NCBI RefSeq assembly: GCF_000568255.1
Contig: NZ_KK037166.1
Span: 10,422,927 to 10,486,926 of the forward strand
Direction of reading: 5' to 3'
Length of the DNA stretch: 64,000 nucleotides
Source of the DNA: Kutzneria sp. 744
GTDB taxonomy: Bacteria; Actinomycetota; Actinomycetes; Mycobacteriales; Pseudonocardiaceae
In this document: in pieces, positions 1 through 64,000 of the stretch
How positions within the stretch are numbered: the first letter of the stretch is position 1
How the letters are laid out: each line of letters begins with the position of its first letter
Translations under genes and position numbers: made by a program
The notes under the pieces: model-generated
The model's input: the letters and a program-made list of their open reading frames with translations, nothing else
What the model was told of the DNA's origin: nothing
Databases searched by the model: none

Positions 1-3
1 CCG

Positions 4-240
4 TCAGCGGGAGATCGGGGCCAGCGGGGCGACCGGCGCGACGCACAGCGGGCCACCGGTGGCCGCGTCGTTCGTGTCGGCCGAGGTGTCGCCGTTCGGC
101 CCGACCGCCTTGCTCAGCGACGGCGCCAGGCCACAGTCGTCGGCTCCGCCGGTCGTCGCGTAGACGACGCCGGCTCCGGCCAACAGACCGGCCAGTGCCA
201 CGCCTCCCGCGATCATCGCCTTCACCCGGTTCTGCACCAT
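4..240 (-). CDS. small exported protein of unknown function
   Basis: This 78-residue protein begins with a basic N-terminus and one hydrophobic segment (about residues 8-28), followed by a short polar tail with two cysteines (a DDCGL motif and a GPLCV motif). It is either secreted or held by an uncleaved N-terminal anchor. No lipobox is visible. A good AAAGGAG ribosome site lies just upstream of the ATG. It sits about 60 bases downstream of the sensor kinase gene on the same strand and could be co-transcribed with it. I do not recognise a family. The exported location is an inference from the hydrophobic segment. Confidence 0.6.
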   Translation of the reverse strand: MVQNRVKAMIAGGVALAGLLAGAGVVYATTGGADDCGLAPSLSKAVGPNGDTSADTNDAATGGPLCVAPVAPLAPISR

Positions 241-298
241 CTCAAGCTCCTTTCGAGAGTGCCCGCCGGGACGGTGCGTCGTCCCGGCCAGGACCCAT

Positions 299-1438
299 TC
301 AGGCAGAGCCGAGGTTTCGTCGGCATTGGGCGTCGTCGAGTGCTGGGAGGCGGACGGCGACGGTCAGGCCGCCGCCGGGATTGGGCTCGACCGTCACGGC
401 GCCGCGATGCGCCTCGGCGACCGCGCGGATGATCGCCATGCCGAGCCCGTGGCCGCCGCGCGTGCGCGGCGTGGCGCGGACGAACGGCTCGAACAGCTCA
501 TGGAGCCGGTCGGCCGGCACTTCCGGGCCCGTGTTGGACACCGTCAGCACCGGTCCGGCCTCGTCGGAGCCGAGGCGAAGCCGGACGTGACCACCGGGCC
601 GGTTGTGCCGCACGGCGTTGCGCAGCAGGTTGACGACGAGGCGGTCGAGCAGCCCCGGATCGCCGTCCACAACTGCCGGCGCGGACACCACCTCGATCGC
701 CAGCTCCCTTTCCGTCGCTTCTGATCGCGTCTGCGCAAGGGCCATCTCGACCACCGTGGCGAGATCCGTGCGCGTGGCCCGTACGACGCCGTGTTCGGCG
801 CGCGCCAGCTCCAGCAGGGTGTCGACCAGCTGCTCGCTCTGCCGGTTGACGGTGAGCAACTGCTCGATCAGGACCGGCACGTCGCACTTCGCGGGGGTGG
901 CCGCGGCCACTTCGAGAATGGCCCGGCCGGTGGTCAGCGGGGTCAGCAACTCGTGCGAGGCGTTGGCGGCGAAACGCCGCTGCGACTGGAAGGTCCGCTC
1001 CAGACGGGCCAGCATGCCGTCGAAAGTGTCCGCGAGCTCCTTGATCTCGTCGCGCGGACCCGCGAGTGCGACCCGGGCGTGCAGGTTGCGCGATGCGGTG
1101 TCACGGGCGATCGCGGTGATCCGCTTGATCGGCGCCAGCATGCGGCCCGCCACGACCCAGCCGAGGACCGAGGCCACGGCCAGGCCGGCGACCAGGGCGA
1201 TCCCCGCCGCCAGGGCGAGACCGGGCAGCGCGCCCTGATCGGCAACCGCCTGGTGGGCCGCCGAGCTCGGTGTGCCGCTGGGCGACGTGGTGGCGGCCGG
1301 GGGCTGGGCCGGCGCCGACAGGGTGGACGTCAGCAGGTACACGCCCACCGACAGCACGGTCGCGGCGACGGCGAACGTGATGCCGTAGACCAGGGCGAGG
1401 TGGGCGCGAATGGTCAAGGCCGGTCGGCGGGAGGTCAC
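299..1438 (-). CDS. two-component sensor histidine kinase (EnvZ/BaeS-like)
   Basis: This is an inner-membrane sensor kinase of 379 residues. It has two membrane segments (about residues 17-38 and 75-97) around a Pro/Ser/Thr-rich extracellular loop. A HAMP linker follows, then an H-box NASHELLTPLT with the phospho-acceptor near His162. Next come an N-box NLLRNAVRHN near residue 270 and a G-box GHGLGMAI near residue 330. The GTG start overlaps the TGA stop of the response regulator (GTGA), which indicates translational coupling. The reading frame stays open far upstream, but that extension is only the shadow of the regulator gene. The loop is short, so the stimulus is probably sensed within or near the membrane; the signal is unknown. 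Confidence 0.9.
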   Translation of the reverse strand: MTSRRPALTIRAHLALVYGITFAVAATVLSVGVYLLTSTLSAPAQPPAATTSPSGTPSSAAHQAVADQGALPGLALAAGIALVAGLAVASVLGWVVAGRMLAPIKRITAIARDTASRNLHARVALAGPRDEIKELADTFDGMLARLERTFQSQRRFAANASHELLTPLTTGRAILEVAAATPAKCDVPVLIEQLLTVNRQSEQLVDTLLELARAEHGVVRATRTDLATVVEMALAQTRSEATERELAIEVVSAPAVVDGDPGLLDRLVVNLLRNAVRHNRPGGHVRLRLGSDEAGPVLTVSNTGPEVPADRLHELFEPFVRATPRTRGGHGLGMAIIRAVAEAHRGAVTVEPNPGGGLTVAVRLPALDDAQCRRNLGSA

Positions 1439-2097
1439 CGGTCGGCCAGCCGGTAGCCGACGCCCGCCTCGGTGTGGATCACGGCCGGCTCGCCCAGCTT
1501 GCGACGCAGCCAGTGGATCGTGATCCGCACGGCCTTGGTGAACGGGTCCGCGTGCTCGTCCCAGGCCTTTTCCAGCAGGTGTTCCGCGCTGACCGCGCCG
1601 CCCTGCGCGGCGAGCAGCAGTTCGAGCACGGCGAACTCCTTGCGCGTCAACCGGATCTCCCGCCCGTCCCGAGTGACTGCGCGGAGGTGGGGATCGAGAC
1701 GCACGCCGGCCGCTTCGAGCACGGCCGGCCGGCCGTTGGGGCCACGCCGGCCCAGCGCGCGGACCCGGGCGATCAACTCCGGGAACCGGAAGGGCTTGGC
1801 CAGGTAGTCGTCGGCCCCCAGCCCGAAGCCGGCGACCGTGTCGTCCAGGCTCCGGGCCGCGGTCAACATGAGGATCCGGCACGGCGCCCCGGCTCGGGTC
1901 AGTCGTCGGCACACCTCGTCGCCGTGCACGCCGGGCAGGTCGCGGTCGAGGACCACCACGTCGTAGTCGTGGACGGCGAGCCGCTCCAGCGCGTCCGCGC
2001 CGGTGCCGGCGACATCCACGGCCATGGCTTCCGCGCGCAGGCCCGCGGCCACGGTCTGGGCCAGCAATGGCTCGTCCTCGACGACAAGTATCCGCAT
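1435..2097 (-). CDS. OmpR-family response regulator
   Basis: This 220-residue regulator has an N-terminal receiver domain. It shows the acidic pocket EDE near residues 7-9, the phospho-acceptor Asp51 in VVLDRDLPG and the conserved Lys near residue 100 in LAKPF. A C-terminal OmpR/PhoB winged helix ends in a typical VIHTEAGVGYRL hairpin. I start it at MRILVVEDEP. A longer frame upstream adds 15 residues of low-complexity shadow sequence. It is first in an operon with the downstream kinase (four-base overlap). The targets are unknown; the adjacent small exported protein is one candidate. Confidence 0.92.
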   Translation of the reverse strand: MRILVVEDEPLLAQTVAAGLRAEAMAVDVAGTGADALERLAVHDYDVVVLDRDLPGVHGDEVCRRLTRAGAPCRILMLTAARSLDDTVAGFGLGADDYLAKPFRFPELIARVRALGRRGPNGRPAVLEAAGVRLDPHLRAVTRDGREIRLTRKEFAVLELLLAAQGGAVSAEHLLEKAWDEHADPFTKAVRITIHWLRRKLGEPAVIHTEAGVGYRLADR

Positions 2098-2190
2098 GCG
2101 AGGGTCCTCCCGGTCGTCCCGACACCGACAGCACATGGTCACCGGAATGATGTTTCGTCGGCGTTGGGGACGGCACGGAGGTGGTCTTCG

Positions 2191-2530
2191 TCATTCGGTT
2201 CGCATGCCGGTGTCCGGTACATGGCGCGAGAACAGGCTGTACAGCCACCACAGCGACGGGATCAGGATCACCGCGCCGACGGCCAGCACGATCAGCACGG
2301 GTGTCAGGACGCTGTCGGTCGCCGCCGAGGCGCCGACGGTGACATCGGGCTCCAGCATGGTCGGGTACTGTGCGGCGCCCCAACCCCACGGGATGGCCAC
2401 GACGGCCGCCGCGGCGACCACGCGGGCGGATGCCGTAACGATGCCACCGCAGCAGCGGGAACTCGGCGATGCCGGCCACGGCGGAGAACACCACCAGCGG
2501 CAGCGCGCGGCCGGTGAGACCGGGCGGGTA
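2191..2530 (-). pseudogene. cytochrome bd oxidase subunit II (CydB) C-terminal relic, frameshifted
   Basis: Two overlapping reading frames together give the C-terminal third of a CydB-like quinol oxidase subunit. The upstream piece (about 2518-2437) reads LTGRALPLVVFSAVAG. The downstream piece (about 2427-2191) reads through GWGAAQYPTMLEP and ends in a membrane helix plus LWWLYSLFSR. Both are characteristic of the last membrane helices of CydB. They lie in different frames, so there is a frameshift near 2430-2440. The N-terminal two thirds and cydA are absent. It is therefore a dead fragment. It lies directly upstream of the two-component operon, which may once have been its neighbour by chance or by function. 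Confidence 0.7.
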
Positions 2531-3047
2531 ACCGATGCGGCGCTGGCTACTCGGCCGGTGCCGTGCGGCCCGACTGGACGTCGCACGGCCAGACCGACGG
2601 GTCGGATTCACGTCTGGGCACACGGCCACGACCGTCCCACACGCGTCTCATTGGGACGCGGCGTTCTTCCGGCTGTTTCCCGCTTCCCGGGCCTCGTCGC
2701 CACGTCGAGGATCCTCAGTTCGCGATCTCTATCTTTCCACCACATCCGGACCGGGATGAAAGAGATTCCCTGCGCTCTGCGTTACGAAAGCACGGCCAAT
2801 GACCCCTGCCGTCCGAGCTTCTGAAACTTTCACCCGTGCGTCGCCGTCCGCGGGTGCTCATGACCTGCGGGAGCATCCTGACGGCACGGCCGGCGCTTGA
2901 GATCGTCACTACCGCTTGCCAGGCTGGCCGGGATCGACATTACTGCCGCCGCACGTCCGTCCCGCCCCATCAGCTACGTCTACCAGGGCGCGAGCCCGTC
3001 CGCGATCGTTCGGAGAGACTCGTCGACGACAGGCTCGGAGGGCTTGT
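2531..3047. other. intergenic region, no convincing gene
   Basis: About 500 bases between the CydB relic and the secreted glycosidase. Only short frames with no recognisable content are present on either strand. The left end may hold further decayed CydB sequence. The right part must carry the promoter of the rightward glycosidase, but I could not fix a clear -35/-10 pair. A GGAGGG ribosome site sits at 3037-3042. Confidence 0.5.
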
Positions 3048-4439
3048 ATGTCTCGAACCAGACGCATCCGAGTGATTGCCGTCATGGCCGCCACGCTCGT
3101 CTGTCTCGGGACGAGTCAACTGACCGCCAGTGCCGCGACGACGGTGGTGATCAACCCCGGCACGACGTTCCAGCGCATCGACGGATTCGGTGTCTCCGAG
3201 GCGTTCGGTCAGGCCAATGCCATCCGCAACGCGGCCGGCGCGACCCGTCAACAGGCGTTGAACATGTTGTTCGGCACGGCCGACGGCGCCGGGTTCAGCA
3301 TCCTGCGCAGCCTCATCCCCTCGGGCAGCGACTCCATCGAGCCGAAGTCGCCGGGCAGCCCGTCGGCCACGCCCACCTACGTCTGGAACGGCAACGACGA
3401 TGCCACCGACCAAGGACAACTGTGGTTGGCCCGACAGGCCAAGGGCTACGGGGTGACCACCTTCTACAACGATGCGTGGAGCGCTCCCGGGTTCATGAAA
3501 ACCAACGGCAGCGACTCGAACGGCGGCTCGTTGTGCGGCACCTCGGGTGCGTCGTGCTCATCCGGTGACTGGCGGAAGGCCTACGCCAACTATCTGGTGC
3601 AGCACGCGAAGTACTGGGCGTCGGCCGGTCTCACCCCGTCGGCACTGGGTTTCGTGAACGAGCCCTCCCTGAAGACCAGCTACGCCAGCATGCTCGTGAG
3701 CGCGTCGCAGGCCGCCAGCTTCATGCCGACCTTCTCCGCCGCCTTGACGGCATCGGGCCTTTCGACCAAGGCCGCGTGCTGCGACACCCTCGGCTTCGAC
3801 CTGCTGCCCGGCTACATCAGCGCCGTGGGCAACGCCAACGCCGGACTGTGGACCAGCCACGGCTACTCCAGTGCCCCGGCCGCCACCGTCAGCTCCGGCG
3901 GCCACAGCGTCTGGGAGTCCGAGTGGGGGGTGAACGGAAGCACCTGGAACACCTCGTGGGACGACGGCAGCACCAGCGCGGGCTTCACCTGGGCGCAGCG
4001 CATCCAGACCGGCATGACCCGAGCCAACCTCAACGCTTTCCTGTACTGGTGGGGAATCAGCTCGACCGGCCACGACAGCGCCCTGATCGGCCTGTCCGGC
4101 TCGACCCTGAAGGCGTCCAAGCGGTACTACGCGCTGTCCAACTTCAGCCGGTTCATCCGCCCTGGGGCAACCCGGATCGGCGCCACCAGTGGCGACAGCA
4201 ACCTGACCGTCTCGGCGTACCGCAACAGCGACGGATCCACCGTGATCGTCGTGCTGAACACCGGATCCAGCAACGTGTCCGCCGCCTACACCGTGAGCGG
4301 CAGGTCGGGCGGCGCCGCCACCCCGTTCCTGACCAACGCCACCAACAGCACCGCTGCCCAGGCCGCCGTCGGGCTCAGTGCCGGCGCGTTCACCGCGACC
4401 GTTCCCGCCCGGTCCCTCGTCACCTATCTGATCCCCTGA
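3048..4439 (+). CDS. secreted GH30-family glycoside hydrolase
   Basis: This 463-residue secreted enzyme has a Sec signal peptide (basic start, hydrophobic core, cleavage near TASAA about residue 29). A beta/alpha-barrel with a C-terminal beta domain follows. Family features are the early FQRIDGFG motif, the acid/base glutamate in FVNEPS and a likely nucleophile glutamate in WESEWG. These fit the GH30 (clan A) retaining glycosidases, which act on beta-linked polymers such as xylans or glucans. The exact substrate cannot be read from sequence. The start MSRTRRIRV is preceded by GGAGGG six bases upstream; a longer frame would add a tail without a signal. It is followed 110 bases later by a secreted SGNH hydrolase, perhaps a side-chain esterase for the same polymer. 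Confidence 0.85.
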   Translation: MSRTRRIRVIAVMAATLVCLGTSQLTASAATTVVINPGTTFQRIDGFGVSEAFGQANAIRNAAGATRQQALNMLFGTADGAGFSILRSLIPSGSDSIEPKSPGSPSATPTYVWNGNDDATDQGQLWLARQAKGYGVTTFYNDAWSAPGFMKTNGSDSNGGSLCGTSGASCSSGDWRKAYANYLVQHAKYWASAGLTPSALGFVNEPSLKTSYASMLVSASQAASFMPTFSAALTASGLSTKAACCDTLGFDLLPGYISAVGNANAGLWTSHGYSSAPAATVSSGGHSVWESEWGVNGSTWNTSWDDGSTSAGFTWAQRIQTGMTRANLNAFLYWWGISSTGHDSALIGLSGSTLKASKRYYALSNFSRFIRPGATRIGATSGDSNLTVSAYRNSDGSTVIVVLNTGSSNVSAAYTVSGRSGGAATPFLTNATNSTAAQAAVGLSAGAFTATVPARSLVTYLIP

Positions 4440-4549
4440 GCGTCGAAGGACGGCGGCGGACGGCGTCGTTGCGGCACCACCTGACCTGCGCGCAGCGCAG
4501 CCGACCGCACTTCCCGCCACCCGTGAAACCTCGCCCCATCGGAGGAGCC

Positions 4550-5815
4550 ATGAAGCTCGCTCGCAGTCGGTTCTGGCTCGCGGCGATAACCGTCCTCGCG
4601 GTCGGCACGACCGGTGGCGTCGCCACCGCCTCGCCGAACGATTCCGGGGGTGACCACTGGGTGGCGACCTGGACGTCGATGCCGCAGCTGACCGAGACGT
4701 CCAACATGCCGCCTGCCCCGTACACGCAGGGCGACCAGGTCATGGTGGACACCACACTGCGCCAGACCATTCACGTGTCGGTCGGTGGCTCCCGGTTCCG
4801 GCTGCACCTGAACAACGTCTTCGGGGGCGCGCCACTGCCGATCACCGCCGCTTCCGTGGCGGCGCCGACCGGCGGCGCCGCCGGGGTGAGCGGGATCCGA
4901 GCCGGCACGGCCAAGACCGTCACCTTCGGCGGCCGACGATCGGTGACCGTCCCGGTCGGCAAGGAGACGAGCTCCGACCCGCTGGACGTCAGCGTGCCCA
5001 GCGGCGCCAACCTCACCGTGACGCTCTACCTCGCCCAGGGGCAGGCATCGAGCCACATCACGTCACACCCCGGCTCCCGCACCACCTCCTACCTGGCCAA
5101 GGGCAACCACCTCACCGACACCGCCCTGACCGACACGGCCCCGGTCGATCACTGGTACTTCCTCAGCGGCCTGGACGTGTGGGCGCCGCCGCACACCGGT
5201 GCGGCGGTGCTGCTCGGAGACTCGCTGACCGATGGCCGCGGCTCCACCACCAACGGCAACGACCGCTGGCCCGACGACCTGTTCGTCCGGCTCCACAAGC
5301 ACGGCGCCACCGCGGACGTCGCCGTCGCGAACGAGGCCGCGGGCGGCAACGCGGTGCTCAGCGGTGGACTCGGCCCCACCGCGGTGTCCCGCTTCGACCG
5401 CGACGTCCTCGGCCAGAGCGGCGTCAAGTGGTTGATCGTCTTCGAAGGCGTCAACGACCTCGGCGTCAACGGCTCACCCGAGACCGCTGCCGCCCTGACC
5501 GCGGCGTACCGGCAATTCATCACCAAAGCCCACGCGGCCGGCATCAAGGTGTACGGCGCGACGATCACACCGTTCGGCGGCAACAGCTACGACGACGCGG
5601 CCGGCGCCCACGAGGCCGCCCGCCAGGCGGTCAACTCGTGGATCCGCACCAGCAACCAGTTCGACGCGGTGGCCGACTTCGACCAGGTCGTCCGAGACCC
5701 GGCCGACCCCCACCGCATCCGGCCGACCTACGACACCGGTGACCACCTGCACCTCGACCCGGCCGGGTACCTGGCCCTCGCCAACGTCCTGCCGTACACC
5801 CTGTTCACCCATTGA
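4550..5815 (+). CDS. secreted SGNH/GDSL hydrolase
   Basis: This 421-residue secreted esterase/lipase-like protein has a signal peptide ending near VATASPN. An N-terminal beta-rich domain (about residues 35-210) precedes the SGNH hydrolase domain. Block I is GDSLTDG (nucleophile Ser), the block II region is AAGGNAV, block III is GVNDLG and block V is the DHLHLDP catalytic Asp/His pair. It is longer than bare SGNH enzymes because of the N-terminal domain, a common actinobacterial layout. The start has a strong GGAGGAG site. The substrate is unknown; deacetylation of polysaccharide is a reasonable guess given the neighbouring glycosidase. A weak CTGGCC/GGCCAG hairpin at 5840-5858 may end the transcript. 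Confidence 0.88.
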   Translation: MKLARSRFWLAAITVLAVGTTGGVATASPNDSGGDHWVATWTSMPQLTETSNMPPAPYTQGDQVMVDTTLRQTIHVSVGGSRFRLHLNNVFGGAPLPITAASVAAPTGGAAGVSGIRAGTAKTVTFGGRRSVTVPVGKETSSDPLDVSVPSGANLTVTLYLAQGQASSHITSHPGSRTTSYLAKGNHLTDTALTDTAPVDHWYFLSGLDVWAPPHTGAAVLLGDSLTDGRGSTTNGNDRWPDDLFVRLHKHGATADVAVANEAAGGNAVLSGGLGPTAVSRFDRDVLGQSGVKWLIVFEGVNDLGVNGSPETAAALTAAYRQFITKAHAAGIKVYGATITPFGGNSYDDAAGAHEAARQAVNSWIRTSNQFDAVADFDQVVRDPADPHRIRPTYDTGDHLHLDPAGYLALANVLPYTLFTH

Positions 5816-5925
5816 GCCATCACAACGGTTCGGCGGGCGCTGGCCTCCTCCTGGCCAGTGGTGCGGTGAGATCGATGTAGGCCAACAGTTCAGCTCGACG
5901 GGAGTGCCTGCCCGGTGATCCCCGG

Positions 5926-6366
5926 TCAGCGGCGGCCGGTGGCCAGGATGACGAGGAACTGGCCGCCGCCCGCCTCGATGGCGGCGGTCACGGGCAGCCC
6001 TGGCACCAGCCGGGAGAACCTGTCCACCAGCCAATCCGCAGCCTCCTGGGCGTCGCGTTTGGTCGGGCAACGGGCCACCATCTCGCGGCCCCCTTTGCGC
6101 TCAAGCCTCCCGGCGACGGTGATCAGCGGCGCAGGCTCGACCACGTGCAGGCGGTCCGACCAGGCGATGACCACCTTGACCGCGCCCTTGCGGGTGTTGC
6201 ACCCGCGGTGCGCGAGCCGCTCGGCGACCTTGGCCTTCCGGTCGGCGGTCCGGCTGTCGACGCTGGGCCCCCGCGGATCGTTCACGGACATGTCGGGGTC
6301 GACCGGTTCGTCGCATACCCAGCACCGCCAGCCGTCGCGCTCGGCCACATCATCGAGGAGACTCAC
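5926..6366 (-). CDS. small HNH-like zinc-motif protein
   Basis: This 146-residue cytoplasmic protein has a CWVC pair near residues 15-18 and an LAHRGCNTRKG motif near residues 52-62. Together they resemble the zinc knuckle and His/Asn core of HNH endonucleases. The linker between them is short and the first catalytic histidine is not obvious, so activity is uncertain. The C-terminal half (residues 70-146) reads as a small alpha/beta domain with no recognised motif. The GTG start is inferred. It is transcribed opposite to both neighbours and is probably monocistronic. Confidence 0.6.
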   Translation of the reverse strand: MSLLDDVAERDGWRCWVCDEPVDPDMSVNDPRGPSVDSRTADRKAKVAERLAHRGCNTRKGAVKVVIAWSDRLHVVEPAPLITVAGRLERKGGREMVARCPTKRDAQEAADWLVDRFSRLVPGLPVTAAIEAGGGQFLVILATGRR

Positions 6367-6601
6367 CCGGGCAAACTAGCCTGCCCGACCGCCGCCTCGC
6401 GCACCGCACTCAAGTCGAGCGCCGCCAGGCGGGGACACCGCCATCCACTAGTTGGTCGACGCGGACGTCAATCGTGGCGATTCCCCCGTGTGGAGGGTGT
6501 CCACGTGCCTATCGTGTGCTTGTGGTGAGCGCCGGCTGGGGACCGGCGTCGGGGGAGTTGGGTATGCGCAACGAGGGGGACCGTTGGGCGCCACCGATCG
6601 A

Positions 6602-9352
6602 GTGGAGTTTCGACTGCTGGGGCCGGTGGAGAGCTGGCGCGGCGCGGAGCGGCTGGCGGTGTCCAGTCGGCACCAGCGTTCCGTGCTGGCGGCGCTGGCG
6701 CTGAGCCCGGGGCGCGCAGTGTCGGTCAGCGCGCTGGTCGACGCGGTGTGGGAAGAGAATCCGCCGGCGTCGGCGCGCAGACAGGTGATCAAGCTGGTGT
6801 CTCAGCTCCGGGCCACTCTGGGCGACGCGATCACCACCAGATCGGGCGACTACGTCCTGAATGCCGAGCCGAGCCAGGTTGACGTCGGTGTTTTCGACGA
6901 GGCGGTGGCCGAGGCCCGGCAGCTCGCGGTCACCGATCCGGCGGGTGCGGCTGATGTCGTGCGGAAGGCGCTGAGACTGTGGCGAGGCCCGGCGCTGAGC
7001 GGAGTCACGCCGGGTCTCGCGGTGCAGGCCACGCGGTTGGAGGAGAGCCGTCTCACGGCGCTGGCAGACGCCATCGACTGGGAGTTGGCCACCGGCGGCC
7101 ACGCGGCTGTGGTGGCCGAGCTGACGGTGCTGGTCGCCGAGCATCCGTTGCGGGAACGGCTGGTTGGTCAGCTGATGGCGGCCCTGCACCGGTCGGGGCG
7201 CACGACCGAGGCGTTGGAGGTCTATCGTCGCATCCACGAGCGGCTGGCCGAGGATCTCGCGCTGACGCCCGGCGCGGAACTGCAACAGCTGCACGTGACG
7301 ATCCTGCGCGACGACGCCGTCCCTGCCGCACCGGCACCTCCGTCACGCACGGTGCCGCGGCAACTGCCCTGCGCGGTGGCGGGTTTCACCGGTCGGGCGT
7401 CGCAGCTCAAGGAGCTCACGGCGTTGCTGGACCGGGACGAGACCGTCGTGATCTCGGCGATCAACGGCACCGCTGGTGTCGGGAAGACGGCGTTGGCCGT
7501 GCACTGGGCACACCAGATCGCCGACCGCTTTCCCGACGGGCAGCTCTACGTCAACCTGCGCGGCTACGACCCCAGCGGCGAGCCGGTGCAGCCGGCGGAG
7601 GCGATCCGGGGTTTCCTTGACGCGCTTGGCGTGCCAGCGCCGCGGATTCCGACCGGCTTGGCCGAGCAGGCGGCGCTGTATCGGTCCCAGTTGGCCGACC
7701 GCCGGATCCTCGTGGTGCTGGACAACGCCCGCGACGCCAGTCAGGTCCGGCCGCTGCTGCCGGGCTCGGCCCACTGCCTGACCGTCGTCACGAGTCGGGA
7801 CGCGCTCGGCGGCCTCATCGCCAGCGAGGGGGCACGCGCCGTTCCGGTGGACCTGATGAGCACCGCCGAAGCCCATGACCTGCTGGCCAGCCGGCTGGGC
7901 CAGGAGCGGCTGGACGCCGAACCGCAGGCGGTCAGCGACCTGATCGAGTTGTGCGTGCACCTGCCGCTGGCGCTCAGTGTGGCGGCCGCGCGAGCAACCC
8001 TCACGTCCATGCTGTCGCTGGCCGAGCTGGCGGGGCAGCTGCGCGATGTCCGGGATCGCTTGCACGCCTTGGACATCGGGGACACGGGGGTCGACGTCAG
8101 CGCGGTGTTCTCCTGGTCCTACCGGACGTTGAGCGCCGCGGCGGCCCGGATGTTCCGGCTGCTGGCCCTGCATCCGGGCCCGGTCATCTCGGTGTCGGCC
8201 GCCGCCAGCCTCACCGGCACCGACCGCGTCCAGACCCGGGTGGCCCTGGCCGAGCTGACCAGGGCGCAGTTGCTCACCGAACCCAACACCGGCCGGTTCG
8301 CCTATCACGACCTGCTGCGGGCGTATTCGGCCGGCAAGGCGTGCGAGGACGAGGACGAGCAGGCGCGCCAGGACGCCATGCACCGCATGCTCAACCACTA
8401 CCTGCACACTGCGCACGCGGGCGTGTTGCTGCTCAACCCGCCCAACGACCGGCTGTTCCTCGGGCGACCCCGGACCGGGGTCGTCGTCGACGAACTCGCC
8501 GACGATGAGCAGGCGTGGCAGTGGTTCGCCACGGAGTGGCTGGTGTTCGCGGCTGCCGTCGAGCGCGCCGCTGATGCCGGCTTCGCCACCCACGCCTGGC
8601 AACTTGCCTGGTGTGTAAGCAGTTTCAGCATCCGTGCCGGGCACTGGGGACAGATGGTCGCCACTCAGTTGGTCGCGATCGCCGCGGCCGAACGCGCCGG
8701 TGAGCCGCAAGGGCAGGCGTGGTGCCTGCGCGAACTGGCGCGTGCGTACATCCGACTTGGCCGTCACGCGGACGCACGGGACAGCCTGCGCGGTGCGATC
8801 GCCCTGGACGAGCGGCGCGGAGACCTGGTCGGCCAAGCCCGCGGCTACAACAACCTCGGCATCGTGGCCTACGCGCAGGGCGACTACCCGGAAGCCCTGG
8901 AGCACGGCGAGGCCGCCTACGCGCTGTTCCACGCGGCCGGACACGTCGCCGGGCAAGCAGACGCGCTGAACGCGATCGGCTGGATGCAGACCCAGCTTGG
9001 CCGGCACCGGGAGGCACTGCGGTACTGCGACGAGGCTCTCGCCCTGCACCGGGTGGTCGGCAGCCGGCACGGCGAGGCGGACACCTGGGACAGTATCGGC
9101 TGCGCCCACCACAACCTCGGCGAGCACCGCCTGGCAGTCAGCAGCTACCACAACGCCCTTGTCCTGTATGAGAAGTTGGGCGCCCGGCATCCCCAGGCCG
9201 ACACGCTCATCCGCCTCGGCGACACCCATCGGGCGGCGGGCGACCTCCGCGCCGCGCACGACGCCTGGCGGCAGGCCCTGCCCATCCTCGACGACCTGCA
9301 CCACGCCGACGCCGACGTCCTGCGCGCCCGACTGGCCGAACCGGCGGCGTGA
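6602..9352 (+). CDS. SARP-family transcriptional regulator (AfsR-like, BTAD/NB-ARC/TPR)
   Basis: This large activator of about 916 residues has an N-terminal OmpR-type winged helix starting VEFRLLGPVE. A BTAD bacterial activator domain follows (about residues 95-240). Next is an NB-ARC ATPase with the P-loop GTAGVGKTAL near residue 288 and a GVDVSAVFSWSYRTL segment near residue 500. The C-terminal TPR array (about residues 690-910) has repeats such as ALEHGEAAYALFHAAG. It belongs to the AfsR/DnrI group, which activates antibiotic and developmental genes. I place the start at GTG 6602, where homology begins. An in-frame TTG at 6584 just behind a GAGGGGGA stretch is an alternative. Three small secreted-protein genes follow on the same strand and are candidate targets. 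Confidence 0.88.
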   Translation: MEFRLLGPVESWRGAERLAVSSRHQRSVLAALALSPGRAVSVSALVDAVWEENPPASARRQVIKLVSQLRATLGDAITTRSGDYVLNAEPSQVDVGVFDEAVAEARQLAVTDPAGAADVVRKALRLWRGPALSGVTPGLAVQATRLEESRLTALADAIDWELATGGHAAVVAELTVLVAEHPLRERLVGQLMAALHRSGRTTEALEVYRRIHERLAEDLALTPGAELQQLHVTILRDDAVPAAPAPPSRTVPRQLPCAVAGFTGRASQLKELTALLDRDETVVISAINGTAGVGKTALAVHWAHQIADRFPDGQLYVNLRGYDPSGEPVQPAEAIRGFLDALGVPAPRIPTGLAEQAALYRSQLADRRILVVLDNARDASQVRPLLPGSAHCLTVVTSRDALGGLIASEGARAVPVDLMSTAEAHDLLASRLGQERLDAEPQAVSDLIELCVHLPLALSVAAARATLTSMLSLAELAGQLRDVRDRLHALDIGDTGVDVSAVFSWSYRTLSAAAARMFRLLALHPGPVISVSAAASLTGTDRVQTRVALAELTRAQLLTEPNTGRFAYHDLLRAYSAGKACEDEDEQARQDAMHRMLNHYLHTAHAGVLLLNPPNDRLFLGRPRTGVVVDELADDEQAWQWFATEWLVFAAAVERAADAGFATHAWQLAWCVSSFSIRAGHWGQMVATQLVAIAAAERAGEPQGQAWCLRELARAYIRLGRHADARDSLRGAIALDERRGDLVGQARGYNNLGIVAYAQGDYPEALEHGEAAYALFHAAGHVAGQADALNAIGWMQTQLGRHREALRYCDEALALHRVVGSRHGEADTWDSIGCAHHNLGEHRLAVSSYHNALVLYEKLGARHPQADTLIRLGDTHRAAGDLRAAHDAWRQALPILDDLHHADADVLRARLAEPAA

Positions 9353-9475
9353 GGCCGAGGGAACCAGGCGGGTACCGGACGGGTACCGAGCCTGGACAAG
9401 CTGACTGGCGTCGGCCGGCCCGTGCGCGACAGGGAATTCGCAAAACCGCGCGGGCCATAACAAAGGGGGAGCGTC

Positions 9476-9739
9476 TTGACGTCGAAATCCCGCATTGTTC
9501 GCCTAGTCGCTGTGGGAACGTTCGCCGTGTGCGCGGCCGTTCTGTCCACTGGTCCCGCCAACGCCGTCGCGGGTCCTCCTGGCGGCGGCGGTGGCAGGAT
9601 GCTCGGCCTTTACACCCAGCCGCAGTGCTATTACCTCGGCAACTCGGCCGTCAGCAACCACCAGTATTCCCAGTTCTCGTGCGCGTTCGACCACTACCAG
9701 TGGGACAACACCGAGATCGACCAGCTCTGGGTGGCCTGA
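9476..9739 (+). CDS. small secreted cysteine-pair protein
   Basis: This 87-residue precursor has a Sec signal peptide ending near PANAVA. The mature part is about 55 residues, with a Gly-rich start, many aromatic residues and two cysteines (QCYY and FSCAF motifs) that could form a disulfide. The TTG start is set by an AAGGGGGAG ribosome site five bases upstream. It is first of three consecutive genes for small secreted proteins downstream of the SARP gene. I recognise no family. Possible roles are an extracellular signal, inhibitor or surface protein, none of them shown by the sequence. Confidence 0.7.
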   Translation: MTSKSRIVRLVAVGTFAVCAAVLSTGPANAVAGPPGGGGGRMLGLYTQPQCYYLGNSAVSNHQYSQFSCAFDHYQWDNTEIDQLWVA

Positions 9740-9790
9740 CCGGCGCGCCTTCTCGGGGAATCCGACTGGCGTCATCAGGAGGGGAATGTC

Positions 9791-10282
9791 TTGAGAACAG
9801 CCATGAAACGTGCGGCGCAAACGGCGCTTGCGCTGGCGTTGACGATCGCTCCGCTGGCTGTGGCCGGGCAGGCGCAGGCGGCCGCGCGGCCGATGGCCTC
9901 GTGCGGCAGCGAGGTGGCCAACACGCCCATCTACTTCAGCGGTTACTCGCAGCAGGTCGCCTCGCTCAAGCTGACCAGCGGCGGCTGTTCGTATCTCTGG
10001 ATGTGGAGCTGGTTCACCGCGAGCCACTCCGGCTGGACCGTCGGCCTGACCACGTGTCCCTCCAGGCTTCGGCCGCCCGGCTACCCGGTCTACCCGATAT
10101 CGGACGGCAATGGTGCGGTGGCGGAGGGCTGCGCCCGCCCGTACGTGTGGACGAACACCTCGCAGCAGGAGTTCTACGGGCCCGCCGCCGGTGTGCTGTC
10201 CACCTGTGAACACGCGACGCTCCAGATCTTCTACAACAGCGAGAAGCAGCGGGACGACGGGACCGACATCTGTTTCGCCTGA
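9791..10282 (+). CDS. secreted cysteine-rich protein of unknown function
   Basis: This 163-residue precursor has a signal peptide cleaved near GQAQAAA. The mature domain of about 130 residues carries six cysteines (in ASCGSE, GGCSYL, TTCPSR, EGCARP, STCEHA and DICFA), an even number that suits three disulfides. It is rich in Trp and Tyr. The TTG start at 9791 follows AGGAGGGGAA. It lies 51 bases after the first small secreted gene and 15 bases before the third, so the three are probably one transcript. No known family was recognised. Confidence 0.72.
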   Translation: MRTAMKRAAQTALALALTIAPLAVAGQAQAAARPMASCGSEVANTPIYFSGYSQQVASLKLTSGGCSYLWMWSWFTASHSGWTVGLTTCPSRLRPPGYPVYPISDGNGAVAEGCARPYVWTNTSQQEFYGPAAGVLSTCEHATLQIFYNSEKQRDDGTDICFA

Positions 10283-10297
10283 ACCTCAGGAGGCAAC

Positions 10298-10672
10298 GTG
10301 CACAAGAAGTTCGCCGCGCTCGCCGTGGCTGTCTCCATCGCGGGCCTTGGCGCGGTGTCGACGGCTTCGGCCTCGGCCTCGGTCTCGACGACGCCCAACA
10401 CGGTTTCACCGAATTTCACCAGGGTCAGCTGCTACGGGCCGTACCTCAAATGGCCGGTGAAGATCGTGCACTACGGCTGGGACGACCAGTGCTTCCAGTT
10501 CCCGAACGGCGGCGGTGAGACGCTGTACTCGAACGACTACTACGACGAGGTCTGGGCCGGTGGCTACCGGATCACCGTCTACTACGCGGGGGACAAGCCG
10601 CACAGTCGCAACCCGGGCGAGATGGTCAAAGAGCCGGGCGGTCTGCTTCAGAAGATCGTGGTGATCGGCTAG
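10298..10672 (+). CDS. small secreted beta-rich protein (possible beta/gamma-crystallin fold)
   Basis: This 124-residue precursor has a signal peptide ending near TASASA. The mature domain of about 95 residues has two cysteines (SCYGP and DQCFQF) and a pattern of aromatic and Gly residues ending VYYAGD. It recalls beta/gamma-crystallin-like proteins of streptomycetes, such as metalloproteinase inhibitors and killer-toxin-like proteins. That comparison is tentative. The GTG start follows CAGGAGGCAAC. It is last in the run of three small secreted genes behind the SARP regulator, and a decayed transposase lies right after it. Confidence 0.7.
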   Translation: MHKKFAALAVAVSIAGLGAVSTASASASVSTTPNTVSPNFTRVSCYGPYLKWPVKIVHYGWDDQCFQFPNGGGETLYSNDYYDEVWAGGYRITVYYAGDKPHSRNPGEMVKEPGGLLQKIVVIG

Positions 10673-10679
10673 GGCGTGG

Positions 10680-10900
10680 CTTGACAAGCTGTGGTCCAGG
10701 TGACCACCGCATCGAGGACGATCGCCGCCCGGTAGACCACGGCAGGTTTGTCGTACCGGGTGGCGATACCCCGTCACTGCCTGATCACCGCGAAGCCGCA
10801 TTCGATCACGGTGCGGCCTCGATGGTCCACCGCGTCGAACGCCGGCGGCCGGCCACCCCGGGGGCCGGTCCACCGTTCTTCGCGCCGGAGACGATGACCA
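10680..10900 (-). pseudogene. IS5-family transposase C-terminal relic
   Basis: Reading leftward from about 10870, the sequence encodes GGRPPAFD, then a histidine-arginine-glycine stretch, then VIECGFAVIRQ. After an in-frame stop it continues as RGIATRYDKPAVVYRAA and IVLDAVVTW. This is the C-terminal signature of IS5-type DDE transposases, where the family has QWRGIATRYDK. The stop codon replaces the tryptophan, and sequence upstream of GGRPP shifts frame and lacks the catalytic core. The element is dead. No terminal repeats were identified. Confidence 0.75.
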
Positions 10901-10938
10901 CCGACGCGGCTTGTCGTCGATGATGGCCGGCTTGGGCT

Positions 10939-11433
10939 CTATGGCTGGAGGTCTCGCTGGTACCAGCTGCCTGACTTGCCGCCGAGATCGGCCGGGGCGG
11001 CCGGGCCGGCCGGGACGAACCCGGCTTTGGACAGCACCTTCTGGGACGCGGTGTTGCCGTGGGAGGTGGCCGCCCGCAGTGTGCGCAGCCCGTGCCGCGT
11101 TGCCGCGATCCGACACAGCTCCCGGACGGCCGCGGTCGCCACGCCGCGGCCCGCGACCTGCTGTGCGACCCGATAGCCGAGTTTGGCAGTGCCGTCCTCG
11201 AGGTCGTACAGGTTGAACCGGCCTAGAACCGAGCCGTCATCAGCGACGAGCACGTAGAAGGCACAGATGCCGGCCTCCTGCTCAGCCAACAAATCGTTGT
11301 GCCGGTCGGAGAACTGGTCGAAGAACTCGTCGCCGCGGTCGGAGACCGAAGCGGCGAAGTAGGCGCGGTTCACCAGCTCGAAGGCCAGGACCGCTGGGGC
11401 ATGGCCTGCATGCAGCTGCTCAAGCTCCGGCAC
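10939..11433 (-). CDS. GNAT-family N-acetyltransferase (RimJ/RimL-like)
   Basis: This 164-residue cytoplasmic acetyltransferase shows the GNAT core with a GRFNLYDL strand near residue 72. The acetyl-CoA loop is VAGRGVATAAVRELC near residues 92-106, followed by a GNTASQKVLSKAGF helix-strand near residues 126-139. The latter is typical of RimJ/RimL-type protein or small-molecule N-acetyltransferases. The substrate cannot be assigned. The start is a GTG. It stands alone on its strand between a transposase relic and an RHS scrap. Confidence 0.85.
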   Translation of the reverse strand: MPELEQLHAGHAPAVLAFELVNRAYFAASVSDRGDEFFDQFSDRHNDLLAEQEAGICAFYVLVADDGSVLGRFNLYDLEDGTAKLGYRVAQQVAGRGVATAAVRELCRIAATRHGLRTLRAATSHGNTASQKVLSKAGFVPAGPAAPADLGGKSGSWYQRDLQP

Positions 11434-11499
11434 TGCCCAACTCTACCCAGACAGTGCGCTGAGGCCATCTGTGATTCCGCCAACGGTGGCCAGCCCCAA

Positions 11500-11670
11500 A
11501 CCAGGGCACATAACGATCTACGGCATGCAGCTCGCGGTGAACCTGGCCAACGGCAACCTCGTCATCGCCGACAACGACCTGAGCGTCGCCGGCACCGGCC
11601 AGAACCTCGCCCTTGACCACGTCTGCAACAACCTGATCCCGGACTCGGCCGTCGCCGCTCAGGGAAGGAA
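11500..11670 (+). pseudogene. RHS/YD-repeat protein fragment
   Basis: A short rightward frame contains VNLANGNLVIADNDLSVAG, then TGQNLALDHVCNN. This matches the conserved segment that opens the RHS/YD-repeat shell of actinobacterial polymorphic-toxin proteins (consensus like VNVANGNLLL...GTGLSLNLTRTYNS). The match ends after about 50 residues. No YD repeats or toxin tip follow, and the 3' end of the leftward lipase gene overlaps its tail. I read it as a leftover of a deleted RHS locus. Confidence 0.55.
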
Positions 11671-12837
11671 GGTCACCTCCGGGTACCGAGGGGATGGACC
11701 GTCCAGCAGATGGCCCTGGTGCCGAAGAGTCAGATCGAAAAAGGCCAGCGGATAGGCCCGCTGCACTGCCTCGACGCGTTGCGGCCGGAGCGTGCCGATC
11801 TGTTTGTCGATCTCTGCCTGGGACCAGCCGAGCAGCGGCGCGATCTGCGGCACCAGCAGTTCCTCGTCCCCGTAGGAGACGTGTGCCGCGCCGGGAAGTC
11901 CGGTGTTGAGCCGCCAACCGCGCAGGTTCGACCAGAACGTCTGCTGGTCGGCGAGCAGCTTTCGGCTGGTTCGGTCGGCGTCCATCAACAGGAACGGCCG
12001 ATCAAGGCCGCCGGTGACCACCGGACCGAACATCGGACCGTCCATGCTGAGGCCGGCCCTGATCCGCTGATCCTCGAACATGGTGTTGGCGGTGGCGCTG
12101 CCGCCGGCGGACTCGCCGAACATGCCGATGCGGCACAGATCCAGCGAACCACGTAGGCCGTCGGGCAGTCGGCGGTGTTCGGCGTCGGGGTTGCCTCCGG
12201 TGTCGAGCAGTCGCAGCTGGTCGAGCACGAACCGGGTGTCGGCGACCCGCGTCCGCGCCGGATCGGCCACCATACCGTCGGGCAACCCCGGCACCACGTG
12301 GCCGTCGGGGAACTCCACCGCCTCCGCGTCGTAGGTGTGGTCGATGGTGACCACCAGATAACCCCGACTCGCCAGCTCTTCCACCACCACCGTGTTCGCC
12401 GACCGGACGGAGCCGTGGCCGGGCGAGTACACCACGATCGGCAGCCGGCCCTCGTGCCGGTCGACCGGAGCGCCCTCGTGGCCGTGGGTCAGCGGAACCC
12501 GGACCTGGCCAGGGGTGAGCCCGTTGTCGGCGAGAAACCGGGTGGCCGCCCCCGCCGGCAGCCAGGGCGCCACCGGATACCCGCCGATACGGCTGGTCGG
12601 ATACCACAGGCTGATCATCAGTCCCCGCAGCGCGTTCTGGGCGCCCGTCGGGTCATGCCGAGACGGGTCAACGAGATGCAGAGACACCGTGCCGACCGAA
12701 CGGGGTCCGGTGGGTGGCGGCAGGGTGAGCTGGAGTGGACCCGCCACCGGGGTGGCGTTGGCCGTGTGGATGGATCCCGCCACGCACAACGCGGCGACGC
12801 CCAGTGCCGCGAGGCGTCCCATGCGGCTTGCTTTCAC
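11659..12837 (-). CDS. secreted alpha/beta hydrolase (lipase / PAF-acetylhydrolase-like)
   Basis: This 392-residue exported serine hydrolase has a signal peptide ending near HTANATP. The nucleophile elbow is GESAGG near residue 200, a catalytic Asp is likely in LLMDADRTS near residue 255, and the His is likely in GAAHVSYGD near residue 293. The wide alpha/beta fold with SLWYPTS near residue 80 and VVYSPGHGS near residue 135 is typical of PAF-acetylhydrolase/dienelactone-hydrolase relatives that cleave lipid or polyester bonds. I use GTG 12837 because a GAGGAG site lies five bases upstream; an in-frame ATG at 12891 would spoil the signal peptide. It is monocistronic. Confidence 0.83.
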   Translation of the reverse strand: MKASRMGRLAALGVAALCVAGSIHTANATPVAGPLQLTLPPPTGPRSVGTVSLHLVDPSRHDPTGAQNALRGLMISLWYPTSRIGGYPVAPWLPAGAATRFLADNGLTPGQVRVPLTHGHEGAPVDRHEGRLPIVVYSPGHGSVRSANTVVVEELASRGYLVVTIDHTYDAEAVEFPDGHVVPGLPDGMVADPARTRVADTRFVLDQLRLLDTGGNPDAEHRRLPDGLRGSLDLCRIGMFGESAGGSATANTMFEDQRIRAGLSMDGPMFGPVVTGGLDRPFLLMDADRTSRKLLADQQTFWSNLRGWRLNTGLPGAAHVSYGDEELLVPQIAPLLGWSQAEIDKQIGTLRPQRVEAVQRAYPLAFFDLTLRHQGHLLDGPSPRYPEVTFLP

Positions 12838-12910
12838 ACGCTCTCCTCGGGTTGTGATTGTTGCTGTCATTGACCTTGCGGTCGCAGCCACTGGAGTGCC
12901 GAGCCTGGGC

Positions 12911-13693
12911 TCACACGTCGCGGCGAGTCAGCCGCCAGGCCGCCGCCGTGACGCTGACGGTGAGGTAGGTCAGGCAGACGACCAGGGCGAATCCTGCGGT
13001 CGGCCAGTCAGGGTCGTGAAACGTTGTCCAGGTCAGGCCTTCTCCTGCCGCGGCCAGAGCCCAGTGGATCAGGGCCTTGGAGCCGTCGGGGGAGACCGCC
13101 TTGAGCACCATGATGGACAGGAACAGCAGCCCGGTGGTGAGTGCGGTCGCGCCCGCGGTGTGCCGAAGCAGGGTGCCGATCGCGGCACCGAGGATCGTGA
13201 CCGTGCCCAGGTAGAAACCCTGGCCCAGCACCGCGCGCAGGACGTTCGGGTCGCCGAGTGCGACGTCCAAGTGCTTGCCCGCCAACACGAACTGCCCGGC
13301 GAAGAAGGCGGCAAACGCCAGTGCCTGCCCGGCCACCAGTGCCACGGTGCCCAGGACGAGCAGCTTCGCCGCGAGCACCCGGCCGCGCCGAGGCGCCGCG
13401 GCGAACGTCGCGCGGATCGTGCCCGTGCTGTATTCCGTGGTGACGGCCAGGACGCCGAGCAGCCCGAAAGCCAGCTGTGCCACCTGGAATCCGGTGAACG
13501 TCGTGAACACGGGATCGAACTCGGCACGGGCGCGCGCCCCCCAGCCGTCCCACGCGCCGATTGTCGAGCGGGCCTGCAATACCGCGATCGCGATGGTCGC
13601 GACCGTCGCGACGGCGAGGATCAACGGTGTCGACCGGACCGAGCGCAGTTTCGTCCACTCGGCGGCGACCAGGCCGGTCGGGAACAGGGTCAT
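12911..13693 (-). CDS. ABC transporter permease (ABC-2 type)
   Basis: This 260-residue membrane protein has about six hydrophobic segments. It opens with AAEWTKLRSVRST, the usual start of actinobacterial ABC-2 permeases of exporter systems. Its start overlaps the stop of the upstream ATPase gene (ATGA), so the two are translationally coupled. It probably forms the membrane channel of an efflux or resistance pump for a small hydrophobic compound or peptide, under the control of the divergent kinase/regulator pair. Confidence 0.88.
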   Translation of the reverse strand: MTLFPTGLVAAEWTKLRSVRSTPLILAVATVATIAIAVLQARSTIGAWDGWGARARAEFDPVFTTFTGFQVAQLAFGLLGVLAVTTEYSTGTIRATFAAAPRRGRVLAAKLLVLGTVALVAGQALAFAAFFAGQFVLAGKHLDVALGDPNVLRAVLGQGFYLGTVTILGAAIGTLLRHTAGATALTTGLLFLSIMVLKAVSPDGSKALIHWALAAAGEGLTWTTFHDPDWPTAGFALVVCLTYLTVSVTAAAWRLTRRDV

Positions 13694-14610
13694 CGGGCGT
13701 CCTCCCGGCGCGGCTCGGCGCGGTACTGGAGTTCGGGATCGGTGATGCGGCGGAAGACTTTCTCGAGCGACGGTGCACGCGGAGTCAGTTCGACAAGCGC
13801 GATGCCGTGCGTGGCGGCCACCGTGGCGATCTCGCCCGGGCCGAGACCTGTCACTGCCAAGCCCTGGCCGGATTCCGGCGCCACCGTGGCCCCGCGGACG
13901 GTGAGCAGCGCGGCGAGCGGTGTGTCACCGGCAGTGCGGACCAGCACGTCGCCCCCGCTCGATCGGACCAACTCCGCCATGCCGGAGTCCGACAGCAGCC
14001 GGCCACGGGCGAGGATCAACACGTGATCGACGGTCAGTTGCAGTTCGCTCATCAGGTGGCTGGAGATCAGCACCGTGCGGCCCTCGGCGGCCATCGACCG
14101 GATCAGCCCGCGGACCCAGTGCACGCCGTCGGGGTCGAGGCCGTTGAGCGGCTCGTCGAAGATCAGGATCTCCGGGTCGCCGAGCAGGGCCGCGGCGATA
14201 CCGAGCCGCTGCTTCATCCCGAGCGAGAACCCGCGGACGCACCGATGTCCCGCCTCGGCTAGGCCGGTCATGCGCAGCACCTCGGCGACGCGGCTTCGCG
14301 GGATGTCGTTGGTCTGCGCGAGCCAGCGCAGGTGATCGCGGGCGCGGCGGCCGCCGTGGACGGCGTTCGCGTCGAGCAGCGCGCCGACGTGCCGCAGCGG
14401 CCGGTGCAGCCCGCGGTAAGGCCGCCCGTCGATTCGCACCCGGCCGTGTGTCGGCGAGTCCAGGCCGAGGATCAGCCGGATGGTGGTGGATTTGCCCGCA
14501 CCGTTGGGTCCGAGGAACCCGGTCACCCGCCCGGGCAAGATACGGAAGGTCAGCTGGTCCACCGCGCGGCGGCGGCCGTAGGTCTTGGTCAGCTCGTCGG
14601 CATCGATCAT
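13690..14610 (-). CDS. ABC transporter ATP-binding protein
   Basis: This 306-residue ATPase has a Walker A GPNGAGKST near residue 36, a signature FSLGMKQRLG near residue 132, a Walker B EILIFDEPLNGLDPDG near residue 152 and an H-loop ISSHLMSEL near residue 187. A 90-residue C-terminal extension is typical of bacitracin-type (BcrA-like) exporters. The ATG start follows AAAGGGAG; a longer upstream frame is shadow sequence over the intergenic region. It is the first gene of the exporter operon, divergent from a NarL-type two-component pair. Confidence 0.92.
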   Translation of the reverse strand: MIDADELTKTYGRRRAVDQLTFRILPGRVTGFLGPNGAGKSTTIRLILGLDSPTHGRVRIDGRPYRGLHRPLRHVGALLDANAVHGGRRARDHLRWLAQTNDIPRSRVAEVLRMTGLAEAGHRCVRGFSLGMKQRLGIAAALLGDPEILIFDEPLNGLDPDGVHWVRGLIRSMAAEGRTVLISSHLMSELQLTVDHVLILARGRLLSDSGMAELVRSSGGDVLVRTAGDTPLAALLTVRGATVAPESGQGLAVTGLGPGEIATVAATHGIALVELTPRAPSLEKVFRRITDPELQYRAEPRREDAR

Positions 14611-14686
14611 CGGCACTCCCTTTCTGGTCGCTCCACCATGCTGGGACGGCGGCGACCGCGTCATCGCCGCACGGGCAGGCGCCCTG

Positions 14687-14712
14687 GGGCGTACGCCCGT
14701 GGGCATACGCCC
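14687..14712. promoter_or_regulatory. tandem palindromes between exporter and sensor operons
   Basis: The divergent promoter region holds GGGCGTACGCCC at 14687-14698, a perfect 12-base palindrome. Fourteen bases on, at 14701-14712, is a copy differing at one base (GGGCATACGCCC). The outer GGGCGTA and TACGCCC also pair across the whole 26 bases. Such a double site fits binding of a dimeric regulator, most simply the response regulator encoded to the right, controlling the exporter and its own operon. Confidence 0.6.
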
Positions 14713-14756
14713 TGAGAGTGATGCGTGCGCGTGTGAGGTCCGGCTACGGTCGGGCG

Positions 14757-15902
14757 ATGGTGATGGACGTGCGCCCGCCGCCGCTGCGGCGGCTGCGGCC
14801 GGGACACTGGTTCGCGCTGGACTGCGTCGCGGCCGTCGCGGTCGCGGTGGTGTGGGGCGGCCCGCTGCTCGGCGGGCACAGCGAGGCGGCGCCGGCGTCA
14901 CGGTGGGTCGGTCTGCTCGGCGCCACTGTCCTTGCCGTGCCGCTCATACTGCGCCGACGGTGGCCGTGGGTGGCGTTCGGGCTGAGTATCCCGCTGTTCG
15001 ACATGTCGCTGGCGACGTCGGTGGTGCCGGTGGTGCCGTTCGCGTCCGTGCCGATGGCGGTGGTCGCGTATTCGGTGGCGGCGCGTGGTTCCCGCCGCGC
15101 GTACGGGGGGCTCGCGGTGATCCTGGTCGTGGTTGCCGTAGCCGCGGCCGTCTGGAACGGACAGTGGGTGACGGTGCTGCTTCCGGGGGCCGTCGTGGTG
15201 ATCGGGTGGGGTGTGGGGTTGTTGCGGGCGCAGTATCATGCGTACGCGGAAGCCCTTGCGGCGCAACGGGAACGCGAAGCCGAGGCGCTGGTCGCCGACG
15301 AGCGCCTGCGCATCGCGCGGGAACTGCACGACGTCGTCGCGCACAGCATGAGCGTGATCACCGTCCAGGCTGACATGGGCCGGCTGGTGTTCGACCGCAA
15401 GCCGGCCGTTGCGGCAGCCGCGCTCGGCGTCATCGAGACCACCGGTCGCGATGCGCTGGCCGAGCTGCGCCGGATGCTGGGTGTGTTGCGGGACACCGAA
15501 TCGCGTGGCGTGCTCGGACCGGCGCCGGGCCTGGCCCGGCTGGACGGCCTTGTCGCGCGCACGGCGGCCGCCGGAGTCAACGTTGACGTCGTGGTGCGGG
15601 GCACGCCACGGCCGCTGCCCGCGGGGGTCGACGTCTCGGCTTACCGGATCGTGCAGGAGGCCCTGACGAACGTGGTCAAGCATGCCGGGACTCCGACGTG
15701 CCGCGTCACCGTCGTCTACGGGCAGGACGCTGTGCTGCTGACGGTCACTGACGACGGCCGCGGCGGGCCGCCCAGGCCTGGCGGGCATGGGCTGGTCGGG
15801 ATGCGCGAGCGGGCCGCGCTCTGCGGCGGCGAGCTGCGCGCCGGCCCGACGCCCAGCGGGTTCGAGGTCGCCGCGCGGCTGCCGGACGGGGCCCGCCGGT
15901 GA
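14757..15902 (+). CDS. NarL-type sensor histidine kinase (HisKA_3)
   Basis: This 381-residue kinase has several membrane segments in the first 150 residues and a coiled segment rich in Glu/Arg. The HisKA_3 dimerisation box RIARELHDVVAHS has its phospho-acceptor His near residue 190. The C-terminal HATPase ends with GGHGLVGMRERA near residue 345. There is no large extracellular domain, as in exporter-linked kinases that sense the drug-transporter complex. The start is uncertain among ATG 14757, GTG 14760 and ATG 14763; a longer form from ATG 14721 is possible. Its stop overlaps the GTG of the regulator gene. Confidence 0.88.
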   Translation: MVMDVRPPPLRRLRPGHWFALDCVAAVAVAVVWGGPLLGGHSEAAPASRWVGLLGATVLAVPLILRRRWPWVAFGLSIPLFDMSLATSVVPVVPFASVPMAVVAYSVAARGSRRAYGGLAVILVVVAVAAAVWNGQWVTVLLPGAVVVIGWGVGLLRAQYHAYAEALAAQREREAEALVADERLRIARELHDVVAHSMSVITVQADMGRLVFDRKPAVAAAALGVIETTGRDALAELRRMLGVLRDTESRGVLGPAPGLARLDGLVARTAAAGVNVDVVVRGTPRPLPAGVDVSAYRIVQEALTNVVKHAGTPTCRVTVVYGQDAVLLTVTDDGRGGPPRPGGHGLVGMRERAALCGGELRAGPTPSGFEVAARLPDGARR

Positions 15903-16549
15903 TCCGGGTGCTCATCGCCGACGACCAGGCCCTCGTTCGGGCCGGGTTCCGCGAGATCGTCGGCTCGGCCGACGATCTCGACGTCGTCGGGGAGGCCGCG
16001 AACGGCGCGGAGGCGGTCCGGTTGGCCGCGGCCCATCGGCCCGACGTCGTCGTGATGGACATCCGGATGCCAGAACTTGACGGCATCGAGGCGACCCGGC
16101 GGATCACCGCGGAGCTGACCGGGGTGCGGGTGCTCGTGCTGACCACGTTCGATCTGGACGAGTACGTGTTCGCGGCCCTGCGCGCCGGTGCGAGCGGCTT
16201 TCTGCTCAAGGACACCCCGTCGGCCGAACTGCTGACGGCGTTCCGGGTGGTCGCGGCCGGGGACGCGCTGCTCGCTCCCGGCGTGACGCGCCGGCTCATC
16301 GCGGAGTTCGCGGCCCGGCCGCTCCGGCCGTCCCCGCGTGCCGACCTGCCCGCCGCGATCACCGCACGGGAACGGGAAGTCCTCGCCCTGGTTGCGGCCG
16401 GACTGTCCAACGCCGAGATCGGGCTACAGCTGCACATCACCGCAGGGACCGCGAAAACCCACGTCGGACGGCTCATGCTCAAACTGGCCGCGCGCGACCG
16501 CGTGCACCTGGTGATCCTCGCCTACCAGGCCGGGCTCGCCGCGATGTGA
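15899..16549 (+). CDS. NarL/LuxR-family response regulator
   Basis: This 216-residue regulator has a receiver domain with acidic residues ADDQ at 7-10, the phospho-acceptor Asp54 in VVMDIRMPE and Lys near residue 104 in FLLKDTP. It is followed by a LuxR-type helix-turn-helix (ITAREREVLALVAAG to GTAKTHVGRLMLKL). The GTG start overlaps the kinase stop (GTGA). Together with the kinase it probably controls the divergent ABC exporter through the palindromes at 14687-14712. Confidence 0.92.
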   Translation: MIRVLIADDQALVRAGFREIVGSADDLDVVGEAANGAEAVRLAAAHRPDVVVMDIRMPELDGIEATRRITAELTGVRVLVLTTFDLDEYVFAALRAGASGFLLKDTPSAELLTAFRVVAAGDALLAPGVTRRLIAEFAARPLRPSPRADLPAAITAREREVLALVAAGLSNAEIGLQLHITAGTAKTHVGRLMLKLAARDRVHLVILAYQAGLAAM

Positions 16550-16745
16550 ACGAGGAATGGACGCGAATTCCCGTGGTTTGCCGGTTACCAGGGTTCTGGG
16601 CTAGCGATCTTCGGGCGCGTTCTTCCCGTCTGCGTCCAGTTTCCGACGGCCCGCCTTCACCCACCTGGGCCGCAGCCTCAATTCGGCAGTAGCGGACATC
16701 AGCGGGGCCACCTGCGGCATGACAGGACGTTCGCCTTGACGTTGC

Positions 16746-17357
16746 TCAGGCGACGTCGAGGGCGAAGTCCCAGTTCCCCACGCCGTGGCGGGCCAGGCCC
16801 ATCGTGATCACGCCCGCGCCTTCCAGCCAGTACGCCATCTTCAGGTCGCCGACGTCCAGCGGGCGCAATCCGAGGCTCTTGACGAACGTCTCCACGCGCG
16901 CCTTGGCGTGCGCGTCGTCGCCGGCGATGAAGACGGCGGGGCGGCCCTTCTCCAGGACATGCCGGAAGATCGTGTTGAACGCCTTCACGACGCTGGCGCC
17001 GGCCGGTGCCGCCTTGGCGGCTTCCTGCGCGATCGAGGTGCCCTCGCCGTGGACCAGCCCGTCGGCCGCGGAATTGAACGGGTTGCTGATGTCGACGATG
17101 ACCTTGCCCGCGAGGGCGTCTCCGTAGTGGGCGACGGCCGGAACGACGCCGGCGGACAACAGGGCCACGATGACGATGTCCCCGGCCGGGACGGCGCCCC
17201 ACTCTCCCGTGGTGGCGCTGCCGCCGAGCGCCTTGGCCAGGTCGGCGGCCTTGGCCTGGTCTCGGCCCATGACCTCGACGGTGTTGCCGCCCGCGACCGC
17301 CAGCGCGCCGATGGTGCGGGCCATGTTCCCGGTGCCGATGATGCTGATGCTGCCCAT
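16746..17357 (-). CDS. NADPH-dependent F420 reductase-like oxidoreductase
   Basis: This 203-residue cytoplasmic protein opens with a Rossmann motif GTGNMARTIG at 7-16, followed by MGRDQAKA, typical of NADPH binding. The layout DIVIVALL, VIVDISNPF and VVKAFNTIF matches the F420-dependent NADP reductase/NADP oxidoreductase family common in actinobacteria. The F420 interaction cannot be proven from sequence. It is the second gene of a leftward operon behind a short-chain dehydrogenase (47 bases between them), opposite a TetR regulator. Confidence 0.82.
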   Translation of the reverse strand: MGSISIIGTGNMARTIGALAVAGGNTVEVMGRDQAKAADLAKALGGSATTGEWGAVPAGDIVIVALLSAGVVPAVAHYGDALAGKVIVDISNPFNSAADGLVHGEGTSIAQEAAKAAPAGASVVKAFNTIFRHVLEKGRPAVFIAGDDAHAKARVETFVKSLGLRPLDVGDLKMAYWLEGAGVITMGLARHGVGNWDFALDVA

Positions 17358-17404
17358 GAGTCGTCCCGTCCTGACTGAGGGTCGAAAAGGTTGTTTCCTG
17401 AGGC

Positions 17405-18145
17405 TCAGATCGCCGCAGTGCCGCCGTCGACGGTCAGCTCCATCCCGTTCACATAGCTGGAGTCGTCCGAGGCGAGGAACAACGCGACCGTCGCGATCTC
17501 TTCGGGGCGGCCCATCTCTCCCCGCGGGATCAGGGACTCGAACTGCCGTTTCGTCGCCTCGTCGAACAACTCCTCCTGCTTCGGCGTGGCGACCTGGCCG
17601 GGGGTCAGCACGTTCACCCGGATCCGCCTGTCCTTCAGCTCGGCCAGCCACACCCGGGCGTAGGCCTGCTGCACGGCCTTGCTCGCCGAATACACACTCC
17701 ACTCGGGATAGCCCTTGAGTGAAGCGTTCGACCCGGTCATGAAGATCGAGCCGCCGTCGTTGAACAGCGGCAACGCCTTCTGCACCGTGAACAGCGTGCC
17801 GCGCGCGTTGAGCCCGAAGGTGGCATCGAAGTGCTCCTCGGTGATCTCGCCGAGCTTGCGCTGCTCGCCCGTGCCGGCGCTGGCCCACAACACGTCGATC
17901 GAGCCCTTCTCCTGCCGGACCGTGTCGAACAAGCGGTCCAAGTCGTCCAGATCGGCCGCGTCGCCCGGCACGCCGGTCACGTTCCGGCCGATCTTCTTGA
18001 CGGCGTCGTCCAGCGCTTCCTGCCGCCGGCCCGAGATGAAAACATGCGCTCCTTCGTCGACGAACAGCTTGGCGCCGGCCAGTGCCAAGCCACTTGTCCC
18101 ACCCGTGATCACTGCCACCTTGCCGTCGAGCTTTCCCACTGTCAC
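17405..18145 (-). CDS. short-chain dehydrogenase/reductase (SDR)
   Basis: This 246-residue classical SDR has a cofactor motif TGGTSGLALAG at 14-24, an Arg after strand 2 in SGRR, a catalytic Ser in MTGSNAS and a catalytic YSASK near residue 155. The C-terminal NGMELTVDGG is the normal ending of the family. The GTG start is preceded by a weak site. It is first in an operon with an F420/NADPH oxidoreductase and is divergent from a TetR gene, the classic arrangement in which the TetR protein represses the dehydrogenase operon until an aromatic or quinone-like ligand appears. The substrate is unknown. Confidence 0.88.
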   Translation of the reverse strand: MTVGKLDGKVAVITGGTSGLALAGAKLFVDEGAHVFISGRRQEALDDAVKKIGRNVTGVPGDAADLDDLDRLFDTVRQEKGSIDVLWASAGTGEQRKLGEITEEHFDATFGLNARGTLFTVQKALPLFNDGGSIFMTGSNASLKGYPEWSVYSASKAVQQAYARVWLAELKDRRIRVNVLTPGQVATPKQEELFDEATKRQFESLIPRGEMGRPEEIATVALFLASDDSSYVNGMELTVDGGTAAI

Positions 18146-18173
18146 TCCATTGCCTTGGGGGCGTTCGAAAACG

Positions 18174-18243
18174 GCTATGTAAACCGATCTGTGTGCATAA
18201 CGTATCAGGCGACCAGTTCACGCGCAAGCTATGTACACCGGTC
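18174..18243. promoter_or_regulatory. paired direct repeats in the SDR/TetR divergent promoter
   Basis: Two near-identical 16-base direct repeats face the divergent genes: GCTATGTAAACCGATC at 18174-18189 and GCTATGTACACCGGTC at 18228-18243 (14 of 16 identical). They are spaced 54 bases start to start, about five helical turns. The second lies within 30 bases of the TetR start codon and the first within 30 bases of the SDR start. Each probably overlaps one promoter, so a single TetR-family protein could silence both genes. Confidence 0.6.
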
Positions 18244-18270
18244 GTTATCCACCTCGGCTACACTGGAGGC

Positions 18271-18897
18271 ATGACGGAGCTGGAGAAGGGCCCCCAGGGC
18301 CAGCGGCGCGGCAGGGGCGCTCGCGAGCGCATCCTCAGCGCGTCACAACAGCTGTTCCGCGAGCAAGGCATCAACCAGACCGGTATGGACCAGCTCTGCG
18401 CGGTCGCCGGGGTGTCGAAGCGCACGGCCTACCAGCACTTCAGCGGCAAGGACGAACTCGTCGCCGAGTACCTGCGCCGGTTCGATCCCGACGTCATGTC
18501 CGGTGTGTTCGACCGCACCGACCTCACGCCCCGAGAACGGCTTCTCGCTGTCTTCGAGGCGCCTACGAACGCGACGCAGGACGACGTCACGCCCCTGTGC
18601 CCCTTCATCGGAGCGGCCGTCGAAATCCAGGACCCCGACCACCCCGCACGCCAACGCGCTCACGACTACAAGAAAGCCGTTGCCGCACGGCTGGCCGAGA
18701 CCGCCCGCGAAGCCGGCGCCACCAACCCCGAACAGCTCGGCGAACAACTGGCGCTGCTGCTCGATGGTGCCTCGGCCCGTAACCGGGCCCTCAATGCCGA
18801 AACCTTTCCCACCGCTGCCGCCATCGCTGCCGTCCTCATCGACAGTGCCATCCCCGCGACAGCGCCTCGCTCGGTCGCCTCGCGGTCGAGCACATGA
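18271..18897 (+). CDS. TetR-family transcriptional regulator
   Basis: This 208-residue regulator has an N-terminal TetR helix-turn-helix (ERILSASQQLFREQGINQTG through GVSKRTAYQHFSGKDEL, about residues 17-60). The all-helical ligand domain is of the C-terminal type seen in YcdC-like TetR proteins (LLDGASARNRAL). The start is ATG 18271, close behind GGAGG. It is divergent from the SDR/oxidoreductase operon and probably represses it and itself through the direct repeats between them. A strong hairpin follows its stop. Confidence 0.9.
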   Translation: MTELEKGPQGQRRGRGARERILSASQQLFREQGINQTGMDQLCAVAGVSKRTAYQHFSGKDELVAEYLRRFDPDVMSGVFDRTDLTPRERLLAVFEAPTNATQDDVTPLCPFIGAAVEIQDPDHPARQRAHDYKKAVAARLAETAREAGATNPEQLGEQLALLLDGASARNRALNAETFPTAAAIAAVLIDSAIPATAPRSVASRSST

Positions 18898-18987
18898 GAG
18901 AACCCGCTCGTCGGCTGCTTGTTGAATGGCCTACCAGCCTGGGGAATCCAGGGACTGAGGGCGATCTTCGTGTTGGTCCTTTGCTGA

Positions 18988-19032
18988 CGCGGATGCCGCC
19001 GGACCATCGAGCTCGGTCCGGCGGCATCCGCG
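18988..19032. terminator. bidirectional stem-loop terminator
   Basis: A perfect inverted repeat has an 18-base stem (left arm 18988-19005, right arm 19015-19032) and a 9-base loop. It lies between two convergent genes, the TetR gene ending at 18897 and the secreted-protein gene ending at 19088. There is no T-tract on either side. This is common for actinobacterial I-shaped terminators, and the symmetric stem could stop transcription from both directions. Confidence 0.75.
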
Positions 19033-19087
19033 CCACCGCCATGGCGGCGGCCCACTTCGTCGCGGGCCAGTGCGGTTGCGGCGCTTG

Positions 19088-20428
19088 TCAGCCCTGGAAG
19101 TAGGCGCCTGAGAAGTCGACTGCCGATCCCGGGGCCGGCTGGATCAGGTCCTCCTGCGGTTCGGTGGTCAGGTACCCGATCACCGGGCAGTCGATCAACG
19201 CCTTGACGCTGCCGTAGGGCGCACCGCCGGGTGCGGTGAGGAGATCGGGGTGTTCGGCGGCGAGCTTGAGGATCTGGAACTCGTCGGTCTGCCGGGTGTT
19301 CAGTTTCTGCTGGACCGCCTTCTGCGTCCACTCACCGAACTGCGCCTCCCACAGCGGGCTGTAGGCGTCACGACGGTTGTTCTGCTTGAGCGTGGGGAAG
19401 TCACCCTGGATGTTGAGCGCGTCACCACCGTGGCTCAGCGCCTGCAGCAGCGCCTTGTCGCCCAGCGAGGCGTCTTCGCCGGCGTGGCCGTCCAGGATGA
19501 GGTGCGACAAACCCTGGGCCTGCGGGTTGTTCGCGCCGGTCTGCCCGTTGACGAAGGGGAAGATGCGCTCACGGGCACTGCCGAGGAAGTCGTCGCCGCC
19601 GGGGAAGGCGACATTGTTGAGCGCCGGGACGTATGTCGCGCGCTCCAGCACCGCCGTCGTCGCGTCACTGGCGTCGGTGGAGATGTAGATGATCGACTTG
19701 CCGGAGTCGAACCCCCGGATGAACAACAGGTCGACGGACGCGCCGTGGAACTGTGCCGGGCCGGTGTCCTTGGCGGCCGGATGCACCGCGAGCACGCGGT
19801 CGGCGGTGTTGGTGTGGTGGTCGACGTCGAACGGGCCGTCGCCGACGGCGACGATCGGTGCGTTGTAGACGATCGGGGAGCCCGCGACGCGGATGAAGGG
19901 GCTGTAGCCGGGGCCGCCGACGGCGCCGGGTGTGGCCTGGCTGGGCGGGAACCCGGTCGGCCCTGCCGTCAGCACCCGGCTCGGGCTGAAGTCGGGGACG
20001 CCGGCGAAGTGGATGGTGGCCTCGTTGAAGATGGCGTTGGCCCCGCCGGTGAGGGTGACGTCCTGGACGCAGCTCGGGCAGCCGACCGAGGCGTTGGCGA
20101 GTTTCGGCGCGTAGTTCAGCCCGAGGTCGTCAGCGGCGCCCTGGTCCGAGGCCTCGGTCAGCACGTACCAGACCGTCCGGCCTTTGTAGTCCCCCTTGTG
20201 CAGCGGCAACCGGACGTACTCGTTCTGGAGGTCGACCTTGATCGCGCTCGGCAGGATGGTCTTGCTGACCGGCAGGGTTCCTGTCGTGGCCCCGGTGCCG
20301 GCGTCGGACGGGTGGTCGCCGCCGGTTGCCGAAGCAGCGGCCTGGGGTACGACAGAGGCGAGGACCGATGCCACCGCCAACCCCACGGCGGATAACATGA
20401 TCGCGCGGCGCCGATCGCGAATTCTCAC
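19088..20428 (-). CDS. secreted protein of unknown function
   Basis: This 446-residue exported protein has a signal peptide ending near AAASATGG. The mature part has one CPSC pair near residue 118, an AIFNEATIHFAG segment and a DLLFIRGFDSGKSIIY strand. The C-terminal half is rich in Gln/Asn. No catalytic motif of a known hydrolase is evident. The GTG start follows AAGGAGTG. It is transcribed towards the TetR gene and stands alone. The family appears to be a conserved actinobacterial secreted protein without assigned role; I cannot name it. Confidence 0.7.
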   Translation of the reverse strand: MRIRDRRRAIMLSAVGLAVASVLASVVPQAAASATGGDHPSDAGTGATTGTLPVSKTILPSAIKVDLQNEYVRLPLHKGDYKGRTVWYVLTEASDQGAADDLGLNYAPKLANASVGCPSCVQDVTLTGGANAIFNEATIHFAGVPDFSPSRVLTAGPTGFPPSQATPGAVGGPGYSPFIRVAGSPIVYNAPIVAVGDGPFDVDHHTNTADRVLAVHPAAKDTGPAQFHGASVDLLFIRGFDSGKSIIYISTDASDATTAVLERATYVPALNNVAFPGGDDFLGSARERIFPFVNGQTGANNPQAQGLSHLILDGHAGEDASLGDKALLQALSHGGDALNIQGDFPTLKQNNRRDAYSPLWEAQFGEWTQKAVQQKLNTRQTDEFQILKLAAEHPDLLTAPGGAPYGSVKALIDCPVIGYLTTEPQEDLIQPAPGSAVDFSGAYFQG

Positions 20429-20832
20429 GAAACACTCCTTGCCGTTACGGGAAAAGCACGACGCGCGAGCCGAACATGGCGCTGTGGCAGGGGAATCGCG
20501 GAGTGTTCGAGCTCGACGGCGGTGACGCTACGCCCCACCGGGCCGATTGCTCCTTACAGAAGACTTATCGGCTCATTACGTCGACCGACCCCAAGCGGGA
20601 CAAGCCAATCCGTACCGCGGGCAGCCTGCCGGCATGGACGCCAACCGTGGGGTCAGCGGGGTACGCCGGTCGAGAAGTCGCCCGGGTGACAGGGTTCTCC
20701 CGATCGCGCGCCGGCGGGAGGTCGTGACAACTCAGGCAGAGTTACGCCGCCTTCTCACCAGTTCTTCAAGTGGATGCACTCGGATGAAGAGATTGACGAG
20801 TCACCGTCGAAAGCCCCTGCGGGGGAGCCGAA
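20429..20832. other. intergenic region, no convincing gene
   Basis: About 400 bases separate two leftward genes. Short rightward frames exist but show no coherent protein. The left edge holds the promoter and AAGGAG site of the secreted-protein gene. A short GCCCCTGCGGGG-type hairpin near 20813-20825 could terminate the rhomboid-like gene. Confidence 0.4.
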
Positions 20833-21579
20833 TCAGCGGTCCGTGACAGGAACGAAGCCTGCCGCGGCGTTGGACCTTGGGGCAGAGCCCACACCGCAGC
20901 ATGTGATGACCAGCGCCATCGCCATCCCGGACAGCAAGGAAACGCCGTGCAGGTCAGCGGCGACCGTCAGTGCGACAGCGCAGGCAACCGATCCGGCCAA
21001 CGCGAGTCCCCGAGCGCGAACAACGCACAACACCACGACAGCGGCAAAGGCAGCGGCCACTGCGGCGGCCCGGATCCCACCGAAGCCCCAGCCCGTCAAC
21101 GCGGCGATGTAGCACACGACAGCCCCCACCGCCCACCGGCTCGCGTCCCGCCGGTCTGCCAGCAACCAGACCACCGCCCCGCCCGCGAGCCCGCAGATCG
21201 CGATCGAATCGCCACCGCCGGGTTCCCCCCAGGCATACGCGGCGATCTGGCCGCCGATCGTTCCGGCGGCGAACAGCACCGCCCATCGCCAGCGGCCGAA
21301 CAGTCGCTCGGCGACCACGCCGACAACCACCAGAGTGACCAGGTTCGTCACCACCTGGTACCAGCCCAGGGTCTGCACGAGCAGCGGTGTCACCAACCGC
21401 CACCACTGACCGGCCTCCAGCGCGCCCGGTTCACGCTCCAACGCCGGCACCACTAAAGGCGCCGCATACTGCACAACCGCCGCGACCGCGGCAACGCCGA
21501 CCGCCGTGGCCGCGATGATCGGCTTCCGCTCCGCTGTCTCCACATTCTCAGGACGGATGATCCACCGCACCGGTTGCAT
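20833..21579 (-). CDS. rhomboid-like membrane protein lacking the canonical GxSG serine
   Basis: This 248-residue polytopic protein has about six or seven membrane helices. Rhomboid-fold features are the GQWWRLVTPLLVQ entry helix, the VVTNLVTLVVVG segment and VAERLFGRWRW in helix 2/3. A loop DSIAICGLAGG sits where proteases have GASGAIFGL, and HGVSLLSG occupies the helix carrying the catalytic His. The usual Gly-x-Ser-Gly is absent; a Ser lies a few residues earlier. It may therefore be an inactive rhomboid-like (iRhom/derlin-type) protein or have a shifted nucleophile. It is transcribed away from the neighbouring membrane protein gene with about 100 bases between. Confidence 0.65.
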   Translation of the reverse strand: MQPVRWIIRPENVETAERKPIIAATAVGVAAVAAVVQYAAPLVVPALEREPGALEAGQWWRLVTPLLVQTLGWYQVVTNLVTLVVVGVVAERLFGRWRWAVLFAAGTIGGQIAAYAWGEPGGGDSIAICGLAGGAVVWLLADRRDASRWAVGAVVCYIAALTGWGFGGIRAAAVAAAFAAVVVLCVVRARGLALAGSVACAVALTVAADLHGVSLLSGMAMALVITCCGVGSAPRSNAAAGFVPVTDR

Positions 21580-21682
21580 TGGACGGCACTTCGGTCGGGT
21601 CGGCGTGGAAAGCGTTGCGGGCGGGGGACATCTCAGTCATTGATGTGTCAATCGGCCAGGGTGGGCTCAGCGGGGACCGGGG

Positions 21683-22705
21683 TCAACCCAGGAAGTAGCT
21701 TGGTGGCTGCTGGCGCAGGGTGGTCGCCGCCCTCGCCAGGTCGCTTTCCGGGATTGCCGCTGACGCCGTGCTGATCTGGATGACCCGGTCGCCTCTGCGG
21801 GCGAGGTAGAGCGACGCCCACCCGTTGGGCGGTTTGGAGACTCGCCAGACGTCGGGGGCGGCCGTGACGCACGGCGCGGCGGCCTTGCTGTCGCTGCCCA
21901 GGTTGGGGATCACGCAGTCGGCCGGGGGGTTGAACCCCGCGGGCGCGGACGTCTGGACCACCGCGATGTTCAGCGAGGCGTCGGCCGCCGACAGCGTGGA
22001 GGGCCCGTCCGCCTGCTGGCGCGCCGACGTGGGCCGCAGCCAGAAGGCGAAGGAGGACCCGGAGTCTTCGACGTGGTACTCGATGATCGTGTAGCCGGGC
22101 AGGTCCGGGGCGAACAGTGGATGCGGGAAGGCCGCCAGCTGGGCGCCTCTGCCGGCGGCCTCGTTTGCGTCGCGGGCGGCCCGCTGGATCGGATCCACCA
22201 CCATCGCCGTGGGGATCAGCGCAACCACCATCACCGCCACGATGACCCGCCACCGCGGCCGGGCGCCCGGCCCGCCGACGAACGCGGCTGCCGCATAGCC
22301 GCCGGCCGCCACCACGGCCACCGCGATCACCGTGGCCGGCTCTTGCCACTGGCCAAGGCCTGAGGCGTAGGGGGCGAGCATGGTCAGGCCCCGCGTCAGC
22401 GCCACCAGCGCCACCGGGGCCAGCAGGGCTGTCAGCCCGGGCCGCCTCACTCGTACGATCAGCAGCAGCGGCCAGGACAGCGCCAAGGCTGCGAGCACAG
22501 CGGCCGCCAACTCGCCCAGCGCCCCCAGTTCCTTGTCGGCGATGGTGAGGGCGAACGCGGTCACCGCCAGGCCGAGCACACCGCCGACAGCCGCAGCCCG
22601 AGCGCATTGCCCCGCCAGCCCACGCGCGGGAAGGCCCTGTTCGGCCGACGCGGCCGGTCGTTTGTGCACAGCGGGAATCCTCGCGCCTGCTCCCCGGCCC
22701 GGCAT
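21683..22705 (-). CDS. membrane-anchored protein of unknown function
   Basis: This 340-residue protein has five or six hydrophobic segments in its first 180 residues, followed by an extracytoplasmic domain of about 150 residues. The domain contains two cysteines (ADCVIPN and APCVTA) likely to pair outside the cell, and a PDLPGYTIIEYHVEDSG segment. I do not recognise the family. The ATG at 22705 was chosen because the frame upstream is low-complexity. It follows the MerR gene after a gap of about 215 bases and is probably separate. Confidence 0.65.
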   Translation of the reverse strand: MPGRGAGARIPAVHKRPAASAEQGLPARGLAGQCARAAAVGGVLGLAVTAFALTIADKELGALGELAAAVLAALALSWPLLLIVRVRRPGLTALLAPVALVALTRGLTMLAPYASGLGQWQEPATVIAVAVVAAGGYAAAAFVGGPGARPRWRVIVAVMVVALIPTAMVVDPIQRAARDANEAAGRGAQLAAFPHPLFAPDLPGYTIIEYHVEDSGSSFAFWLRPTSARQQADGPSTLSAADASLNIAVVQTSAPAGFNPPADCVIPNLGSDSKAAAPCVTAAPDVWRVSKPPNGWASLYLARRGDRVIQISTASAAIPESDLARAATTLRQQPPSYFLG

Positions 22706-22921
22706 CCGGGCAACTACTCAATTCCCAGCCACGCCCCAGCAAGTCCGCACGGCCAGCCAGCACCGCCGACACAGGCTGAACGGGCGCCGGACCCGCCGGT
22801 CGGCCACGCGGCCGAGCCCGAACCGCGAGAATCGCTGATGGACCGCCTGCGGGCTGGCGCCCAGGGGTCCAGTAGACCATCCGCATCTGCCGATGTGCGT
22901 TTGTCCGGAGTCGGCCGGAGA

Positions 22922-23659
22922 TCAGGTGTCGGGCACGGCGATGCTGCGCCGCAGGGCACGGTGGGCGAGCACATCGAGGATCCGCTGCCACGCCGGTGAT
23001 GCCTCGGTGACCAGGGAGGAGACCACCGTCCTGCTCCCTGGCCGGCTGAGGTCGCCTTCGTGTTCGAGCTCCCAGGCGTCCAGGTCATCGATGAGCTGGT
23101 CCACCCGTGGATCGTGCGGATCCCAGTCGACTGCTTGATCACAGGCCAGGTACAGGCGCGTCCGGTCGGGGTCGGCGAAGCCGGCGTTCTTGTCCTGTAT
23201 CCACTGAGAGGTGGCGCGCGGGTCCAGTGCCTGTATCAAGATGCGCGCGTCCCGCTCCAGTCGCACGGTCCGTTCGCTGACCCCGATGCCGCGCATCCGG
23301 TCCAGGATGGCGACCACTTCGGGCGGCAGGACCAGCCGTTCACCGCCGGCCAGTTCGGCGATCCGGCGCCGGTGCTCGGCGAGCCGGTCGATCTTGCGCT
23401 GCAGGTCGGCGTCGATGTCGGTGATGGCCGCGGCGAACTCGGTCGGCTGGGCGTGCAGCAGCGCGTCGATGCGGGCCAGCGGCACCCCGGCATCGGCCAG
23501 GGTCCTGATCCGGATGAGGTCCACCGCTGCTTGCGCGTTGTAGCGGCGGTAGCCGGAGGCGTCGCGGTCGGGCTCGGCCAACAGGCCGATGCGGTGGTAG
23601 TGGCGGACGGTGCGTACGGTCACGCCGGCGGTCGCCGCGAGTTGGCTGATCGTGAGCAC
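22922..23659 (-). CDS. MerR-family transcriptional regulator
   Basis: This 245-residue regulator has an N-terminal MerR winged helix (ISQLAATAGVTVRTVRHYHR, then SGYRRY, residues 4-42) and a coiled-coil dimer helix near residues 75-105. A C-terminal effector region of about 140 residues has no metal-binding cysteines, which points to an organic ligand rather than a metal. The GTG start follows GGAGGAGG. It lies 27 bases downstream of an alpha/beta hydrolase gene whose promoter contains a MerR-type palindrome (24640-24660), so it probably controls that operon and itself. Confidence 0.9.
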   Translation of the reverse strand: MLTISQLAATAGVTVRTVRHYHRIGLLAEPDRDASGYRRYNAQAAVDLIRIRTLADAGVPLARIDALLHAQPTEFAAAITDIDADLQRKIDRLAEHRRRIAELAGGERLVLPPEVVAILDRMRGIGVSERTVRLERDARILIQALDPRATSQWIQDKNAGFADPDRTRLYLACDQAVDWDPHDPRVDQLIDDLDAWELEHEGDLSRPGSRTVVSSLVTEASPAWQRILDVLAHRALRRSIAVPDT

Positions 23660-23686
23660 CGTCCTCCTCCGACTGTCGTGACGACT

Positions 23687-24625
23687 CTAGGCGCGGGCCG
23701 CGCGGTCCACCACGTCGCGGATCGCCTGGACCACGACATCAGGCCGCTGGAAGCAGAGCTGACTGTGGCCGATGCCGGAGACGGTGCGTTGTTCCCCGTG
23801 CGAGACCGCGCTCACCAGGGCGGCGATCATCCTCCGCTTGCCCTCACCAATCTCCCGCAGCGTCCGCTCCGCTATACGCAGCCGCGTTTGCTGCGACGTC
23901 AGCGCGCGCTGGGCGGGGTCGACGCCCTCCGCGGTGAGCGCGATCAGCGGGACGTCGGGGATGTCCGGTCCGGCCCGTAGTTCCTCGGCGAGTGCGACGA
24001 GGTTGCCGCGCTCGGCGAAGCCGGCCTGGAGCCATTCGTCGCTCGTGTGGGCATCGATCAGCGGCAGCCGCACGTGCTCCGGGTATCCCGCCAACAACTC
24101 GGTGTACATCTCGCGCAGGGCTGGGCGCATCTGCTGGATCTGCGCCGGATCAGGCGCCATCCGCTCGCCCGCGGCCAGGGCCGCCTCGGCGGGCATGAAG
24201 TCGTCCCAGTCGCGATGGAAGGCATCCAACCAGACCAGCCCGGCCACCTCGCGTGGGTGCAGCTGCGCGAACCGATGCGCGTAGGCGCCGCCGAGGGAGT
24301 GCGCCACCACAACGTAGGGGGCGGCGATGTCCTGGGCGTGCAGCAACTCGTGCAGTTCCGTGGCGACCGCGGCGGCGGTGCGTGGCAGTGGCAGCGGATC
24401 GCTGTAGCCCGTGCCGCCGCGGTCGTACACAACGGCGGTGGTGAACCGCGAGACCTGTTGCTGGACCAGGAAGTAGTCCAGACCGACCGAGCTGGCACCG
24501 GGCAGGAAGACGACGGCCGGTCCGTCGCTGCCCGTCCGACGCACGAAAACGCGGCGGCCGTCGATCTCCTGGAACCCACCGGTCGGCGGAGCGGGCCGAG
24601 CCGCGGAAGTGATGTTCTCCGTCAT
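23687..24625 (-). CDS. alpha/beta-fold hydrolase
   Basis: This 312-residue cytoplasmic hydrolase has an oxyanion region VVFLPGASSVG near residue 40, a nucleophile elbow VVAHSLGGAYA near residue 108, an acid in WLDAFHRDW or LTAEGVDP, and a catalytic His in VSGIGHSQL near residue 288. The fold matches proline iminopeptidase/epoxide-hydrolase type enzymes; the substrate is not predictable. The ATG at 24625 lies only a few bases from the predicted transcription start, so the mRNA is probably leaderless. It is co-transcribed with the downstream MerR gene. Confidence 0.85.
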   Translation of the reverse strand: MTENITSAARPAPPTGGFQEIDGRRVFVRRTGSDGPAVVFLPGASSVGLDYFLVQQQVSRFTTAVVYDRGGTGYSDPLPLPRTAAAVATELHELLHAQDIAAPYVVVAHSLGGAYAHRFAQLHPREVAGLVWLDAFHRDWDDFMPAEAALAAGERMAPDPAQIQQMRPALREMYTELLAGYPEHVRLPLIDAHTSDEWLQAGFAERGNLVALAEELRAGPDIPDVPLIALTAEGVDPAQRALTSQQTRLRIAERTLREIGEGKRRMIAALVSAVSHGEQRTVSGIGHSQLCFQRPDVVVQAIRDVVDRAARA

Positions 24626-24632
24626 GGGACAA

Positions 24633-24663
24633 GGCTCGAACCCTGACCTACGGTCAGGGTCAA
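24633..24663 (-). promoter_or_regulatory. MerR-type promoter with perfect palindromic operator
   Basis: Read leftward, a TTGACC -35 element (24663-24658) is followed by a 19-base spacer and a weak -10 (CGAGCC, 24638-24633). The long spacer is filled by a perfect inverted repeat ACCCTGACC-TAC-GGTCAGGGT at 24640-24660. Overlong 19-base spacers with a central dyad are the hallmark of MerR-activated promoters, where the activator untwists the DNA. It drives the hydrolase/MerR operon. Confidence 0.75.
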
Positions 24664-24718
24664 GCCCGTCGGCCGCTCCCCGGAAGGGCAAGGCGCGCTG
24701 GTGCCGGAAGTCCGGCTG

Positions 24719-25588
24719 TCAGCCCGGCGAGCGGACCAGGACTTCGGCGAACCGGTCCGCGGCGGTGGCGTCGGCGAACGGCAGGAACAGCGACGGCTCG
24801 ATCAGCTCGACCTCCAGCACGCAATAGCGGCCGTTGTCATCACGGACGAGGTCCACGCGGGCGTAGGCCGGCGTGCCCAGCCGACGCCCGACGGACTCCA
24901 ATGCCTTGGTGGCAACGAAGATCTGGTCGGGCGACGCGCTGTGCTCGGTGTTGGCCTCGGCCGCGAACAGCGCCTCCACCGCCCCGGCCCGGGGCAGAGT
25001 GACACGTTTGCTGGCGGCGTGGCTGAACGTTCCGCCGAAGAACACCATCGGCCACTCACCGTCCTCGGCGACCGACGCCAACAGCGGCTGGATCAGGACG
25101 GTCAGGCCAGCGGCGTGCAGGCGGGCGACGTGCGCGGTCGCGTTGCCATGCTCGTCGGGTCCGTACCAGGCAGCGTCGCGGCTGCCCGCGCCCACGGCCG
25201 GCTTCACCACGAATCTGCCGTCCGGGAACCGCGCGGTCGCGCCGGGATGCGCGAACACCGTCGGGGTGATCGACACGCCGTCCTCCGCCAGTTCGGCGAG
25301 GTACTGCTTGTCCAGGTTCCATCGCACGGTCGCGGGTGGGTTCACCAGTTCGCTGACGGTGTCCACGCCTTCGACCCAGTTCAGGAACTCGGGCAGGTGC
25401 TGTGGGTAGTCCCAGGCCGAGCGCAGCACCACCCGGTCATAGCTGGACCAGGCCACGCCGGGGTCGTTCCAGTCCACGACATCGACCGCCACACCGGTTC
25501 GCTTCAGTGCGCTCAGCGCGATCGGCTCGTCCTCGTCCAGTCCCCGTGCTTCCCGCGCCGTCACCCACGCCAACCGCTCGATCATCAT
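24719..25588 (-). CDS. ATP-grasp domain ligase
   Basis: This 289-residue cytoplasmic enzyme shows the ATP-grasp plan. An N-terminal Rossmann-like part has RVVLRSAWDYPQH near residue 53. The nucleotide-binding FVVKPAVGAGSRD is near residue 125, and the C-terminal metal-binding strand VLEVELIEPSLFLP is near residue 258. Members of this RimK/glutathione-synthetase-like group make amide or peptide bonds in small-molecule pathways, for example the D-cycloserine ligase DcsG. The substrate here is unknown. Tandem ATG codons leave the start ambiguous by one residue. It stands alone on the strand. Confidence 0.82.
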   Translation of the reverse strand: MMIERLAWVTAREARGLDEDEPIALSALKRTGVAVDVVDWNDPGVAWSSYDRVVLRSAWDYPQHLPEFLNWVEGVDTVSELVNPPATVRWNLDKQYLAELAEDGVSITPTVFAHPGATARFPDGRFVVKPAVGAGSRDAAWYGPDEHGNATAHVARLHAAGLTVLIQPLLASVAEDGEWPMVFFGGTFSHAASKRVTLPRAGAVEALFAAEANTEHSASPDQIFVATKALESVGRRLGTPAYARVDLVRDDNGRYCVLEVELIEPSLFLPFADATAADRFAEVLVRSPG

Positions 25589-25845
25589 CGGATAGTAGGT
25601 GAGCTGCTCCGGATCTGGTGGAGACCGTGATGTGCCCTGAGTTTCGTGGAGCCGGCTCGCTGGACTTCAGTGATGTGCCCCGGGAGCCGGTCCCGGTCCA
25701 GTCCTTCGACGATGCGTCGCCATTGTGACTTCGCGCCGTTCGCTGCGGCGCTTCGTACGACGGATGGGATGATCGGCGGTATGCGGACTTGGTGACACGT
25801 GGTCTGCTTGAAGGTACTTGCCTTGATGGGGATTGAGGTATGGAA

Positions 25846-26736
25846 ATGATGGTCAAACGTCGTTCCGTCACGCTCGCCGCAAGTGCAATACTAGTTCTGG
25901 CCTCAGTGTCAACAGGCCCGCCGGCGGCAGCGAGCGTGCGCGGTTCACATTTATCGAGCGCAATCGACGTGGACATGAACGCGCCGAATTTCGGAACGGT
26001 GCCCGACACGAGACCCGTCGAGATCGAACAGCCACGGCCCACAGACCTGAATCATGCGACGTGGGGGCTGGAGCCAAATTCCGGCGCAGGTCAGGACGGA
26101 ATGATCTCACTTCACACCGTGTACCCGAACCTGGGGATCGGCACAGAACATGGCGAATTTCTGTACGCGCCGACAATGAAGCCCGCAAATTCTTGCATCG
26201 AGATGACAACCGTGTACGGTCAGCCGGCGGGCGCCTCGCTGTGGGCTTGGGACTGGTGCCGGTCAACTCCCGGGCCGGCCAGGACGGCAGTGGTGGCCGA
26301 CTCGTCGTTCCTTCCGGTCTACACCAAACCGGCGCCGACCGGGAACGGTCGTGCTTACCTGGTGCGAATCCAGCGCACCAATCCCGCCGCGAACACGTGG
26401 ACGGCATCGCTTTTCAACTACAAGACGGCCGTGTGGAACCTTTTCTACACCAGCTCCGGCACGCCCGATCCCAACGGAAGCCCCGATCTGGGTTGGGACA
26501 TGTTCGAAGCCTACTCGACCGTCGACCCGCAGACCGGCGACGGCTATTATTGCGCGTCGCTCGCGAACACGCGGTTCGACAGCACCAACATCAGACTGCT
26601 GGACGGCACCAGTAACAGTGCCGCGACAGCATCGAACTCGTCGTACCTGTCGACAGGAGGTCCTTTCTTCTGTCCGAGGTTGAGTTTCACCGTGGCCGAT
26701 TCCTATAATTCTTGGACGGTGTACGGAGGGGCTTGA
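25846..26736 (+). CDS. secreted protein of unknown function with a TTA codon
   Basis: This 296-residue exported protein has a signal peptide ending near PPAAAS. A beta-rich mature domain has three cysteines, repeated Trp/Tyr positions and an FCPRLSFTVADSYNSW ending that recalls carbohydrate-binding or lectin-like modules; the assignment is only structural. I start at ATG 25846 because GAGG at 25835-25838 sits seven bases upstream, whereas ATG 25840 is too close. A leucine TTA codon occurs in frame at 25951, and codon use at the 5' end is more A/T-rich than its neighbours. Both suggest developmental (bldA-type) control or recent acquisition. Confidence 0.68.
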   Translation: MMVKRRSVTLAASAILVLASVSTGPPAAASVRGSHLSSAIDVDMNAPNFGTVPDTRPVEIEQPRPTDLNHATWGLEPNSGAGQDGMISLHTVYPNLGIGTEHGEFLYAPTMKPANSCIEMTTVYGQPAGASLWAWDWCRSTPGPARTAVVADSSFLPVYTKPAPTGNGRAYLVRIQRTNPAANTWTASLFNYKTAVWNLFYTSSGTPDPNGSPDLGWDMFEAYSTVDPQTGDGYYCASLANTRFDSTNIRLLDGTSNSAATASNSSYLSTGGPFFCPRLSFTVADSYNSWTVYGGA

Positions 26737-26911
26737 TTGCTGAGGGTGCCGATCGGCGGGGCGGTCGCCAAGGTGAGCGGCACGGCGCAGGCCGCCGGCT
26801 TCGCGCCGGGCATGGCGACCGGCGTCGGCGGGTACGGCACCGCCGCCGCCGACTCTTGACGACCGCTCCGACGGCCACGGCAGGAATGCGCGAAACTGCT
26901 CGATCCGGCCC

Positions 26912-26940
26912 TTGAACGCTCATTATCGAGCGTCTAGGGT
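26912..26940 (+). promoter_or_regulatory. leaderless promoter with palindromic operator for the sugar operon
   Basis: A TTGAAC -35 (26912-26917) and a TAGGGT -10 (26935-26940) are 17 bases apart. Between them is a perfect inverted repeat ACGCTC-ATTATC-GAGCGT (26916-26933). The ATG of the dehydrogenase gene follows seven bases after the -10, so the transcript is leaderless. A dyad inside the spacer fits repression by a LacI-, GntR- or ROK-type sugar regulator; none is encoded in the operon itself. Confidence 0.65.
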
Positions 26941-26947
26941 CGTGGTC

Positions 26948-28138
26948 ATGCTGCGGATCGGGGTCGTCGGCGTGGGGCAGCGGGCGCGCATGGCCACCCT
27001 GGCGAACCAGATCGGCGTGGCCGAGGTCGTGGCCTGTGCGGACATCGACCCGCGAGGACGGTCGGACGCGCGCGAGCTGTTCGGGCCCGACGTCGAGGTG
27101 CGGGAGCGGTACGAGGACCTGGCCACGGACGGGCTGGACGCGGTGTTCGTGTTGACACCGGACCACCTGCATGCCCGGCCGGCGCTGCACTTCCTTGACG
27201 CCGGAGTCGCGGTGTTCGTGGACAAGCCGTTGGCCATCAGCCTGGCGGACTGCGACGAGGTGTTGGCGACGGCGGCCCACACCGGCAGCCGGCTGTACGT
27301 GGGGCACAACCTGCGGCATCTGCCGATGCTGCGCCGGATGCGGGAGCTGATCGACGAGGGGGCGATCGGCCGGGTGCAGTCGGTGTGGTGCCGGCACTTC
27401 GTCGGGCACGGCGGCGACTTCTACTTCAAGGACTGGCATGCCGAGCGGGCCAAGACCACCGGGTTGCTGCTGCAGAAGGGCGCGCACGACATCGACGTGA
27501 TCCACTGGTTGGCCGGCGGCTACTCACGTGACGTCGTCGCGATGGGCGGGCTGCGGGTGTACGGGGACAATCCGCACCGGCGGACGGACGACCCGGCCGG
27601 CCGGCGGATGGGGGACTGGTACGACCCTGCGGTCTGGCCGCCGTCGCGGCTGCGGGACCTGCACCCCGTCATCGACGTCGAGGATCTGAGCATGATGCTG
27701 GCCCGGCTGGACAACGGAGTCCTCACGAGCTACCAGCAGTGCCACTTCACGCCCGACTACTGGCGCAACTACACGGTGATCGGCGACGAGGGCCGGCTGG
27801 AGAACTTCGGCGACGGGCTCGACGGCGACCCGGCGGTGATCAACGTCTGGAACCGGCGGCGGTCCGGCTACCGACGGGACGCCGACCTGTCGATCCCGAT
27901 CCCACAACAGGATCTGCACGGCGGCGCCGACCGGGCACTGGTCACGGAGTTCCTTCGGTTCGCCGCCGCCGGCGGGCCGACCGAGACCTCGCCGATCGCG
28001 GCCCGGGAGGCGGTCGCCGCGGCCGTCGCCGCGACGATGTCGCTGCGTTCGGGTGGGACGCCGACGGCGGTGCCGGGACTCGATCCTGTGCTCGTCCGCC
28101 ACTTCGAGGGGCGTCAGGGCACGGAGGAAACGTCATGA
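26948..28138 (+). CDS. Gfo/Idh/MocA-family oxidoreductase
   Basis: This 396-residue NAD(P)-dependent sugar dehydrogenase has an N-terminal Rossmann fold GVVGVGQRARMA at 5-16. The conserved FVDKPLAIS near residue 95 carries the family Lys. The substrate domain has GAHDIDVIHW near residue 180 with the catalytic Asp/His pair. Members oxidise or epimerise sugars, inositols and amino sugars. The start ATG 26948 lies right behind a strong promoter. It is the first gene of the catabolic operon and could process the sugar released by the downstream glycosidases. Confidence 0.88.
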   Translation: MLRIGVVGVGQRARMATLANQIGVAEVVACADIDPRGRSDARELFGPDVEVRERYEDLATDGLDAVFVLTPDHLHARPALHFLDAGVAVFVDKPLAISLADCDEVLATAAHTGSRLYVGHNLRHLPMLRRMRELIDEGAIGRVQSVWCRHFVGHGGDFYFKDWHAERAKTTGLLLQKGAHDIDVIHWLAGGYSRDVVAMGGLRVYGDNPHRRTDDPAGRRMGDWYDPAVWPPSRLRDLHPVIDVEDLSMMLARLDNGVLTSYQQCHFTPDYWRNYTVIGDEGRLENFGDGLDGDPAVINVWNRRRSGYRRDADLSIPIPQQDLHGGADRALVTEFLRFAAAGGPTETSPIAAREAVAAAVAATMSLRSGGTPTAVPGLDPVLVRHFEGRQGTEETS

Positions 28139-28330
28139 CCGGACGATTCTCGTTGCGACGCTTGACAGACACGCGGCCAGGCCCTTTACTCGGGTGCACC
28201 CCGACGGGCCGCGGCCCTCGGTGGCAGATGGCACGCCCAGCCGGTATGCATTGTGCGAGCCCGGACTGAGTCGCCAGGACGCTTCGGCGTCCGAGGCGGG
28301 GACGTGTCCGCCAGCAGTCGGAGTTCGACG

Positions 28331-29134
28331 ATGGCCCTGACTTCCCTGCGAGTTCTGCCGTCCCTCGGCGCGATCGTGACGTTGGCCGGCGGCCTGCTGT
28401 TGCCGTCCACTTCGGACGCACACGCGGTGACCGCGCCGCCCGTGCACGCCGGCTTCGACTACCAGATCGGCAGCCCCTACTCGCCGCCGTCCGGGGTGCG
28501 CGTGGTCAGCCGCGATCACGACGCCGTCCCGGCGGCCGGCCTCTACAACGTCTGCTATGTCAACGCTTTCCAGGCGCAGACCGGCGCCGAGGGGAGCTGG
28601 GACGCCGATCTGCTGCTGCGGGATGCCAACGGCAACGTGGTCAAGGATCCCGACTGGAACGAGGCGTTGCTCGACCTGCGCACCGCGGACAAGCGCGGTC
28701 GGGTCGCCGCGAAGGTCGACACCTGGATCGACCAGTGCGCCGGTAAGGGCTTCAACGGCGTCGAGCCGGACAACTACGACAGCTACACCCGGTCGAAGAA
28801 CCTGCTGACCGCCGACCAGGCGCAGTCCTACATCCGACTGCTCTCGGCCCACGCGCACAGCCGCGGGCTCGCGATCGCGCAGAAGAACACCGCCGAGCTG
28901 GCCGGCAACGCCAAGGCCAACGGCCTGGACTTCGCCGTCGCCGAGGAATGCGCCGAATACGACGAGTGCGGCGACTATGCGTCGGCTTTCGCCAACCACG
29001 TCGAGGTCATCGAGTACACCGACAGCGGCCTGAGCAAGGCGTGCTCGAAGTGGGGGAGCACGCTGAGCGTCGTAGAGCGCGATGTCGACGTGACGGCGCC
29101 CGGCAGCGGCAGCTACGTCCGCCGCACCTGCTGA
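28331..29134 (+). CDS. secreted endo-alpha-1,4-polygalactosaminidase-like glycosidase (GH114)
   Basis: This 267-residue exported enzyme has a signal peptide ending near SDAHAV. A compact TIM-barrel of the GH114/spherulin-4 group shows AGLYNVCYVNAFQAQ near residue 75, GFNGVEPDNYDSY near residue 145 and VAEECAEYDECGDY near residue 208. In the family, acidic residues at these strand ends act on alpha-1,4-linked galactosamine polymers. The start ATG 28331 has CGGAG eight bases upstream. It sits between the dehydrogenase gene and a sugar ABC importer. The context suggests it cuts an extracellular polymer whose pieces are then imported. Confidence 0.82.
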   Translation: MALTSLRVLPSLGAIVTLAGGLLLPSTSDAHAVTAPPVHAGFDYQIGSPYSPPSGVRVVSRDHDAVPAAGLYNVCYVNAFQAQTGAEGSWDADLLLRDANGNVVKDPDWNEALLDLRTADKRGRVAAKVDTWIDQCAGKGFNGVEPDNYDSYTRSKNLLTADQAQSYIRLLSAHAHSRGLAIAQKNTAELAGNAKANGLDFAVAEECAEYDECGDYASAFANHVEVIEYTDSGLSKACSKWGSTLSVVERDVDVTAPGSGSYVRRTC

Positions 29135-29186
29135 GCCGCAAGGGAATCGACATGGGCGCGCACTTGTCCCGCTTTGTACTGGGTCC

Positions 29187-30428
29187 ATGCCGAAAACACA
29201 TAGATGCGCGGGCACGGGCGACGGCGTCGGGCCGGACGGCCGGGTGACTATCGAGCTGTGGCACGGTCAGAACGACAACGGCCGCAAGGTGATCGAGGCG
29301 CTGATCGGCGACTTCCAGCGCAGCCACCCGGACATCGTGGTGGACACCAGCGGCGGCGCACTCGCCGATGGCCTGCTGGAGAAGGTGATGACGGCGCTGG
29401 CCTCGGGCTCGCATCCCGACATCGCCTACATCTTCGGCGCCGACCTGCCGAGCGTGGCGCGCAGCCCACAGGTGGTGGACATGACCGACGAGGTGCACTC
29501 CTGGTCGGTGCCGTGGACCGACTACTGGCAGCCGGCGCGGGACGCCGTCACGGTCAACGGACGTGTGCGCGCGGTGCCGGCGGTCGTGGACACGCTTGCC
29601 GTGGTGTGCAACAAGTCCCTGTTCGACCAGGCCGGTCTCGAGCTGCCCGAGCCGGGCTGGACCTGGTCGAGCTTCCTGGCCACGGCCAAGAAGCTGACCG
29701 ACCCGGCCGCCGGTGTTTTCGGCACCGGCTGGCCGGGCGCCGGCGACGAGGACACCGTCTGGCGGTTGTGGCCGCTGGTGTGGAACCTCGGCGGCGAGAT
29801 CATCGACTCGGACGGCACCGGCATCGGCTTCCGGCAGGTGGGGGCGCGGGCACTGGGGGTGGTGCGTCAACTGGCCTCGGACCGGAGCGTCTACATCGAC
29901 CCCAAGACCGGCAGCGAGCAGATGTACCAGGTGTTCGACGCGGGACGGATGGGCATGCTCCTCACCGGACCGTGGCAGCTGCCGGACATTCGAGAGTCCG
30001 GTGTGGACTATCACGTGGTGCCCATGCCGACGTTCGACGGCCGGCCGGTGACCATCTCCGGGCCCGACGCCTGGACGTTGTTCGACAACGGCCCGGCCCG
30101 GGTGCGGGCCGCCCGCACGTTCGTGCGCTGGCTGACGCGGCCGGCCCAGGACGTGCGGTGGGACGTCGGCGCCGGTAGCCTGCCGCTGAGCAAGGACGCG
30201 GAGAACCTCAAGGAGTGGCAGGACAATTCCGCGCAAAGCGAGGGTTTGTCGGTGTTTGTCGACGCCCTGGCTTCGGCCCGGGTCCGGCCGGCCCATCCCG
30301 CGTATCCGCAGGTCTCCCAGGCTGTCGGCACGGCGATCGTGTCCATGTTGCTCGGCCGGAGCGCGCCGGCGCAGGCGATGGCGGCCTGTGCCGACGAGGC
30401 CGACGCGGCGCTGATCATTCCCCGATGA
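29187..30428 (+). CDS. ABC sugar transporter substrate-binding protein, signal peptide not evident
   Basis: This 413-residue extracellular solute-binding protein is of the CUT1/MalE-like group. It has VTIELWHGQNDNG near residue 20, TLAVVCNKSLFDQAG near residue 135, GWTWSSFLATAKKLTDP near residue 157 and MGMLLTGPWQLPDI near residue 255. Such proteins should be lipoproteins, yet the frame from ATG 29187 starts MPKTHRCAGTGDG with no hydrophobic stretch. Cys7 followed by AGTGD looks like the residue after a lipobox. No better start is visible in this frame, so either the signal part has been lost or the sequence has an error or frameshift near 29190. Two permease genes follow 13 bases later. Confidence 0.85.
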   Translation: MPKTHRCAGTGDGVGPDGRVTIELWHGQNDNGRKVIEALIGDFQRSHPDIVVDTSGGALADGLLEKVMTALASGSHPDIAYIFGADLPSVARSPQVVDMTDEVHSWSVPWTDYWQPARDAVTVNGRVRAVPAVVDTLAVVCNKSLFDQAGLELPEPGWTWSSFLATAKKLTDPAAGVFGTGWPGAGDEDTVWRLWPLVWNLGGEIIDSDGTGIGFRQVGARALGVVRQLASDRSVYIDPKTGSEQMYQVFDAGRMGMLLTGPWQLPDIRESGVDYHVVPMPTFDGRPVTISGPDAWTLFDNGPARVRAARTFVRWLTRPAQDVRWDVGAGSLPLSKDAENLKEWQDNSAQSEGLSVFVDALASARVRPAHPAYPQVSQAVGTAIVSMLLGRSAPAQAMAACADEADAALIIPR

Positions 30429-30440
30429 GGAGGTGAGGTC

Positions 30441-31358
30441 ATGCCCCGGCGCCTGCCGACCCCGATCACGCTTGCGGCCCGGCGCAGGCACGGTGAGACC
30501 GCGACCGCGTGGACCTATCTGTCCCCGTCGGTGGTGGTGATCATCGGGCTGAGCGTCGTGCCGGTGGTCTGGTCGCTGCTGTTGTCGTTTCAGGCCAACG
30601 ATCTCGTGACACCGAGCCGCTTCGTCGGCCTGGACAACTACGCCGCCCTGGCCAAGGACCCGCACTTCGCCCAGTCGGTCGGCAACACGCTGCTCTACAC
30701 GGTCTGCTACGTGCCGCTGAGCATCGTGCTCGGGCTGGCGCTGGCGCTGGCCCTGAACCGGCGGATCCGGTTCGTCGGCCTGTACCGGACGATGTTCGTG
30801 GTGCCGTTCGTCATCTCCGCGACCGCACAGGGTGTGCTGTTCTCCTTCGTGCTCGATCCCCAGTTCGGCGTGGCCAACTCGGTCCTGCACCACCTCGGCG
30901 TCTCGCCGCAGGGTTTCCTCACCGATCCGGCGCAGGCGCTGCTGGTGCTGGTGGCCATCACATTGTGGAGCGGAACCGGGTTCTGTGTGGTGATCTTCCT
31001 GGCCGCGTTGCAGGACGTGCCGGCAACACTGATCGAGGCCGGTCGGCTGGACGGGGCCGGCCGGTGGCAGCTGCTGCGGCACATCACGCTGCCGGCGATC
31101 GCGCCGGTGACGGTCTTCCTGGTGCTGTGGCAGACCATCAACTCGTTGCAGGTGTTCGACCTGGTCTACGTGACGACCAGGGGCGGCCCGCTCGGCTCGA
31201 CGACCGTGATCGTCTACTTCATCTGGGAGCAGGCGTTCAGGAACTTCACCGCCGGTTACGGCGCCGCGGCGGCCTACGTGCTCGCGATCGTGTTGCTGGC
31301 CGTGGCCGTCGTCCTGCGCCTGGCCCGGCACCGCAACGTCCAAGGAGCTCCGCGATGA
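30441..31358 (+). CDS. ABC sugar transporter permease (MalF/UgpA-like)
   Basis: This 305-residue inner-membrane protein has six helices. The cytoplasmic EAA loop (EAGRLDGAGRWQLLRHITLP, near residues 196-215) docks the ATPase. The start has a strong GGAGGTGAGG site. It pairs with the next permease, which overlaps it by four bases (ATGA). No ATP-binding gene occurs in the operon, as usual for actinobacterial CUT1 importers that share the MsiK ATPase. Confidence 0.92.
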   Translation: MPRRLPTPITLAARRRHGETATAWTYLSPSVVVIIGLSVVPVVWSLLLSFQANDLVTPSRFVGLDNYAALAKDPHFAQSVGNTLLYTVCYVPLSIVLGLALALALNRRIRFVGLYRTMFVVPFVISATAQGVLFSFVLDPQFGVANSVLHHLGVSPQGFLTDPAQALLVLVAITLWSGTGFCVVIFLAALQDVPATLIEAGRLDGAGRWQLLRHITLPAIAPVTVFLVLWQTINSLQVFDLVYVTTRGGPLGSTTVIVYFIWEQAFRNFTAGYGAAAAYVLAIVLLAVAVVLRLARHRNVQGAPR

Positions 31359-32221
31359 CCGCCACGATCGCCGTGACAACGGTCGACGCCAAGGCGAAAC
31401 GCCCGTGGCGGCTGCCGTTCAGCCCGTGGCACCTGCTGCTGGCGCCGCTGGCGTTGCTGTTCGTGATCCCGTTGCTGTGGCTGGTGCTCAGCTCGGTCAT
31501 GAGCGACGCGGAGATCAACCGGTTCCCGCCCGCGCTGTGGCCGTCGGCCATCGACCTCGGCGGCTTCCGTTACGTGCTGGCCAATGCCCTGTTCCCGACC
31601 TGGTTCATGAACTCGCTGATCGTGTCCGCGGTGACCGTGCTGGCCAACCTGCTGTTCGGCGCGCTCGGCGGCTACGCGTTCGCCCGGATGCGGTTCGCCG
31701 GCTCGCGGGCGCTGCTGGCGGCGATGGTGGCGACCATGGCGATCCCCTTCCAGCTCACCATGATCCCGACCTTCCTGGTGATGAAGTGGCTGGGCCTGAT
31801 CGACTCGCTCGGCGCGTTGATCGTGCCGTCGCTGGTCACGCCGCTGTCGGTGTTCCTGCTGCGACAGTTCTTCCTGTCGCTGCCGCGCGAGCTGGAGGAG
31901 GCGGCCTGGATCGACGGCTGCTCCCGGCTGCGGGTGCTGTTCCAGATCATGCTGCCGCTGTCCCGGCCGGCGCTGAGCACCGTGGCCGTGCTGACGTTCC
32001 TGAGCACGTGGAACGATCTGACCTGGCCGCTGATCGCGATCAACCACGACAACCGCTACACGCTCCAGCTCGGCCTGACCACGTTCCAGGGCCTGCACCA
32101 CACCCAGTGGTCCGCGGTGATGGCCGGGAACCTGATCACCGTGCTGCCGGTGCTGCTGGCGTTCCTCGGCGCCCAGCGGGCGTTCATCCGGTCCATCGCC
32201 TCCAGCGGCCTCAAGGGGTGA
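31355..32221 (+). CDS. ABC sugar transporter permease (MalG/UgpE-like)
   Basis: This 288-residue membrane protein has six helices and an EAA loop ELEEAAWIDGCSRLRVLFQI near residues 182-201. The C-terminal part carries WNDLTWPLIAI and TVLPVLLAFLGAQRAFIRSI, as in MalG-type subunits. Its ATG overlaps the stop of the partner permease, which indicates coupled translation. Together they form the channel for the sugar bound by the upstream solute-binding protein. Confidence 0.92.
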   Translation: MTATIAVTTVDAKAKRPWRLPFSPWHLLLAPLALLFVIPLLWLVLSSVMSDAEINRFPPALWPSAIDLGGFRYVLANALFPTWFMNSLIVSAVTVLANLLFGALGGYAFARMRFAGSRALLAAMVATMAIPFQLTMIPTFLVMKWLGLIDSLGALIVPSLVTPLSVFLLRQFFLSLPRELEEAAWIDGCSRLRVLFQIMLPLSRPALSTVAVLTFLSTWNDLTWPLIAINHDNRYTLQLGLTTFQGLHHTQWSAVMAGNLITVLPVLLAFLGAQRAFIRSIASSGLKG

Positions 32222-32224
32222 GCC

Positions 32225-33157
32225 ATGCCCCACGATTTCGACCTGCTGGTCGTCGGCGACGCCAACCCGGACGTCGTGCTCGGCCCGGTGCCCGATCCGA
32301 TCGAGTTCGGCCAGCGCGAGGTTCTCGTGCCGACCGGCGCGATCGTGCTCGGTGGGTCCGGCGCCATCACGGCGCGGGGCGCGGCCCGACTCGGGTTGCG
32401 CGTGGCGTTCGCCGGACGGGTCGGCCGCGACCATGCCGGCGCCATGGTCCGTGACCTCCTCACCTCCTCCGGCGTGGCCTGCTTTCTGCGGTTGGACGAC
32501 GACGCGAACACGCCCGTGACAACGGTGCTGACCCGGGGGAGCGACCGTGCGATCCTGACCGCGTCCGGCACGCTCGCCCGCACCGAGGCCGCCGACGTGC
32601 CGGCGGAGCTTCTGGCGGCCAGCCGGCATGTGCACGCGTCGTCGTACTTCCTCATGCCCAGGTTGGCGGTGCCGGAGCTGTTCCGCGAGGCGCGCCGGCA
32701 CGGTGCCACGACTTCCTTGGACACCAACGACGATCCGTCCGGGCGATGGGACATCGGCGCCGTGCTGGCGGAGACGGATGTCGTGCTGCCCAACGCAGCC
32801 GAGGCGATCAAGCTCACCGGCCGCGCCACCGTCCGCGAGGCCGCGGCGGCCCTCGCCGTGGACGGCCGGCTCGTCGCCGTGAAGAACGGCGCCGACGGGG
32901 CCTTGTCCCACGACGGAACCGACATCGTCGAGTGCCCGACCGTCACAGTGTCCACTGTGGACGCTGTTGGCGCTGGAGACAGCTTCAATGCCGGCTTCAT
33001 CACCGGTCTGCTGCACGACATGCCGCCGCGCCAACGACTCGCGCTGGCCGTCGCCTGCGGCGCACTGTCCACAAGGGCCGCCGGCGGCACTGCCGCCCAG
33101 CCCACCCTCGCCGAGGCGCTCGGCCATCTTCCAAGCTACCGAACGGACCAATCATGA
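32225..33157 (+). CDS. PfkB-family carbohydrate kinase
   Basis: This 310-residue ribokinase-fold enzyme has an N-terminal VVGDANPDVVL and the substrate-binding GGSGAITARGAARLG near residue 40. The C-terminal signature is VDAVGAGDSFNAGF near residue 246, with the catalytic base Asp in GAGD. It phosphorylates a sugar or amino sugar with ATP. It lies three bases after the second permease and overlaps the GH4 gene by four bases, so it probably acts on the imported or released monosaccharide. Confidence 0.9.
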   Translation: MPHDFDLLVVGDANPDVVLGPVPDPIEFGQREVLVPTGAIVLGGSGAITARGAARLGLRVAFAGRVGRDHAGAMVRDLLTSSGVACFLRLDDDANTPVTTVLTRGSDRAILTASGTLARTEAADVPAELLAASRHVHASSYFLMPRLAVPELFREARRHGATTSLDTNDDPSGRWDIGAVLAETDVVLPNAAEAIKLTGRATVREAAAALAVDGRLVAVKNGADGALSHDGTDIVECPTVTVSTVDAVGAGDSFNAGFITGLLHDMPPRQRLALAVACGALSTRAAGGTAAQPTLAEALGHLPSYRTDQS

Positions 33158-34470
33158 AGATCGCCTTCGTCGGCGCCGGCAGTGTGGTGTTCACCCAGGG
33201 ACTGCTCGCCGATCTGTTGGCCTTCCCCGAGTTCGCCGACGTGCACATCGCGCTGCACGACATCGATCAGGACCGGCTGGCCACCGCGCTCGCCGCGGCG
33301 CGACACATCGCGCAGGTCCGCGGGGCCAAACCGGCGATCACCGCGCACCTGGAGCGCCGGCCGGCGCTCGACGGCGCCGACTTCGTGATCAACATCGTGC
33401 AGGTCGGCATGGGCGAGGCGACCCGCACGGACTTCGAGGTGCCGGCCCGCCACGGGCTGCGTCAGACCATCGGCGACACCCTCGGCATCGGCGGGATCTT
33501 CCGCGCGCTGCGGACCTTTCCGCTGCTGCGGGGCCTCGGCGCGGACATGGCCGAGGTGTGTCCGCGGGCGTGGCTGCTCAACTACACCAACCCGATGGCC
33601 ATGAACGTGCAGTACCTGGCCGAGGCCACCGGGCTGACCAGGGTCGTCGGCCTGTGTCACTCCGTGTACTGGACCATGCGCGGCCTGGCCGACCTGGTCG
33701 GCGTGCCGTACGAGGAGATCGTCTACCGCTCGGCCGGCGTCAACCACCAGGCGTGGATCCTGCGCTTCGAGCACGAGGGTGTCGATCTCTATCCACGGCT
33801 GGCCGAACTCGCCGAGCGGGACCCCGAGCTGCGGCGCCGGGTGCGGTTCGACATGTTCCGGCGCCTGGGCTTCTACCCGACGGAGACCAGCGAGCACTCC
33901 TGCGAGTACGTGCCGTGGTATCTGCGCCATGACAGCGAGATCGAGCGGCTGCGCGTGCCGATCGGGGACTACCTGGACATCGTCGCCGCGAACGAGGCCG
34001 ACTACGAGCGGACGCGGTCCGCGCTCGCCATGGGGGAGCCGCCTGCGGTCGAAGGCACGATGGAGTACGCGCCGCAGGTCATCCACAGCATCGCCACCGG
34101 CGTGCCCAGGACCGTGTACGGCAACGTGCCCAATCACGGACTGATCCCCAACCTGCCCGCCACCGGCGCCGTCGAGGTGCCCTGCCTCGTCGACGCCACC
34201 GGCGTGCAACCCACCCGCGCCGACCCGCTGCCGCCGCAGCTCGCCGCGCTCAACCGCGCCTATCTGAGCGTGACCGACCTGGTGGTGCGCGCCGCCGTCG
34301 AGGACGAGCCCCGGCACATCCGGCACGCCGCCATGGCCGATCCGGCCACGGCCGCGACGCTGCCGGTGGAGGCGATCTGGCGGCTGTGCGACGACATGGT
34401 GATCGCCCACGCCGACCGCCTCCAGCCCGGCCTACGGGCGGTTCTGGCGTCCGAGGTTCGCCCCGGGTAG
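33154..34470 (+). CDS. GH4-family NAD-dependent alpha-galactosidase-like glycosidase
   Basis: This 438-residue cytoplasmic glycosidase belongs to the unusual GH4 redox family. An N-terminal NAD motif FVGAGSVVFTQG lies at 5-16. LLNYTNPMAMN near residue 145 contacts the sugar, CHSVYW near residue 169 provides Mn ligands (Cys and His), and GVNHQAWIL near residue 200 supplies the second His. These residues match MelA/AglA-type alpha-galactosidases rather than phospho-glycosidases, but the preference is inferred. The enzyme oxidises C3, eliminates the aglycone and re-reduces. Its ATG overlaps the kinase stop. It is the last gene of the operon. Confidence 0.9.
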   Translation: MKIAFVGAGSVVFTQGLLADLLAFPEFADVHIALHDIDQDRLATALAAARHIAQVRGAKPAITAHLERRPALDGADFVINIVQVGMGEATRTDFEVPARHGLRQTIGDTLGIGGIFRALRTFPLLRGLGADMAEVCPRAWLLNYTNPMAMNVQYLAEATGLTRVVGLCHSVYWTMRGLADLVGVPYEEIVYRSAGVNHQAWILRFEHEGVDLYPRLAELAERDPELRRRVRFDMFRRLGFYPTETSEHSCEYVPWYLRHDSEIERLRVPIGDYLDIVAANEADYERTRSALAMGEPPAVEGTMEYAPQVIHSIATGVPRTVYGNVPNHGLIPNLPATGAVEVPCLVDATGVQPTRADPLPPQLAALNRAYLSVTDLVVRAAVEDEPRHIRHAAMADPATAATLPVEAIWRLCDDMVIAHADRLQPGLRAVLASEVRPG

Positions 34471-34529
34471 TGGACACCGTGCCGGACACGGGAACACCGG
34501 CCACCGTGCCGAAACCCGATGTCCGGGCG

Positions 34530-36188
34530 TCAGCGGGTGCAGACGAAGCTCGCGGCGCGGTCCGGATCACCGGCTCGGTACCTGGGCCATTCCGGGTATT
34601 GGCACAGCGGACGATCGCGGTTGTGGATCGCGTCGGCCACGATCGGATTCGTCGGCGGCTGTCCCCGTTCGACCCAGTGCTCCAGCGCGGAGAGCGAATC
34701 CCAGCCGGCGGCGAACGCCGGCGTGCCGAAGTTGGCGTGGTTGGCCCCGGGCACGACGTAGTAACGCAGGAACGCGCCGGTCGACCGGGGGCCGACCGTG
34801 TCGAGCACTCGGTGGTAGTAGTCGCTCGTCGAACGGGCGGAGACCAACTCGTCCGCGGCGCCGTGGAGCAGGATCAGCTTGCCGCCGGCGCGAGCGAACG
34901 GCCGAAGATCCGCGTTGTTGCGGTCCTCGATCGTGGACAGGTGACTGATTCGGTCGAGCCACTGCCCAGGATGCCGGGGATCCACGTCGAGCGGGTTGTG
35001 GCCGGGGTCGCGCGTCAGGAAGTACTTGACCCACTGGTCCCAGTACTGCATCCCGTAGCCGCTCGTCACCGGCATGGGGTCGGCCGGTGCGGTGGTGCCG
35101 AAGCCGAGGAACGGGGTCCTCATGTCGGCCCCCGAGAGGAACGGGAAGCCCGGGTACTCGGTCTCGCCGCTGGCGAGCCGATACGGCCACCTGAACGGCG
35201 AGGACATGGCAGTCACGGCGTCGATCTGGGTATCCGAGAGGCAGGTCGGACCGGCGTCGACACCGCCGGGGCAGCGCAGCGTGTCGAGATCGAAGTGACA
35301 GGCCCGCGGGTTCGAGATGATCATGTCCTTGACGCCGTCCAGACCGTCGCACGCGGCGATGACGCTGGTGTAGAGGAGCGTCTGCTTCTCGGGTCCGGGG
35401 AAAGCGCCGGGGCGGGACAGGACCTGCGCCAGGTAGCCCAGGTCCAGGATCTCGCTGAGGTTGTTCCAGGCGGGAAAGGCGGAGATCACCCCGTCGAACG
35501 CGGTCGGCCACCGCTGGGCGACGTCGAGGGCTTCGCGGCCGCCGGTCGAGCCGCCGGCGAAGTAGACCTCGGCCGGCATGGTCCTGTAGGCGTGCTGGAT
35601 GAGGAACAGGCTTGCGTCGCGCGTCTTCTTGAGTGCGTCGCCGGCCGCGAAGTTGGCGACGGCCTCGTCGTTCACGCCGAACGAGCCGTCCAAGGTCGGA
35701 ACGGCCGTCGGGCTCTGTTGGTGGCCGGAGTCGCTGGCGAACACCGCGTACCGCCGGGCCAGGGGCACCGGCCGGTCGACGGGGCCGAACGGCACGTTTC
35801 CGGCCAGATCGGGAATGGTGCCGTTGTAGCCGCCACCGCCGAACATCATCGCCTTGCGATTCCAGCCGTACGGCAGGGCGACCCGCATCCTGATGTCGGG
35901 CGCGGCCGGATCGACGGCGAAGATGTCGGCGTCGACCTGGCAGTACTCGATGGTTTCGCCACCGACCACGGTGGTCGTCACCGCGGTCGACTCGACCCGA
36001 CCGCCGGTCGTCGGCAGGCTCATCACCGACGCCGGGATCGCCATCCGATCCAGGCCGCCACATTCTGGCGCGGTCGTCGCGGTGACGGTCGCGGCGTCGG
36101 CGAACTGTGGCGCGCCGGCGATCAGCGCCACGGCCGCCAGCACCAGGAGCCGCCGATTCCGGATGCCCGTTGCCGATGTCCTGCTCAC
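34530..36188 (-). CDS. secreted tannase/feruloyl-esterase family protein
   Basis: This 552-residue exported serine esterase has a signal peptide ending near QFADAA. The nucleophile elbow GGSTGGREAL is near residue 215, the acid Asp in HGAADELVS near residue 437 and the His in VPGANHANFG near residue 472. Cys-rich segments (CHFDLDTLRCPGG, CLSDTQIDAV) are typical of the tannase family. The family's CS-D-HC disulfide is missing: both cysteines next to the catalytic Ser and His are Gly and Ala. It probably cleaves esters of gallic, ferulic or related acids. It lies 21 bases downstream of an MFS permease gene, divergent from a PucR regulator. Confidence 0.87.
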   Translation of the reverse strand: MSRTSATGIRNRRLLVLAAVALIAGAPQFADAATVTATTAPECGGLDRMAIPASVMSLPTTGGRVESTAVTTTVVGGETIEYCQVDADIFAVDPAAPDIRMRVALPYGWNRKAMMFGGGGYNGTIPDLAGNVPFGPVDRPVPLARRYAVFASDSGHQQSPTAVPTLDGSFGVNDEAVANFAAGDALKKTRDASLFLIQHAYRTMPAEVYFAGGSTGGREALDVAQRWPTAFDGVISAFPAWNNLSEILDLGYLAQVLSRPGAFPGPEKQTLLYTSVIAACDGLDGVKDMIISNPRACHFDLDTLRCPGGVDAGPTCLSDTQIDAVTAMSSPFRWPYRLASGETEYPGFPFLSGADMRTPFLGFGTTAPADPMPVTSGYGMQYWDQWVKYFLTRDPGHNPLDVDPRHPGQWLDRISHLSTIEDRNNADLRPFARAGGKLILLHGAADELVSARSTSDYYHRVLDTVGPRSTGAFLRYYVVPGANHANFGTPAFAAGWDSLSALEHWVERGQPPTNPIVADAIHNRDRPLCQYPEWPRYRAGDPDRAASFVCTR

Positions 36189-36209
36189 GCTGGCCTCTTC
36201 TCGCCAATC

Positions 36210-37598
36210 TCAGCGGTAGAGATGCGTTCCCGGGATGGCATGCGGGTCCGCACGGACCTCGGCGGTGTTGGTCTCGGGCAGGAACCACGCGCTGGCGAAA
36301 GTGATCAGCCCCATGACCGTGATGTAGCCGGCGACCGGCAGGGTGCTCCCGGTCGCGGCGATGAGCGCCGTCATGAGGAACGGCGTGGCGCCGCTGACCA
36401 GGACGGCGGAGAGCTGGTAGGCCAGCGATGCGCCTGAGTAGCGGACGCCGGGCGCGAACAGCTCGCCGAGGAAACTGGCGATCGGGCCGTAGGTGAGGCA
36501 CTGGAACACGAAACCCACCACCACCGCGACGAAGATCAGCGGCAGCGACGCCGTGTCGACGAGCCGGAAGTACGGGAAGGCCCAGACGGCGACGCCGAGG
36601 CCGCCGATCAGGATCAGCGGCCGACGGCCCACCCTGTCCGAGATGTGACCGGACCAGGGCAGGACCACCACCATCGCCACGGAACTGGCCAGCACCACCG
36701 CGAGCAGTGGGCCGCGCTCCAGCCGGAGGGCGCCGGTGCCGTAGCTCAGGAGTCCGGAGATGCTGACGTAGAAAAGGCTGTTGGTGGCGGAGAGGAGCCC
36801 GCAGCCGAGCAGGATGGTTCCCCACTTGTCGCGGACGACCTGGGCCAGCGGAGCCCGGACCACCGCACGCTCCGGCCGCGACACCTGTCGTTGCAGCTCG
36901 CGAAACTCCGGCGTGTCCTCCACCTTGGCCTGGATGTAGCTGACCACCCCGAACATCACGACGCTGACCAGGAAGGGAATGCGCCAGCCCCAGCTGAGGA
37001 AGGCGTCGTCGGGCATCAGGCCGCTGGCCGCCACGAAGATCAGGTTCGAGATGATCACGGCGATCGGGACGCTGGTCTGCCCGAAGGTTCCGGCGAAACC
37101 GCGCCGCTTGGGGCCGGCGGATTCCGTGAGCAGGAGCACGATGCCGCCCCACTGGCCACCCGCCGCGAGCCCCTGCACGAAACGCAGCGCGACCAGCAGC
37201 GTCGGAGCCAGTGCGCCGACCGAGGCCGCGTCGGGGAGGCAGCCGATCAGGAAGGTCGCTGCCCCCATGACCGCCAGGCAGGCCACGACGACCGGTTTGC
37301 GTCCGTACCTGTCACCGAGATGGCCGGCGAGCACCCCGCCGACCGGACGCGCGACGAAGCCCGCCCAGAACGTGCTGAAGGCGAGCAGCGTTCCGGTCAG
37401 CGCCGAGGAGTTCGGAAAGAACACGTGGGGGAACACCAGTGCGGCCGCGGTGCCGTAGAGGAAGAAGTCGTACCACTCGATCGAGCTGCCGGTGAGTCCC
37501 GCGGCCAGCAGCTTGCGGAAGGCTCGGCGTCGAATCGGGGACGAGCCGGCGCCGAGAAAGCCGGAGTGTCCGCCGGGTTGGGCGATCGGGGTTGCCAT
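36210..37598 (-). CDS. MFS transporter of the metabolite:H+ symporter (MHS) type
   Basis: This twelve-helix permease of about 462 residues has the MHS signature SSIEWYDFFLYGT near residue 38 and GHLGDRYGRKP near residue 93. LRFVQGLAAGGQWGG near residue 137 and a second RVGRRP loop follow. Relatives import organic acids, shikimate or aromatic acids with protons. I prefer ATG 37598, which has an AAGG eight bases upstream; ATG 37628 would add ten residues. It precedes the tannase-like esterase in the same operon and could import the acid that the esterase frees. Confidence 0.85.
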   Translation of the reverse strand: MATPIAQPGGHSGFLGAGSSPIRRRAFRKLLAAGLTGSSIEWYDFFLYGTAAALVFPHVFFPNSSALTGTLLAFSTFWAGFVARPVGGVLAGHLGDRYGRKPVVVACLAVMGAATFLIGCLPDAASVGALAPTLLVALRFVQGLAAGGQWGGIVLLLTESAGPKRRGFAGTFGQTSVPIAVIISNLIFVAASGLMPDDAFLSWGWRIPFLVSVVMFGVVSYIQAKVEDTPEFRELQRQVSRPERAVVRAPLAQVVRDKWGTILLGCGLLSATNSLFYVSISGLLSYGTGALRLERGPLLAVVLASSVAMVVVLPWSGHISDRVGRRPLILIGGLGVAVWAFPYFRLVDTASLPLIFVAVVVGFVFQCLTYGPIASFLGELFAPGVRYSGASLAYQLSAVLVSGATPFLMTALIAATGSTLPVAGYITVMGLITFASAWFLPETNTAEVRADPHAIPGTHLYR

Positions 37599-37669
37599 GC
37601 GGGCCGCCTTCATCGATAGCGCAGGCATGTGATGGCGGTCATATTAAGGTGGGCGTTACCCTGTGGTTC

Positions 37670-37718
37670 AGGTGTGCTTCCTCCACACCTCGCGCCGGTT
37701 CGGTGGGTGTTTCGCCCA
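37670..37718. promoter_or_regulatory. inverted repeats in the permease/PucR divergent promoter
   Basis: Two dyads lie between the divergent genes. AGGTGTG-(7)-CACACCT is at 37670-37690 and GGTGGG-(7)-CCCACC is at about 37700-37718. The first is a plausible operator for the PucR-type regulator encoded to the right. The second lies in the regulator's leader and may be an operator half or a leader hairpin. Confidence 0.45.
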
Positions 37719-37742
37719 CCCGTTGTCGAGGAGGATGGCGCT

Positions 37743-39560
37743 GTGGCCGGTGATCCCGGCGAGGCGGAGTCGTACTCGCTCGTGCGGCGACAGCGCGAAC
37801 TGGCCTCGTTGTACGCCACCGCCAAATCGCTCACCGCGCTCGGCACGCTCGACGAGGTGCTGCAGTCGATCGTCCACCATGCGCACGATCTGATCGGCAC
37901 GGACTTCACCTACCTCTCGCTGGTCGGCGCGGACGGCAGGCTGTCGGCCCGAGCGTCGGAGGGAACGATCTCCGCCTCCTTTCTCGCGGCGGCGATACCA
38001 CCCGATGTCGGTCTCGGTGGCAAGGTGCTGGCCTCCCGGAGCCCGTACTGGGTGCGCGACTACGCCGCCTGCACCCTGATCGACCACGACCCGGACTTCG
38101 ACCGCCTCGGCGCTGCCGAGGGACTCGTCGCGCTGCTCGGTGTGCCGCTGGTCATTCGGGGTGAGGCGGTGGGCGCGCTGTTCGCCGCGGACCGCTCCGA
38201 GCGGTCGTTCCAGGCCGACGAGATCGCGCTGCTGACCGCGTTCGCCGATCATGCCGCGGTCGCCCTCGACAACGCCCGGCTGTACGAGGCCAGCCGGACT
38301 GCCCTGCGGGAGCTGCAGGTCGCGTACCGGAAGATCGAGAGACACATGGGCGTCATGGAGCGTGCGCAAGCGATCCACGAAGCCCTGACCGGTGTTGTGC
38401 TCGGCGGCGGATCGCCCGGCGAGGTCGCCGAGCTCCTCGCCGATCAACTGGGCGGCAGCGTCACACTCCTCGACCGGACCGGCGCCGCCGTGGTTCGCCG
38501 GGACTCGGCGTCGAGCCCGCGCCGGACCGCACCGGAGACCGACCTGGCCGACGCCATGGGGAACGCGCGCCGAACCGGTCGCTGCACGACCTCGGTCGAC
38601 ACCACCGGAGTCGCACTCAGCGTGGCTTCGATCCAGGCGGGCGACACCTATCTCGGCGCACTGGCGTGGAGCCGGGAACCAGTGGCCGATCACGGTGCGC
38701 CGGACGACATGGACCTGCGTACCCTCGAACGGGCCACGCACATCATGGGACTGCTCATCCTCAAGGAGCGGGCGGTCGCCGAGGCCAGCGAGCGGTTGAG
38801 CGGAGAGCTCCTGACCGAACTCATGGTCGGCAGCCCGGGGATCAGCGCGGCCCAGCGCGCCCGCGCCCGGGCCCGCAACCTCGACCCCGACAGCCTGGAT
38901 CTGGTCCTCGTCGCGGACTCCCTCATATTGTCGCCGACCGAGTTGTCGCGCCACCTGCACGACATCGCCCGTGACTGCTCCGGACTGGCCGGCGAACATC
39001 TGGGCCGGGCCACCCTGATCCAGCACAGTGTTGACGACGACCAGACCGTCGAGCAGGTCCATCGTCGGCTCAGTCGCACGGTGGGCGGCCCCGTGGTCGT
39101 GGTCGGAGAACGCGCGCTCAACCACGACTGGGCACGCGCCTTCTCGCTGGCCAGTCGCTGCGGCGCCGTCGTGCGAGCGATCGGACACGACGACCTTGGC
39201 GCCACCACGGGTCGATACGCCCTCTACGCCATGGTCTTCGACACCGAGCGCGTCCACGAACTCGGCCGTTTCATCTCCGACTCCATCGGCGCGCTCCTCG
39301 ACCACGACCGGCGACGCGGCACCGATCTGGTCGGCACCCTCAGTGCCTACTACGTCCACCACACCAACGTCGCGGCGACCGCCCGAGCGTTGCACGTGCA
39401 TGTCAACACGTTGCTGAAGCGACTGGACCGGGCCGGCGACGTCCTCGGCCTCGACTGGCGCCACGAGAACGAACTGGAACTGCGGCTCGGACTCCAGCTG
39501 CACCAACTCAGCGCGGCCGCGACGGTCGGGCCGCCGCCACTCAGCTCCACGTCACTGTAA
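37743..39560 (+). CDS. GAF-domain PucR-family transcriptional regulator
   Basis: This regulator of about 605 residues has a GAF sensor domain (SLYATAKSLTALGTLDEVL through HAAVALDNARLYEAS, about residues 20-185). A central CdaR/GGDEF-like region follows, and a C-terminal PucR helix-turn-helix (TLSAYYVHHTNVAATARALH then NTLLKRLDR, near residues 555-590). This layout is common for regulators of aromatic-acid catabolism. GTG 37743 follows GAGGAGG by eight bases; the longer frame covers the promoter. It is divergent from the permease/tannase operon and probably activates it when a phenolic acid binds the GAF domain. Confidence 0.87.
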   Translation: MAGDPGEAESYSLVRRQRELASLYATAKSLTALGTLDEVLQSIVHHAHDLIGTDFTYLSLVGADGRLSARASEGTISASFLAAAIPPDVGLGGKVLASRSPYWVRDYAACTLIDHDPDFDRLGAAEGLVALLGVPLVIRGEAVGALFAADRSERSFQADEIALLTAFADHAAVALDNARLYEASRTALRELQVAYRKIERHMGVMERAQAIHEALTGVVLGGGSPGEVAELLADQLGGSVTLLDRTGAAVVRRDSASSPRRTAPETDLADAMGNARRTGRCTTSVDTTGVALSVASIQAGDTYLGALAWSREPVADHGAPDDMDLRTLERATHIMGLLILKERAVAEASERLSGELLTELMVGSPGISAAQRARARARNLDPDSLDLVLVADSLILSPTELSRHLHDIARDCSGLAGEHLGRATLIQHSVDDDQTVEQVHRRLSRTVGGPVVVVGERALNHDWARAFSLASRCGAVVRAIGHDDLGATTGRYALYAMVFDTERVHELGRFISDSIGALLDHDRRRGTDLVGTLSAYYVHHTNVAATARALHVHVNTLLKRLDRAGDVLGLDWRHENELELRLGLQLHQLSAAATVGPPPLSSTSL

Positions 39561-39588
39561 CCTCGGTTGCACAGCGAGAGGCGGCCTG

Positions 39589-40617
39589 ATGGTGTCGCGG
39601 CGAGTGGTGCTGATCAGCGGCGCGGTGGCCGTGCTGGTAGCGGCCGGGGTCGTCGCGTTCGTGCTGACCCGCGGCCCGTCCGCGCCGAACTCGCCGCTGC
39701 CGCTACGCACCGTCCACGAGCTCGCGTTGCCCGGCGACAACTCGCGTTTCGACTACGCCAGCCTCGACGCCCAGCGGGGCCTGTTGTTCGTCGCGCACCT
39801 GGGCGCCAGCGAGGTCATCGAGATCGACGTGCACGCGAACAAGGTGGTGCGCACGATCCCGAACGTGTCACAGGTGCACGGCGTGTTCGTCGTCCCTGCG
39901 CTGCACCGCGTCTATGCCACGGCCACCGGAACCAACCAGGTTGTCGTGCTGAACGAGGACACCGGCGAGGTGGTCAACCAGGCGTCCACGGGCAATTACC
40001 CGGACGGGATCGCCTACGACCCGCGGCGCAACGCGATCTGGACGACCAACGAGACCGGCGGCACCGAAACCGTGGTCGACGCGGGCAATGCCTCAGCGCG
40101 CGGCAGTGTCGATCTCGGCGGCGAGGTCGGCAACGTCGTCTACGACCCGCTCTCCGACCGGATGCTGGTGGGCGTCCAGGGGCGCAACGACCTCGCCGTC
40201 ATCGATCCCGCTTCGCTTTCTGTCACCAAGCGTGTCGGGCTGCCCGGCTGCGACCACGACCACGGCCTCGCGCTGGACGTTGCGGCCCGGTTGGCGTTCG
40301 TCGCCTGCGACGGCAACGCCACGCTGCTCACCGTCGACATGAGCACCTGGCAGGTCACCGGCACGAACTTGGTTGGCGCGGATCCGGACGTGCTGGCGTA
40401 CGACGCTAACGCGCACCGGCTCTACGTCGCCGCCGAGAGCGGCGCCGTGTCCGTGCTGGATCTGCGCGACGGCAAGCTCACCGTGGCCGGCTCGGATCAC
40501 CTCGCCGATGGTGCGCACGTCGTGGCGGTGGATCCGGGCACGCACCGCAGCTACTACCCGGTGCCTGCCGGCAGCGATGGCCGTCCCGCTCTACTGGAGC
40601 GGGAATCCCGTCAGTAG
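39589..40617 (+). CDS. YncE-like beta-propeller protein, membrane-anchored
   Basis: This 342-residue protein has an N-terminal anchor (residues 8-27) followed by about six repeats of a seven-bladed YVTN/YncE-type propeller. Examples are LLFVAHLGASEVIEID, RVYATATGTNQVVVLN and RLYVAAESGAVSVLD. The GCDHDHGLALD segment has a His/Asp cluster that could bind metal. It lies outside the membrane and probably binds a ligand or partner protein. It is 28 bases downstream of the PucR gene, so it may be co-transcribed. No enzyme function is evident. Confidence 0.78.
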   Translation: MVSRRVVLISGAVAVLVAAGVVAFVLTRGPSAPNSPLPLRTVHELALPGDNSRFDYASLDAQRGLLFVAHLGASEVIEIDVHANKVVRTIPNVSQVHGVFVVPALHRVYATATGTNQVVVLNEDTGEVVNQASTGNYPDGIAYDPRRNAIWTTNETGGTETVVDAGNASARGSVDLGGEVGNVVYDPLSDRMLVGVQGRNDLAVIDPASLSVTKRVGLPGCDHDHGLALDVAARLAFVACDGNATLLTVDMSTWQVTGTNLVGADPDVLAYDANAHRLYVAAESGAVSVLDLRDGKLTVAGSDHLADGAHVVAVDPGTHRSYYPVPAGSDGRPALLERESRQ

Positions 40618-40719
40618 CGCCGGACCGTCGTCCGAGGTCAGCTCACGTTTGTGGCGTCCACCGCCACGCGGAGAGCCTGACCAGGGTGACGCCGTCGTCG
40701 ACGGCCACAAGTAGGAGCA

Positions 40720-40960
40720 GAACGGCCTCGGCTGCTCGGTGAAGCTCAGGTTCGGAAAACCGCAGGTTAGTGGGTGGAGTGACACAAACGAGGGTTTCGA
40801 CGCTGTAGGAGGTGAGACAGGAGCGCATCGTTGTCGACTCTTCGACCGGCGTGCCGCGGAGCGGATGCTCCGCGCCACGCCGGCCGGTGGCGGTCGTGCG
40901 CCGAACGACCTGCTCGCGGTCCAACACGAGGACCCGGGCAACGCACCGTCCCGCCGACCC
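40720..40960 (+). pseudogene. decayed duplicate of the sigma / anti-sigma gene junction
   Basis: This stretch aligns base by base with the end of the sigma gene and the start of the anti-sigma gene at 43300-43450, but on the opposite strand. Shared blocks include the end around CCGCAGG, GTGACACAAACGAGG, GGAGGTGAGA, CTTCGACCGGCG/CTCGACCGGCG and AACGACCTGCTCGC. Reading frames are broken: the ATG of the anti-sigma copy is lost and sigma codons meet stops. It is a dead paralogous fragment about 2.5 kb from the living copy. Confidence 0.65.
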
Positions 40961-41309
40961 AGCACCGCGCACGACCACAACCCCCCCAGCCGTACGACCC
41001 AGCCCACGCGAACACCACAGCCCGCCAGCCGGCGGCGGCCCGATTTCCATTGCCTCAGGCCGCCGCTCTGGGACGGGCGGCGGTCTGACCCCCAGCACTC
41101 CGCCGCCCGTCCCGCCCCACGTCCGGGGCGCTCAGCCGCGCACCGAACGGTCGAATCGGAAAGCCGGCACAGCAAGGGAGGCTCACCGTGTCCCGGGCGG
41201 TCCGGCGAAATCGGTTCAACGGTGACATCTGTCCAACTGGGATGCACGATGCGTGAACACCCCGGGCAACTCACACCCGGGTCCCTGCCCAAAGTGGAGG
41301 TCCGCTCGG

Positions 41310-41628
41310 CCCGTTCGTGGACGTGGTGGCGATCTTCGGCCCGCTCACCGGAGACCTGGCGACGGCGCTCGCGTACTGGCTGGTCTTCCTGGCGATGCAG
41401 GTGGTGCCGGGGATCGTCGCGTTCCGGCTGGACGGCGAGCGGCTCGGCCCGCTGCTGGCGCTGCCGTTGCAGCAGTTCGTGTACCGGCAGCTGATGTACC
41501 TGGTGGTGGTGCAGTCGGTGATGACGGCAGTGGCCGGTGCGCGGTTGCCGTGGCACAAACTGACGCGCACCGGGATCTCGGCGCCTGCGGCCGGCGCCTC
41601 GGATATCCGCGCCGACCGGGTGCGGTGA
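41310..41628 (+). pseudogene. C-terminal fragment of a membrane glycosyltransferase (GT2 type)
   Basis: An 103-residue frame contains two or three membrane segments and ends QFVYRQLMYLVVVQSV, then VMTAVAGARLPWHKLTRTG. That ending is characteristic of the last helices of actinobacterial bifunctional polysaccharide deacetylase/GT2 synthases. The catalytic domain is missing and the sequence upstream is unrelated, so I read it as a truncated remnant and not a small gene. No ribosome site precedes its ATG. Confidence 0.6.
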
Positions 41629-41719
41629 CGGCTTCTGCCAGTCGGCGGTGTACCGGTCCTCGACTCCGGCGATAGTGTCCGCCGACGCGTTCACGGGTGC
41701 ACCGTCTGGGAGGAAAGAC

Positions 41720-42292
41720 ATGCGGAGTGTGCTGGTGGCGGCTGTGTTCTCCTTGTCCACGGCCATCACGCCGCCGCAATCGGTCACGATCGACCTGCTC
41801 ACCGTCAGCGGATCGGGGTGCCTCGCGACCACCACGGCAGTGGCGATCTCGCCCGACAACACCGCGTTCACCGTGACCTACAGCAACTTCGTCGTGCAGG
41901 GGCACGGACAGGCGGCGCACAAGAACTGCACATTGACGCTGCGGGTGAACCACCCGGACGGCGTCACCTACGGTGTCGACGAGACGGACTACCGCGGCTT
42001 CGCCCACCTGGACACGGGCGCTCGCGGTGTGGAGGCGGCGACCTACCACTTCACCGGCCTACCCACGAGGCGCAGCTCGCAGACGTTCGCCGGGCCGATG
42101 GACGACGACTGGCAGGTCAGCGACCAGCCGGACGCGGGATCGGTCGTGCACGGGCCGTGCAACGACAAACGTCCGCTCACCATCACCGCCGATCTTCAGC
42201 TCAACGGCACATCCGCCGCGAGTTTCATGAGCATGGACTCCACCGACGCCAGCGTGAGCGCACGATTCCACTTGTCCTGGTTGAAATGTTGA
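41720..42292 (+). CDS. secreted DUF4360 domain protein
   Basis: This 190-residue exported protein has a short signal peptide and then the DUF4360 domain: VTIDLLTVSGSGC near residue 22, AISPDNTAFTVTYSNFVVQ near residue 45, a second Cys in KNCTLTLRVN and Cys residues in HGPCNDK and at the C-terminus. The four cysteines suit two disulfides. The family is widespread in actinobacteria and fungi and has no known function. ATG 41720 follows GGGAGGAAAG. It converges on the anti-sigma gene. Confidence 0.85.
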   Translation: MRSVLVAAVFSLSTAITPPQSVTIDLLTVSGSGCLATTTAVAISPDNTAFTVTYSNFVVQGHGQAAHKNCTLTLRVNHPDGVTYGVDETDYRGFAHLDTGARGVEAATYHFTGLPTRRSSQTFAGPMDDDWQVSDQPDAGSVVHGPCNDKRPLTITADLQLNGTSAASFMSMDSTDASVSARFHLSWLKC

Positions 42293-42618
42293 CCACTGCA
42301 CGCGGAAGGGCGGAACGAGACGCGGCTACCTGTTAAAGGCTTGCCTGGGTGGTTGCAGAGCAGGGCCGGGGCCGGTAGTATGTCTAACAATGCAATGGAA
42401 ATGGCATAGCACGGACTACGGTCCCCTCCACGCGGCCCTAGCACTATACGACCTCTTGTTTTTTAACCTCTAGACGGATTACTGTTTAGATTGGCGCACG
42501 GGGTCAGGAGACCTGGAGATCCCTACAGCGTGCCCGATGGAAGGTTGACGCCATGCTCTGCCCGCCTCCCGTCCAGGAGCGGCGCCGGGTGGGAGGCCCA
42601 GGCGCCGCAGTCCGGTGA
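42293..42618. other. A/T-richer intergenic region, no gene recognised
   Basis: About 325 bases lie between two convergent genes. The part around 42375-42485 is clearly richer in A/T than the rest of the window, including a run of six T at about 42460. It shows no coding potential on either strand and no convincing terminator dyad. It could be a remnant of foreign DNA or an untranslated RNA; I see no positive evidence for either. Confidence 0.4.
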
Positions 42619-43380
42619 TCAGTGGCTGGGATGCGTGGTCGGTGGCCCCGTAGGGTGGTTGGTGTTCGGGCTGGGATGGCTTGTCGGCGAACCATTTCCG
42701 CTGTGCCCATGACCCTCGTCGGCGCCGGGCGGCGGAGCGGTCGTGACGGTGACGCCGCCTTGCCCCGGCCGGTGGGTGAGCAGCGTGGCGCAGTACCCGT
42801 CGACCTTGTCCTTGCCCCCGGCAGCCGTGATCAGCGCACCGAATGCCGGGCTGTCCAAGGCTTTGCCGTGCTCTGAGCCCGCGCCGGCGGTGTAGGCGTC
42901 GCACAGACCGGTCAGGGACGGGGATGGCGACGGGGAGCCCGAAGACCCTGGGGCGTCGTGATTGTCACGCTCACCGGCGTCGGCCGAGGACGGTCGCGTC
43001 GAGCTGGTGGGAGCGCTGGAACGGACGGGCGCGACGGTGGAATCCCCACCCAGCGGTGAGGGTAGGTAGCCGGTTGCGGCAGCGGCCACGACGCCGCCGG
43101 CGACCACGGCCAAGGCGGCGGCGACGGCCGCGATCTTGGCGGTGATCAGCTTGGCCAACAAGGCTTTGAGCATCGAAGGTTGTCGGGGCACAAGGGCGGT
43201 TTCGAGACGGGCGGCACGGAACGCCATGACCGCTGCGTGCTCACCGGCCAGCTCGCCGTCACGGGCCGGGGCGGCCGCGTGGGCGAGCAGGTCGTTCAGC
43301 TGATCGCCACTCGTGACCAGGGCACCGTTCAGCATCTGTTCGGCGGTGCGCCGGTCGAGGTGGCGGCGGTGTGTGCTCAT
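42619..43380 (-). CDS. putative anti-sigma factor, single-pass membrane protein
   Basis: This 253-residue protein has a cytoplasmic N-terminal part (residues 1-75) with DRRTAEQMLNGAL and GDQLNDLLAHAA. One membrane helix lies near residues 80-103 (IAAVAAALAVVAGGVVAAAA). The Ser/Thr/Pro-rich outer part has two cysteines (GLCDAYTAG, GYCATLL) and a His-rich tail. Its ATG overlaps the stop of the sigma gene (ATGA). That coupling and the topology make it the likely cognate anti-sigma, although no HxxxCxxC zinc motif is present. A decayed copy of this junction lies at 40720-40960. Confidence 0.75.
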   Translation of the reverse strand: MSTHRRHLDRRTAEQMLNGALVTSGDQLNDLLAHAAAPARDGELAGEHAAVMAFRAARLETALVPRQPSMLKALLAKLITAKIAAVAAALAVVAGGVVAAAATGYLPSPLGGDSTVAPVRSSAPTSSTRPSSADAGERDNHDAPGSSGSPSPSPSLTGLCDAYTAGAGSEHGKALDSPAFGALITAAGGKDKVDGYCATLLTHRPGQGGVTVTTAPPPGADEGHGHSGNGSPTSHPSPNTNHPTGPPTTHPSH

Positions 43381-44036
43381 CTCACCTCCTTCAGCGTCGG
43401 CGGCCTCGTTTGTGTCACACCACCCGTTGACCTGCGGATTTCCGGGTCGGTGTCGACGAGGTCGGCGAGCTTGCGCAGCCCGCGGTGGGCCGCGGTGCGC
43501 ACGGCGCCGGCGCGCTTGCCGAGCACCCGGGCTGCTCCTGCGGCGTCCAGCCCCATGACCACCCGGAGCAGGACCGCTTCGGCCTGGTCGCGGGGCAGTG
43601 TCGCGATCAACGCCAGCGCCTCGTCGGTCCCGATCGCGTTCACCGCGGACTCGGCGGTGTCCTCGCGGGCGGGCACCTCGGCCAACTGCTCGTCCTGCTC
43701 CGAGCTGACCGGGCGTCTTCGCTGTTGGCGGAGGTGATCCAGGGCACGGTTGCGGGCGATGGTCGCCGCCCAGCCGCGAAATCCGTCCAGGTCGCCGCGG
43801 AACGTCGCCAGGTCCCGCGCGATGTGCAGCCACGCCTCCGACGCGACGTCCTCGGCGTCGTCGCCGACCAGAACACGCAGGTAGCGCAGCAGATTGGGCT
43901 GGACAGCGCGATACAGCACCCGAAACGCGTCCTCGTCGCCGTCCTCCTGCGCAGCCCGCAACGCCGCCGACGGGTCGTCCGGCGTGCCCGGCCCGTTGTC
44001 TCCTGGGCGGACCGACACCAGTGCCCTCACCACCAT
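43377..44036 (-). CDS. ECF-type RNA polymerase sigma factor
   Basis: This 219-residue sigma factor has region 2 (AFRVLYRAVQPNLLRYLRVL, VGDDAEDVASEAWLHIARDL, GFRGWAATIARNRALDHLRQ). After an acidic linker comes region 4 (LPRDQAEAVLLRVVMGLDAA, then GAVRTAAHRGLRKLADL). It directs RNA polymerase to a small regulon, often envelope genes. ATG 44036 or GTG 44030 may be the start. It is first in an operon with its anti-sigma and is divergent from a cell-wall protein gene, a natural candidate target. Confidence 0.9.
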   Translation of the reverse strand: MVVRALVSVRPGDNGPGTPDDPSAALRAAQEDGDEDAFRVLYRAVQPNLLRYLRVLVGDDAEDVASEAWLHIARDLATFRGDLDGFRGWAATIARNRALDHLRQQRRRPVSSEQDEQLAEVPAREDTAESAVNAIGTDEALALIATLPRDQAEAVLLRVVMGLDAAGAARVLGKRAGAVRTAAHRGLRKLADLVDTDPEIRRSTGGVTQTRPPTLKEVR

Positions 44037-44246
44037 TCTGCGACATGTCGACGACCGCGACATCATGGTCCAGCCCGTGCCGTTAGGGAACCCCTCCGTG
44101 GCCGGCCGCCTCGGCGACATCGACGCGCGCGCCGCATTTGGCCAGTCGCCCGCGGTAACTAACAAAGAGCTAACGACACTGTCCATTCGGGAGCGCGCAG
44201 CGCATGATCTCGCGGCATCGCCTTTCACCGCCTCCTGGAGCCCACT

Positions 44247-44960
44247 ATGGTCAAGTCCGGTTTTCTGAGAACCATCGCCGCGGTGTTGCTCACCGCAGGA
44301 GCCGCGCTCATGGCGTCGGGTGTGGCGGCCGCGGCGACGGACACCCCGCCACCGTCGGGAGATGATCGGGCGATCGTCTACTCGGGCAACGCCGTCACCT
44401 GCGACCAGGCGCACCTGGCCGGTGGCATCGTCCAGGTCACGGCCACTGTGGACGCCACGAACACCTACATCACCGTGACTGGTGTTCCCGGTGGCGTCAC
44501 GGTCACCGGCATCGTGGTGAAGGGCAGCGACGGGTTCAACGTGTATCTGCCCGCGGCACTCGGCGCGCTGCCCTGGACGAACCTGCACTCGCCGATAGCC
44601 GGCAACAGCGGCAAACCCGCGACGATCAGCCACTGGTTCGCTTGTGGCGCCGAGACGACGTCGTCGACGAGCAAGACGACCAGTCCCAGCAGCACCACAA
44701 AAGCCACTAGTTCCACGAGCAAGACGAGCACCACCAGTGCGACGACAACAACCACGCCAGGCTCATCGACCTCCTCCACCAAGGCGAGCATCACCACCAC
44801 GACGGCCGCGGTCGCCGCGACGACGACCACGTCTGCCGGCACGGCGCCGCTCGCCTTCACCGGCTTCAGCGGGGGCTGGCTGATCGTTGTCGCGGCCGCA
44901 TTGCTGCTCGGCGGGGCCGCGCTCATCGCGATTCCCAAGCTGCGCGCCCGGCGACGCTAG
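44247..44960 (+). CDS. cell-wall surface protein with LAFTG sorting signal
   Basis: This 237-residue exported protein has a signal peptide ending near GVAAAAT and a beta-rich domain of about 100 residues with two cysteines. A 70-residue Ser/Thr/Lys linker follows. The ending is LAFTGFSGGW, a hydrophobic helix and the basic tail RARRR. LAxTG is the motif preferred by class E sortases of high-GC actinobacteria, so the protein is probably linked covalently to peptidoglycan. The start follows GGAG. It is divergent from the ECF sigma gene, which may control it. Confidence 0.82.
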   Translation: MVKSGFLRTIAAVLLTAGAALMASGVAAAATDTPPPSGDDRAIVYSGNAVTCDQAHLAGGIVQVTATVDATNTYITVTGVPGGVTVTGIVVKGSDGFNVYLPAALGALPWTNLHSPIAGNSGKPATISHWFACGAETTSSTSKTTSPSSTTKATSSTSKTSTTSATTTTTPGSSTSSTKASITTTTAAVAATTTTSAGTAPLAFTGFSGGWLIVVAAALLLGGAALIAIPKLRARRR

Positions 44961-45346
44961 CCGCTGAGTTCCGCTGTCTCCGCCCTCGGCGTCCACTGTG
45001 GACGTTGAGGGCGGGGGACTGGCCAGAGTGCGTGCGCACAGCTGGGCGCGTGCCGGCACCGGAGCCCACGGCGAGGCGGATACGAACTGTTGCGGGGCCT
45101 GCTCGTTGCTGTCGGGCAGACGCGCGGCCATAGGCTGGATCGACTTGCGTTGCCGGCCACCATCAGCCACCGCAGGCAACTTGCGCCCCATTGTCGCTGG
45201 TCCTTGCGCTGCAACAAGACAGGCATCTCGATGCGAACGACTCCAGCTCGTCACGTGGGCGGTCGACATGATCCAGCTTCACGCGGTGATCAACGGCACG
45301 GACTTGCCGCAACACAAGCAAATTCACCCGACTCAACGAAGTACTA
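44961..45346. other. intergenic region, no gene recognised
   Basis: About 385 bases lie between the wall-protein gene and the convergent dioxygenase gene. A CCACTGTGGACG-type dyad near 44992-45006 may help terminate the wall-protein transcript. Short frames on both strands, for example around 45090-45350, lack recognisable features. Confidence 0.4.
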
Positions 45347-46285
45347 CTAGGACGGTACCGGGGGAGTGCCGTGGGTGTGGAAGGACTCGATGGTCTTCAA
45401 TCCCCATGCCTGGCCCTTGGCACGTTCGTCCTGGGTCCAGCTGATCGGCCGCCAGTCGGGGGCCAACACGAGCCGGGTCAACGGGTTGCACAGCTCGATG
45501 CGGTTGCCGCCGGGCTCGTAGACGTACAGGAAGAACGTCTGCTGGATGGCGTGTTTGTGCGGGCCGGTCTCGATGAACACGCCGTTGTCGAGGAAGATGT
45601 CGGCGCCGCGGAGGATGTCTTCGCGGGTGTCGGTGGCGAACGCGATGTGGTGCAGTCGGCCGTTGCTGCCGGTCCAGTCGTTGGTGTAGACGATGTCGTA
45701 CGATTTGTTGCCAAAGTGGAGCCATTGCGCGGCGACGGATCCGTCGTCCTGCACGATCTGCTCGGTGACCTCGCCGCCCAGGCGGTCCGACACGAAGCGC
45801 CCATTGGCCGGCACGTCGGCGGCCAGGAAGTTGACGTGGTCGAGCCGGCGAACGGAGACGCCACGCCCCGGATACGCCTGCGGCTGGTTCTTCAACGACG
45901 GCCGCGACTCCGGTGGTGCCTCGAACCACGTGGTCTCCCAGTAGAGCTGGATCTCGTGCCCGTCGGGATCGGTGCACAGGTAGCTGGGACCGATGCCGGC
46001 CCCCGCCGCCAACCACCGGCCACCGGAATTCAAGGACACCAACCGGTCCAGCGCCTCCCGGCTGGACGCGCGCAGGGCGGTGCGGCGTATTCCGGACGTG
46101 TCGCTGGCGGTGAGCACGAGGCTGTACTGCTCGTAGTCGTCCCACGTGCGCAGGAACACCGAATCACCGTCGCTACCGTTTTCGGTGAGCCCCATCAGCT
46201 CGGTGAAGAACCACAGGCTGCGCTCGGGTTCCGGGGTGAGCAGCTCGACGTGTCCGAGGTGCGCGACATCGTGCCGGGGAGCCAT
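45347..46285 (-). CDS. VOC-superfamily extradiol dioxygenase (catechol 2,3-dioxygenase-like)
   Basis: This 312-residue protein has two VOC modules (residues about 8-135 and 146-270). The type I extradiol dioxygenase metal ligands are present: His in RLDHVNFLA near residue 149, His in LHHIAFATD near residue 213 and Glu in GNRIELCNP near residue 264. The FFLYVYEPGG segment is also typical. These enzymes cleave catechols next to the hydroxyls using Fe(II) and O2. It is the last gene of a leftward operon (12 bases after galD) for the lower gallate pathway, so it may be the ring-cleaving enzyme of that pathway. Confidence 0.87.
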   Translation of the reverse strand: MAPRHDVAHLGHVELLTPEPERSLWFFTELMGLTENGSDGDSVFLRTWDDYEQYSLVLTASDTSGIRRTALRASSREALDRLVSLNSGGRWLAAGAGIGPSYLCTDPDGHEIQLYWETTWFEAPPESRPSLKNQPQAYPGRGVSVRRLDHVNFLAADVPANGRFVSDRLGGEVTEQIVQDDGSVAAQWLHFGNKSYDIVYTNDWTGSNGRLHHIAFATDTREDILRGADIFLDNGVFIETGPHKHAIQQTFFLYVYEPGGNRIELCNPLTRLVLAPDWRPISWTQDERAKGQAWGLKTIESFHTHGTPPVPS

Positions 46286-46297
46286 GCGATCTCCTTG

Positions 46298-47299
46298 TCA
46301 GCGGGGGAAAACCTTGCCGTCGAACAGCTTCCGGGCCGTGCGCACGACCCCGCTGCGCCGGACGCGGCCGTCGGAGTCCAGCTCGACCTCCACCTGGAGA
46401 TGGCCGGTCGGATGCTCGACGTCCACTCTGGACGATCCACTGCACAGCTCGTTGCCGACGGCGCCGTCCATCATCAGCGCGGTAGCGACGCTGACCGCGC
46501 CAAGCACGCCGATGGATGTGTGCAGCTTCAAGGGAATGAACGTGCGGGTGCAGATCGAACCGCCGTCGACCGCCGGGGACACCAACGTGGTCTTGGGTAC
46601 CGAAGTAGTGTCGTCGAGCCCCATCAGCTTGGCCGCGGACAAGCGGAGTTCTTGCACACGATCGCGCAGAGAAACATCTTCGGCCAACTCGGCGACCGGC
46701 TCGTATCCCGTGATACCGAGATTCGCGGCCCGGGCGACGACAACCGGCATGCCGTTGTCGACGCAGGTCACCGGCACGCCGCCGATCACGTCGACGAGAT
46801 TGCCCGTCGGCAGCACGCCGTTCGCACCCTCGGTGTCCTCGAAGTCCAACACCACGCCGGGCGCGGTGCCGGGAACGCCGGAGATGGCGACGTCCTCGGT
46901 GGGAAACCGGGCCGTGGCAACGCTGTCGGAGTTGACCATCCGGATCCGCACCGGGCGGCCAGCCGGCGCCAGCCCGCGCTCCACGGCGAACAGGCCTACG
47001 CCCGCCAGGAGATTCCCGCAGTTCTGCCGGTCGGAGACGGTCGCCTCCTCCACACCCAGTTGCAGGAACAGATAGTCGACGTCGACGTCCGGGTCGGAGC
47101 TCGGCGACACGACGGCGACCTTGCTGGTCAACGGGTTCGCGCCGCCGATGCCGTCGATCTGACGCGGATCCCCGCTGCCCATGATCCGGATCAGCAGGTC
47201 GTCCCGGGCGGCCGGATCCGACGGCAGGTCCGCGGCGAGGAAGTAGGCGCCCTTGGAGGTGCCGCCCCGCATCAGCACGCACGGCACGCCGGTCGTCAT
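46298..47299 (-). CDS. galD: 4-oxalomesaconate tautomerase (PrpF-fold)
   Basis: This 333-residue PrpF-family isomerase opens with CVLMRGGTSKGAYFLA and has GIGGANPLTSKVAVV near residue 50. The catalytic cysteine is in DRQNCGNLLAGVG near residue 94, with a second family motif GGSICTRTFIPLK near residue 245. GalD converts the keto form of 4-oxalomesaconate to the enol form for hydration. The relation to the adjoining LigK and to LigJ across the divergent promoter supports GalD over other PrpF members. It overlaps the ligK stop by four bases. Confidence 0.88.
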   Translation of the reverse strand: MTTGVPCVLMRGGTSKGAYFLAADLPSDPAARDDLLIRIMGSGDPRQIDGIGGANPLTSKVAVVSPSSDPDVDVDYLFLQLGVEEATVSDRQNCGNLLAGVGLFAVERGLAPAGRPVRIRMVNSDSVATARFPTEDVAISGVPGTAPGVVLDFEDTEGANGVLPTGNLVDVIGGVPVTCVDNGMPVVVARAANLGITGYEPVAELAEDVSLRDRVQELRLSAAKLMGLDDTTSVPKTTLVSPAVDGGSICTRTFIPLKLHTSIGVLGAVSVATALMMDGAVGNELCSGSSRVDVEHPTGHLQVEVELDSDGRVRRSGVVRTARKLFDGKVFPR

Positions 47300-47994
47300 C
47301 GGGCCCCGTACTCCGCGGCGGTCGCGTATCGCACGCCCAGTTCCGCCAGCTTGTCCCGTAATCCGTACCGGTCGAGGCCGAGTTGCCCGGCGCGGAACGC
47401 CTCCCGCGCCGCCTCTTCCTTCTCCACCCGAGCCTGGGCAAGCTCGATCGCCCGCGACACCGCGCCCTGGGCAACGCAGAGCACGCCGTCGTCATCGGCG
47501 AGGATCACGTCGCCGGGCCGGATCGCCTGCCCGCCCACGACAATCGGCACGTTCACCGCACCGGCGGTCGACTTGACGGTGCCCTGCGCGCTGATCGCCT
47601 TGGACCACACCGGAAATCCGAGGTGGTGCAACTCGGCGACGTCCCGCACCCCGGCGTCGATGACCAGCCCGCGAACTCCTCGTTCCTGCAATGAAGTCCC
47701 GAGCAGCTCGCCGAACATGCCGTCCGTGCAGGGAGAGGTGGTGGTGACGACCAGGACGTCGCCGGCCTGGCACTGCTCGACCGCGGCGTGGATCATCAGG
47801 TTGTCGCCGGGCCAGCACAACACCGTGACGGCCGAGCCGCCGATCCGGCTGCCCAGGTGCGTCGGCCGATGCCCGGTGCCGACGTAACCGATGCGCCCCA
47901 ACGCCTCGTGCACCGTTGCCACCCCGTATTCGGCCAGCCGGTCGATCGAGGCCAGCGGCGCGCGCGGGACGTCCGTCACCACAACCGTGTCCAT
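47296..47994 (-). CDS. ligK: 4-carboxy-4-hydroxy-2-oxoadipate aldolase/oxaloacetate decarboxylase
   Basis: This 232-residue RraA-like class II aldolase has GYVGTGHRPTHLGSRIGGSA near residue 37 and CWPGDNLMIHAAVE near residue 60. GLVIDAGVRDVAELHHLGFP near residue 110 carries the conserved Arg and Asp for the divalent metal, and VILADDDGVLCV lies near residue 163. LigK splits 4-carboxy-4-hydroxy-2-oxoadipate into pyruvate and oxaloacetate, the final step of the gallate/protocatechuate 4,5-cleavage route. It follows the GntR gene by two bases and overlaps galD. Confidence 0.9.
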   Translation of the reverse strand: MDTVVVTDVPRAPLASIDRLAEYGVATVHEALGRIGYVGTGHRPTHLGSRIGGSAVTVLCWPGDNLMIHAAVEQCQAGDVLVVTTTSPCTDGMFGELLGTSLQERGVRGLVIDAGVRDVAELHHLGFPVWSKAISAQGTVKSTAGAVNVPIVVGGQAIRPGDVILADDDGVLCVAQGAVSRAIELAQARVEKEEAAREAFRAGQLGLDRYGLRDKLAELGVRYATAAEYGAR

Positions 47995-47996
47995 GC

Positions 47997-48647
47997 CTAC
48001 TCCGTCTCCCTGAGCGCGGTGATCACGCTCCGCAGATGGTCGCGAGCCGCCTGCTCGGCGGCGTTCGGATCGTGGCGGGCGATCGCGTCGATGATCGCCA
48101 GATGCTCCGGCAGCGACACGTGTGTGCGGCCGTCCCGCATGGCCAGCCGGAACTGGTGCCGCACGATCTGGCCGTGCAGCCGCTCCAGCAGCTCACTCGC
48201 CACCGGCTGGTCGGCGATCTCGCGGACCAGCCGGTGCAGTTCCCGGTTCAGCGCCGAGTACTTCATCGGCTCCCCGTCCGCCACCGCCGCCCGCATCTGC
48301 TCGCCGACCCGCGTCAGCGCGTCGATCTGATCGTCGGTGGCCTTCACCGCGGCCTTGGCCGCGCACAGCCCCTCCAGCACCATGCGGCACTCGGTGATCG
48401 CCACGGCCTCGTCGACGGTGACGACTCGGACCCTGGCCCCCCGATTCGGGATGCGCTCGACCAGCCCCTCGGCGGTGAGGTCGATCAACGCCGCGCGCAC
48501 GCTGGCCCGGGTCACCCCGAACGTGTCGGCCAGCTCCGCCTCGACCAGGCGCTGGCCCGGCACGACGTCCCCGGCCAGCAGGGCCGCGCGCAGCGCCGCC
48601 ACCGTGGCCTGCCTGCCTGCCTCGCCCTCCTGAGGCGCGCTGGACAT
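47997..48647 (-). CDS. GntR-family regulator (FadR/FCD type)
   Basis: This 216-residue regulator has an N-terminal GntR winged helix (AALLAGDVVPGQRLVEAELA, then VTRASVRAALIDL, residues 15-75). The C-terminal FCD ligand domain has His residues in LNRELHRLVREIA and LPEHLAIIDAI and an Asp/His pair for a metal-bound organic acid. It heads the leftward operon ligK-galD-dioxygenase and is divergent from the permease/ligJ operon. It should control both through the dyad at 48687-48723, probably derepressing on a pathway acid. Confidence 0.9.
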   Translation of the reverse strand: MSSAPQEGEAGRQATVAALRAALLAGDVVPGQRLVEAELADTFGVTRASVRAALIDLTAEGLVERIPNRGARVRVVTVDEAVAITECRMVLEGLCAAKAAVKATDDQIDALTRVGEQMRAAVADGEPMKYSALNRELHRLVREIADQPVASELLERLHGQIVRHQFRLAMRDGRTHVSLPEHLAIIDAIARHDPNAAEQAARDHLRSVITALRETE

Positions 48648-48686
48648 GGGTGCTCCCTTCCTCGACGACGGACGCTAAGCATCTCA

Positions 48687-48723
48687 CACAAGATTGTCAA
48701 CAATCCTGTCGACAACTCTTGTG
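48687..48723. promoter_or_regulatory. nested palindromic operator of the gallate cluster
   Basis: The divergent promoter holds nested dyads. CACAAGA (48687-48693) pairs with TCTTGTG (48717-48723). Inside them are GATTGT-CA-ACAATC (48692-48705) and the perfect TGTCGACA (48707-48714). TTGTC/GACAA half-sites of this sort are typical of FCD-type GntR regulators. The site lies about 40 bases upstream of the GntR start and 54 bases upstream of the permease start, well placed to repress both. Confidence 0.65.
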
Positions 48724-48776
48724 ACGATCACGTCGTCAGAGCTACGGTTCGTGGCCATCGACCCGAGGGAGGGTTC

Positions 48777-50201
48777 ATGTCCAGCAGCGCGCAAGTGCCG
48801 ACGCGGGACCGGGCCGCCGTGCTGGCCAGGCTGGACCGGCTGCCGCGGCAGGCCGTGAGCCACGCCGCCACCGGCATCGTCGGTTTCGCGATGTTCGTGA
48901 TCTTCTACTGCAACTTCGACATCAACGTGTCGTTTCTCCAGACGTGCGGCCAGATCGTGCCGGCCTGCACCCCGGCCGTCGCGCAGTCCTGGCTGCCGCT
49001 GCCGGTCTGCGCCTATCTCGCCGGCTACGTCGTCGGCTGCCTGCTGATCGCCCCGCTGTCCGACCGCCTCGGCCGCCGGCCGGTGCTCGCGGGCTCGGTG
49101 GGCTTTGCCGCGCTGGGCTCGCTGATCGCCGCGGTCGCCGGCGACTACGGCACGTTCACCATCGGCCGCGCCATCACCGGCATCGCGATGGGGGCCGTAC
49201 TCGCCGTCGGCAACACCTACATCGGCGAACTCGCCCCGCACGGTGCCCGAGCCCGGTACACCGCAACGACTTTTGTGCTGTGCACGCTGGGCGCGATGGT
49301 GGGCATCGGACTCGGGCTGGTGCTCACCACGGAGGCCGCGCCGTTCCCCGAGGGCATGCCGGTCGCGTTCGGACTGGCCAGCGGCTGGCGCTGGATCCAT
49401 TGGGTGGCGGTCATTCTGGGCGTTCTCGCCGTAGTCGCCGCGTTACGACTGCCCGAATCCCCGCGCTGGCTGGTCGAACATCGCCGGATTGACGACGCGA
49501 CGGCGGTCGTCGCGAGGCTGGAGACCAGGGCGAAGGGCCCGCTGTCCGAGCCCGATTTGTCGACGGTGCCGCCGCCCGCCGAGCACGCGCAGCACGCCTA
49601 CCGCGAGCTGTTCGTGGATCGCCGATACCGAAACCGGGCGCTGCTGCTGGTCGCAATGTGGTTCACCGGCTACGCGACGGTCTTCTCCTACTCGACCGGC
49701 TCCACGGTCGTGCTGACCAGTCTGCACTTCACGCCGCCGGTGGCCGGCATGATCTCCGCCGCCGGCGGCGTCGGGTTCTTCGTGCAGGGCCTGTTCTCGG
49801 CCCGGTACTCCGAGGTGCTGGAGCGCCGCTACTGGCTGCCCGTGGGCGCGGCGATGACCGTGCTGGGCGCGGTGATCATCGCGTTGCTCGGCGCCGACAT
49901 CGGCTGGGCGCTGGCCGGCTCGTTCCTGGTGTTCTTCGGCTTCAACGTGTGGGTGCCGCCGACGTTCGCGCTGTCCGCGGAGAGCTTCCCGACCCGGGTC
50001 CGGTCCGCCGGCTTCGGCCTGGTGGACGGCATCGGCGTGCTCGGCGGGGCGATGGGCGTGCTGGTGATCGCCCCCTTGGTGCCGTTGCTCGCGCCGCTGC
50101 CGGCGCTGCTGCTGGTGTCGAGCTTCCTGGTGGTCGCCGCGGTGTTGGCCCAGTTCACGCCGCGTACCCGCAACCGCGCACTGGAGGAGCTGTCCCCGTG
50201 A
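48777..50201 (+). CDS. MFS transporter, aromatic-acid type
   Basis: This 474-residue, twelve-helix permease of the sugar/aromatic-acid symporter branch has PLSDRLGRRPVLAGS near residue 92, the GRAITGIAMGAVLAVGNTYI segment near residue 130 and LPESPRWLVEHRR near residue 222. The second half has ALSAESFPTRVRSAGFG near residue 398. It starts at ATG 48777 behind GAGGGAGGG. It overlaps ligJ by four bases and is controlled from the GntR dyad, so gallate or a similar phenolic acid is the likely cargo (inferred from context). Confidence 0.88.
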   Translation: MSSSAQVPTRDRAAVLARLDRLPRQAVSHAATGIVGFAMFVIFYCNFDINVSFLQTCGQIVPACTPAVAQSWLPLPVCAYLAGYVVGCLLIAPLSDRLGRRPVLAGSVGFAALGSLIAAVAGDYGTFTIGRAITGIAMGAVLAVGNTYIGELAPHGARARYTATTFVLCTLGAMVGIGLGLVLTTEAAPFPEGMPVAFGLASGWRWIHWVAVILGVLAVVAALRLPESPRWLVEHRRIDDATAVVARLETRAKGPLSEPDLSTVPPPAEHAQHAYRELFVDRRYRNRALLLVAMWFTGYATVFSYSTGSTVVLTSLHFTPPVAGMISAAGGVGFFVQGLFSARYSEVLERRYWLPVGAAMTVLGAVIIALLGADIGWALAGSFLVFFGFNVWVPPTFALSAESFPTRVRSAGFGLVDGIGVLGGAMGVLVIAPLVPLLAPLPALLLVSSFLVVAAVLAQFTPRTRNRALEELSP

Positions 50202-51193
50202 TCATCGACTGCCATGGCCATTACACGACCGCGCCGGCCGCGCATACGGCCTGGCGGGAGCACCAACTCGCCGGCGACGCACCGAAGTACCCGACCATCA
50301 CGGACGACGAGATCCGCGAGTCGGTGCAGGGCCAGTTGCGGGTCATGGACGAGCGCGGCATCGACCTGACGATCTTCTCGCCGCGCGCCTCCGCCATGGC
50401 CCACCACCTCGGCGACGAATCGACCAGCGCCGCCTGGGCTCGCGCGTGCAACGACCTTGTGCACCGCGTGGTCACGCTCCACCCGGGCCGGTTCGTGGGC
50501 GTCGGCCAGATGCCGCAGTCGCCGGGTGCGCCGATCGAACGGTCCATCGGCGAGCTCCGCCGCTGCGTCGAGGAACTGGGCTTTGTCGGCTGCAACGTGA
50601 ATCCCGACCCCAGCGGCGGGTACTGGACCGCGCCGCCGCTGACCGACCGCGGCTGGTATCCGTTCTACGAGGCGATGATCGAGCTGGACGTGCCGGCGAT
50701 GGTGCACGTGTCCGCGTCCGCGAACCCCGTCTTCCACGCCACCGGCGCGCACTACCTCAACGCCGACACGACCGCGTTCATGCAGCTGCTGCAGGGCGAC
50801 CTGTTCGCCGACCTGCCCGAGCTGCGGCTGGTGATCCCCCACGGCGGCGGCGCGGTCCCGTACCACTGGGGACGCTACCGCGGGCTCGCGGACATGCTTG
50901 CCCGGCCGGAGCCGGCCGAGCACGTGCTGGCGAACGTGTCCTTCGACACCTGCGTCTACCACCAGCCCGGCATCGATCTGCTGTTCGAGGTGATCGATGC
51001 GGACGCCGTGCTGTTCGGCTCGGAGACGCTCGGCGCGGTCCGCGGCGTGGACAGTCGGACCGGCCACCACTTCGACGACACCCGTCGGTACGTGGACGCG
51101 GCCGGGCTGTCCGAAGTGGACCGTGCCAAGGTCTACGAGCACAATGCCCGCCGGGTGTACCCACGCCTGAAGACGATCCCATCGCAGCTGTGA
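50198..51193 (+). CDS. ligJ: 4-oxalomesaconate hydratase (LigJ, amidohydrolase fold)
   Basis: This 331-residue amidohydrolase-fold enzyme matches LigJ along its length. It has an N-terminal IIDCHGHYTTAP with the metal-binding HGH, LTIFSPRASAMAHHLGD near residue 61 and NVNPDPSGGYWTAPPLTDRG near residue 138. MVHVSASANPVFHATGAHYL is near residue 168, IPHGGGAVPYHWGRYRG near residue 212 and FDTCVYHQPGIDLL near residue 250. LigJ hydrates 4-oxalomesaconate to 4-carboxy-4-hydroxy-2-oxoadipate. The GTG start overlaps the permease stop. It completes the lower pathway with GalD and LigK encoded on the other side of the promoter. Confidence 0.93.
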   Translation: MIIDCHGHYTTAPAAHTAWREHQLAGDAPKYPTITDDEIRESVQGQLRVMDERGIDLTIFSPRASAMAHHLGDESTSAAWARACNDLVHRVVTLHPGRFVGVGQMPQSPGAPIERSIGELRRCVEELGFVGCNVNPDPSGGYWTAPPLTDRGWYPFYEAMIELDVPAMVHVSASANPVFHATGAHYLNADTTAFMQLLQGDLFADLPELRLVIPHGGGAVPYHWGRYRGLADMLARPEPAEHVLANVSFDTCVYHQPGIDLLFEVIDADAVLFGSETLGAVRGVDSRTGHHFDDTRRYVDAAGLSEVDRAKVYEHNARRVYPRLKTIPSQL

Positions 51194-51408
51194 GCGACAC
51201 CGGTGCCAGGTTCGTCGCGCACAAGACCGAGGGCGTCGTTGTTGTAGCCGCCGTCGACCAGGCCATCGACACGGTCGAGTGCTCGACCGCGATGCGGTCC
51301 AGAAGTTGTTGCCCCGTAGTCGAATTCTGCACCGACGGCGCGGTCACACTCACCGCGAGCGGCAGGCGGAGCCGGGCGACCGACGGCTGCCGCCCGGTCG
51401 GCGCCGGT

Positions 51409-52509
51409 TCATGACATGCGCAGCACCGGTTTGAGCACCGCGCCGGAGTGCGCGGCGGCGAATGCCTCTTCAATGCGCTCGAACGGAAAATGGGTGACCA
51501 GCTCGTCGAACGGGAAGCGGCCCTGTCGGTGCAGCTCGATCAAGGTGGTGATCAGCGGGATGCTCCGCCCCTCGCCACCGAGGATGCCAATGATCCGCTT
51601 GCCCCACAAGGTGCTCAGGTGGTCCAGCTCGACCGTGGCGCCGGCCGGCGCGCCGCCGACGAGCGCACAGACCCCGCGCATGCCCACCGAGTCCGCGGCC
51701 TGGCGGCAGACGGCGACAACGCCGGTGCACTCCAGGCTGAAGTCGGCCGGCCCGCCGCAGATCTCGTGAACCGCGGCGACAGGGTCGGCGCCGGTGGCCT
51801 CGATCGTGTCGGTGGCGCCGAACCTGCTGGCCAGAGAAAGCCGCGAGGCGTGCCGGTCGACGGCGATGATCCGCGTGGCGCCGGTGTTGCGGGCCGCCAT
51901 GATCGCGGCGAGCCCGACCGAGCCCGCGCCGTAGACGACAAGTGCGGAGCCGACATGCGGACGCAGCACGTTGAGCACCGCGCCCGCGCCGGTCGACAGC
52001 CCGCAGGCGAGCGGCCCGAGCAGGTCGAGCGGGAGGTCCGGGGCAACCGGGACCAGCCCGCGGGCCGGCACGATCGCCTTGGTGGCAAACGAGGACTGGC
52101 CGAAGAAGTGGCTCGACAACGGCGTCCCGTCGAGGTCGTGCAGCGCGGTCGACCCGTCTGGACGGCGACCGCCGACCAGCAGGTCCGTCAGCCGCAGGCA
52201 GTAGCGCGGCTGACCGTCGAGGCAGTTGCGGCAGGCCCCGCACCACGGCCAGCCCAGCACCACGTGGTCGCCCACCTGGACGTGGTCGACGCCGGGCCCG
52301 AGCGCTTCCACCACACCGGCGCCCTCGTGCCCAAGCACGCCGGGCAGCGGAAACGGCAGATCGCCGTGGCGGGTGATCGAGTCGGTGTGGCAGATCCCGG
52401 TCGCGGCGACCCGGACCAGCACCTCGCCCGGCCGGGGCTCGTCGAGCAGCACATCACGCAGGCCGAACGAGCCGTGCAGTTCGTCCACCACCGCGGCGGT
52501 GATCTTCAT
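51409..52509 (-). CDS. zinc-dependent alcohol dehydrogenase (aryl-alcohol type)
   Basis: This 366-residue medium-chain dehydrogenase has a catalytic zinc Cys in TGICHTDSITRHG near residue 39 and GHEGAGVVEALG near residue 62. The structural zinc lobe is CGACRNCLDGQPRYC near residues 93-107, and the Rossmann motif is VVYGAGSVGLAAIMAA near residue 192. The nearest relatives are NAD-dependent benzyl/aryl-alcohol dehydrogenases (XylB/AreB-like). Its ATG overlaps the stop of the sirtuin gene, so it is translated from the same operon as the ADP-ribosylation pair. It also faces the end of ligJ, so an aromatic substrate fits either context. Confidence 0.88.
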   Translation of the reverse strand: MKITAAVVDELHGSFGLRDVLLDEPRPGEVLVRVAATGICHTDSITRHGDLPFPLPGVLGHEGAGVVEALGPGVDHVQVGDHVVLGWPWCGACRNCLDGQPRYCLRLTDLLVGGRRPDGSTALHDLDGTPLSSHFFGQSSFATKAIVPARGLVPVAPDLPLDLLGPLACGLSTGAGAVLNVLRPHVGSALVVYGAGSVGLAAIMAARNTGATRIIAVDRHASRLSLASRFGATDTIEATGADPVAAVHEICGGPADFSLECTGVVAVCRQAADSVGMRGVCALVGGAPAGATVELDHLSTLWGKRIIGILGGEGRSIPLITTLIELHRQGRFPFDELVTHFPFERIEEAFAAAHSGAVLKPVLRMS

Positions 52510-53363
52510 GTCCTGGCCTTTCGGTAGGTGCTGGCGAGATCCGCCAGCAACCCGGCGGCCTCCCTCGGTACGGCCAGGGCATGGCCCTCGAGGTCCGGCG
52601 GCACCGCGGGGTGTGCGGCGTTGATCCGGACCAGCCGAGCTCCCGGCACGAGCCGGGTCGCCGCCTCAACCGGCCAGCGAACCACCGACGGGGTGCTGAG
52701 CCCGGCCCCGATCTCGACCACCAGCGGCCGCGCGCCGGCGGGCAGACCTCGCCACCAGCCGGCGAGCTCTCGTCCGGTGGCGTCGTACGGTTCGCCGATG
52801 AACTCGGGTCCCTTGTGGACATTGAGGAAGACGGCTCCTCCGCAGTTCGGGCAGACCGGAATGGCCTCGTCGGCGACCGCGCCGCTGGCCGGGTCGTAGG
52901 CGGCCAACGCGGCCTCGATGATCGGCCGGCTCGGCCAGGTCTCGCCGCTGCACGGGAGTTCGCACTGGTAGCGGGCGTAGTCGCCCTGCGGGGTCCAGAC
53001 CCGCTCCGGTGCGAAGCCGTTGCGCTCAAACAGTCCGTCCACATTGGACGTCCAGACGAAGTGGTCCCGCTCACCGACCAGCTCGCGCAGCTGTTCGTAC
53101 ACCACGGCGGTCCCCGGGCCGAAGCGGATGTCGTCGACGTGCACCGCCCAGTAGCCCCACAGCCGGTGCGGCGGCAGCGGCAGGCCGATCAACTGATAGC
53201 GGGCACGCAGTCCGAGCCGGCGCAGGACCGGAAACAGCTCGGCGAACCGGTCGGTGTCGGCGTAGTCGTAACCTGCGGCGGCCGAGAGACCGGCACCCGC
53301 CGCCACCAGCACGTGGTCGGCCTCGTCGAACCAGCGGGACAGCGTGCGGATCAGATCGTCCAT
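52506..53363 (-). CDS. Sir2-family protein, class M (SirTM)-like ADP-ribosyltransferase
   Basis: This 285-residue sirtuin fold has a NAD motif VAAGAGLSAAAGYDY near residue 21, WTSNVDGLFERNGF near residue 105 and TPQGDYARYQCELPC near residue 125. A zinc module follows, with the second pair CPNCGG near residue 170, then VEIGAGLSTPSVVRWP. Deacetylase sirtuins have a catalytic His before the first zinc Cys; here the position reads Gln in PQGDY, as in class M sirtuins that mono-ADP-ribosylate proteins. It overlaps the macrodomain gene by 13 bases and the dehydrogenase gene by four. Deacetylase activity is thus unlikely, though untested. Confidence 0.83.
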   Translation of the reverse strand: MDDLIRTLSRWFDEADHVLVAAGAGLSAAAGYDYADTDRFAELFPVLRRLGLRARYQLIGLPLPPHRLWGYWAVHVDDIRFGPGTAVVYEQLRELVGERDHFVWTSNVDGLFERNGFAPERVWTPQGDYARYQCELPCSGETWPSRPIIEAALAAYDPASGAVADEAIPVCPNCGGAVFLNVHKGPEFIGEPYDATGRELAGWWRGLPAGARPLVVEIGAGLSTPSVVRWPVEAATRLVPGARLVRINAAHPAVPPDLEGHALAVPREAAGLLADLASTYRKART

Positions 53364-54352
53364 GTGGCTAGGTGCTCCTGGTATGCGGCGTCGTCGTCCG
53401 AGGCGAAAGTGGTGAAAACGACGCGGTCGAACCGGTTGGGACGCGTGCCGAGCCAGCCGGCGACGGCGTCGAGGGCGATCCGGGCGGCACGAGCCTTCGG
53501 GAAGCCGAACACGCCGGTGCTGATGCCGCAGAACGCGACCGTGCGGATGTCCTCGACCTCCGCGGCCAACTCGAGGCAGGCTCGATACGACCGGGCCAGT
53601 GCCTGTTCGTGCCACGGCTCTAGCAGGCCGTCGACGATCGGCCCCACCGTGTGCACCACGTAGCGGGCGGGCAGGTGGTACCCGCGGGTGATCTTTGCGG
53701 CGCCGGTCGTCTCCGGCGCCCCTTGCGCAGTCGCAATCGTGTGGCAGTCCTCGCGCAGCCACGGCCCGGCGGCGGCGTGGACGGCGTTGTCCACACAGTT
53801 GTGCATCGGCCGGAAACAACCGAGCAGTGCGCGGTTGGCGGCGTTGGCGACCGCGTCGGCGCGCAGCATCGTGATGTCGCCACGCCACAGCGCCGTCAGA
53901 TCGGCGGCCGGATATCGGGTCGCCGGCCAGATCTCCGCCACCGTGGGCACGGCCAGCGCGTCCGTTGCCATGCGCAGTGCGCGTTCCCCGCCCAGCAACG
54001 TGTCCAGAAGCGATGTGACGTGCGGCTCCAACGGCTCCGGCCTCCGGACCGTGAGCGCCGCACGCAACACCTGGCGGGGCGTGAGCCCTGTGTTCCGCCA
54101 CGTGCTCGCGCCGTAGCCGAGCGCCCGCACCGCGGCTTCCGCGATGCCGTCGAGCAGCTCCGGCGAGGCAGGCGGGGCCGTGGGCTGAAACGGCCGGTCG
54201 AGGAGGATCGCTTCACGGTACGCGCCCAGGGGCAGGCTGACGCGGAGGTCGCCGGCCGGCTTGCCGGGGTGGGGATTGGCGTTCTCGGTGGTGCGCCGGC
54301 CCGCGGCGGAAACGCCCTGCCCGCCGATGACGGGCCCTCGCTCGATGACCAT
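53351..54352 (-). CDS. zinc-type macrodomain protein (protein ADP-ribosylhydrolase)
   Basis: This 333-residue protein has an N-terminal helical extension (residues about 40-145) and a macrodomain (155-325). The domain shows LWRGDITMLRADAVANAANR near residue 154, zinc ligands in GCFRPMHNCVDNAVH near residue 177, VHTVGPIVDG near residue 232 and the phosphate loop AFCGISTGVFGFP near residue 272. The Cys-His-Cys set marks the zinc macrodomains that remove ADP-ribose placed by class M sirtuins. Its gene overlaps the sirtuin gene, giving a writer/eraser pair. A SnoaL-like gene lies 38 bases upstream in the same operon. Confidence 0.88.
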   Translation of the reverse strand: MVIERGPVIGGQGVSAAGRRTTENANPHPGKPAGDLRVSLPLGAYREAILLDRPFQPTAPPASPELLDGIAEAAVRALGYGASTWRNTGLTPRQVLRAALTVRRPEPLEPHVTSLLDTLLGGERALRMATDALAVPTVAEIWPATRYPAADLTALWRGDITMLRADAVANAANRALLGCFRPMHNCVDNAVHAAAGPWLREDCHTIATAQGAPETTGAAKITRGYHLPARYVVHTVGPIVDGLLEPWHEQALARSYRACLELAAEVEDIRTVAFCGISTGVFGFPKARAARIALDAVAGWLGTRPNRFDRVVFTTFASDDDAAYQEHLATWTI

Positions 54353-54390
54353 GATGGTTCGCTTTCGTGCCAGTCGTTTCGCCCGCCGGC

Positions 54391-55146
54391 TCAGAACAGG
54401 CCGTTGCGGTGCGGCAGCTCCGCCGGGACCGGCGCGATGACGTCCCAGTGCTCGACGATCTTGCCGCCGTCGACCCGGAACAGGTCCCAGTAGGCGACCG
54501 CCTGGCCGAACTCGCCCTCCGACTGGAGCAGCACGAGATCGCCTTCGGCCACGTCCCGGTGCACGGTCTTGTAGGCCAGGTTCTTGCCATCAGCCGCCCA
54601 GCGCGCGGCGGCGGCGCCGAAACCGTCCAGGCCGTCGGCCGCCTCGGGGTTGTGCTGGAGGTAGGTCTCGGTCGAGATGTAGTCGGTGAGCACGGAGTAG
54701 TCGGCGTCGATGAGCACGCGCTGCGCGAACTCGGCGACAACCGCGCGGCTCCCCTCGGTGTCCGCCAACGCGGCGGGCGCGGCGGCGCCGTCGGTCTGCG
54801 ACCGACCGCTGGCGGTCTTGCCGACCACCGGCGTCAGAGCGTCCCAGTGCTCGGCGAGCTTGCCGTTCTCCACCCGGAACAGGTCGAACGCGACCAGCGG
54901 CTCGGGGCCGAAGCCGTGGTAGATGCCGTGCAGAGCGACGAGGTCGCCGTCGGCGATCACCCGGGCGAGCTCGTAGCGGAAGCCGTCGGGCAGTCCGGCC
55001 ACCAAGCCGCGCAGCGCCTCTGGGCCGTCCGCGGCCAGCGAGCTGTGCTGCCGGTAGCCGGGCGCGACCCACCGGTCGACCGCCATCGTGTCCCGCTCGC
55101 CGAACAGCTCGCCCGCGGCCTTGAGCACCAGTTCTTTGTTGTCCAC
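54391..55146 (-). CDS. tandem SnoaL-like (NTF2-fold) protein
   Basis: This 251-residue cytoplasmic protein is made of two NTF2/SnoaL-like domains (about residues 1-110 and 125-245). Each has the pattern YRQHSSLAADGPEAL or YLQHNPEAADGLDGF followed by AFDLFRVENGKLAEHWD or YWDLFRVDGGKIVEHWD. The internal repeat implies duplication and fusion. Such domains act as isomerases, cyclases or binding proteins for small molecules. It is first in the operon with the macrodomain, sirtuin and dehydrogenase genes and could share their substrate. A truncated AraC regulator sits divergently upstream. Confidence 0.85.
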   Translation of the reverse strand: MDNKELVLKAAGELFGERDTMAVDRWVAPGYRQHSSLAADGPEALRGLVAGLPDGFRYELARVIADGDLVALHGIYHGFGPEPLVAFDLFRVENGKLAEHWDALTPVVGKTASGRSQTDGAAAPAALADTEGSRAVVAEFAQRVLIDADYSVLTDYISTETYLQHNPEAADGLDGFGAAAARWAADGKNLAYKTVHRDVAEGDLVLLQSEGEFGQAVAYWDLFRVDGGKIVEHWDVIAPVPAELPHRNGLF

Positions 55147-55229
55147 CGTTGGTCTCCCTCGTCTGGTCCGCGGACCCGTTCACCCGTCGTGACCAATCTG
55201 CCCGGGCAAGGGCGGCGGTACGAGGTAGA

Positions 55230-55480
55230 TTCAGGAATTGTGGTGGTCAAAAGTGGACACGTCACGCCGCGGGATCCGGTCGTCCAATTCGGCTTCAGCA
55301 ACCCTGAAAGGCCTCACCTCGGACTCGACGTGGTCGATTTCCGCACCCTGCGCGCCAGATTGTCGCCCGAGTCGGTGGCCGCAGTGCACCGTGCCGATTT
55401 CCAACAGGTGTTCCTGTTCACCGGCGGTGCCGCCTTCCCGATGGTCGATTTCGGCGAGCACCCCTGCACCGACCCGGCAC
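55230..55480 (+). pseudogene. N-terminal fragment of an AraC-family regulator
   Basis: A rightward frame starts near VVVKSGHVTPRDPVVQFGF. It continues through LDVVDFRTLRARLSPESV, then HRADFQQVFLFTGGAAFPMV, then DFGEHPC. This is the cupin-like sensor start of a group of actinobacterial AraC regulators (DF..L..R..P......DFH.l...t.G...h.vDf..hp). The match breaks off near 55470 and no AraC helix-turn-helix follows. It is divergent from the SnoaL operon and may be its former regulator. Confidence 0.55.
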
Positions 55481-55692
55481 GCTGGCCGGCGCATCCGCAT
55501 TCTTGGCGCCACCGCGCACCCCACCTCGCGCAGGTCAGGTTCCTCATCCGCGATCGCGACACCTCGCCATACGCCGACAGGACCGTCTCGGCGGAGTCAT
55601 CCACGAATATCAACATGCCGCTTGAACTGCATGGATGGTTTTTTCGGCACGCACAGGGGCACACGTCGACGTCTGAAGGTGTTCGACTGCGG

Positions 55693-56736
55693 TCACTGCC
55701 TCTCGGCCCTGTTGTCACTTGCCACGTCTGACGCGAATGCGGGCCCGGTGCGACGGCGACGCAGGGGTGGGCGGCGCATCCACGTTGCCCAGCGCCAGAG
55801 CCACTCCACGGGTCCGTAGTGGCAGCGGCGCAGCCACAGGGTGGACCAGAGCCACTGGATGGCGAGGATGCCGCCGGCGATGCCCACGACGGTGCCGGCG
55901 GTCCAGGCCTCGGGGTGGCCGCCGATGAGGCGGCCGATGACGAGCACCAAGGCGGTGGCGGTGAGGTAGTTGGTCAGGGCCATTCGGCCGAGCGGCGCGA
56001 ACACGGTCACGAGCACGGGCCCAAAGCGGGTGCGGAGCAGGAGAAGCATCAAGCAGATGTAGAGCCCGGCAAGCAGGAGGCCGGTCAGGGCGAGGGCCAG
56101 CGGGAAGTGGCGGTCGGTGGACGAGAGGCCGGACTGCCACCACAGGGCGGGCACGGCGGCGACGGCCAGCACCGGGGCCGCCAGGCGCACACCCCGGACG
56201 GTGTGGTCGATGACGTCGTACCGGACCAGGGCGGAGCCGAGCAGGAACAGGCCGGCGACGTAGGTGAAGCGGCCGTCGCCGGTGAGCAGTGATGTGGCGA
56301 GGAAGGCGGTGCCGAGCGGGGCGACGGCGGCGCGGGGCAGCCAGGTGGATGGCAGCAGCACGAGCAGGCCCATAACGGCGTAGGTGGACAGGATGTCGCC
56401 GTGCCACAGGAACACGAAGTGCGCCACACCGATGACCAACAACGCCAGCAACCGGCGCAGCAGAAGCAGTCGAGGGCTGGGGGTGCGGCCGGCGGCGGCG
56501 CGTAGCAGGAGGGAGAAGCCGACACCGAACAGCAGCGAGAAGATCGGCATGAAGCGCTGCTCCACGAACAGCCCGAACCCGGCCGGATCCACCACCTGTC
56601 CCGAGGTGGCGGCGAACCCTCCCTCGGCGGCTATCGGCTGCGCATTGGCCAGCAGGATCCCGCACAGCGCGAACCCGCGGACGACGTCGAGGGCCACGAT
56701 TCGACCGCGGTCGACCGGAGTGTCTTGGGTGGACAT
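55693..56736 (-). CDS. DUF418 multi-pass membrane protein
   Basis: This 347-residue polytopic protein opens with IVALDVVRGFALCGILLANA, the standard start of the DUF418/YeiB family. It has about nine hydrophobic segments, FSLLFGVGFSLLL near residue 65, LALLVIGVAHFVFLWHGDIL near residue 96 and the C-terminal PLGRMALTNYL and GPVEWLWRWATW motifs. The family is related to acyltransferase-3-like membrane proteins; no reaction has been established. ATG 56736 is chosen at MSTQDTPVDRG. It is divergent from a two-component operon. Confidence 0.88.
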   Translation of the reverse strand: MSTQDTPVDRGRIVALDVVRGFALCGILLANAQPIAAEGGFAATSGQVVDPAGFGLFVEQRFMPIFSLLFGVGFSLLLRAAAGRTPSPRLLLLRRLLALLVIGVAHFVFLWHGDILSTYAVMGLLVLLPSTWLPRAAVAPLGTAFLATSLLTGDGRFTYVAGLFLLGSALVRYDVIDHTVRGVRLAAPVLAVAAVPALWWQSGLSSTDRHFPLALALTGLLLAGLYICLMLLLLRTRFGPVLVTVFAPLGRMALTNYLTATALVLVIGRLIGGHPEAWTAGTVVGIAGGILAIQWLWSTLWLRRCHYGPVEWLWRWATWMRRPPLRRRRTGPAFASDVASDNRAERQ

Positions 56737-56856
56737 GGCCGTCGATCCTGGCCAGCCGGACCGACAGTCGGCATCAGGGCAAAGCACGATTGATGGGCCC
56801 GCGTTCGTACTTTCGGCCAGTGCTCCACCCCGGGCACGACTCCGTAGCCTGGCCGC

Positions 56857-57981
56857 GTGAACGTGTGGGGGCGGCTGGCGAGGATCGCTGCAGATGTCGT
56901 GTTCGGGGTGGTGTTCGCTGCCGCGCTCGGGTTTGAGGCTGCGCGCATCGCGACGAGTTGGGGCGCGGGTTACTGGCAGTTCGACCTGGCCGTTGGGGCC
57001 GTGGTGTGCGGCATCGCGCTGGTGGGCCGGCGTGATCCAGCCCGTCCGGCGGTCGCGGCGCTGGCCGTGGCCGCGGTTGCCGTTGTCGTCGTGGGATTCA
57101 CCGGCTGGCCGGGAGAACCAGGGCCCGCCATGGCCCTGGCGCTGTCGGTGCTGGTGGCCGCCGCGGTCCGGACGCTGCCGCCGCTACCGGCGACCGGCGT
57201 CGCGGTCGGCGGTCTCGGGGTGGCCGCGGGCAGTCTGCTCACCGCGCATGGTTCGCCCCTGCACTCGGGTGTGGTCCTGGCCAATGGGCTGGGCTGGCTG
57301 CTGGCCGTCGCCACGGGCCTGGCGCTGAGGCTGCGCCGGATCCGCCGGCTGGCAGTGATCGACCAGGTTCGCCGCGACGAACGTCTGGAGTTGGCGCGGG
57401 AACTGCACGATGTCGTTGCCCACCACATCACCGGCGTTGTCGTGCAGGCGCAGGCCGCCAGGATCGCCCGCCGCAGGCATCCGGAGCAGCTCGACGAGGC
57501 GTTGGCCGACATCGAGACGGCCAGCTCCGAGGCGCTGGCTGCGATGCGCCGGGTCGTGGGCCTGCTGCGTCACGCCGGCGACGCCGCGCCGGCCGGGACC
57601 GAGCACCTCTCCGATCTCGTGGCCCGCTTCGCCCGGCACGGGCCCGCCGTGAGCCTGCAGCTGCCCGAAGACCAGTCGGAGTGGCCGTACGAGATCACCA
57701 GCACCGTCCACCGGGTCGTGCGGGAGGCGTTGACCAACGTCGTCCGGCACGCCCCGAACGCGGGTCGCGCCACCGTGCAGGTGAGCCAGGAACCGGGGCA
57801 TGTCGCCGTCGAGGTCGCCGACGACGCCCCGGCGCCGGCCATGCGTCACCGCGGCGGCTACGGACTGATCGGACTCCGCGAACGCGTCGAAGCCCTCGGC
57901 GGCACGCTCACCGCCGGTCCGGGTCCAGAACGCGGCTGGTCCGTGGTGGCCCGGCTGCCCGTTCCGGCGGGCCGACGCTGA
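56857..57981 (+). CDS. NarL-type sensor histidine kinase (HisKA_3)
   Basis: This 374-residue kinase has about five membrane segments in the first 150 residues. The HisKA_3 box LELARELHDVVAHHITG has its phospho-acceptor His near residue 182. The HATPase has REALTNVVRHAPNAG near residue 291 and GGYGLIGLRERVEALGG near residue 332. The GTG start is close to the presumed promoter and has no clear ribosome site, so it may be leaderless. Its stop overlaps the start of the regulator (TGATG). The signal is unknown. Confidence 0.9.
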   Translation: MNVWGRLARIAADVVFGVVFAAALGFEAARIATSWGAGYWQFDLAVGAVVCGIALVGRRDPARPAVAALAVAAVAVVVVGFTGWPGEPGPAMALALSVLVAAAVRTLPPLPATGVAVGGLGVAAGSLLTAHGSPLHSGVVLANGLGWLLAVATGLALRLRRIRRLAVIDQVRRDERLELARELHDVVAHHITGVVVQAQAARIARRRHPEQLDEALADIETASSEALAAMRRVVGLLRHAGDAAPAGTEHLSDLVARFARHGPAVSLQLPEDQSEWPYEITSTVHRVVREALTNVVRHAPNAGRATVQVSQEPGHVAVEVADDAPAPAMRHRGGYGLIGLRERVEALGGTLTAGPGPERGWSVVARLPVPAGRR

Positions 57982-58634
57982 TGGGCATCACCGTGCTGCT
58001 GGCCGACGACCAGGCGATGATCCGCCGCGGGTTGCGGCTGATCCTGGAGGACCAGCCCGACATCACCGTGATCGGCGAGGCCGCCGACGGCCTTGAAGCT
58101 GTGGCCCTGGCCCGACGCCTCCGCCCCGACGTGTGCCTGGTCGACATCCGCATGCCTCGCGTCGACGGCATCCAGGTGACCCGCGCCCTGGCCGGTCCGG
58201 GCGTAGTGGATCCGCTGCGGGTGGTCGTGGTCACCACCTTCGACCTGGACGAGTATGTCTACGGCGCCCTTCACGGCGGCGCCGCCGGCTTCGTCCTCAA
58301 GGACGCCGGTCCCGGCCTGCTGGTCGAAGCCGTGCGCGCCGCCCATGCCGGCGACGCCCTCGTCTCGCCTTCGATCACCGTCCGCCTGCTGCGCCATCTC
58401 ACCGCCATCACCACCTCCCGCAGCGGCGTGCCCCGCGCCCTGTCCGACCGCGAGACCGAGGTCGCCCGCGCCGTCGCCCGTGGCCGCACCAACCAGGAGA
58501 TCGCCGCCGAGCTGTTCATCTCGCTGAGCACCGTCAAGAGCCACGTCGCCGGCATCCAGCACAAGCTGGGCCTGCGCAATCGCGTCGAGATCGCCGTATG
58601 GGCCTGGGAGAACGGCCTGTTGCGCGCCACCTGA
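57981..58634 (+). CDS. NarL/LuxR-family response regulator
   Basis: This 217-residue regulator has acidic residues ADDQ at 8-11, the phospho-acceptor Asp55 in CLVDIRMPR, Lys near residue 106 in FVLKDAG and a LuxR helix-turn-helix (LSDRETEVARAVARGRTNQE, then SLSTVKSHVAGIQHKLGL). It overlaps the kinase stop by one base. The closest candidates for control are its own operon and the divergent DUF418 gene. Confidence 0.92.
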   Translation: MGITVLLADDQAMIRRGLRLILEDQPDITVIGEAADGLEAVALARRLRPDVCLVDIRMPRVDGIQVTRALAGPGVVDPLRVVVVTTFDLDEYVYGALHGGAAGFVLKDAGPGLLVEAVRAAHAGDALVSPSITVRLLRHLTAITTSRSGVPRALSDRETEVARAVARGRTNQEIAAELFISLSTVKSHVAGIQHKLGLRNRVEIAVWAWENGLLRAT

Positions 58635-58745
58635 CCGCCGTCGCGGAACCACTTCCTCAGCCCGGCATGAGCGGATGCGCGCGGAAACGGTCTACAGTGG
58701 CAGCCCGCACCGGCCCGTGCTTGAGCTCGACGAACGGAACAAGAT

Positions 58746-58789
58746 CATAAAAAGAGGGTCCTCACAGCGCCTGAGCTGCGAGGACCCTC
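58746..58789 (-). terminator. rho-independent terminator (leftward)
   Basis: A perfect 10-base stem GAGGGTCCTC (58754-58763) pairs with GAGGACCCTC (58780-58789) across a 16-base loop. Read leftward it is followed by TTTTTAT. This is a strong intrinsic terminator of the kind found behind tRNA genes. The tRNA relic lies just upstream of it on the same strand. Confidence 0.8.
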
Positions 58790-58795
58790 TCGACC

Positions 58796-58840
58796 GTCGG
58801 GACGACAGGATGTGAACCCGCGACCCCTTGTCCCCCCAGT
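58796..58840 (-). pseudogene. 3'-half tRNA relic (tRNA-Pro-like), likely attachment site
   Basis: Read leftward, about 45 bases match the 3' half of a tRNA from the anticodon loop to the acceptor: ACTGGGGGG, then CAAGGGGTCGCGGGTTCACA, then TCCTGTCGTCCCGAC. It looks most like actinobacterial tRNA-Pro(GGG). The T-loop reads TTCACAT, so the invariant A58 is C, and the T-stem has an extra G-U. The 5' half is absent. A terminator follows directly. This is the signature left when an element integrates into a tRNA 3' end, so the element should extend rightward from here. Confidence 0.6.
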
Positions 58841-58961
58841 TGAATCCAGGGTCAACGGCATGCTCACGTCCGTTCTCCAAGCTCGCGCTCAAATCTACTT
58901 GCCACAGTGAAGGAGCTCGTGATTCCGAGCATTGATCACGAGCTGAGTCGGTGCTGAGAAT

Positions 58962-59520
58962 GTGCTCCCGCTAGTACGGCTGTGGACAGTGGCCGATTCC
59001 GAGGGCTTCGGCGTCGACCCGGACCGGATCGTGATGTTCGGCGGCAGTGCGGGCGGCGGCCTGGCCGCGGCCACCACGTCGCTGGCCCGGGACCGGGGAC
59101 GGTGCGTCCACTGGCGCAGATGCTGCTCTGCCCGATGCTGGATGACCGCAACGACACGGTCTCGTCGATCCAGATGGCCGGGCTGGGCTCTGGGATCACC
59201 GGTCGACCGAGTTCGGCTGGACTGCGTTGCTCGGTGACCGGCGTGGCGGTGCGCACGTCGAGCCGTACGCCGCGCCCGCCCGCGCCACCGATCTGTCCGG
59301 TCTGCCACCGACCTTTCTCGACGTGGGCTCGGCGGAGACCTTCCGCGACGAGACCGTCGCGTACGCCTCGCGGATCTGGGCCCACGGCGGCCGGGCCGAG
59401 TTGCACGTGTGGCCCGGTGGCTTCCACTGGTTCGCCGGATTCGTGCCGCAGGCACCGGTCTCCCAGGCGGCGGAAGCGGCCGGGTGGACTGGCTCCACCG
59501 GGTGTTGGCCTCCTGATCCG
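58962..59520 (+). pseudogene. alpha/beta hydrolase (HSL-type) with frameshifts
   Basis: Fragments in different frames give GFGVDPDRIVMFGGSAGGGL (nucleophile elbow GGSAGG) and LLCPMLDDRND. GLPPTFLDVGSAETFRDETV with the acid Asp follows, then WPGGFHWFAGFVPQAP with the catalytic His and an ending VDWLHRVLAS. Order and motifs are those of hormone-sensitive-lipase-like esterases. At least two frameshifts (near 59100 and 59480) and loss of the N-terminal third leave it inactive. Confidence 0.7.
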
Positions 59521-59573
59521 GCGTGGTGACCTCGCGGCCTGACCGACCGCCTGACCGGATCACCGAAAGTCCC

Positions 59574-59830
59574 TTTGGGGAGTGCTGAACGGAGTCCGCG
59601 CGATGCCCGAATCCGCCTTCCATCCGGGCCTGCGCCTGGCACACTGGTTGCCACGCAGCAGGATCACCACACGTGGAATACCGGCTGGCGCCTGAGCACG
59701 CCGTTTCCGGCTCCGCTGGAGGACTGCTACACCGGCCTGTGGTGGCTGGCCGCTCAGTCCGAAGTGGACAGCGAGCGGATCGCGATCGGCGGCGAGAGCG
59801 TCGAGTGCCTCCGTCCGCGCGTGGTGCGCC
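59574..59830 (+). pseudogene. second alpha/beta hydrolase fragment (N-terminal region)
   Basis: Two frames together read VEYRLAPEH, then PFPAPLEDCYTGLWWLAAQS, then EVDSERIAIGGES. This is the segment preceding and including the nucleophile elbow of an HSL-type esterase. A frameshift lies near 59697 and the rest is missing. It repeats a segment already present in the fragment to the left, so it derives from a second hydrolase gene and not from the same one. Confidence 0.6.
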
Positions 59831-59855
59831 GGCAACGAGGTGGAGCTGTGTCCTA

Positions 59856-60078
59856 GCCGACCTACGGGTCGTGGTTGAACTGGATCGAGGCCGAGTTCGC
59901 CGCCCTGAGGCACTTCGCGCTGGGCGGGACCGACCATCGCAGTCACGCCGAGCAGAACGCCGCGATCGCGGCGTATGTCCGCTGGCGCAACGCCCGCGCC
60001 CAGCCCAAGACCGGGTTCGCGACCGACTCACCGATCCGGACCTGGACGCATTACCCGACCAAGGTTGCGGGACAAGCC
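59856..60078 (+). pseudogene. IS630-family transposase C-terminal relic
   Basis: A rightward frame reads YGSWLNWIEAEFAALRHFAL, then GGTDHRSHAEQNAAIAAYVR, then HYPTKVAG. It carries the catalytic Glu of the DDE triad and the C-terminal end of an IS630-type transposase different from the intact one next to it. Everything upstream of the last catalytic residue is gone. The intact IS630 element is inserted only a few bases after it. Confidence 0.72.
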
Positions 60079-60127
60079 ACTAGTAGCGTGTCGCTGCTTA
60101 GTTGTGGTGCCTGTGACTGGGAGGCTG

Positions 60128-60159
60128 TTGTCCGGCAGGTCCCTTTCCCTGCCGGACAA
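60128..60159 (+). other. stem-loop just upstream of the transposase start
   Basis: TTGTCCGGCAGG (60128-60139) pairs perfectly with CCTGCCGGACAA (60148-60159) across an 8-base loop, ending 10 bases before the ATG. The ribosome site AAGGAC overlaps its right foot. In insertion sequences such hairpins block translation of transcripts that read in from outside. That role is inferred here. Confidence 0.65.
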
Positions 60160-60169
60160 GGACTTTGCC

Positions 60170-60640
60170 ATGGCCTCACTGATGAAGCGGCCGGTCACGT
60201 TGTCGGCGCGGGATCGTGAAGAGTTGAGCCGGCTGACCACCACGGGTGTGCATCCGGCATCGACGATCAGGCGGGCACGGGTGCTGCTCGCGCTGGACAC
60301 CTCGGTGGGCGAACCCGATCCGAAGGACGTGATCGCGGCCCGACTCGGGGTCTCGGGCGAGATGCTGCGGCTGGTTGCCAGGCGGTTCGCTGAGACCGGT
60401 GGCGATGTCCTTGCCACGATCTCGCGGAAGAAGCGTGACCTTCCACCGGTGCCGTCCCCGGTGACCGGCGAGGTGGAGGCCCGGCTGATTGCCCTGGCGT
60501 GCTCCCAGCCGCCCGCGGGGCATGCCCGGTGGTCGTTGCGGCTGCTGGAAAAACACGTCGAACTCACCGAGGACATCCCGAACCTGGATCACTCCACCAT
60601 CGGCCGGGTCCTAAAAAAACGGAACTGCGCCCTCATCTGA
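60170..60640 (+). CDS. IS630 transposase, upstream frame (OrfA, DNA-binding)
   Basis: This 156-residue frame holds the helix-turn-helix part of the transposase: [50 protein letters not shown] and a second winged-helix segment with [14 protein letters not shown] and [13 protein letters not shown]. It ends just after a run of seven A. A -1 shift on the AAA AAA codons would join it to the catalytic frame to make the full enzyme of about 380 residues. The ATG has AAGGAC upstream. Confidence 0.82.
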
Positions 60641-61311
60641 GGAAGTGCTGGAACATCCCGCCACGGGCGAACGCGGAGTTCGCCGCCCGCATGGAGGACG
60701 TGCTGGCGGTCTACGCCCGGCCGCACGACCCCGCCCGCCCGGTCGTGTGCATGGACGAGAAACCCTTCCAGCTACTTGGCCACGTCCGCGACCCGCTCCC
60801 CGCCCGGCCAGGCCAGAACGCTTGCGAGGACAGCGAATACGTCCGCTGTGGCACCTGCTCGATCTTCGTGTGGGTCGAGCCCCTGCAAGGGTGGCGCCGT
60901 GTCCACGCCCTGGCCCGGCGGACCAAGATCGATTGGGCTGAGCAGCTCAAACAACTACTGACCGTCGACTATCCCGACGCCGAGACCGTGGTGCTGGTCA
61001 TGGACAATCTCAACACCCACGGCATCGCCTCGCTCTACGAGGCCTTCGCACCCGACGAGGCCTTCGCCCTGGCCCAGCGCCTGGAGATTCACCACACCCC
61101 CAAACACGGGTCCTGGCTCAACATCGCCGAGATCGAGTTGTCCACGCTGTCGCGGCAATGCCTCGACCGCCGCATCAACGACCTCGACACGCTCAACGCC
61201 GAACTCGCCGCCTGGCAACACGCCATCAACACCGAGCAACGCCAGGTCCGCTGGCAGTTCACCACCGACGACGCACGCGTCAAACTCCGCCACCTATACC
61301 CCAAGAGTTAG
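60619..61311 (+). CDS. IS630 transposase, downstream frame (OrfB, DDE catalytic domain)
   Basis: This frame of about 230 residues carries the DDE triad: [14 protein letters not shown] (first Asp), [19 protein letters not shown] (second Asp) and [20 protein letters not shown] (Glu). It ends [14 protein letters not shown]. It has no good start of its own and is expected to be made by -1 frameshifting from the upstream frame at 60613-60619. The catalytic residues are intact, so the element may be mobile. Confidence 0.85.
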
Positions 61312-61324
61312 CCGCGACAATCTA

Positions 61325-62263
61325 CTAGACGGGCCTGTTTCCCTGATCCGCACGGTTGGCCTCGGCAAGCATCGTCCGGAGTTGCTCACCGCGTGGGGTC
61401 AGTTCATAGACGGTGGACGTCGACGAGGGCGATTGGCTCACCACGCCGGCGTTGATCAGATCCCACAGCCGCCAGTTCAGCACCTCGGGATTCGTGCCAA
61501 GGGGCCCCGTCTGAAGGTCGGTAAGGCTTCGTGGGCCGCTCATCAGCTCGCTGACGATCGACCGCAGCCACGGATCCGAGACGATGGTCTGGGTATCCAC
61601 TACGGCCGCCACTGGCGCGGCGCCGGGCAGGTCGGCCGACGGTGGTTCGGTCGACACGGACGGGCCGGTCTTGGCGGCTGCGAACCAGGTCCTCGCGCCC
61701 GGTGTGGCCAGCAGCACGATGACGGCGGCGCACCCGATGACGGCGAGGGCTGAGGTCAGGTAGTCGACGTAGTACGGCCAACTCGGCAGCAGGTCCCCGA
61801 ACGCCGGCATGGCTCCCACGTGTTGGTACTGCGCGCCCAGGCTCTGCTGCATGCTCTGGAACTCGGCGTCGACCTGATTCAGCGCGAGCTGAGTGGTCAG
61901 CGCGATCCCGGCCTGGGCGACGGCCAGCACGGCGAGCGTTCCCGCCGCCACGAGCGTGATCACCCGGGCCCGTGGGTGGGGCTGCCGAAGCGTGAGCGCC
62001 AGCGTGACCAGGCCGGCCGCGATGGCCGCCAGCACGACCACCACGGTGATGGTGGGCCCGATGGCGATCGACGGGAGCTGGGTGAACTGGATGTTGATGC
62101 CGGATTTCGAGCCCAGCTCGGCCGTCGACTGCTCGAATCCGCCGAGCGTGTCGGCGAGATCGCGGTAGCGCAGCACCTCGGCGACGGCGCTGCCGATCGC
62201 GACGCAGGCCAGTGCCAGCAACACGATCATGACGGCCGAGACGGCGCGTGGCTTGCCCTGCAT
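61325..62263 (-). CDS. membrane protein with C-terminal HxlR-like winged helix, 3' end at an IS junction
   Basis: This 312-residue protein has four membrane segments (near residues 9-29, 70-95, 103-125 and 170-190). Its cytoplasmic tail ends LRSIVSELMSGPRSLTDLQT, then LNWRLWDLINAGVVSQ, then TVYELTPRGEQLRTMLAEAN. That tail matches HxlR/MarR-type winged helices, so it may be a membrane-bound transcription factor. The ATG 62263 follows GAGGGGGACCG. Its TAG stop uses the TA target base pair plus the first base of the IS630 element, so the original C-terminus may have been cut by the insertion. Confidence 0.72.
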   Translation of the reverse strand: MQGKPRAVSAVMIVLLALACVAIGSAVAEVLRYRDLADTLGGFEQSTAELGSKSGINIQFTQLPSIAIGPTITVVVVLAAIAAGLVTLALTLRQPHPRARVITLVAAGTLAVLAVAQAGIALTTQLALNQVDAEFQSMQQSLGAQYQHVGAMPAFGDLLPSWPYYVDYLTSALAVIGCAAVIVLLATPGARTWFAAAKTGPSVSTEPPSADLPGAAPVAAVVDTQTIVSDPWLRSIVSELMSGPRSLTDLQTGPLGTNPEVLNWRLWDLINAGVVSQSPSSTSTVYELTPRGEQLRTMLAEANRADQGNRPV

Positions 62264-62418
62264 CGGTCCCCCTCGGGTGTCACGACCCTTGTGGAGGGTG
62301 CGAGTGGGGGAAAGGTACCGGTGTCGTCGACGCCGGGGGGTGACTTTCGGCTGCTTCACCGGACTGGCTCAATCCGGACCGGACTCACCGAGCCGCCGGT
62401 TCGGCCTAGACTCCCGTC

Positions 62419-62928
62419 ATGCCTACCGATCCGGAGGAGGAAGCGCGTCGCCGTCTCGACGAGTGGGAGCGCGGCTTCGTCCTTCCTGATCTGCCGTATC
62501 CGCCGCCACCGTCGAATTCGCTGTTCCTGCGGGATTGGCTGGCCGAGCGGGAGCGCGCGTTCCCGGACTGGGCCGCCAGCCACGGTCCGGCCGACCGGTG
62601 GGACTTCTCCGCCGACTCGATCGACGCCCTGGCCGCTGTCGTGAGCGAGGCGACGCCGACCGAGGAGCTGTTCCGGTCACCGGAACGGGCCAACTTCGCC
62701 GAGAATGCCGCGTGGTACTGGGGTGAGGTGCTGCGGCGGGCACGACCGTCCCGTTGGGAGCACACGCCGGGCGAGCCCGACGGACACAGTCCCTTCGTGG
62801 GGTACTGCTGGGTGCAGCGGCTTGACGTCAAGGCGTCCTACACTCCGCTGTTGAATCTGGCGCGCATGCTCAAGCTGAGAGACCGTCAGCTGCTCGGTGG
62901 GTTGTTCCAGGAATGGACGTCCTGGTAG
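62419..62928 (+). CDS. conserved actinobacterial protein of unknown function
   Basis: This 169-residue acidic cytoplasmic protein has no membrane segment. It begins with EEEARRRLDEWERGFVLPDL and has paired Trp positions (FPDWAASHG, AAWYWGEVLRRARPSRWEH). The C-terminal part ASYTPLLNLARMLKLRDRQL looks helical. Small proteins of this layout often lie beside toxin or nuclease genes and may be immunity proteins; here the next gene encodes a secreted protein with a nuclease-like tail. That link is an inference only. The ATG has no clear ribosome site. Confidence 0.65.
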   Translation: MPTDPEEEARRRLDEWERGFVLPDLPYPPPPSNSLFLRDWLAERERAFPDWAASHGPADRWDFSADSIDALAAVVSEATPTEELFRSPERANFAENAAWYWGEVLRRARPSRWEHTPGEPDGHSPFVGYCWVQRLDVKASYTPLLNLARMLKLRDRQLLGGLFQEWTSW

Positions 62929-62999
62929 CCCGTGACTCCCTCGCGTGACTCCCTCGTAGGAGGTTGACGGCCGTCCGACCGGCTCTGGAGACTGAGTCT

Positions 63000-64000
63000 G
63001 TGTCGAAGGCTCTCCTGTCGCGCTCCCGTAGCCGCTTTCGCGTGCGGGTCGTCGCTGCCGTCATCGGCCTGGTGGCCACGTTCATCGCGGCGCCGGCGGC
63101 GGCCGACCCGTCCGCGGTGCCGCCCGGCGCTGTGGTCGGATCCGGCGACACGCCGACGATCCAGACCCAGGGCGTGTACGAGTACGAGGACCACAGCGCG
63201 CTCCTCCACGTGCCCATGCCCACTCAAGCCGACCTGGACAAGATCGCCAAGGACCCGGCCGCGCAGAAGGACGGCACCTGGCAGCACATGTACGCCGCCT
63301 GGGGCCGGTACCTCCAGACGCAGCCCGGTTGGGACGTGTGGCGGGAGATATACGCGAAAGTGGTGTACGGCGACGAGAAGGCGCTCGACAACACCCCCGA
63401 GCCCACGGCGGACGAACTCGCCGGCGTGGGCCCGGTGACGGACGCGTCCGGGAAGGCCACGTATCCCTGGCGGAGCGAGTCCTACATGCTCGCCCGGTGG
63501 AAGGAGTTCAAGGCCTACGCGAGCCAGTGGCCGGCGTGGCGCGCGCAGTACGTGAACATCAAGAACAACAAGAGCAAGGGTGGCCCGACCAACGGCAAAT
63601 ATGGATTCGAGCCGGCTTACAAGAAGCAGGCCATCGCCGCGGATCCCGTGCTGTCACAGGGGGAATGGAAGTACGGCGAGCAGTTGTCGCCCGAGCTGAA
63701 GGCGCAGCTGAAGTCGAAGCTACACAAGGTCAACCGTCCGCTGGACGCCACGGATCTGACCAAGCTCAAGATGATTCTCGAACTCAAGTCCGGGAATTCG
63801 ATCGACACCGATGCCGGCCGCGAACAGCTCCAGGACCTGATCCAGATCGCCAAGGCGACCGGCTGCCGGCTCTACTACGTCTTTGCGAAGATGCCCGACG
63901 ACAAGTCGCGCGCCATGATCCAGGAGGAGGCCAAGGCCGCCGGGATCCAGGTCCCCATCGTGTACTGGCCGGCGCTCGCGCAGCCCGTGATGCCGGACAA
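63000..64000 (+). CDS. secreted protein with a PD-(D/E)xK-like nuclease toxin domain (partial, runs off the window)
   Basis: A GTG at 63000 opens a frame that continues to the window end (more than 333 residues). It has a signal peptide (basic start, hydrophobic core, cleavage near APAAADP) and a Lys/Trp-rich middle region (residues 60-240). Near residues 258-320 is a domain LKMILELKSGNSIDTDAGRE, then LQDLIQIAKATGCRLYYVFA. The ELKSG core with the following helix and YYVF strand is the pattern of restriction-endonuclease-fold toxins. The gene is incomplete, so the full length is unknown. It is probably an exported antibacterial or effector nuclease. Confidence 0.75.
   Translation, partial: MSKALLSRSRSRFRVRVVAAVIGLVATFIAAPAAADPSAVPPGAVVGSGDTPTIQTQGVYEYEDHSALLHVPMPTQADLDKIAKDPAAQKDGTWQHMYAAWGRYLQTQPGWDVWREIYAKVVYGDEKALDNTPEPTADELAGVGPVTDASGKATYPWRSESYMLARWKEFKAYASQWPAWRAQYVNIKNNKSKGGPTNGKYGFEPAYKKQAIAADPVLSQGEWKYGEQLSPELKAQLKSKLHKVNRPLDATDLTKLKMILELKSGNSIDTDAGREQLQDLIQIAKATGCRLYYVFAKMPDDKSRAMIQEEAKAAGIQVPIVYWPALAQPVMPD

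Follow-up and report, generated by a model that had tools for sequence, protein, structure and literature searches.

A class M-type sirtuin and zinc macrodomain gene pair of Kutzneria linked to a double SnoaL protein and an alcohol dehydrogenase: a candidate ADP-ribosylation module

The locus lies in a 64,000-nucleotide stretch of Kutzneria sp. 744 DNA (the window). Four genes, all on the minus strand inside 51409-55146 and in the order SNO, MAC, SIR and ADH, make up one unit (Table 1). MAC and SIR overlap by 13 nt, SIR and ADH overlap by 4 nt (ATGA), and a gap of 38 nt separates SNO from MAC. The initial annotation had described the genes as fused into an operon; the four genes do overlap or abut, but no gene fusion is present. 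The AraC-family regulator gene, of which a remnant is left beside SNO, is of fuller length at the same place in relatives, and its HTH part was absent when searched for within the window. A consensus scan for promoters and terminators gave no sites at the locus, such a scan being uninformative in this GC-rich host.

Table 1. Features of the locus, with positions in the window.
Feature	Position	Strand	Description
SNO	54391..55146	minus	Double SnoaL-like (NTF2-fold) protein, 251 aa
MAC	53351..54352	minus	Zinc macrodomain, protein-ADP-ribose hydrolase type; C-H-C in LLGCFRPMHNC
SIR	52506..53363	minus	Class M (SirTM) sirtuin by sequence, 285 aa; ATG at 53363
ADH	51409..52509	minus	Zinc- and NAD-type medium-chain alcohol dehydrogenase
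AraC-family regulator, N-terminal remnant	55222..55470	plus	Divergent to SNO; 54% identity over 82 residues to the regulator of Kutzneria locus L049

SIR was assigned to the class M (SirTM) sirtuins on three features: the active-site Gln, the linkage to a Zn-macrodomain and the position in the tree. As initially annotated, a Gln (Gln126, in VWTPQGDYA) stands where other sirtuins carry the catalytic His of the HG motif, and the same replacement was present in all 59 aligned SirTM rows (eight of 67 loci were excluded from the SIR/MAC alignment as broken, short or odd). Four zinc-ribbon Cys and Asn107 are present in an intact open frame. The only PDB sequences matching SIR at E 0.001 were class M chains, namely 8rsn (E 2.3e-36), which is a macrodomain-sirtuin fusion, and 5a3a (E 1.1e-20). 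In the tree, a single branch (99/98) parted 20 QG rows from 12 HG rows, the HG sampling being narrow because 11 of the 12 came from one bacterial family (the other is a SIR2-family gene of the same Kutzneria genome). The QG side took in plasmid-borne sequences from Treponema, Enterococcus, Vibrio and Niallia; the tree was built without the S. aureus and S. pyogenes enzymes. HG sirtuins of the same bacterial family matched SIR weakly (31-39% identity) and retained the catalytic His where read on the coding strand, in contrast to the Gln of SIR. Fifteen such loci, with an HG reading in 10, had no match to MAC, SNO or ADH at E 1e-5 within about 19 kb.

The position of Arg192 in the S. pyogenes enzyme, mapped via the 5a3a alignment and the published numbering, is occupied by His183 in SIR. 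This Arg is reported to be conserved and required for activity, which its mutation in SpySirTM sharply reduced. Over the 59 rows the residue was Arg in 40, His in 13, Asn in three, Phe in two and Tyr in one, and it did not enter into the naming of class M. The SIR of K. buriramensis, which nests beside that of the window, retains the Arg. Split matches to SIR were present in relatives.

The Cys-His-Cys zinc set that had been noted in the macrodomain was confirmed in MAC and in all 59 aligned rows, and the best PDB matches were 8rsi, 8rsm, 5kiv and 8rsl (E 1e-50 to 2e-43). The first 45 or so residues of MAC are not common to relatives, so the ATG at 54352 may lie upstream of its true start. A macrodomain of Streptomyces coelicolor, SCO6735, is the subject of a published study (PMC5087735). 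The writer/eraser pair proposed at the outset holds as a SirTM/Zn-macrodomain pair in gene content, with no GcvH-L or LplA2 in the gene context; the corresponding activities we infer.

Gene neighbourhoods were scored at 63 actinobacterial SirTM loci with a distance limit of 6 kb. MAC was found within this limit at 58 loci and SNO at 46 (on the same strand in 43 of the 46). The gene neighbourhood, which the initial annotation had suggested checking for conservation, is conserved. With single SnoaL genes included the count rose to 49, and neither form was present within 6 kb at the other 14; among the genomes of 10 of these 14 loci, SNO was found elsewhere in six and not at all in four. By whole-genome search, 43 of 49 SirTM genomes possessed SNO. 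In a sample of 305 Streptomyces genomes, SNO was present in 16/16 with SirTM compared with 6/289 without it (Fisher test, 4e-22, with genomes counted as independent of relatedness). The tie between SNO and SirTM seems to go beyond synteny, since the two genes were on different contigs in two of the 16 (G730 and G776).

The four-gene order was present in all five Kutzneria genomes with SirTM (seven searched, own included), amid four different flanking contexts. By ORF comparison, L029 and L030 were the only two of these loci with flanks in common beyond the block; the other matches were the AraC gene (L031, L032 and, as a remnant, the window) and a single one, at 37%, linking L029 to L031. Chance adjacency of the four genes was ruled out on this recurrence. 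A divergent AraC regulator was found at 44 of the 63 loci and an HxlR regulator at seven, which suggests one regulon. The accessory genes were mixed and swapped between loci, with SDR, ALDH, MoaF and DsbA genes as alternatives, and redox-type neighbours (ADH, SDR or ALDH) were present at 27/63. The three annotated plasmid-borne pairs had SDR/NAD(P)H-binding, PNPOx-family or NAD(P)H oxidoreductase genes as neighbours. Matches were found in 17 plasmid records, all below 60% identity (the best, at 57%, being a Streptomyces plasmid), and none was confirmed among the viral contigs searched.

SNO consists of two SnoaL-like stretches, with the QH and EHWD motifs retained in both lobes, and its structure was predicted with a pLDDT of 95.6. 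Its sequence profile matched 3g0k and three polyketide-cyclase-type chains. Identity to the SNO of other SirTM loci was 58-87%, and among SNO, SIR and MAC it was SNO that was most conserved in all 39 loci compared (median 77%, versus 60% for SIR and 57% for MAC). A second copy (76%) is present in the same Kutzneria genome at C1:2533176, with no SIR, MAC or ADH near it. SNO is found also without SirTM, and so has a function of its own. A fungal DUF1348 NTF2-like protein, from passages of a paper that joins SnoaL and a sirtuin (PMC4608573), was set aside.

The nearest solved relatives of ADH were 5tnx and the benzyl alcohol dehydrogenase 1f8f. Ten positions, which we take from the MDR family to be catalytic and structural zinc ligands and NAD-motif residues, were all retained in 12/12 ADH orthologues. 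The initially proposed link to an overlapping zinc dehydrogenase gene is real, but limited to a lineage: 10 loci of Kutzneria and Lentzea, that of the window among them, have an orthologue of at least 78% identity adjoining SIR, nine of them with the ATGA overlap. These 10 were also the only ADH genes at that identity among 51 SirTM genomes, and all lay 0-101 nt from the SIR match. Even at a threshold of at least 45% identity ADH was near SIR at only 13/63 loci, it was missing in three of the eight rows of the Lentzea-like clade, and three genomes that gave no SirTM match carried related genes (65-66% identity). ADH as a general partner was ruled out on these grounds; other loci have an NmrA-type reductase, an aldehyde dehydrogenase or different genes.

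GcvH-L and LplA2 are absent from the unit, as had been noted. A family search of the same Kutzneria genome gave one GcvH, which looks canonical and has GcvT-like and GlyA-like ORFs next to it; the lipoate ligase model TIGR00545 gave no match. The LplA model had no match in nine of the 11 genomes searched (own included), with two matches elsewhere below the cut-off. Four of 10 relatives (G002, G449, G450 and G451) have another full GcvH match, located apart from the SirTM locus. The statement that class M pairs are usually tied to GcvH-L and LplA2 was too strong, as passages of PMC4518038 and PMC11490716 describe lone Zn-Macro/SirTM pairs (the 'minimal operon') and fusions besides the GcvH-L operons. 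According to PMC11490716, in the passages seen, GcvH-L is the sole known SirTM target, and the targets of other SirTM/Zn-Macro pairs were unknown as of 2024.

As described in passages of PMC4518038 (Rack 2015), the extended operon of Staphylococcaceae and Lactobacillales (GcvH-L, Zn-Macro, SirTM, LplA2, OYE and LLM) shares with the Kutzneria unit a QG sirtuin, a C-H-C Zn-macrodomain, gene overlaps, a partner gene directly preceding MAC, an enzyme gene directly following SIR, and oxidoreductases nearby. The order SNO-MAC-SIR-ADH parallels the GcvH-L, Zn-Macro, SirTM, LplA of the Figure 1 legend of PMC11490716. The Kutzneria unit differs in having no lipoyl gene, with SNO and ADH (or SDR/ALDH) instead. 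Lone pairs and the fungal Mfs1 fusions, as presented in the same two sources, likewise comprise a writer/eraser pair without lipoyl genes, whereas the Kutzneria-type loci add a SnoaL partner that is conserved, a regulator of the AraC or HxlR family and oxidoreductases of the NAD type. The strings 'actinobacter', 'actinomy', 'streptomyces', 'nocardi' and 'alcohol dehydrogenase' have zero occurrences in the main text of either paper; among the open-licence PMC papers searched, no paper with both 'macrodomain' and 'SnoaL' and no description of this actinobacterial SirTM locus was found.

These data are consistent with a reversible mono-ADP-ribosylation module in which SNO would be the likeliest substrate and ADH would have an accessory redox role, a reading to which a probability of about 0.5 is given. 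A dedicated partner protein would receive ADP-ribose from NAD+ through SIR and lose it again through MAC. The partner would be SNO, standing where GcvH-L stands in the staphylococcal/streptococcal operon; because the SnoaL link is general and the dehydrogenase link lineage-limited, SNO is the better candidate and ADH the weaker. The NAD-dependent zinc ADH and SNO, in which pocket motifs are retained, might handle an electrophilic or carbonyl compound, ADP-ribosylation holding SNO off until stress. Several observations count against this reading: SNO occurs also without SirTM (the six Streptomyces genomes and the second Kutzneria copy), 14 loci have no SnoaL gene within the limit, the motifs of SNO are enzyme-like and it may simply be an enzyme that shares the regulon, a residue important in SpySirTM is replaced by His183, and the operon has no lipoylated carrier, although lipoylation strongly stimulates the known reaction (passages of PMC4518038).

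The pair might instead act on one or more proteins encoded elsewhere, with SNO, ADH and the SDR, ALDH, MoaF or DsbA genes belonging to the same stress regulon and linked by shared regulation. This is doubtful but deserves weight, as the interchange of accessory genes, the enzyme-like motifs of SNO, its occurrence apart from SirTM and the recurring AraC and HxlR regulators would all fit it; against it, SNO follows SirTM genome by genome in Streptomyces, twice off-contig, and the sole known SirTM substrate is encoded within its operon, according to passages of PMC4518038. That ADH is the modified target, its activity switched by ADP-ribose as the initial annotation proposed, appears improbable: the ATGA overlap and the constant closeness to SIR in Kutzneria and Lentzea speak for it, but the gene is sparsely distributed, has relatives in genomes without SirTM, and keeps every zinc and NAD position intact, as in a working enzyme. 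Equally slight is the chance that SIR is no longer a protein ADP-ribosyltransferase (turning, for instance, to NAD+ hydrolysis or a small-molecule acceptor) in a partly decayed locus. The change from Arg192 to His183, with His in 13 and Asn, Phe or Tyr in six of the 59 rows, the reduced regulator and the split SIR matches in relatives would suit such a loss; yet the open frame, Asn107, Gln126, the four zinc Cys and the overlapping gene order have been retained, K. buriramensis keeps the Arg, and the 13 His rows extend over several genera, which argues for a tolerated state.

More tentatively than the substrate assignment itself, actinobacteria may possess lipoyl-free SirTM signalling, with a tandem SnoaL protein instead of lipoylated GcvH-L as the carrier or enzyme that receives ADP-ribose; this protein would be the first class M substrate other than GcvH-L. 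In Kutzneria and Lentzea the module would be translationally coupled to a benzyl-alcohol-type dehydrogenase, with the catalytic Arg changed to His in most members. The co-occurrence of SNO and SirTM across actinobacteria offers one directly testable candidate, in soil bacteria, for the question of what other SirTM/Zn-Macro pairs modify. It would also detach SirTM signalling from lipoylation, and from the pathogens in which it has been framed so far.

The four genes read at this site in the initial annotation were confirmed, all lying on the minus strand between 51409 and 55146 in the order SNO (double SnoaL-like protein), MAC (zinc macrodomain, Zn-Macro), SIR (class M sirtuin, SirTM) and ADH (zinc alcohol dehydrogenase). 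Reading frames overlap at two junctions, MAC/SIR (13 nt) and SIR/ADH (4 nt, ATGA). The host genome is a single contig of 11.65 Mb.

Features of the four-gene unit and its surroundings
Feature	Coordinates	Strand	Remarks
SNO	54391-55146	-	two SnoaL-like stretches
MAC	53351-54352	-	macrodomain
SIR	52506-53363	-	class M sirtuin
ADH	51409-52509	-	similar to 5tnx and 1f8f (benzyl alcohol dehydrogenase)
AraC-family regulator remnant	55222-55470	+	about 82 N-terminal residues match longer regulators of relatives
Flanking genes	47997-51193		GntR regulator, MFS transporter, amidohydrolase; look unrelated to the unit
Flanking genes	55693-58634		DUF418 protein, two-component pair; look unrelated to the unit

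At the cut-offs used, 8rsn and 5a3a were the only PDB sequences to match SIR. The Pfam SIR2 model missed SIR both when proteins were scanned at E 0.1 and when the genome was searched in six frames; annotation that relies on Pfam may therefore pass over actinobacterial class M sirtuins. The Gln reported in place of the sirtuin catalytic His is indeed present (Gln126, in VWTPQGDYA) and, like Asn107, is invariant across an alignment of 59 sirtuin rows, from which 8 of 67 loci had been omitted as broken, short or odd. The Cys-His-Cys set of the macrodomain likewise held in 59/59 aligned MAC rows. The nearest model to MAC was protein-ADP-ribose hydrolase NF003163 (265.7 bits against a cut-off of 272), and the nearest solved proteins were 8rsi, 8rsm, 5kiv and 8rsl. 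In the sirtuin tree, a single branch (support 99/98) parts 20 rows with Gln before Gly (QG), including plasmid-borne Treponema, Enterococcus, Vibrio and Niallia sequences, from 12 rows with the catalytic His (HG), 11 of which belong to a single bacterial family and one to the window's genome, so that outgroup sampling is narrow.

Passages of the 2015 SirTM paper (PMC4518038) call Arg192 of the S. pyogenes enzyme conserved and report that its mutation sharply lowered activity. SIR has His183 at this position (read from the ungapped segment that follows CPxC when aligned with 5a3a), which, judged from the alignment, runs against a simple class M filing. Of the 59 rows, 40 have R at this position, 13 H, 3 N, 2 F and 1 Y; the His rows comprise four Kutzneria, seven Lentzea, one Actinoplanes and one strain named Nocardia NRRL S-836. 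The SIR of K. buriramensis, the window's neighbour in the tree, retains Arg. As class M naming in those passages of PMC4518038 relies on QG and macrodomain linkage, both found here, the name was kept for SIR, with His183 flagged.

A scan of an 84,980-species collection with two peptide patterns returned 62 loci, a set that is not exhaustive because of those patterns. Adding four further loci and the window and removing four loci from Bacillota left 63 actinobacterial loci for scoring, two of which (L072 and L103) share one genome. At distances of up to 6 kb from SIR, MAC was present in 58/63 loci (same strand in all 58) and SNO (55% identity or more across 200 aa) in 46/63 (same strand in 43), or 49/63 when a single SnoaL gene was accepted; ADH (at least 45%) was present in 13, an NmrA-type SDR in 15, an aldehyde dehydrogenase (ALDH) in 4, any of these three in 27, a MoaF-like gene in 15, a DsbA-like gene in 13 and HxlR in 7, all counts being lower bounds because some loci lie at contig ends. 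By contrast, MAC, SNO and ADH had no match in about 19 kb at 15 weaker-sirtuin loci of the same bacterial family (10 read as HG). SIR matches were split in relatives L092, L093, L094, L096, L097, L101, L103 and L104, ADH was also broken in L101, and the MAC match of L098 was in three pieces; the SirTM locus seems prone to frequent decay. Searches of an open-access library listed no account of SNO-linked SirTM loci in actinobacteria, supplements aside.

SNO was the most conserved of SNO, SIR and MAC at 39/39 loci with matches of at least 200 aa, with median identities to the window of 77%, 60% and 57%, respectively. Whole-genome searches for 50 of the 62 loci covered 49 genomes, and SNO was found in 43; in two of the other six (L077, L079) a single SnoaL gene adjoins SIR. 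Among 394 genomes sampled across the class, SirTM occurred in three, the window's own among them, and SNO at 60% or above in these three and one other, with 41-43% relatives in two more. A further sample, 305 genomes from a single genus (that of G317; inferred from named members to be Streptomyces) and partly overlapping the species-collection scan, had SirTM in 16 genomes, with SNO (E 1e-80) present in 22: 16/16 with SirTM versus 6/289 without (Fisher 4e-22, relatedness uncorrected). One SIR of this sample (G668) looks split, and SNO and SirTM lie on separate contigs in G730 and G776. The window's genome also encodes a SNO paralogue of 76% identity (G000:C1:2533176-2533928; L121:9177-9929), with no match to SirTM, macrodomain or ADH in the surrounding 20 kb. 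SNO has a role apart from SirTM, as indicated by this paralogue and the six SirTM-less genomes. It probably acts on or binds a small molecule, because both lobes keep QH and EHWD motifs and the predicted structure is confident (pLDDT 95.6).

ADH is a real yet local partner of SIR. The SNO-MAC-SIR-ADH order was found in all five Kutzneria genomes with SirTM (seven searched), the blocks sitting in four flanking contexts. An ADH orthologue of at least 78% was present in 10/51 SirTM genomes searched, own included; it adjoins SIR in 10/10, with the 4-nt overlap retained in 9. ADH is missing from 3/8 rows of the Lentzea-like clade. In two Streptomyces a 68-69% ADH, followed by an aldehyde dehydrogenase, lies 2.8-3.9 kb from SIR; a third Streptomyces has a 48% ADH. 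Two SirTM genomes carry a 65-68% ADH farther from SIR, about 9 kb away on the SIR contig in G456 and some 63 kb from a second, split copy of SIR in G471 (= G757), and a 65-66% ADH occurs in three genomes of the class sample that gave no SirTM match. As assigned from the MDR family, the residues that bind the catalytic and the structural zinc, together with the NAD-type Asp, were retained in 12/12 orthologues. In essence the proposed new context is right, but its general partner is SnoaL rather than ADH; the neighbourhood conservation sought in the initial annotation extends widely to SNO and MAC but only locally to ADH.

Set against the known SirTM operon (GcvH-L, Zn-Macro, SirTM, LplA), the window has SNO in the place of GcvH-L and ADH in that of LplA. 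In line with the noted absence of GcvH-L and LplA2 from the window, the genome has one GcvH match, beside ORFs whose translations we read as GcvT and GlyA, and the lipoate ligase model TIGR00545 had no match. Of ten relatives, four carry an additional GcvH, located outside the SirTM locus. Because of the single GcvH and the absent ligase match, the known lipoylation-stimulated modification of GcvH-L encoded in the extended operon cannot be copied here in that form. In the proposed reading, SIR would modify SNO and MAC would reverse this modification. An opposite-strand AraC-family regulator lies within 6 kb of SIR in at least 44/63 loci. In the window, where a search at E<=1 did not find its HTH part, the divergent regulator is reduced to an N-terminal remnant, so this strain may have lost local control.

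Plasmid-borne class M pairs were found in Enterococcus, Treponema and Vibrio (L136, L135 and L137). The genes annotated there include an SDR or NAD(P)H-binding protein, a PNPOx family protein, an NAD(P)H oxidoreductase and a quinol monooxygenase, with no lipoyl gene annotated in the stretches viewed. By their predicted families, the companion genes of the actinobacterial loci and plasmid-borne pairs point to electrophile or redox handling, in agreement with the oxidative-stress role proposed in passages of PMC4518038 and the 2024 Zn-Macro paper (PMC11490716). The locus is a variant of SirTM/Zn-Macro signalling with SnoaL as its general partner, rather than a separate kind of system.
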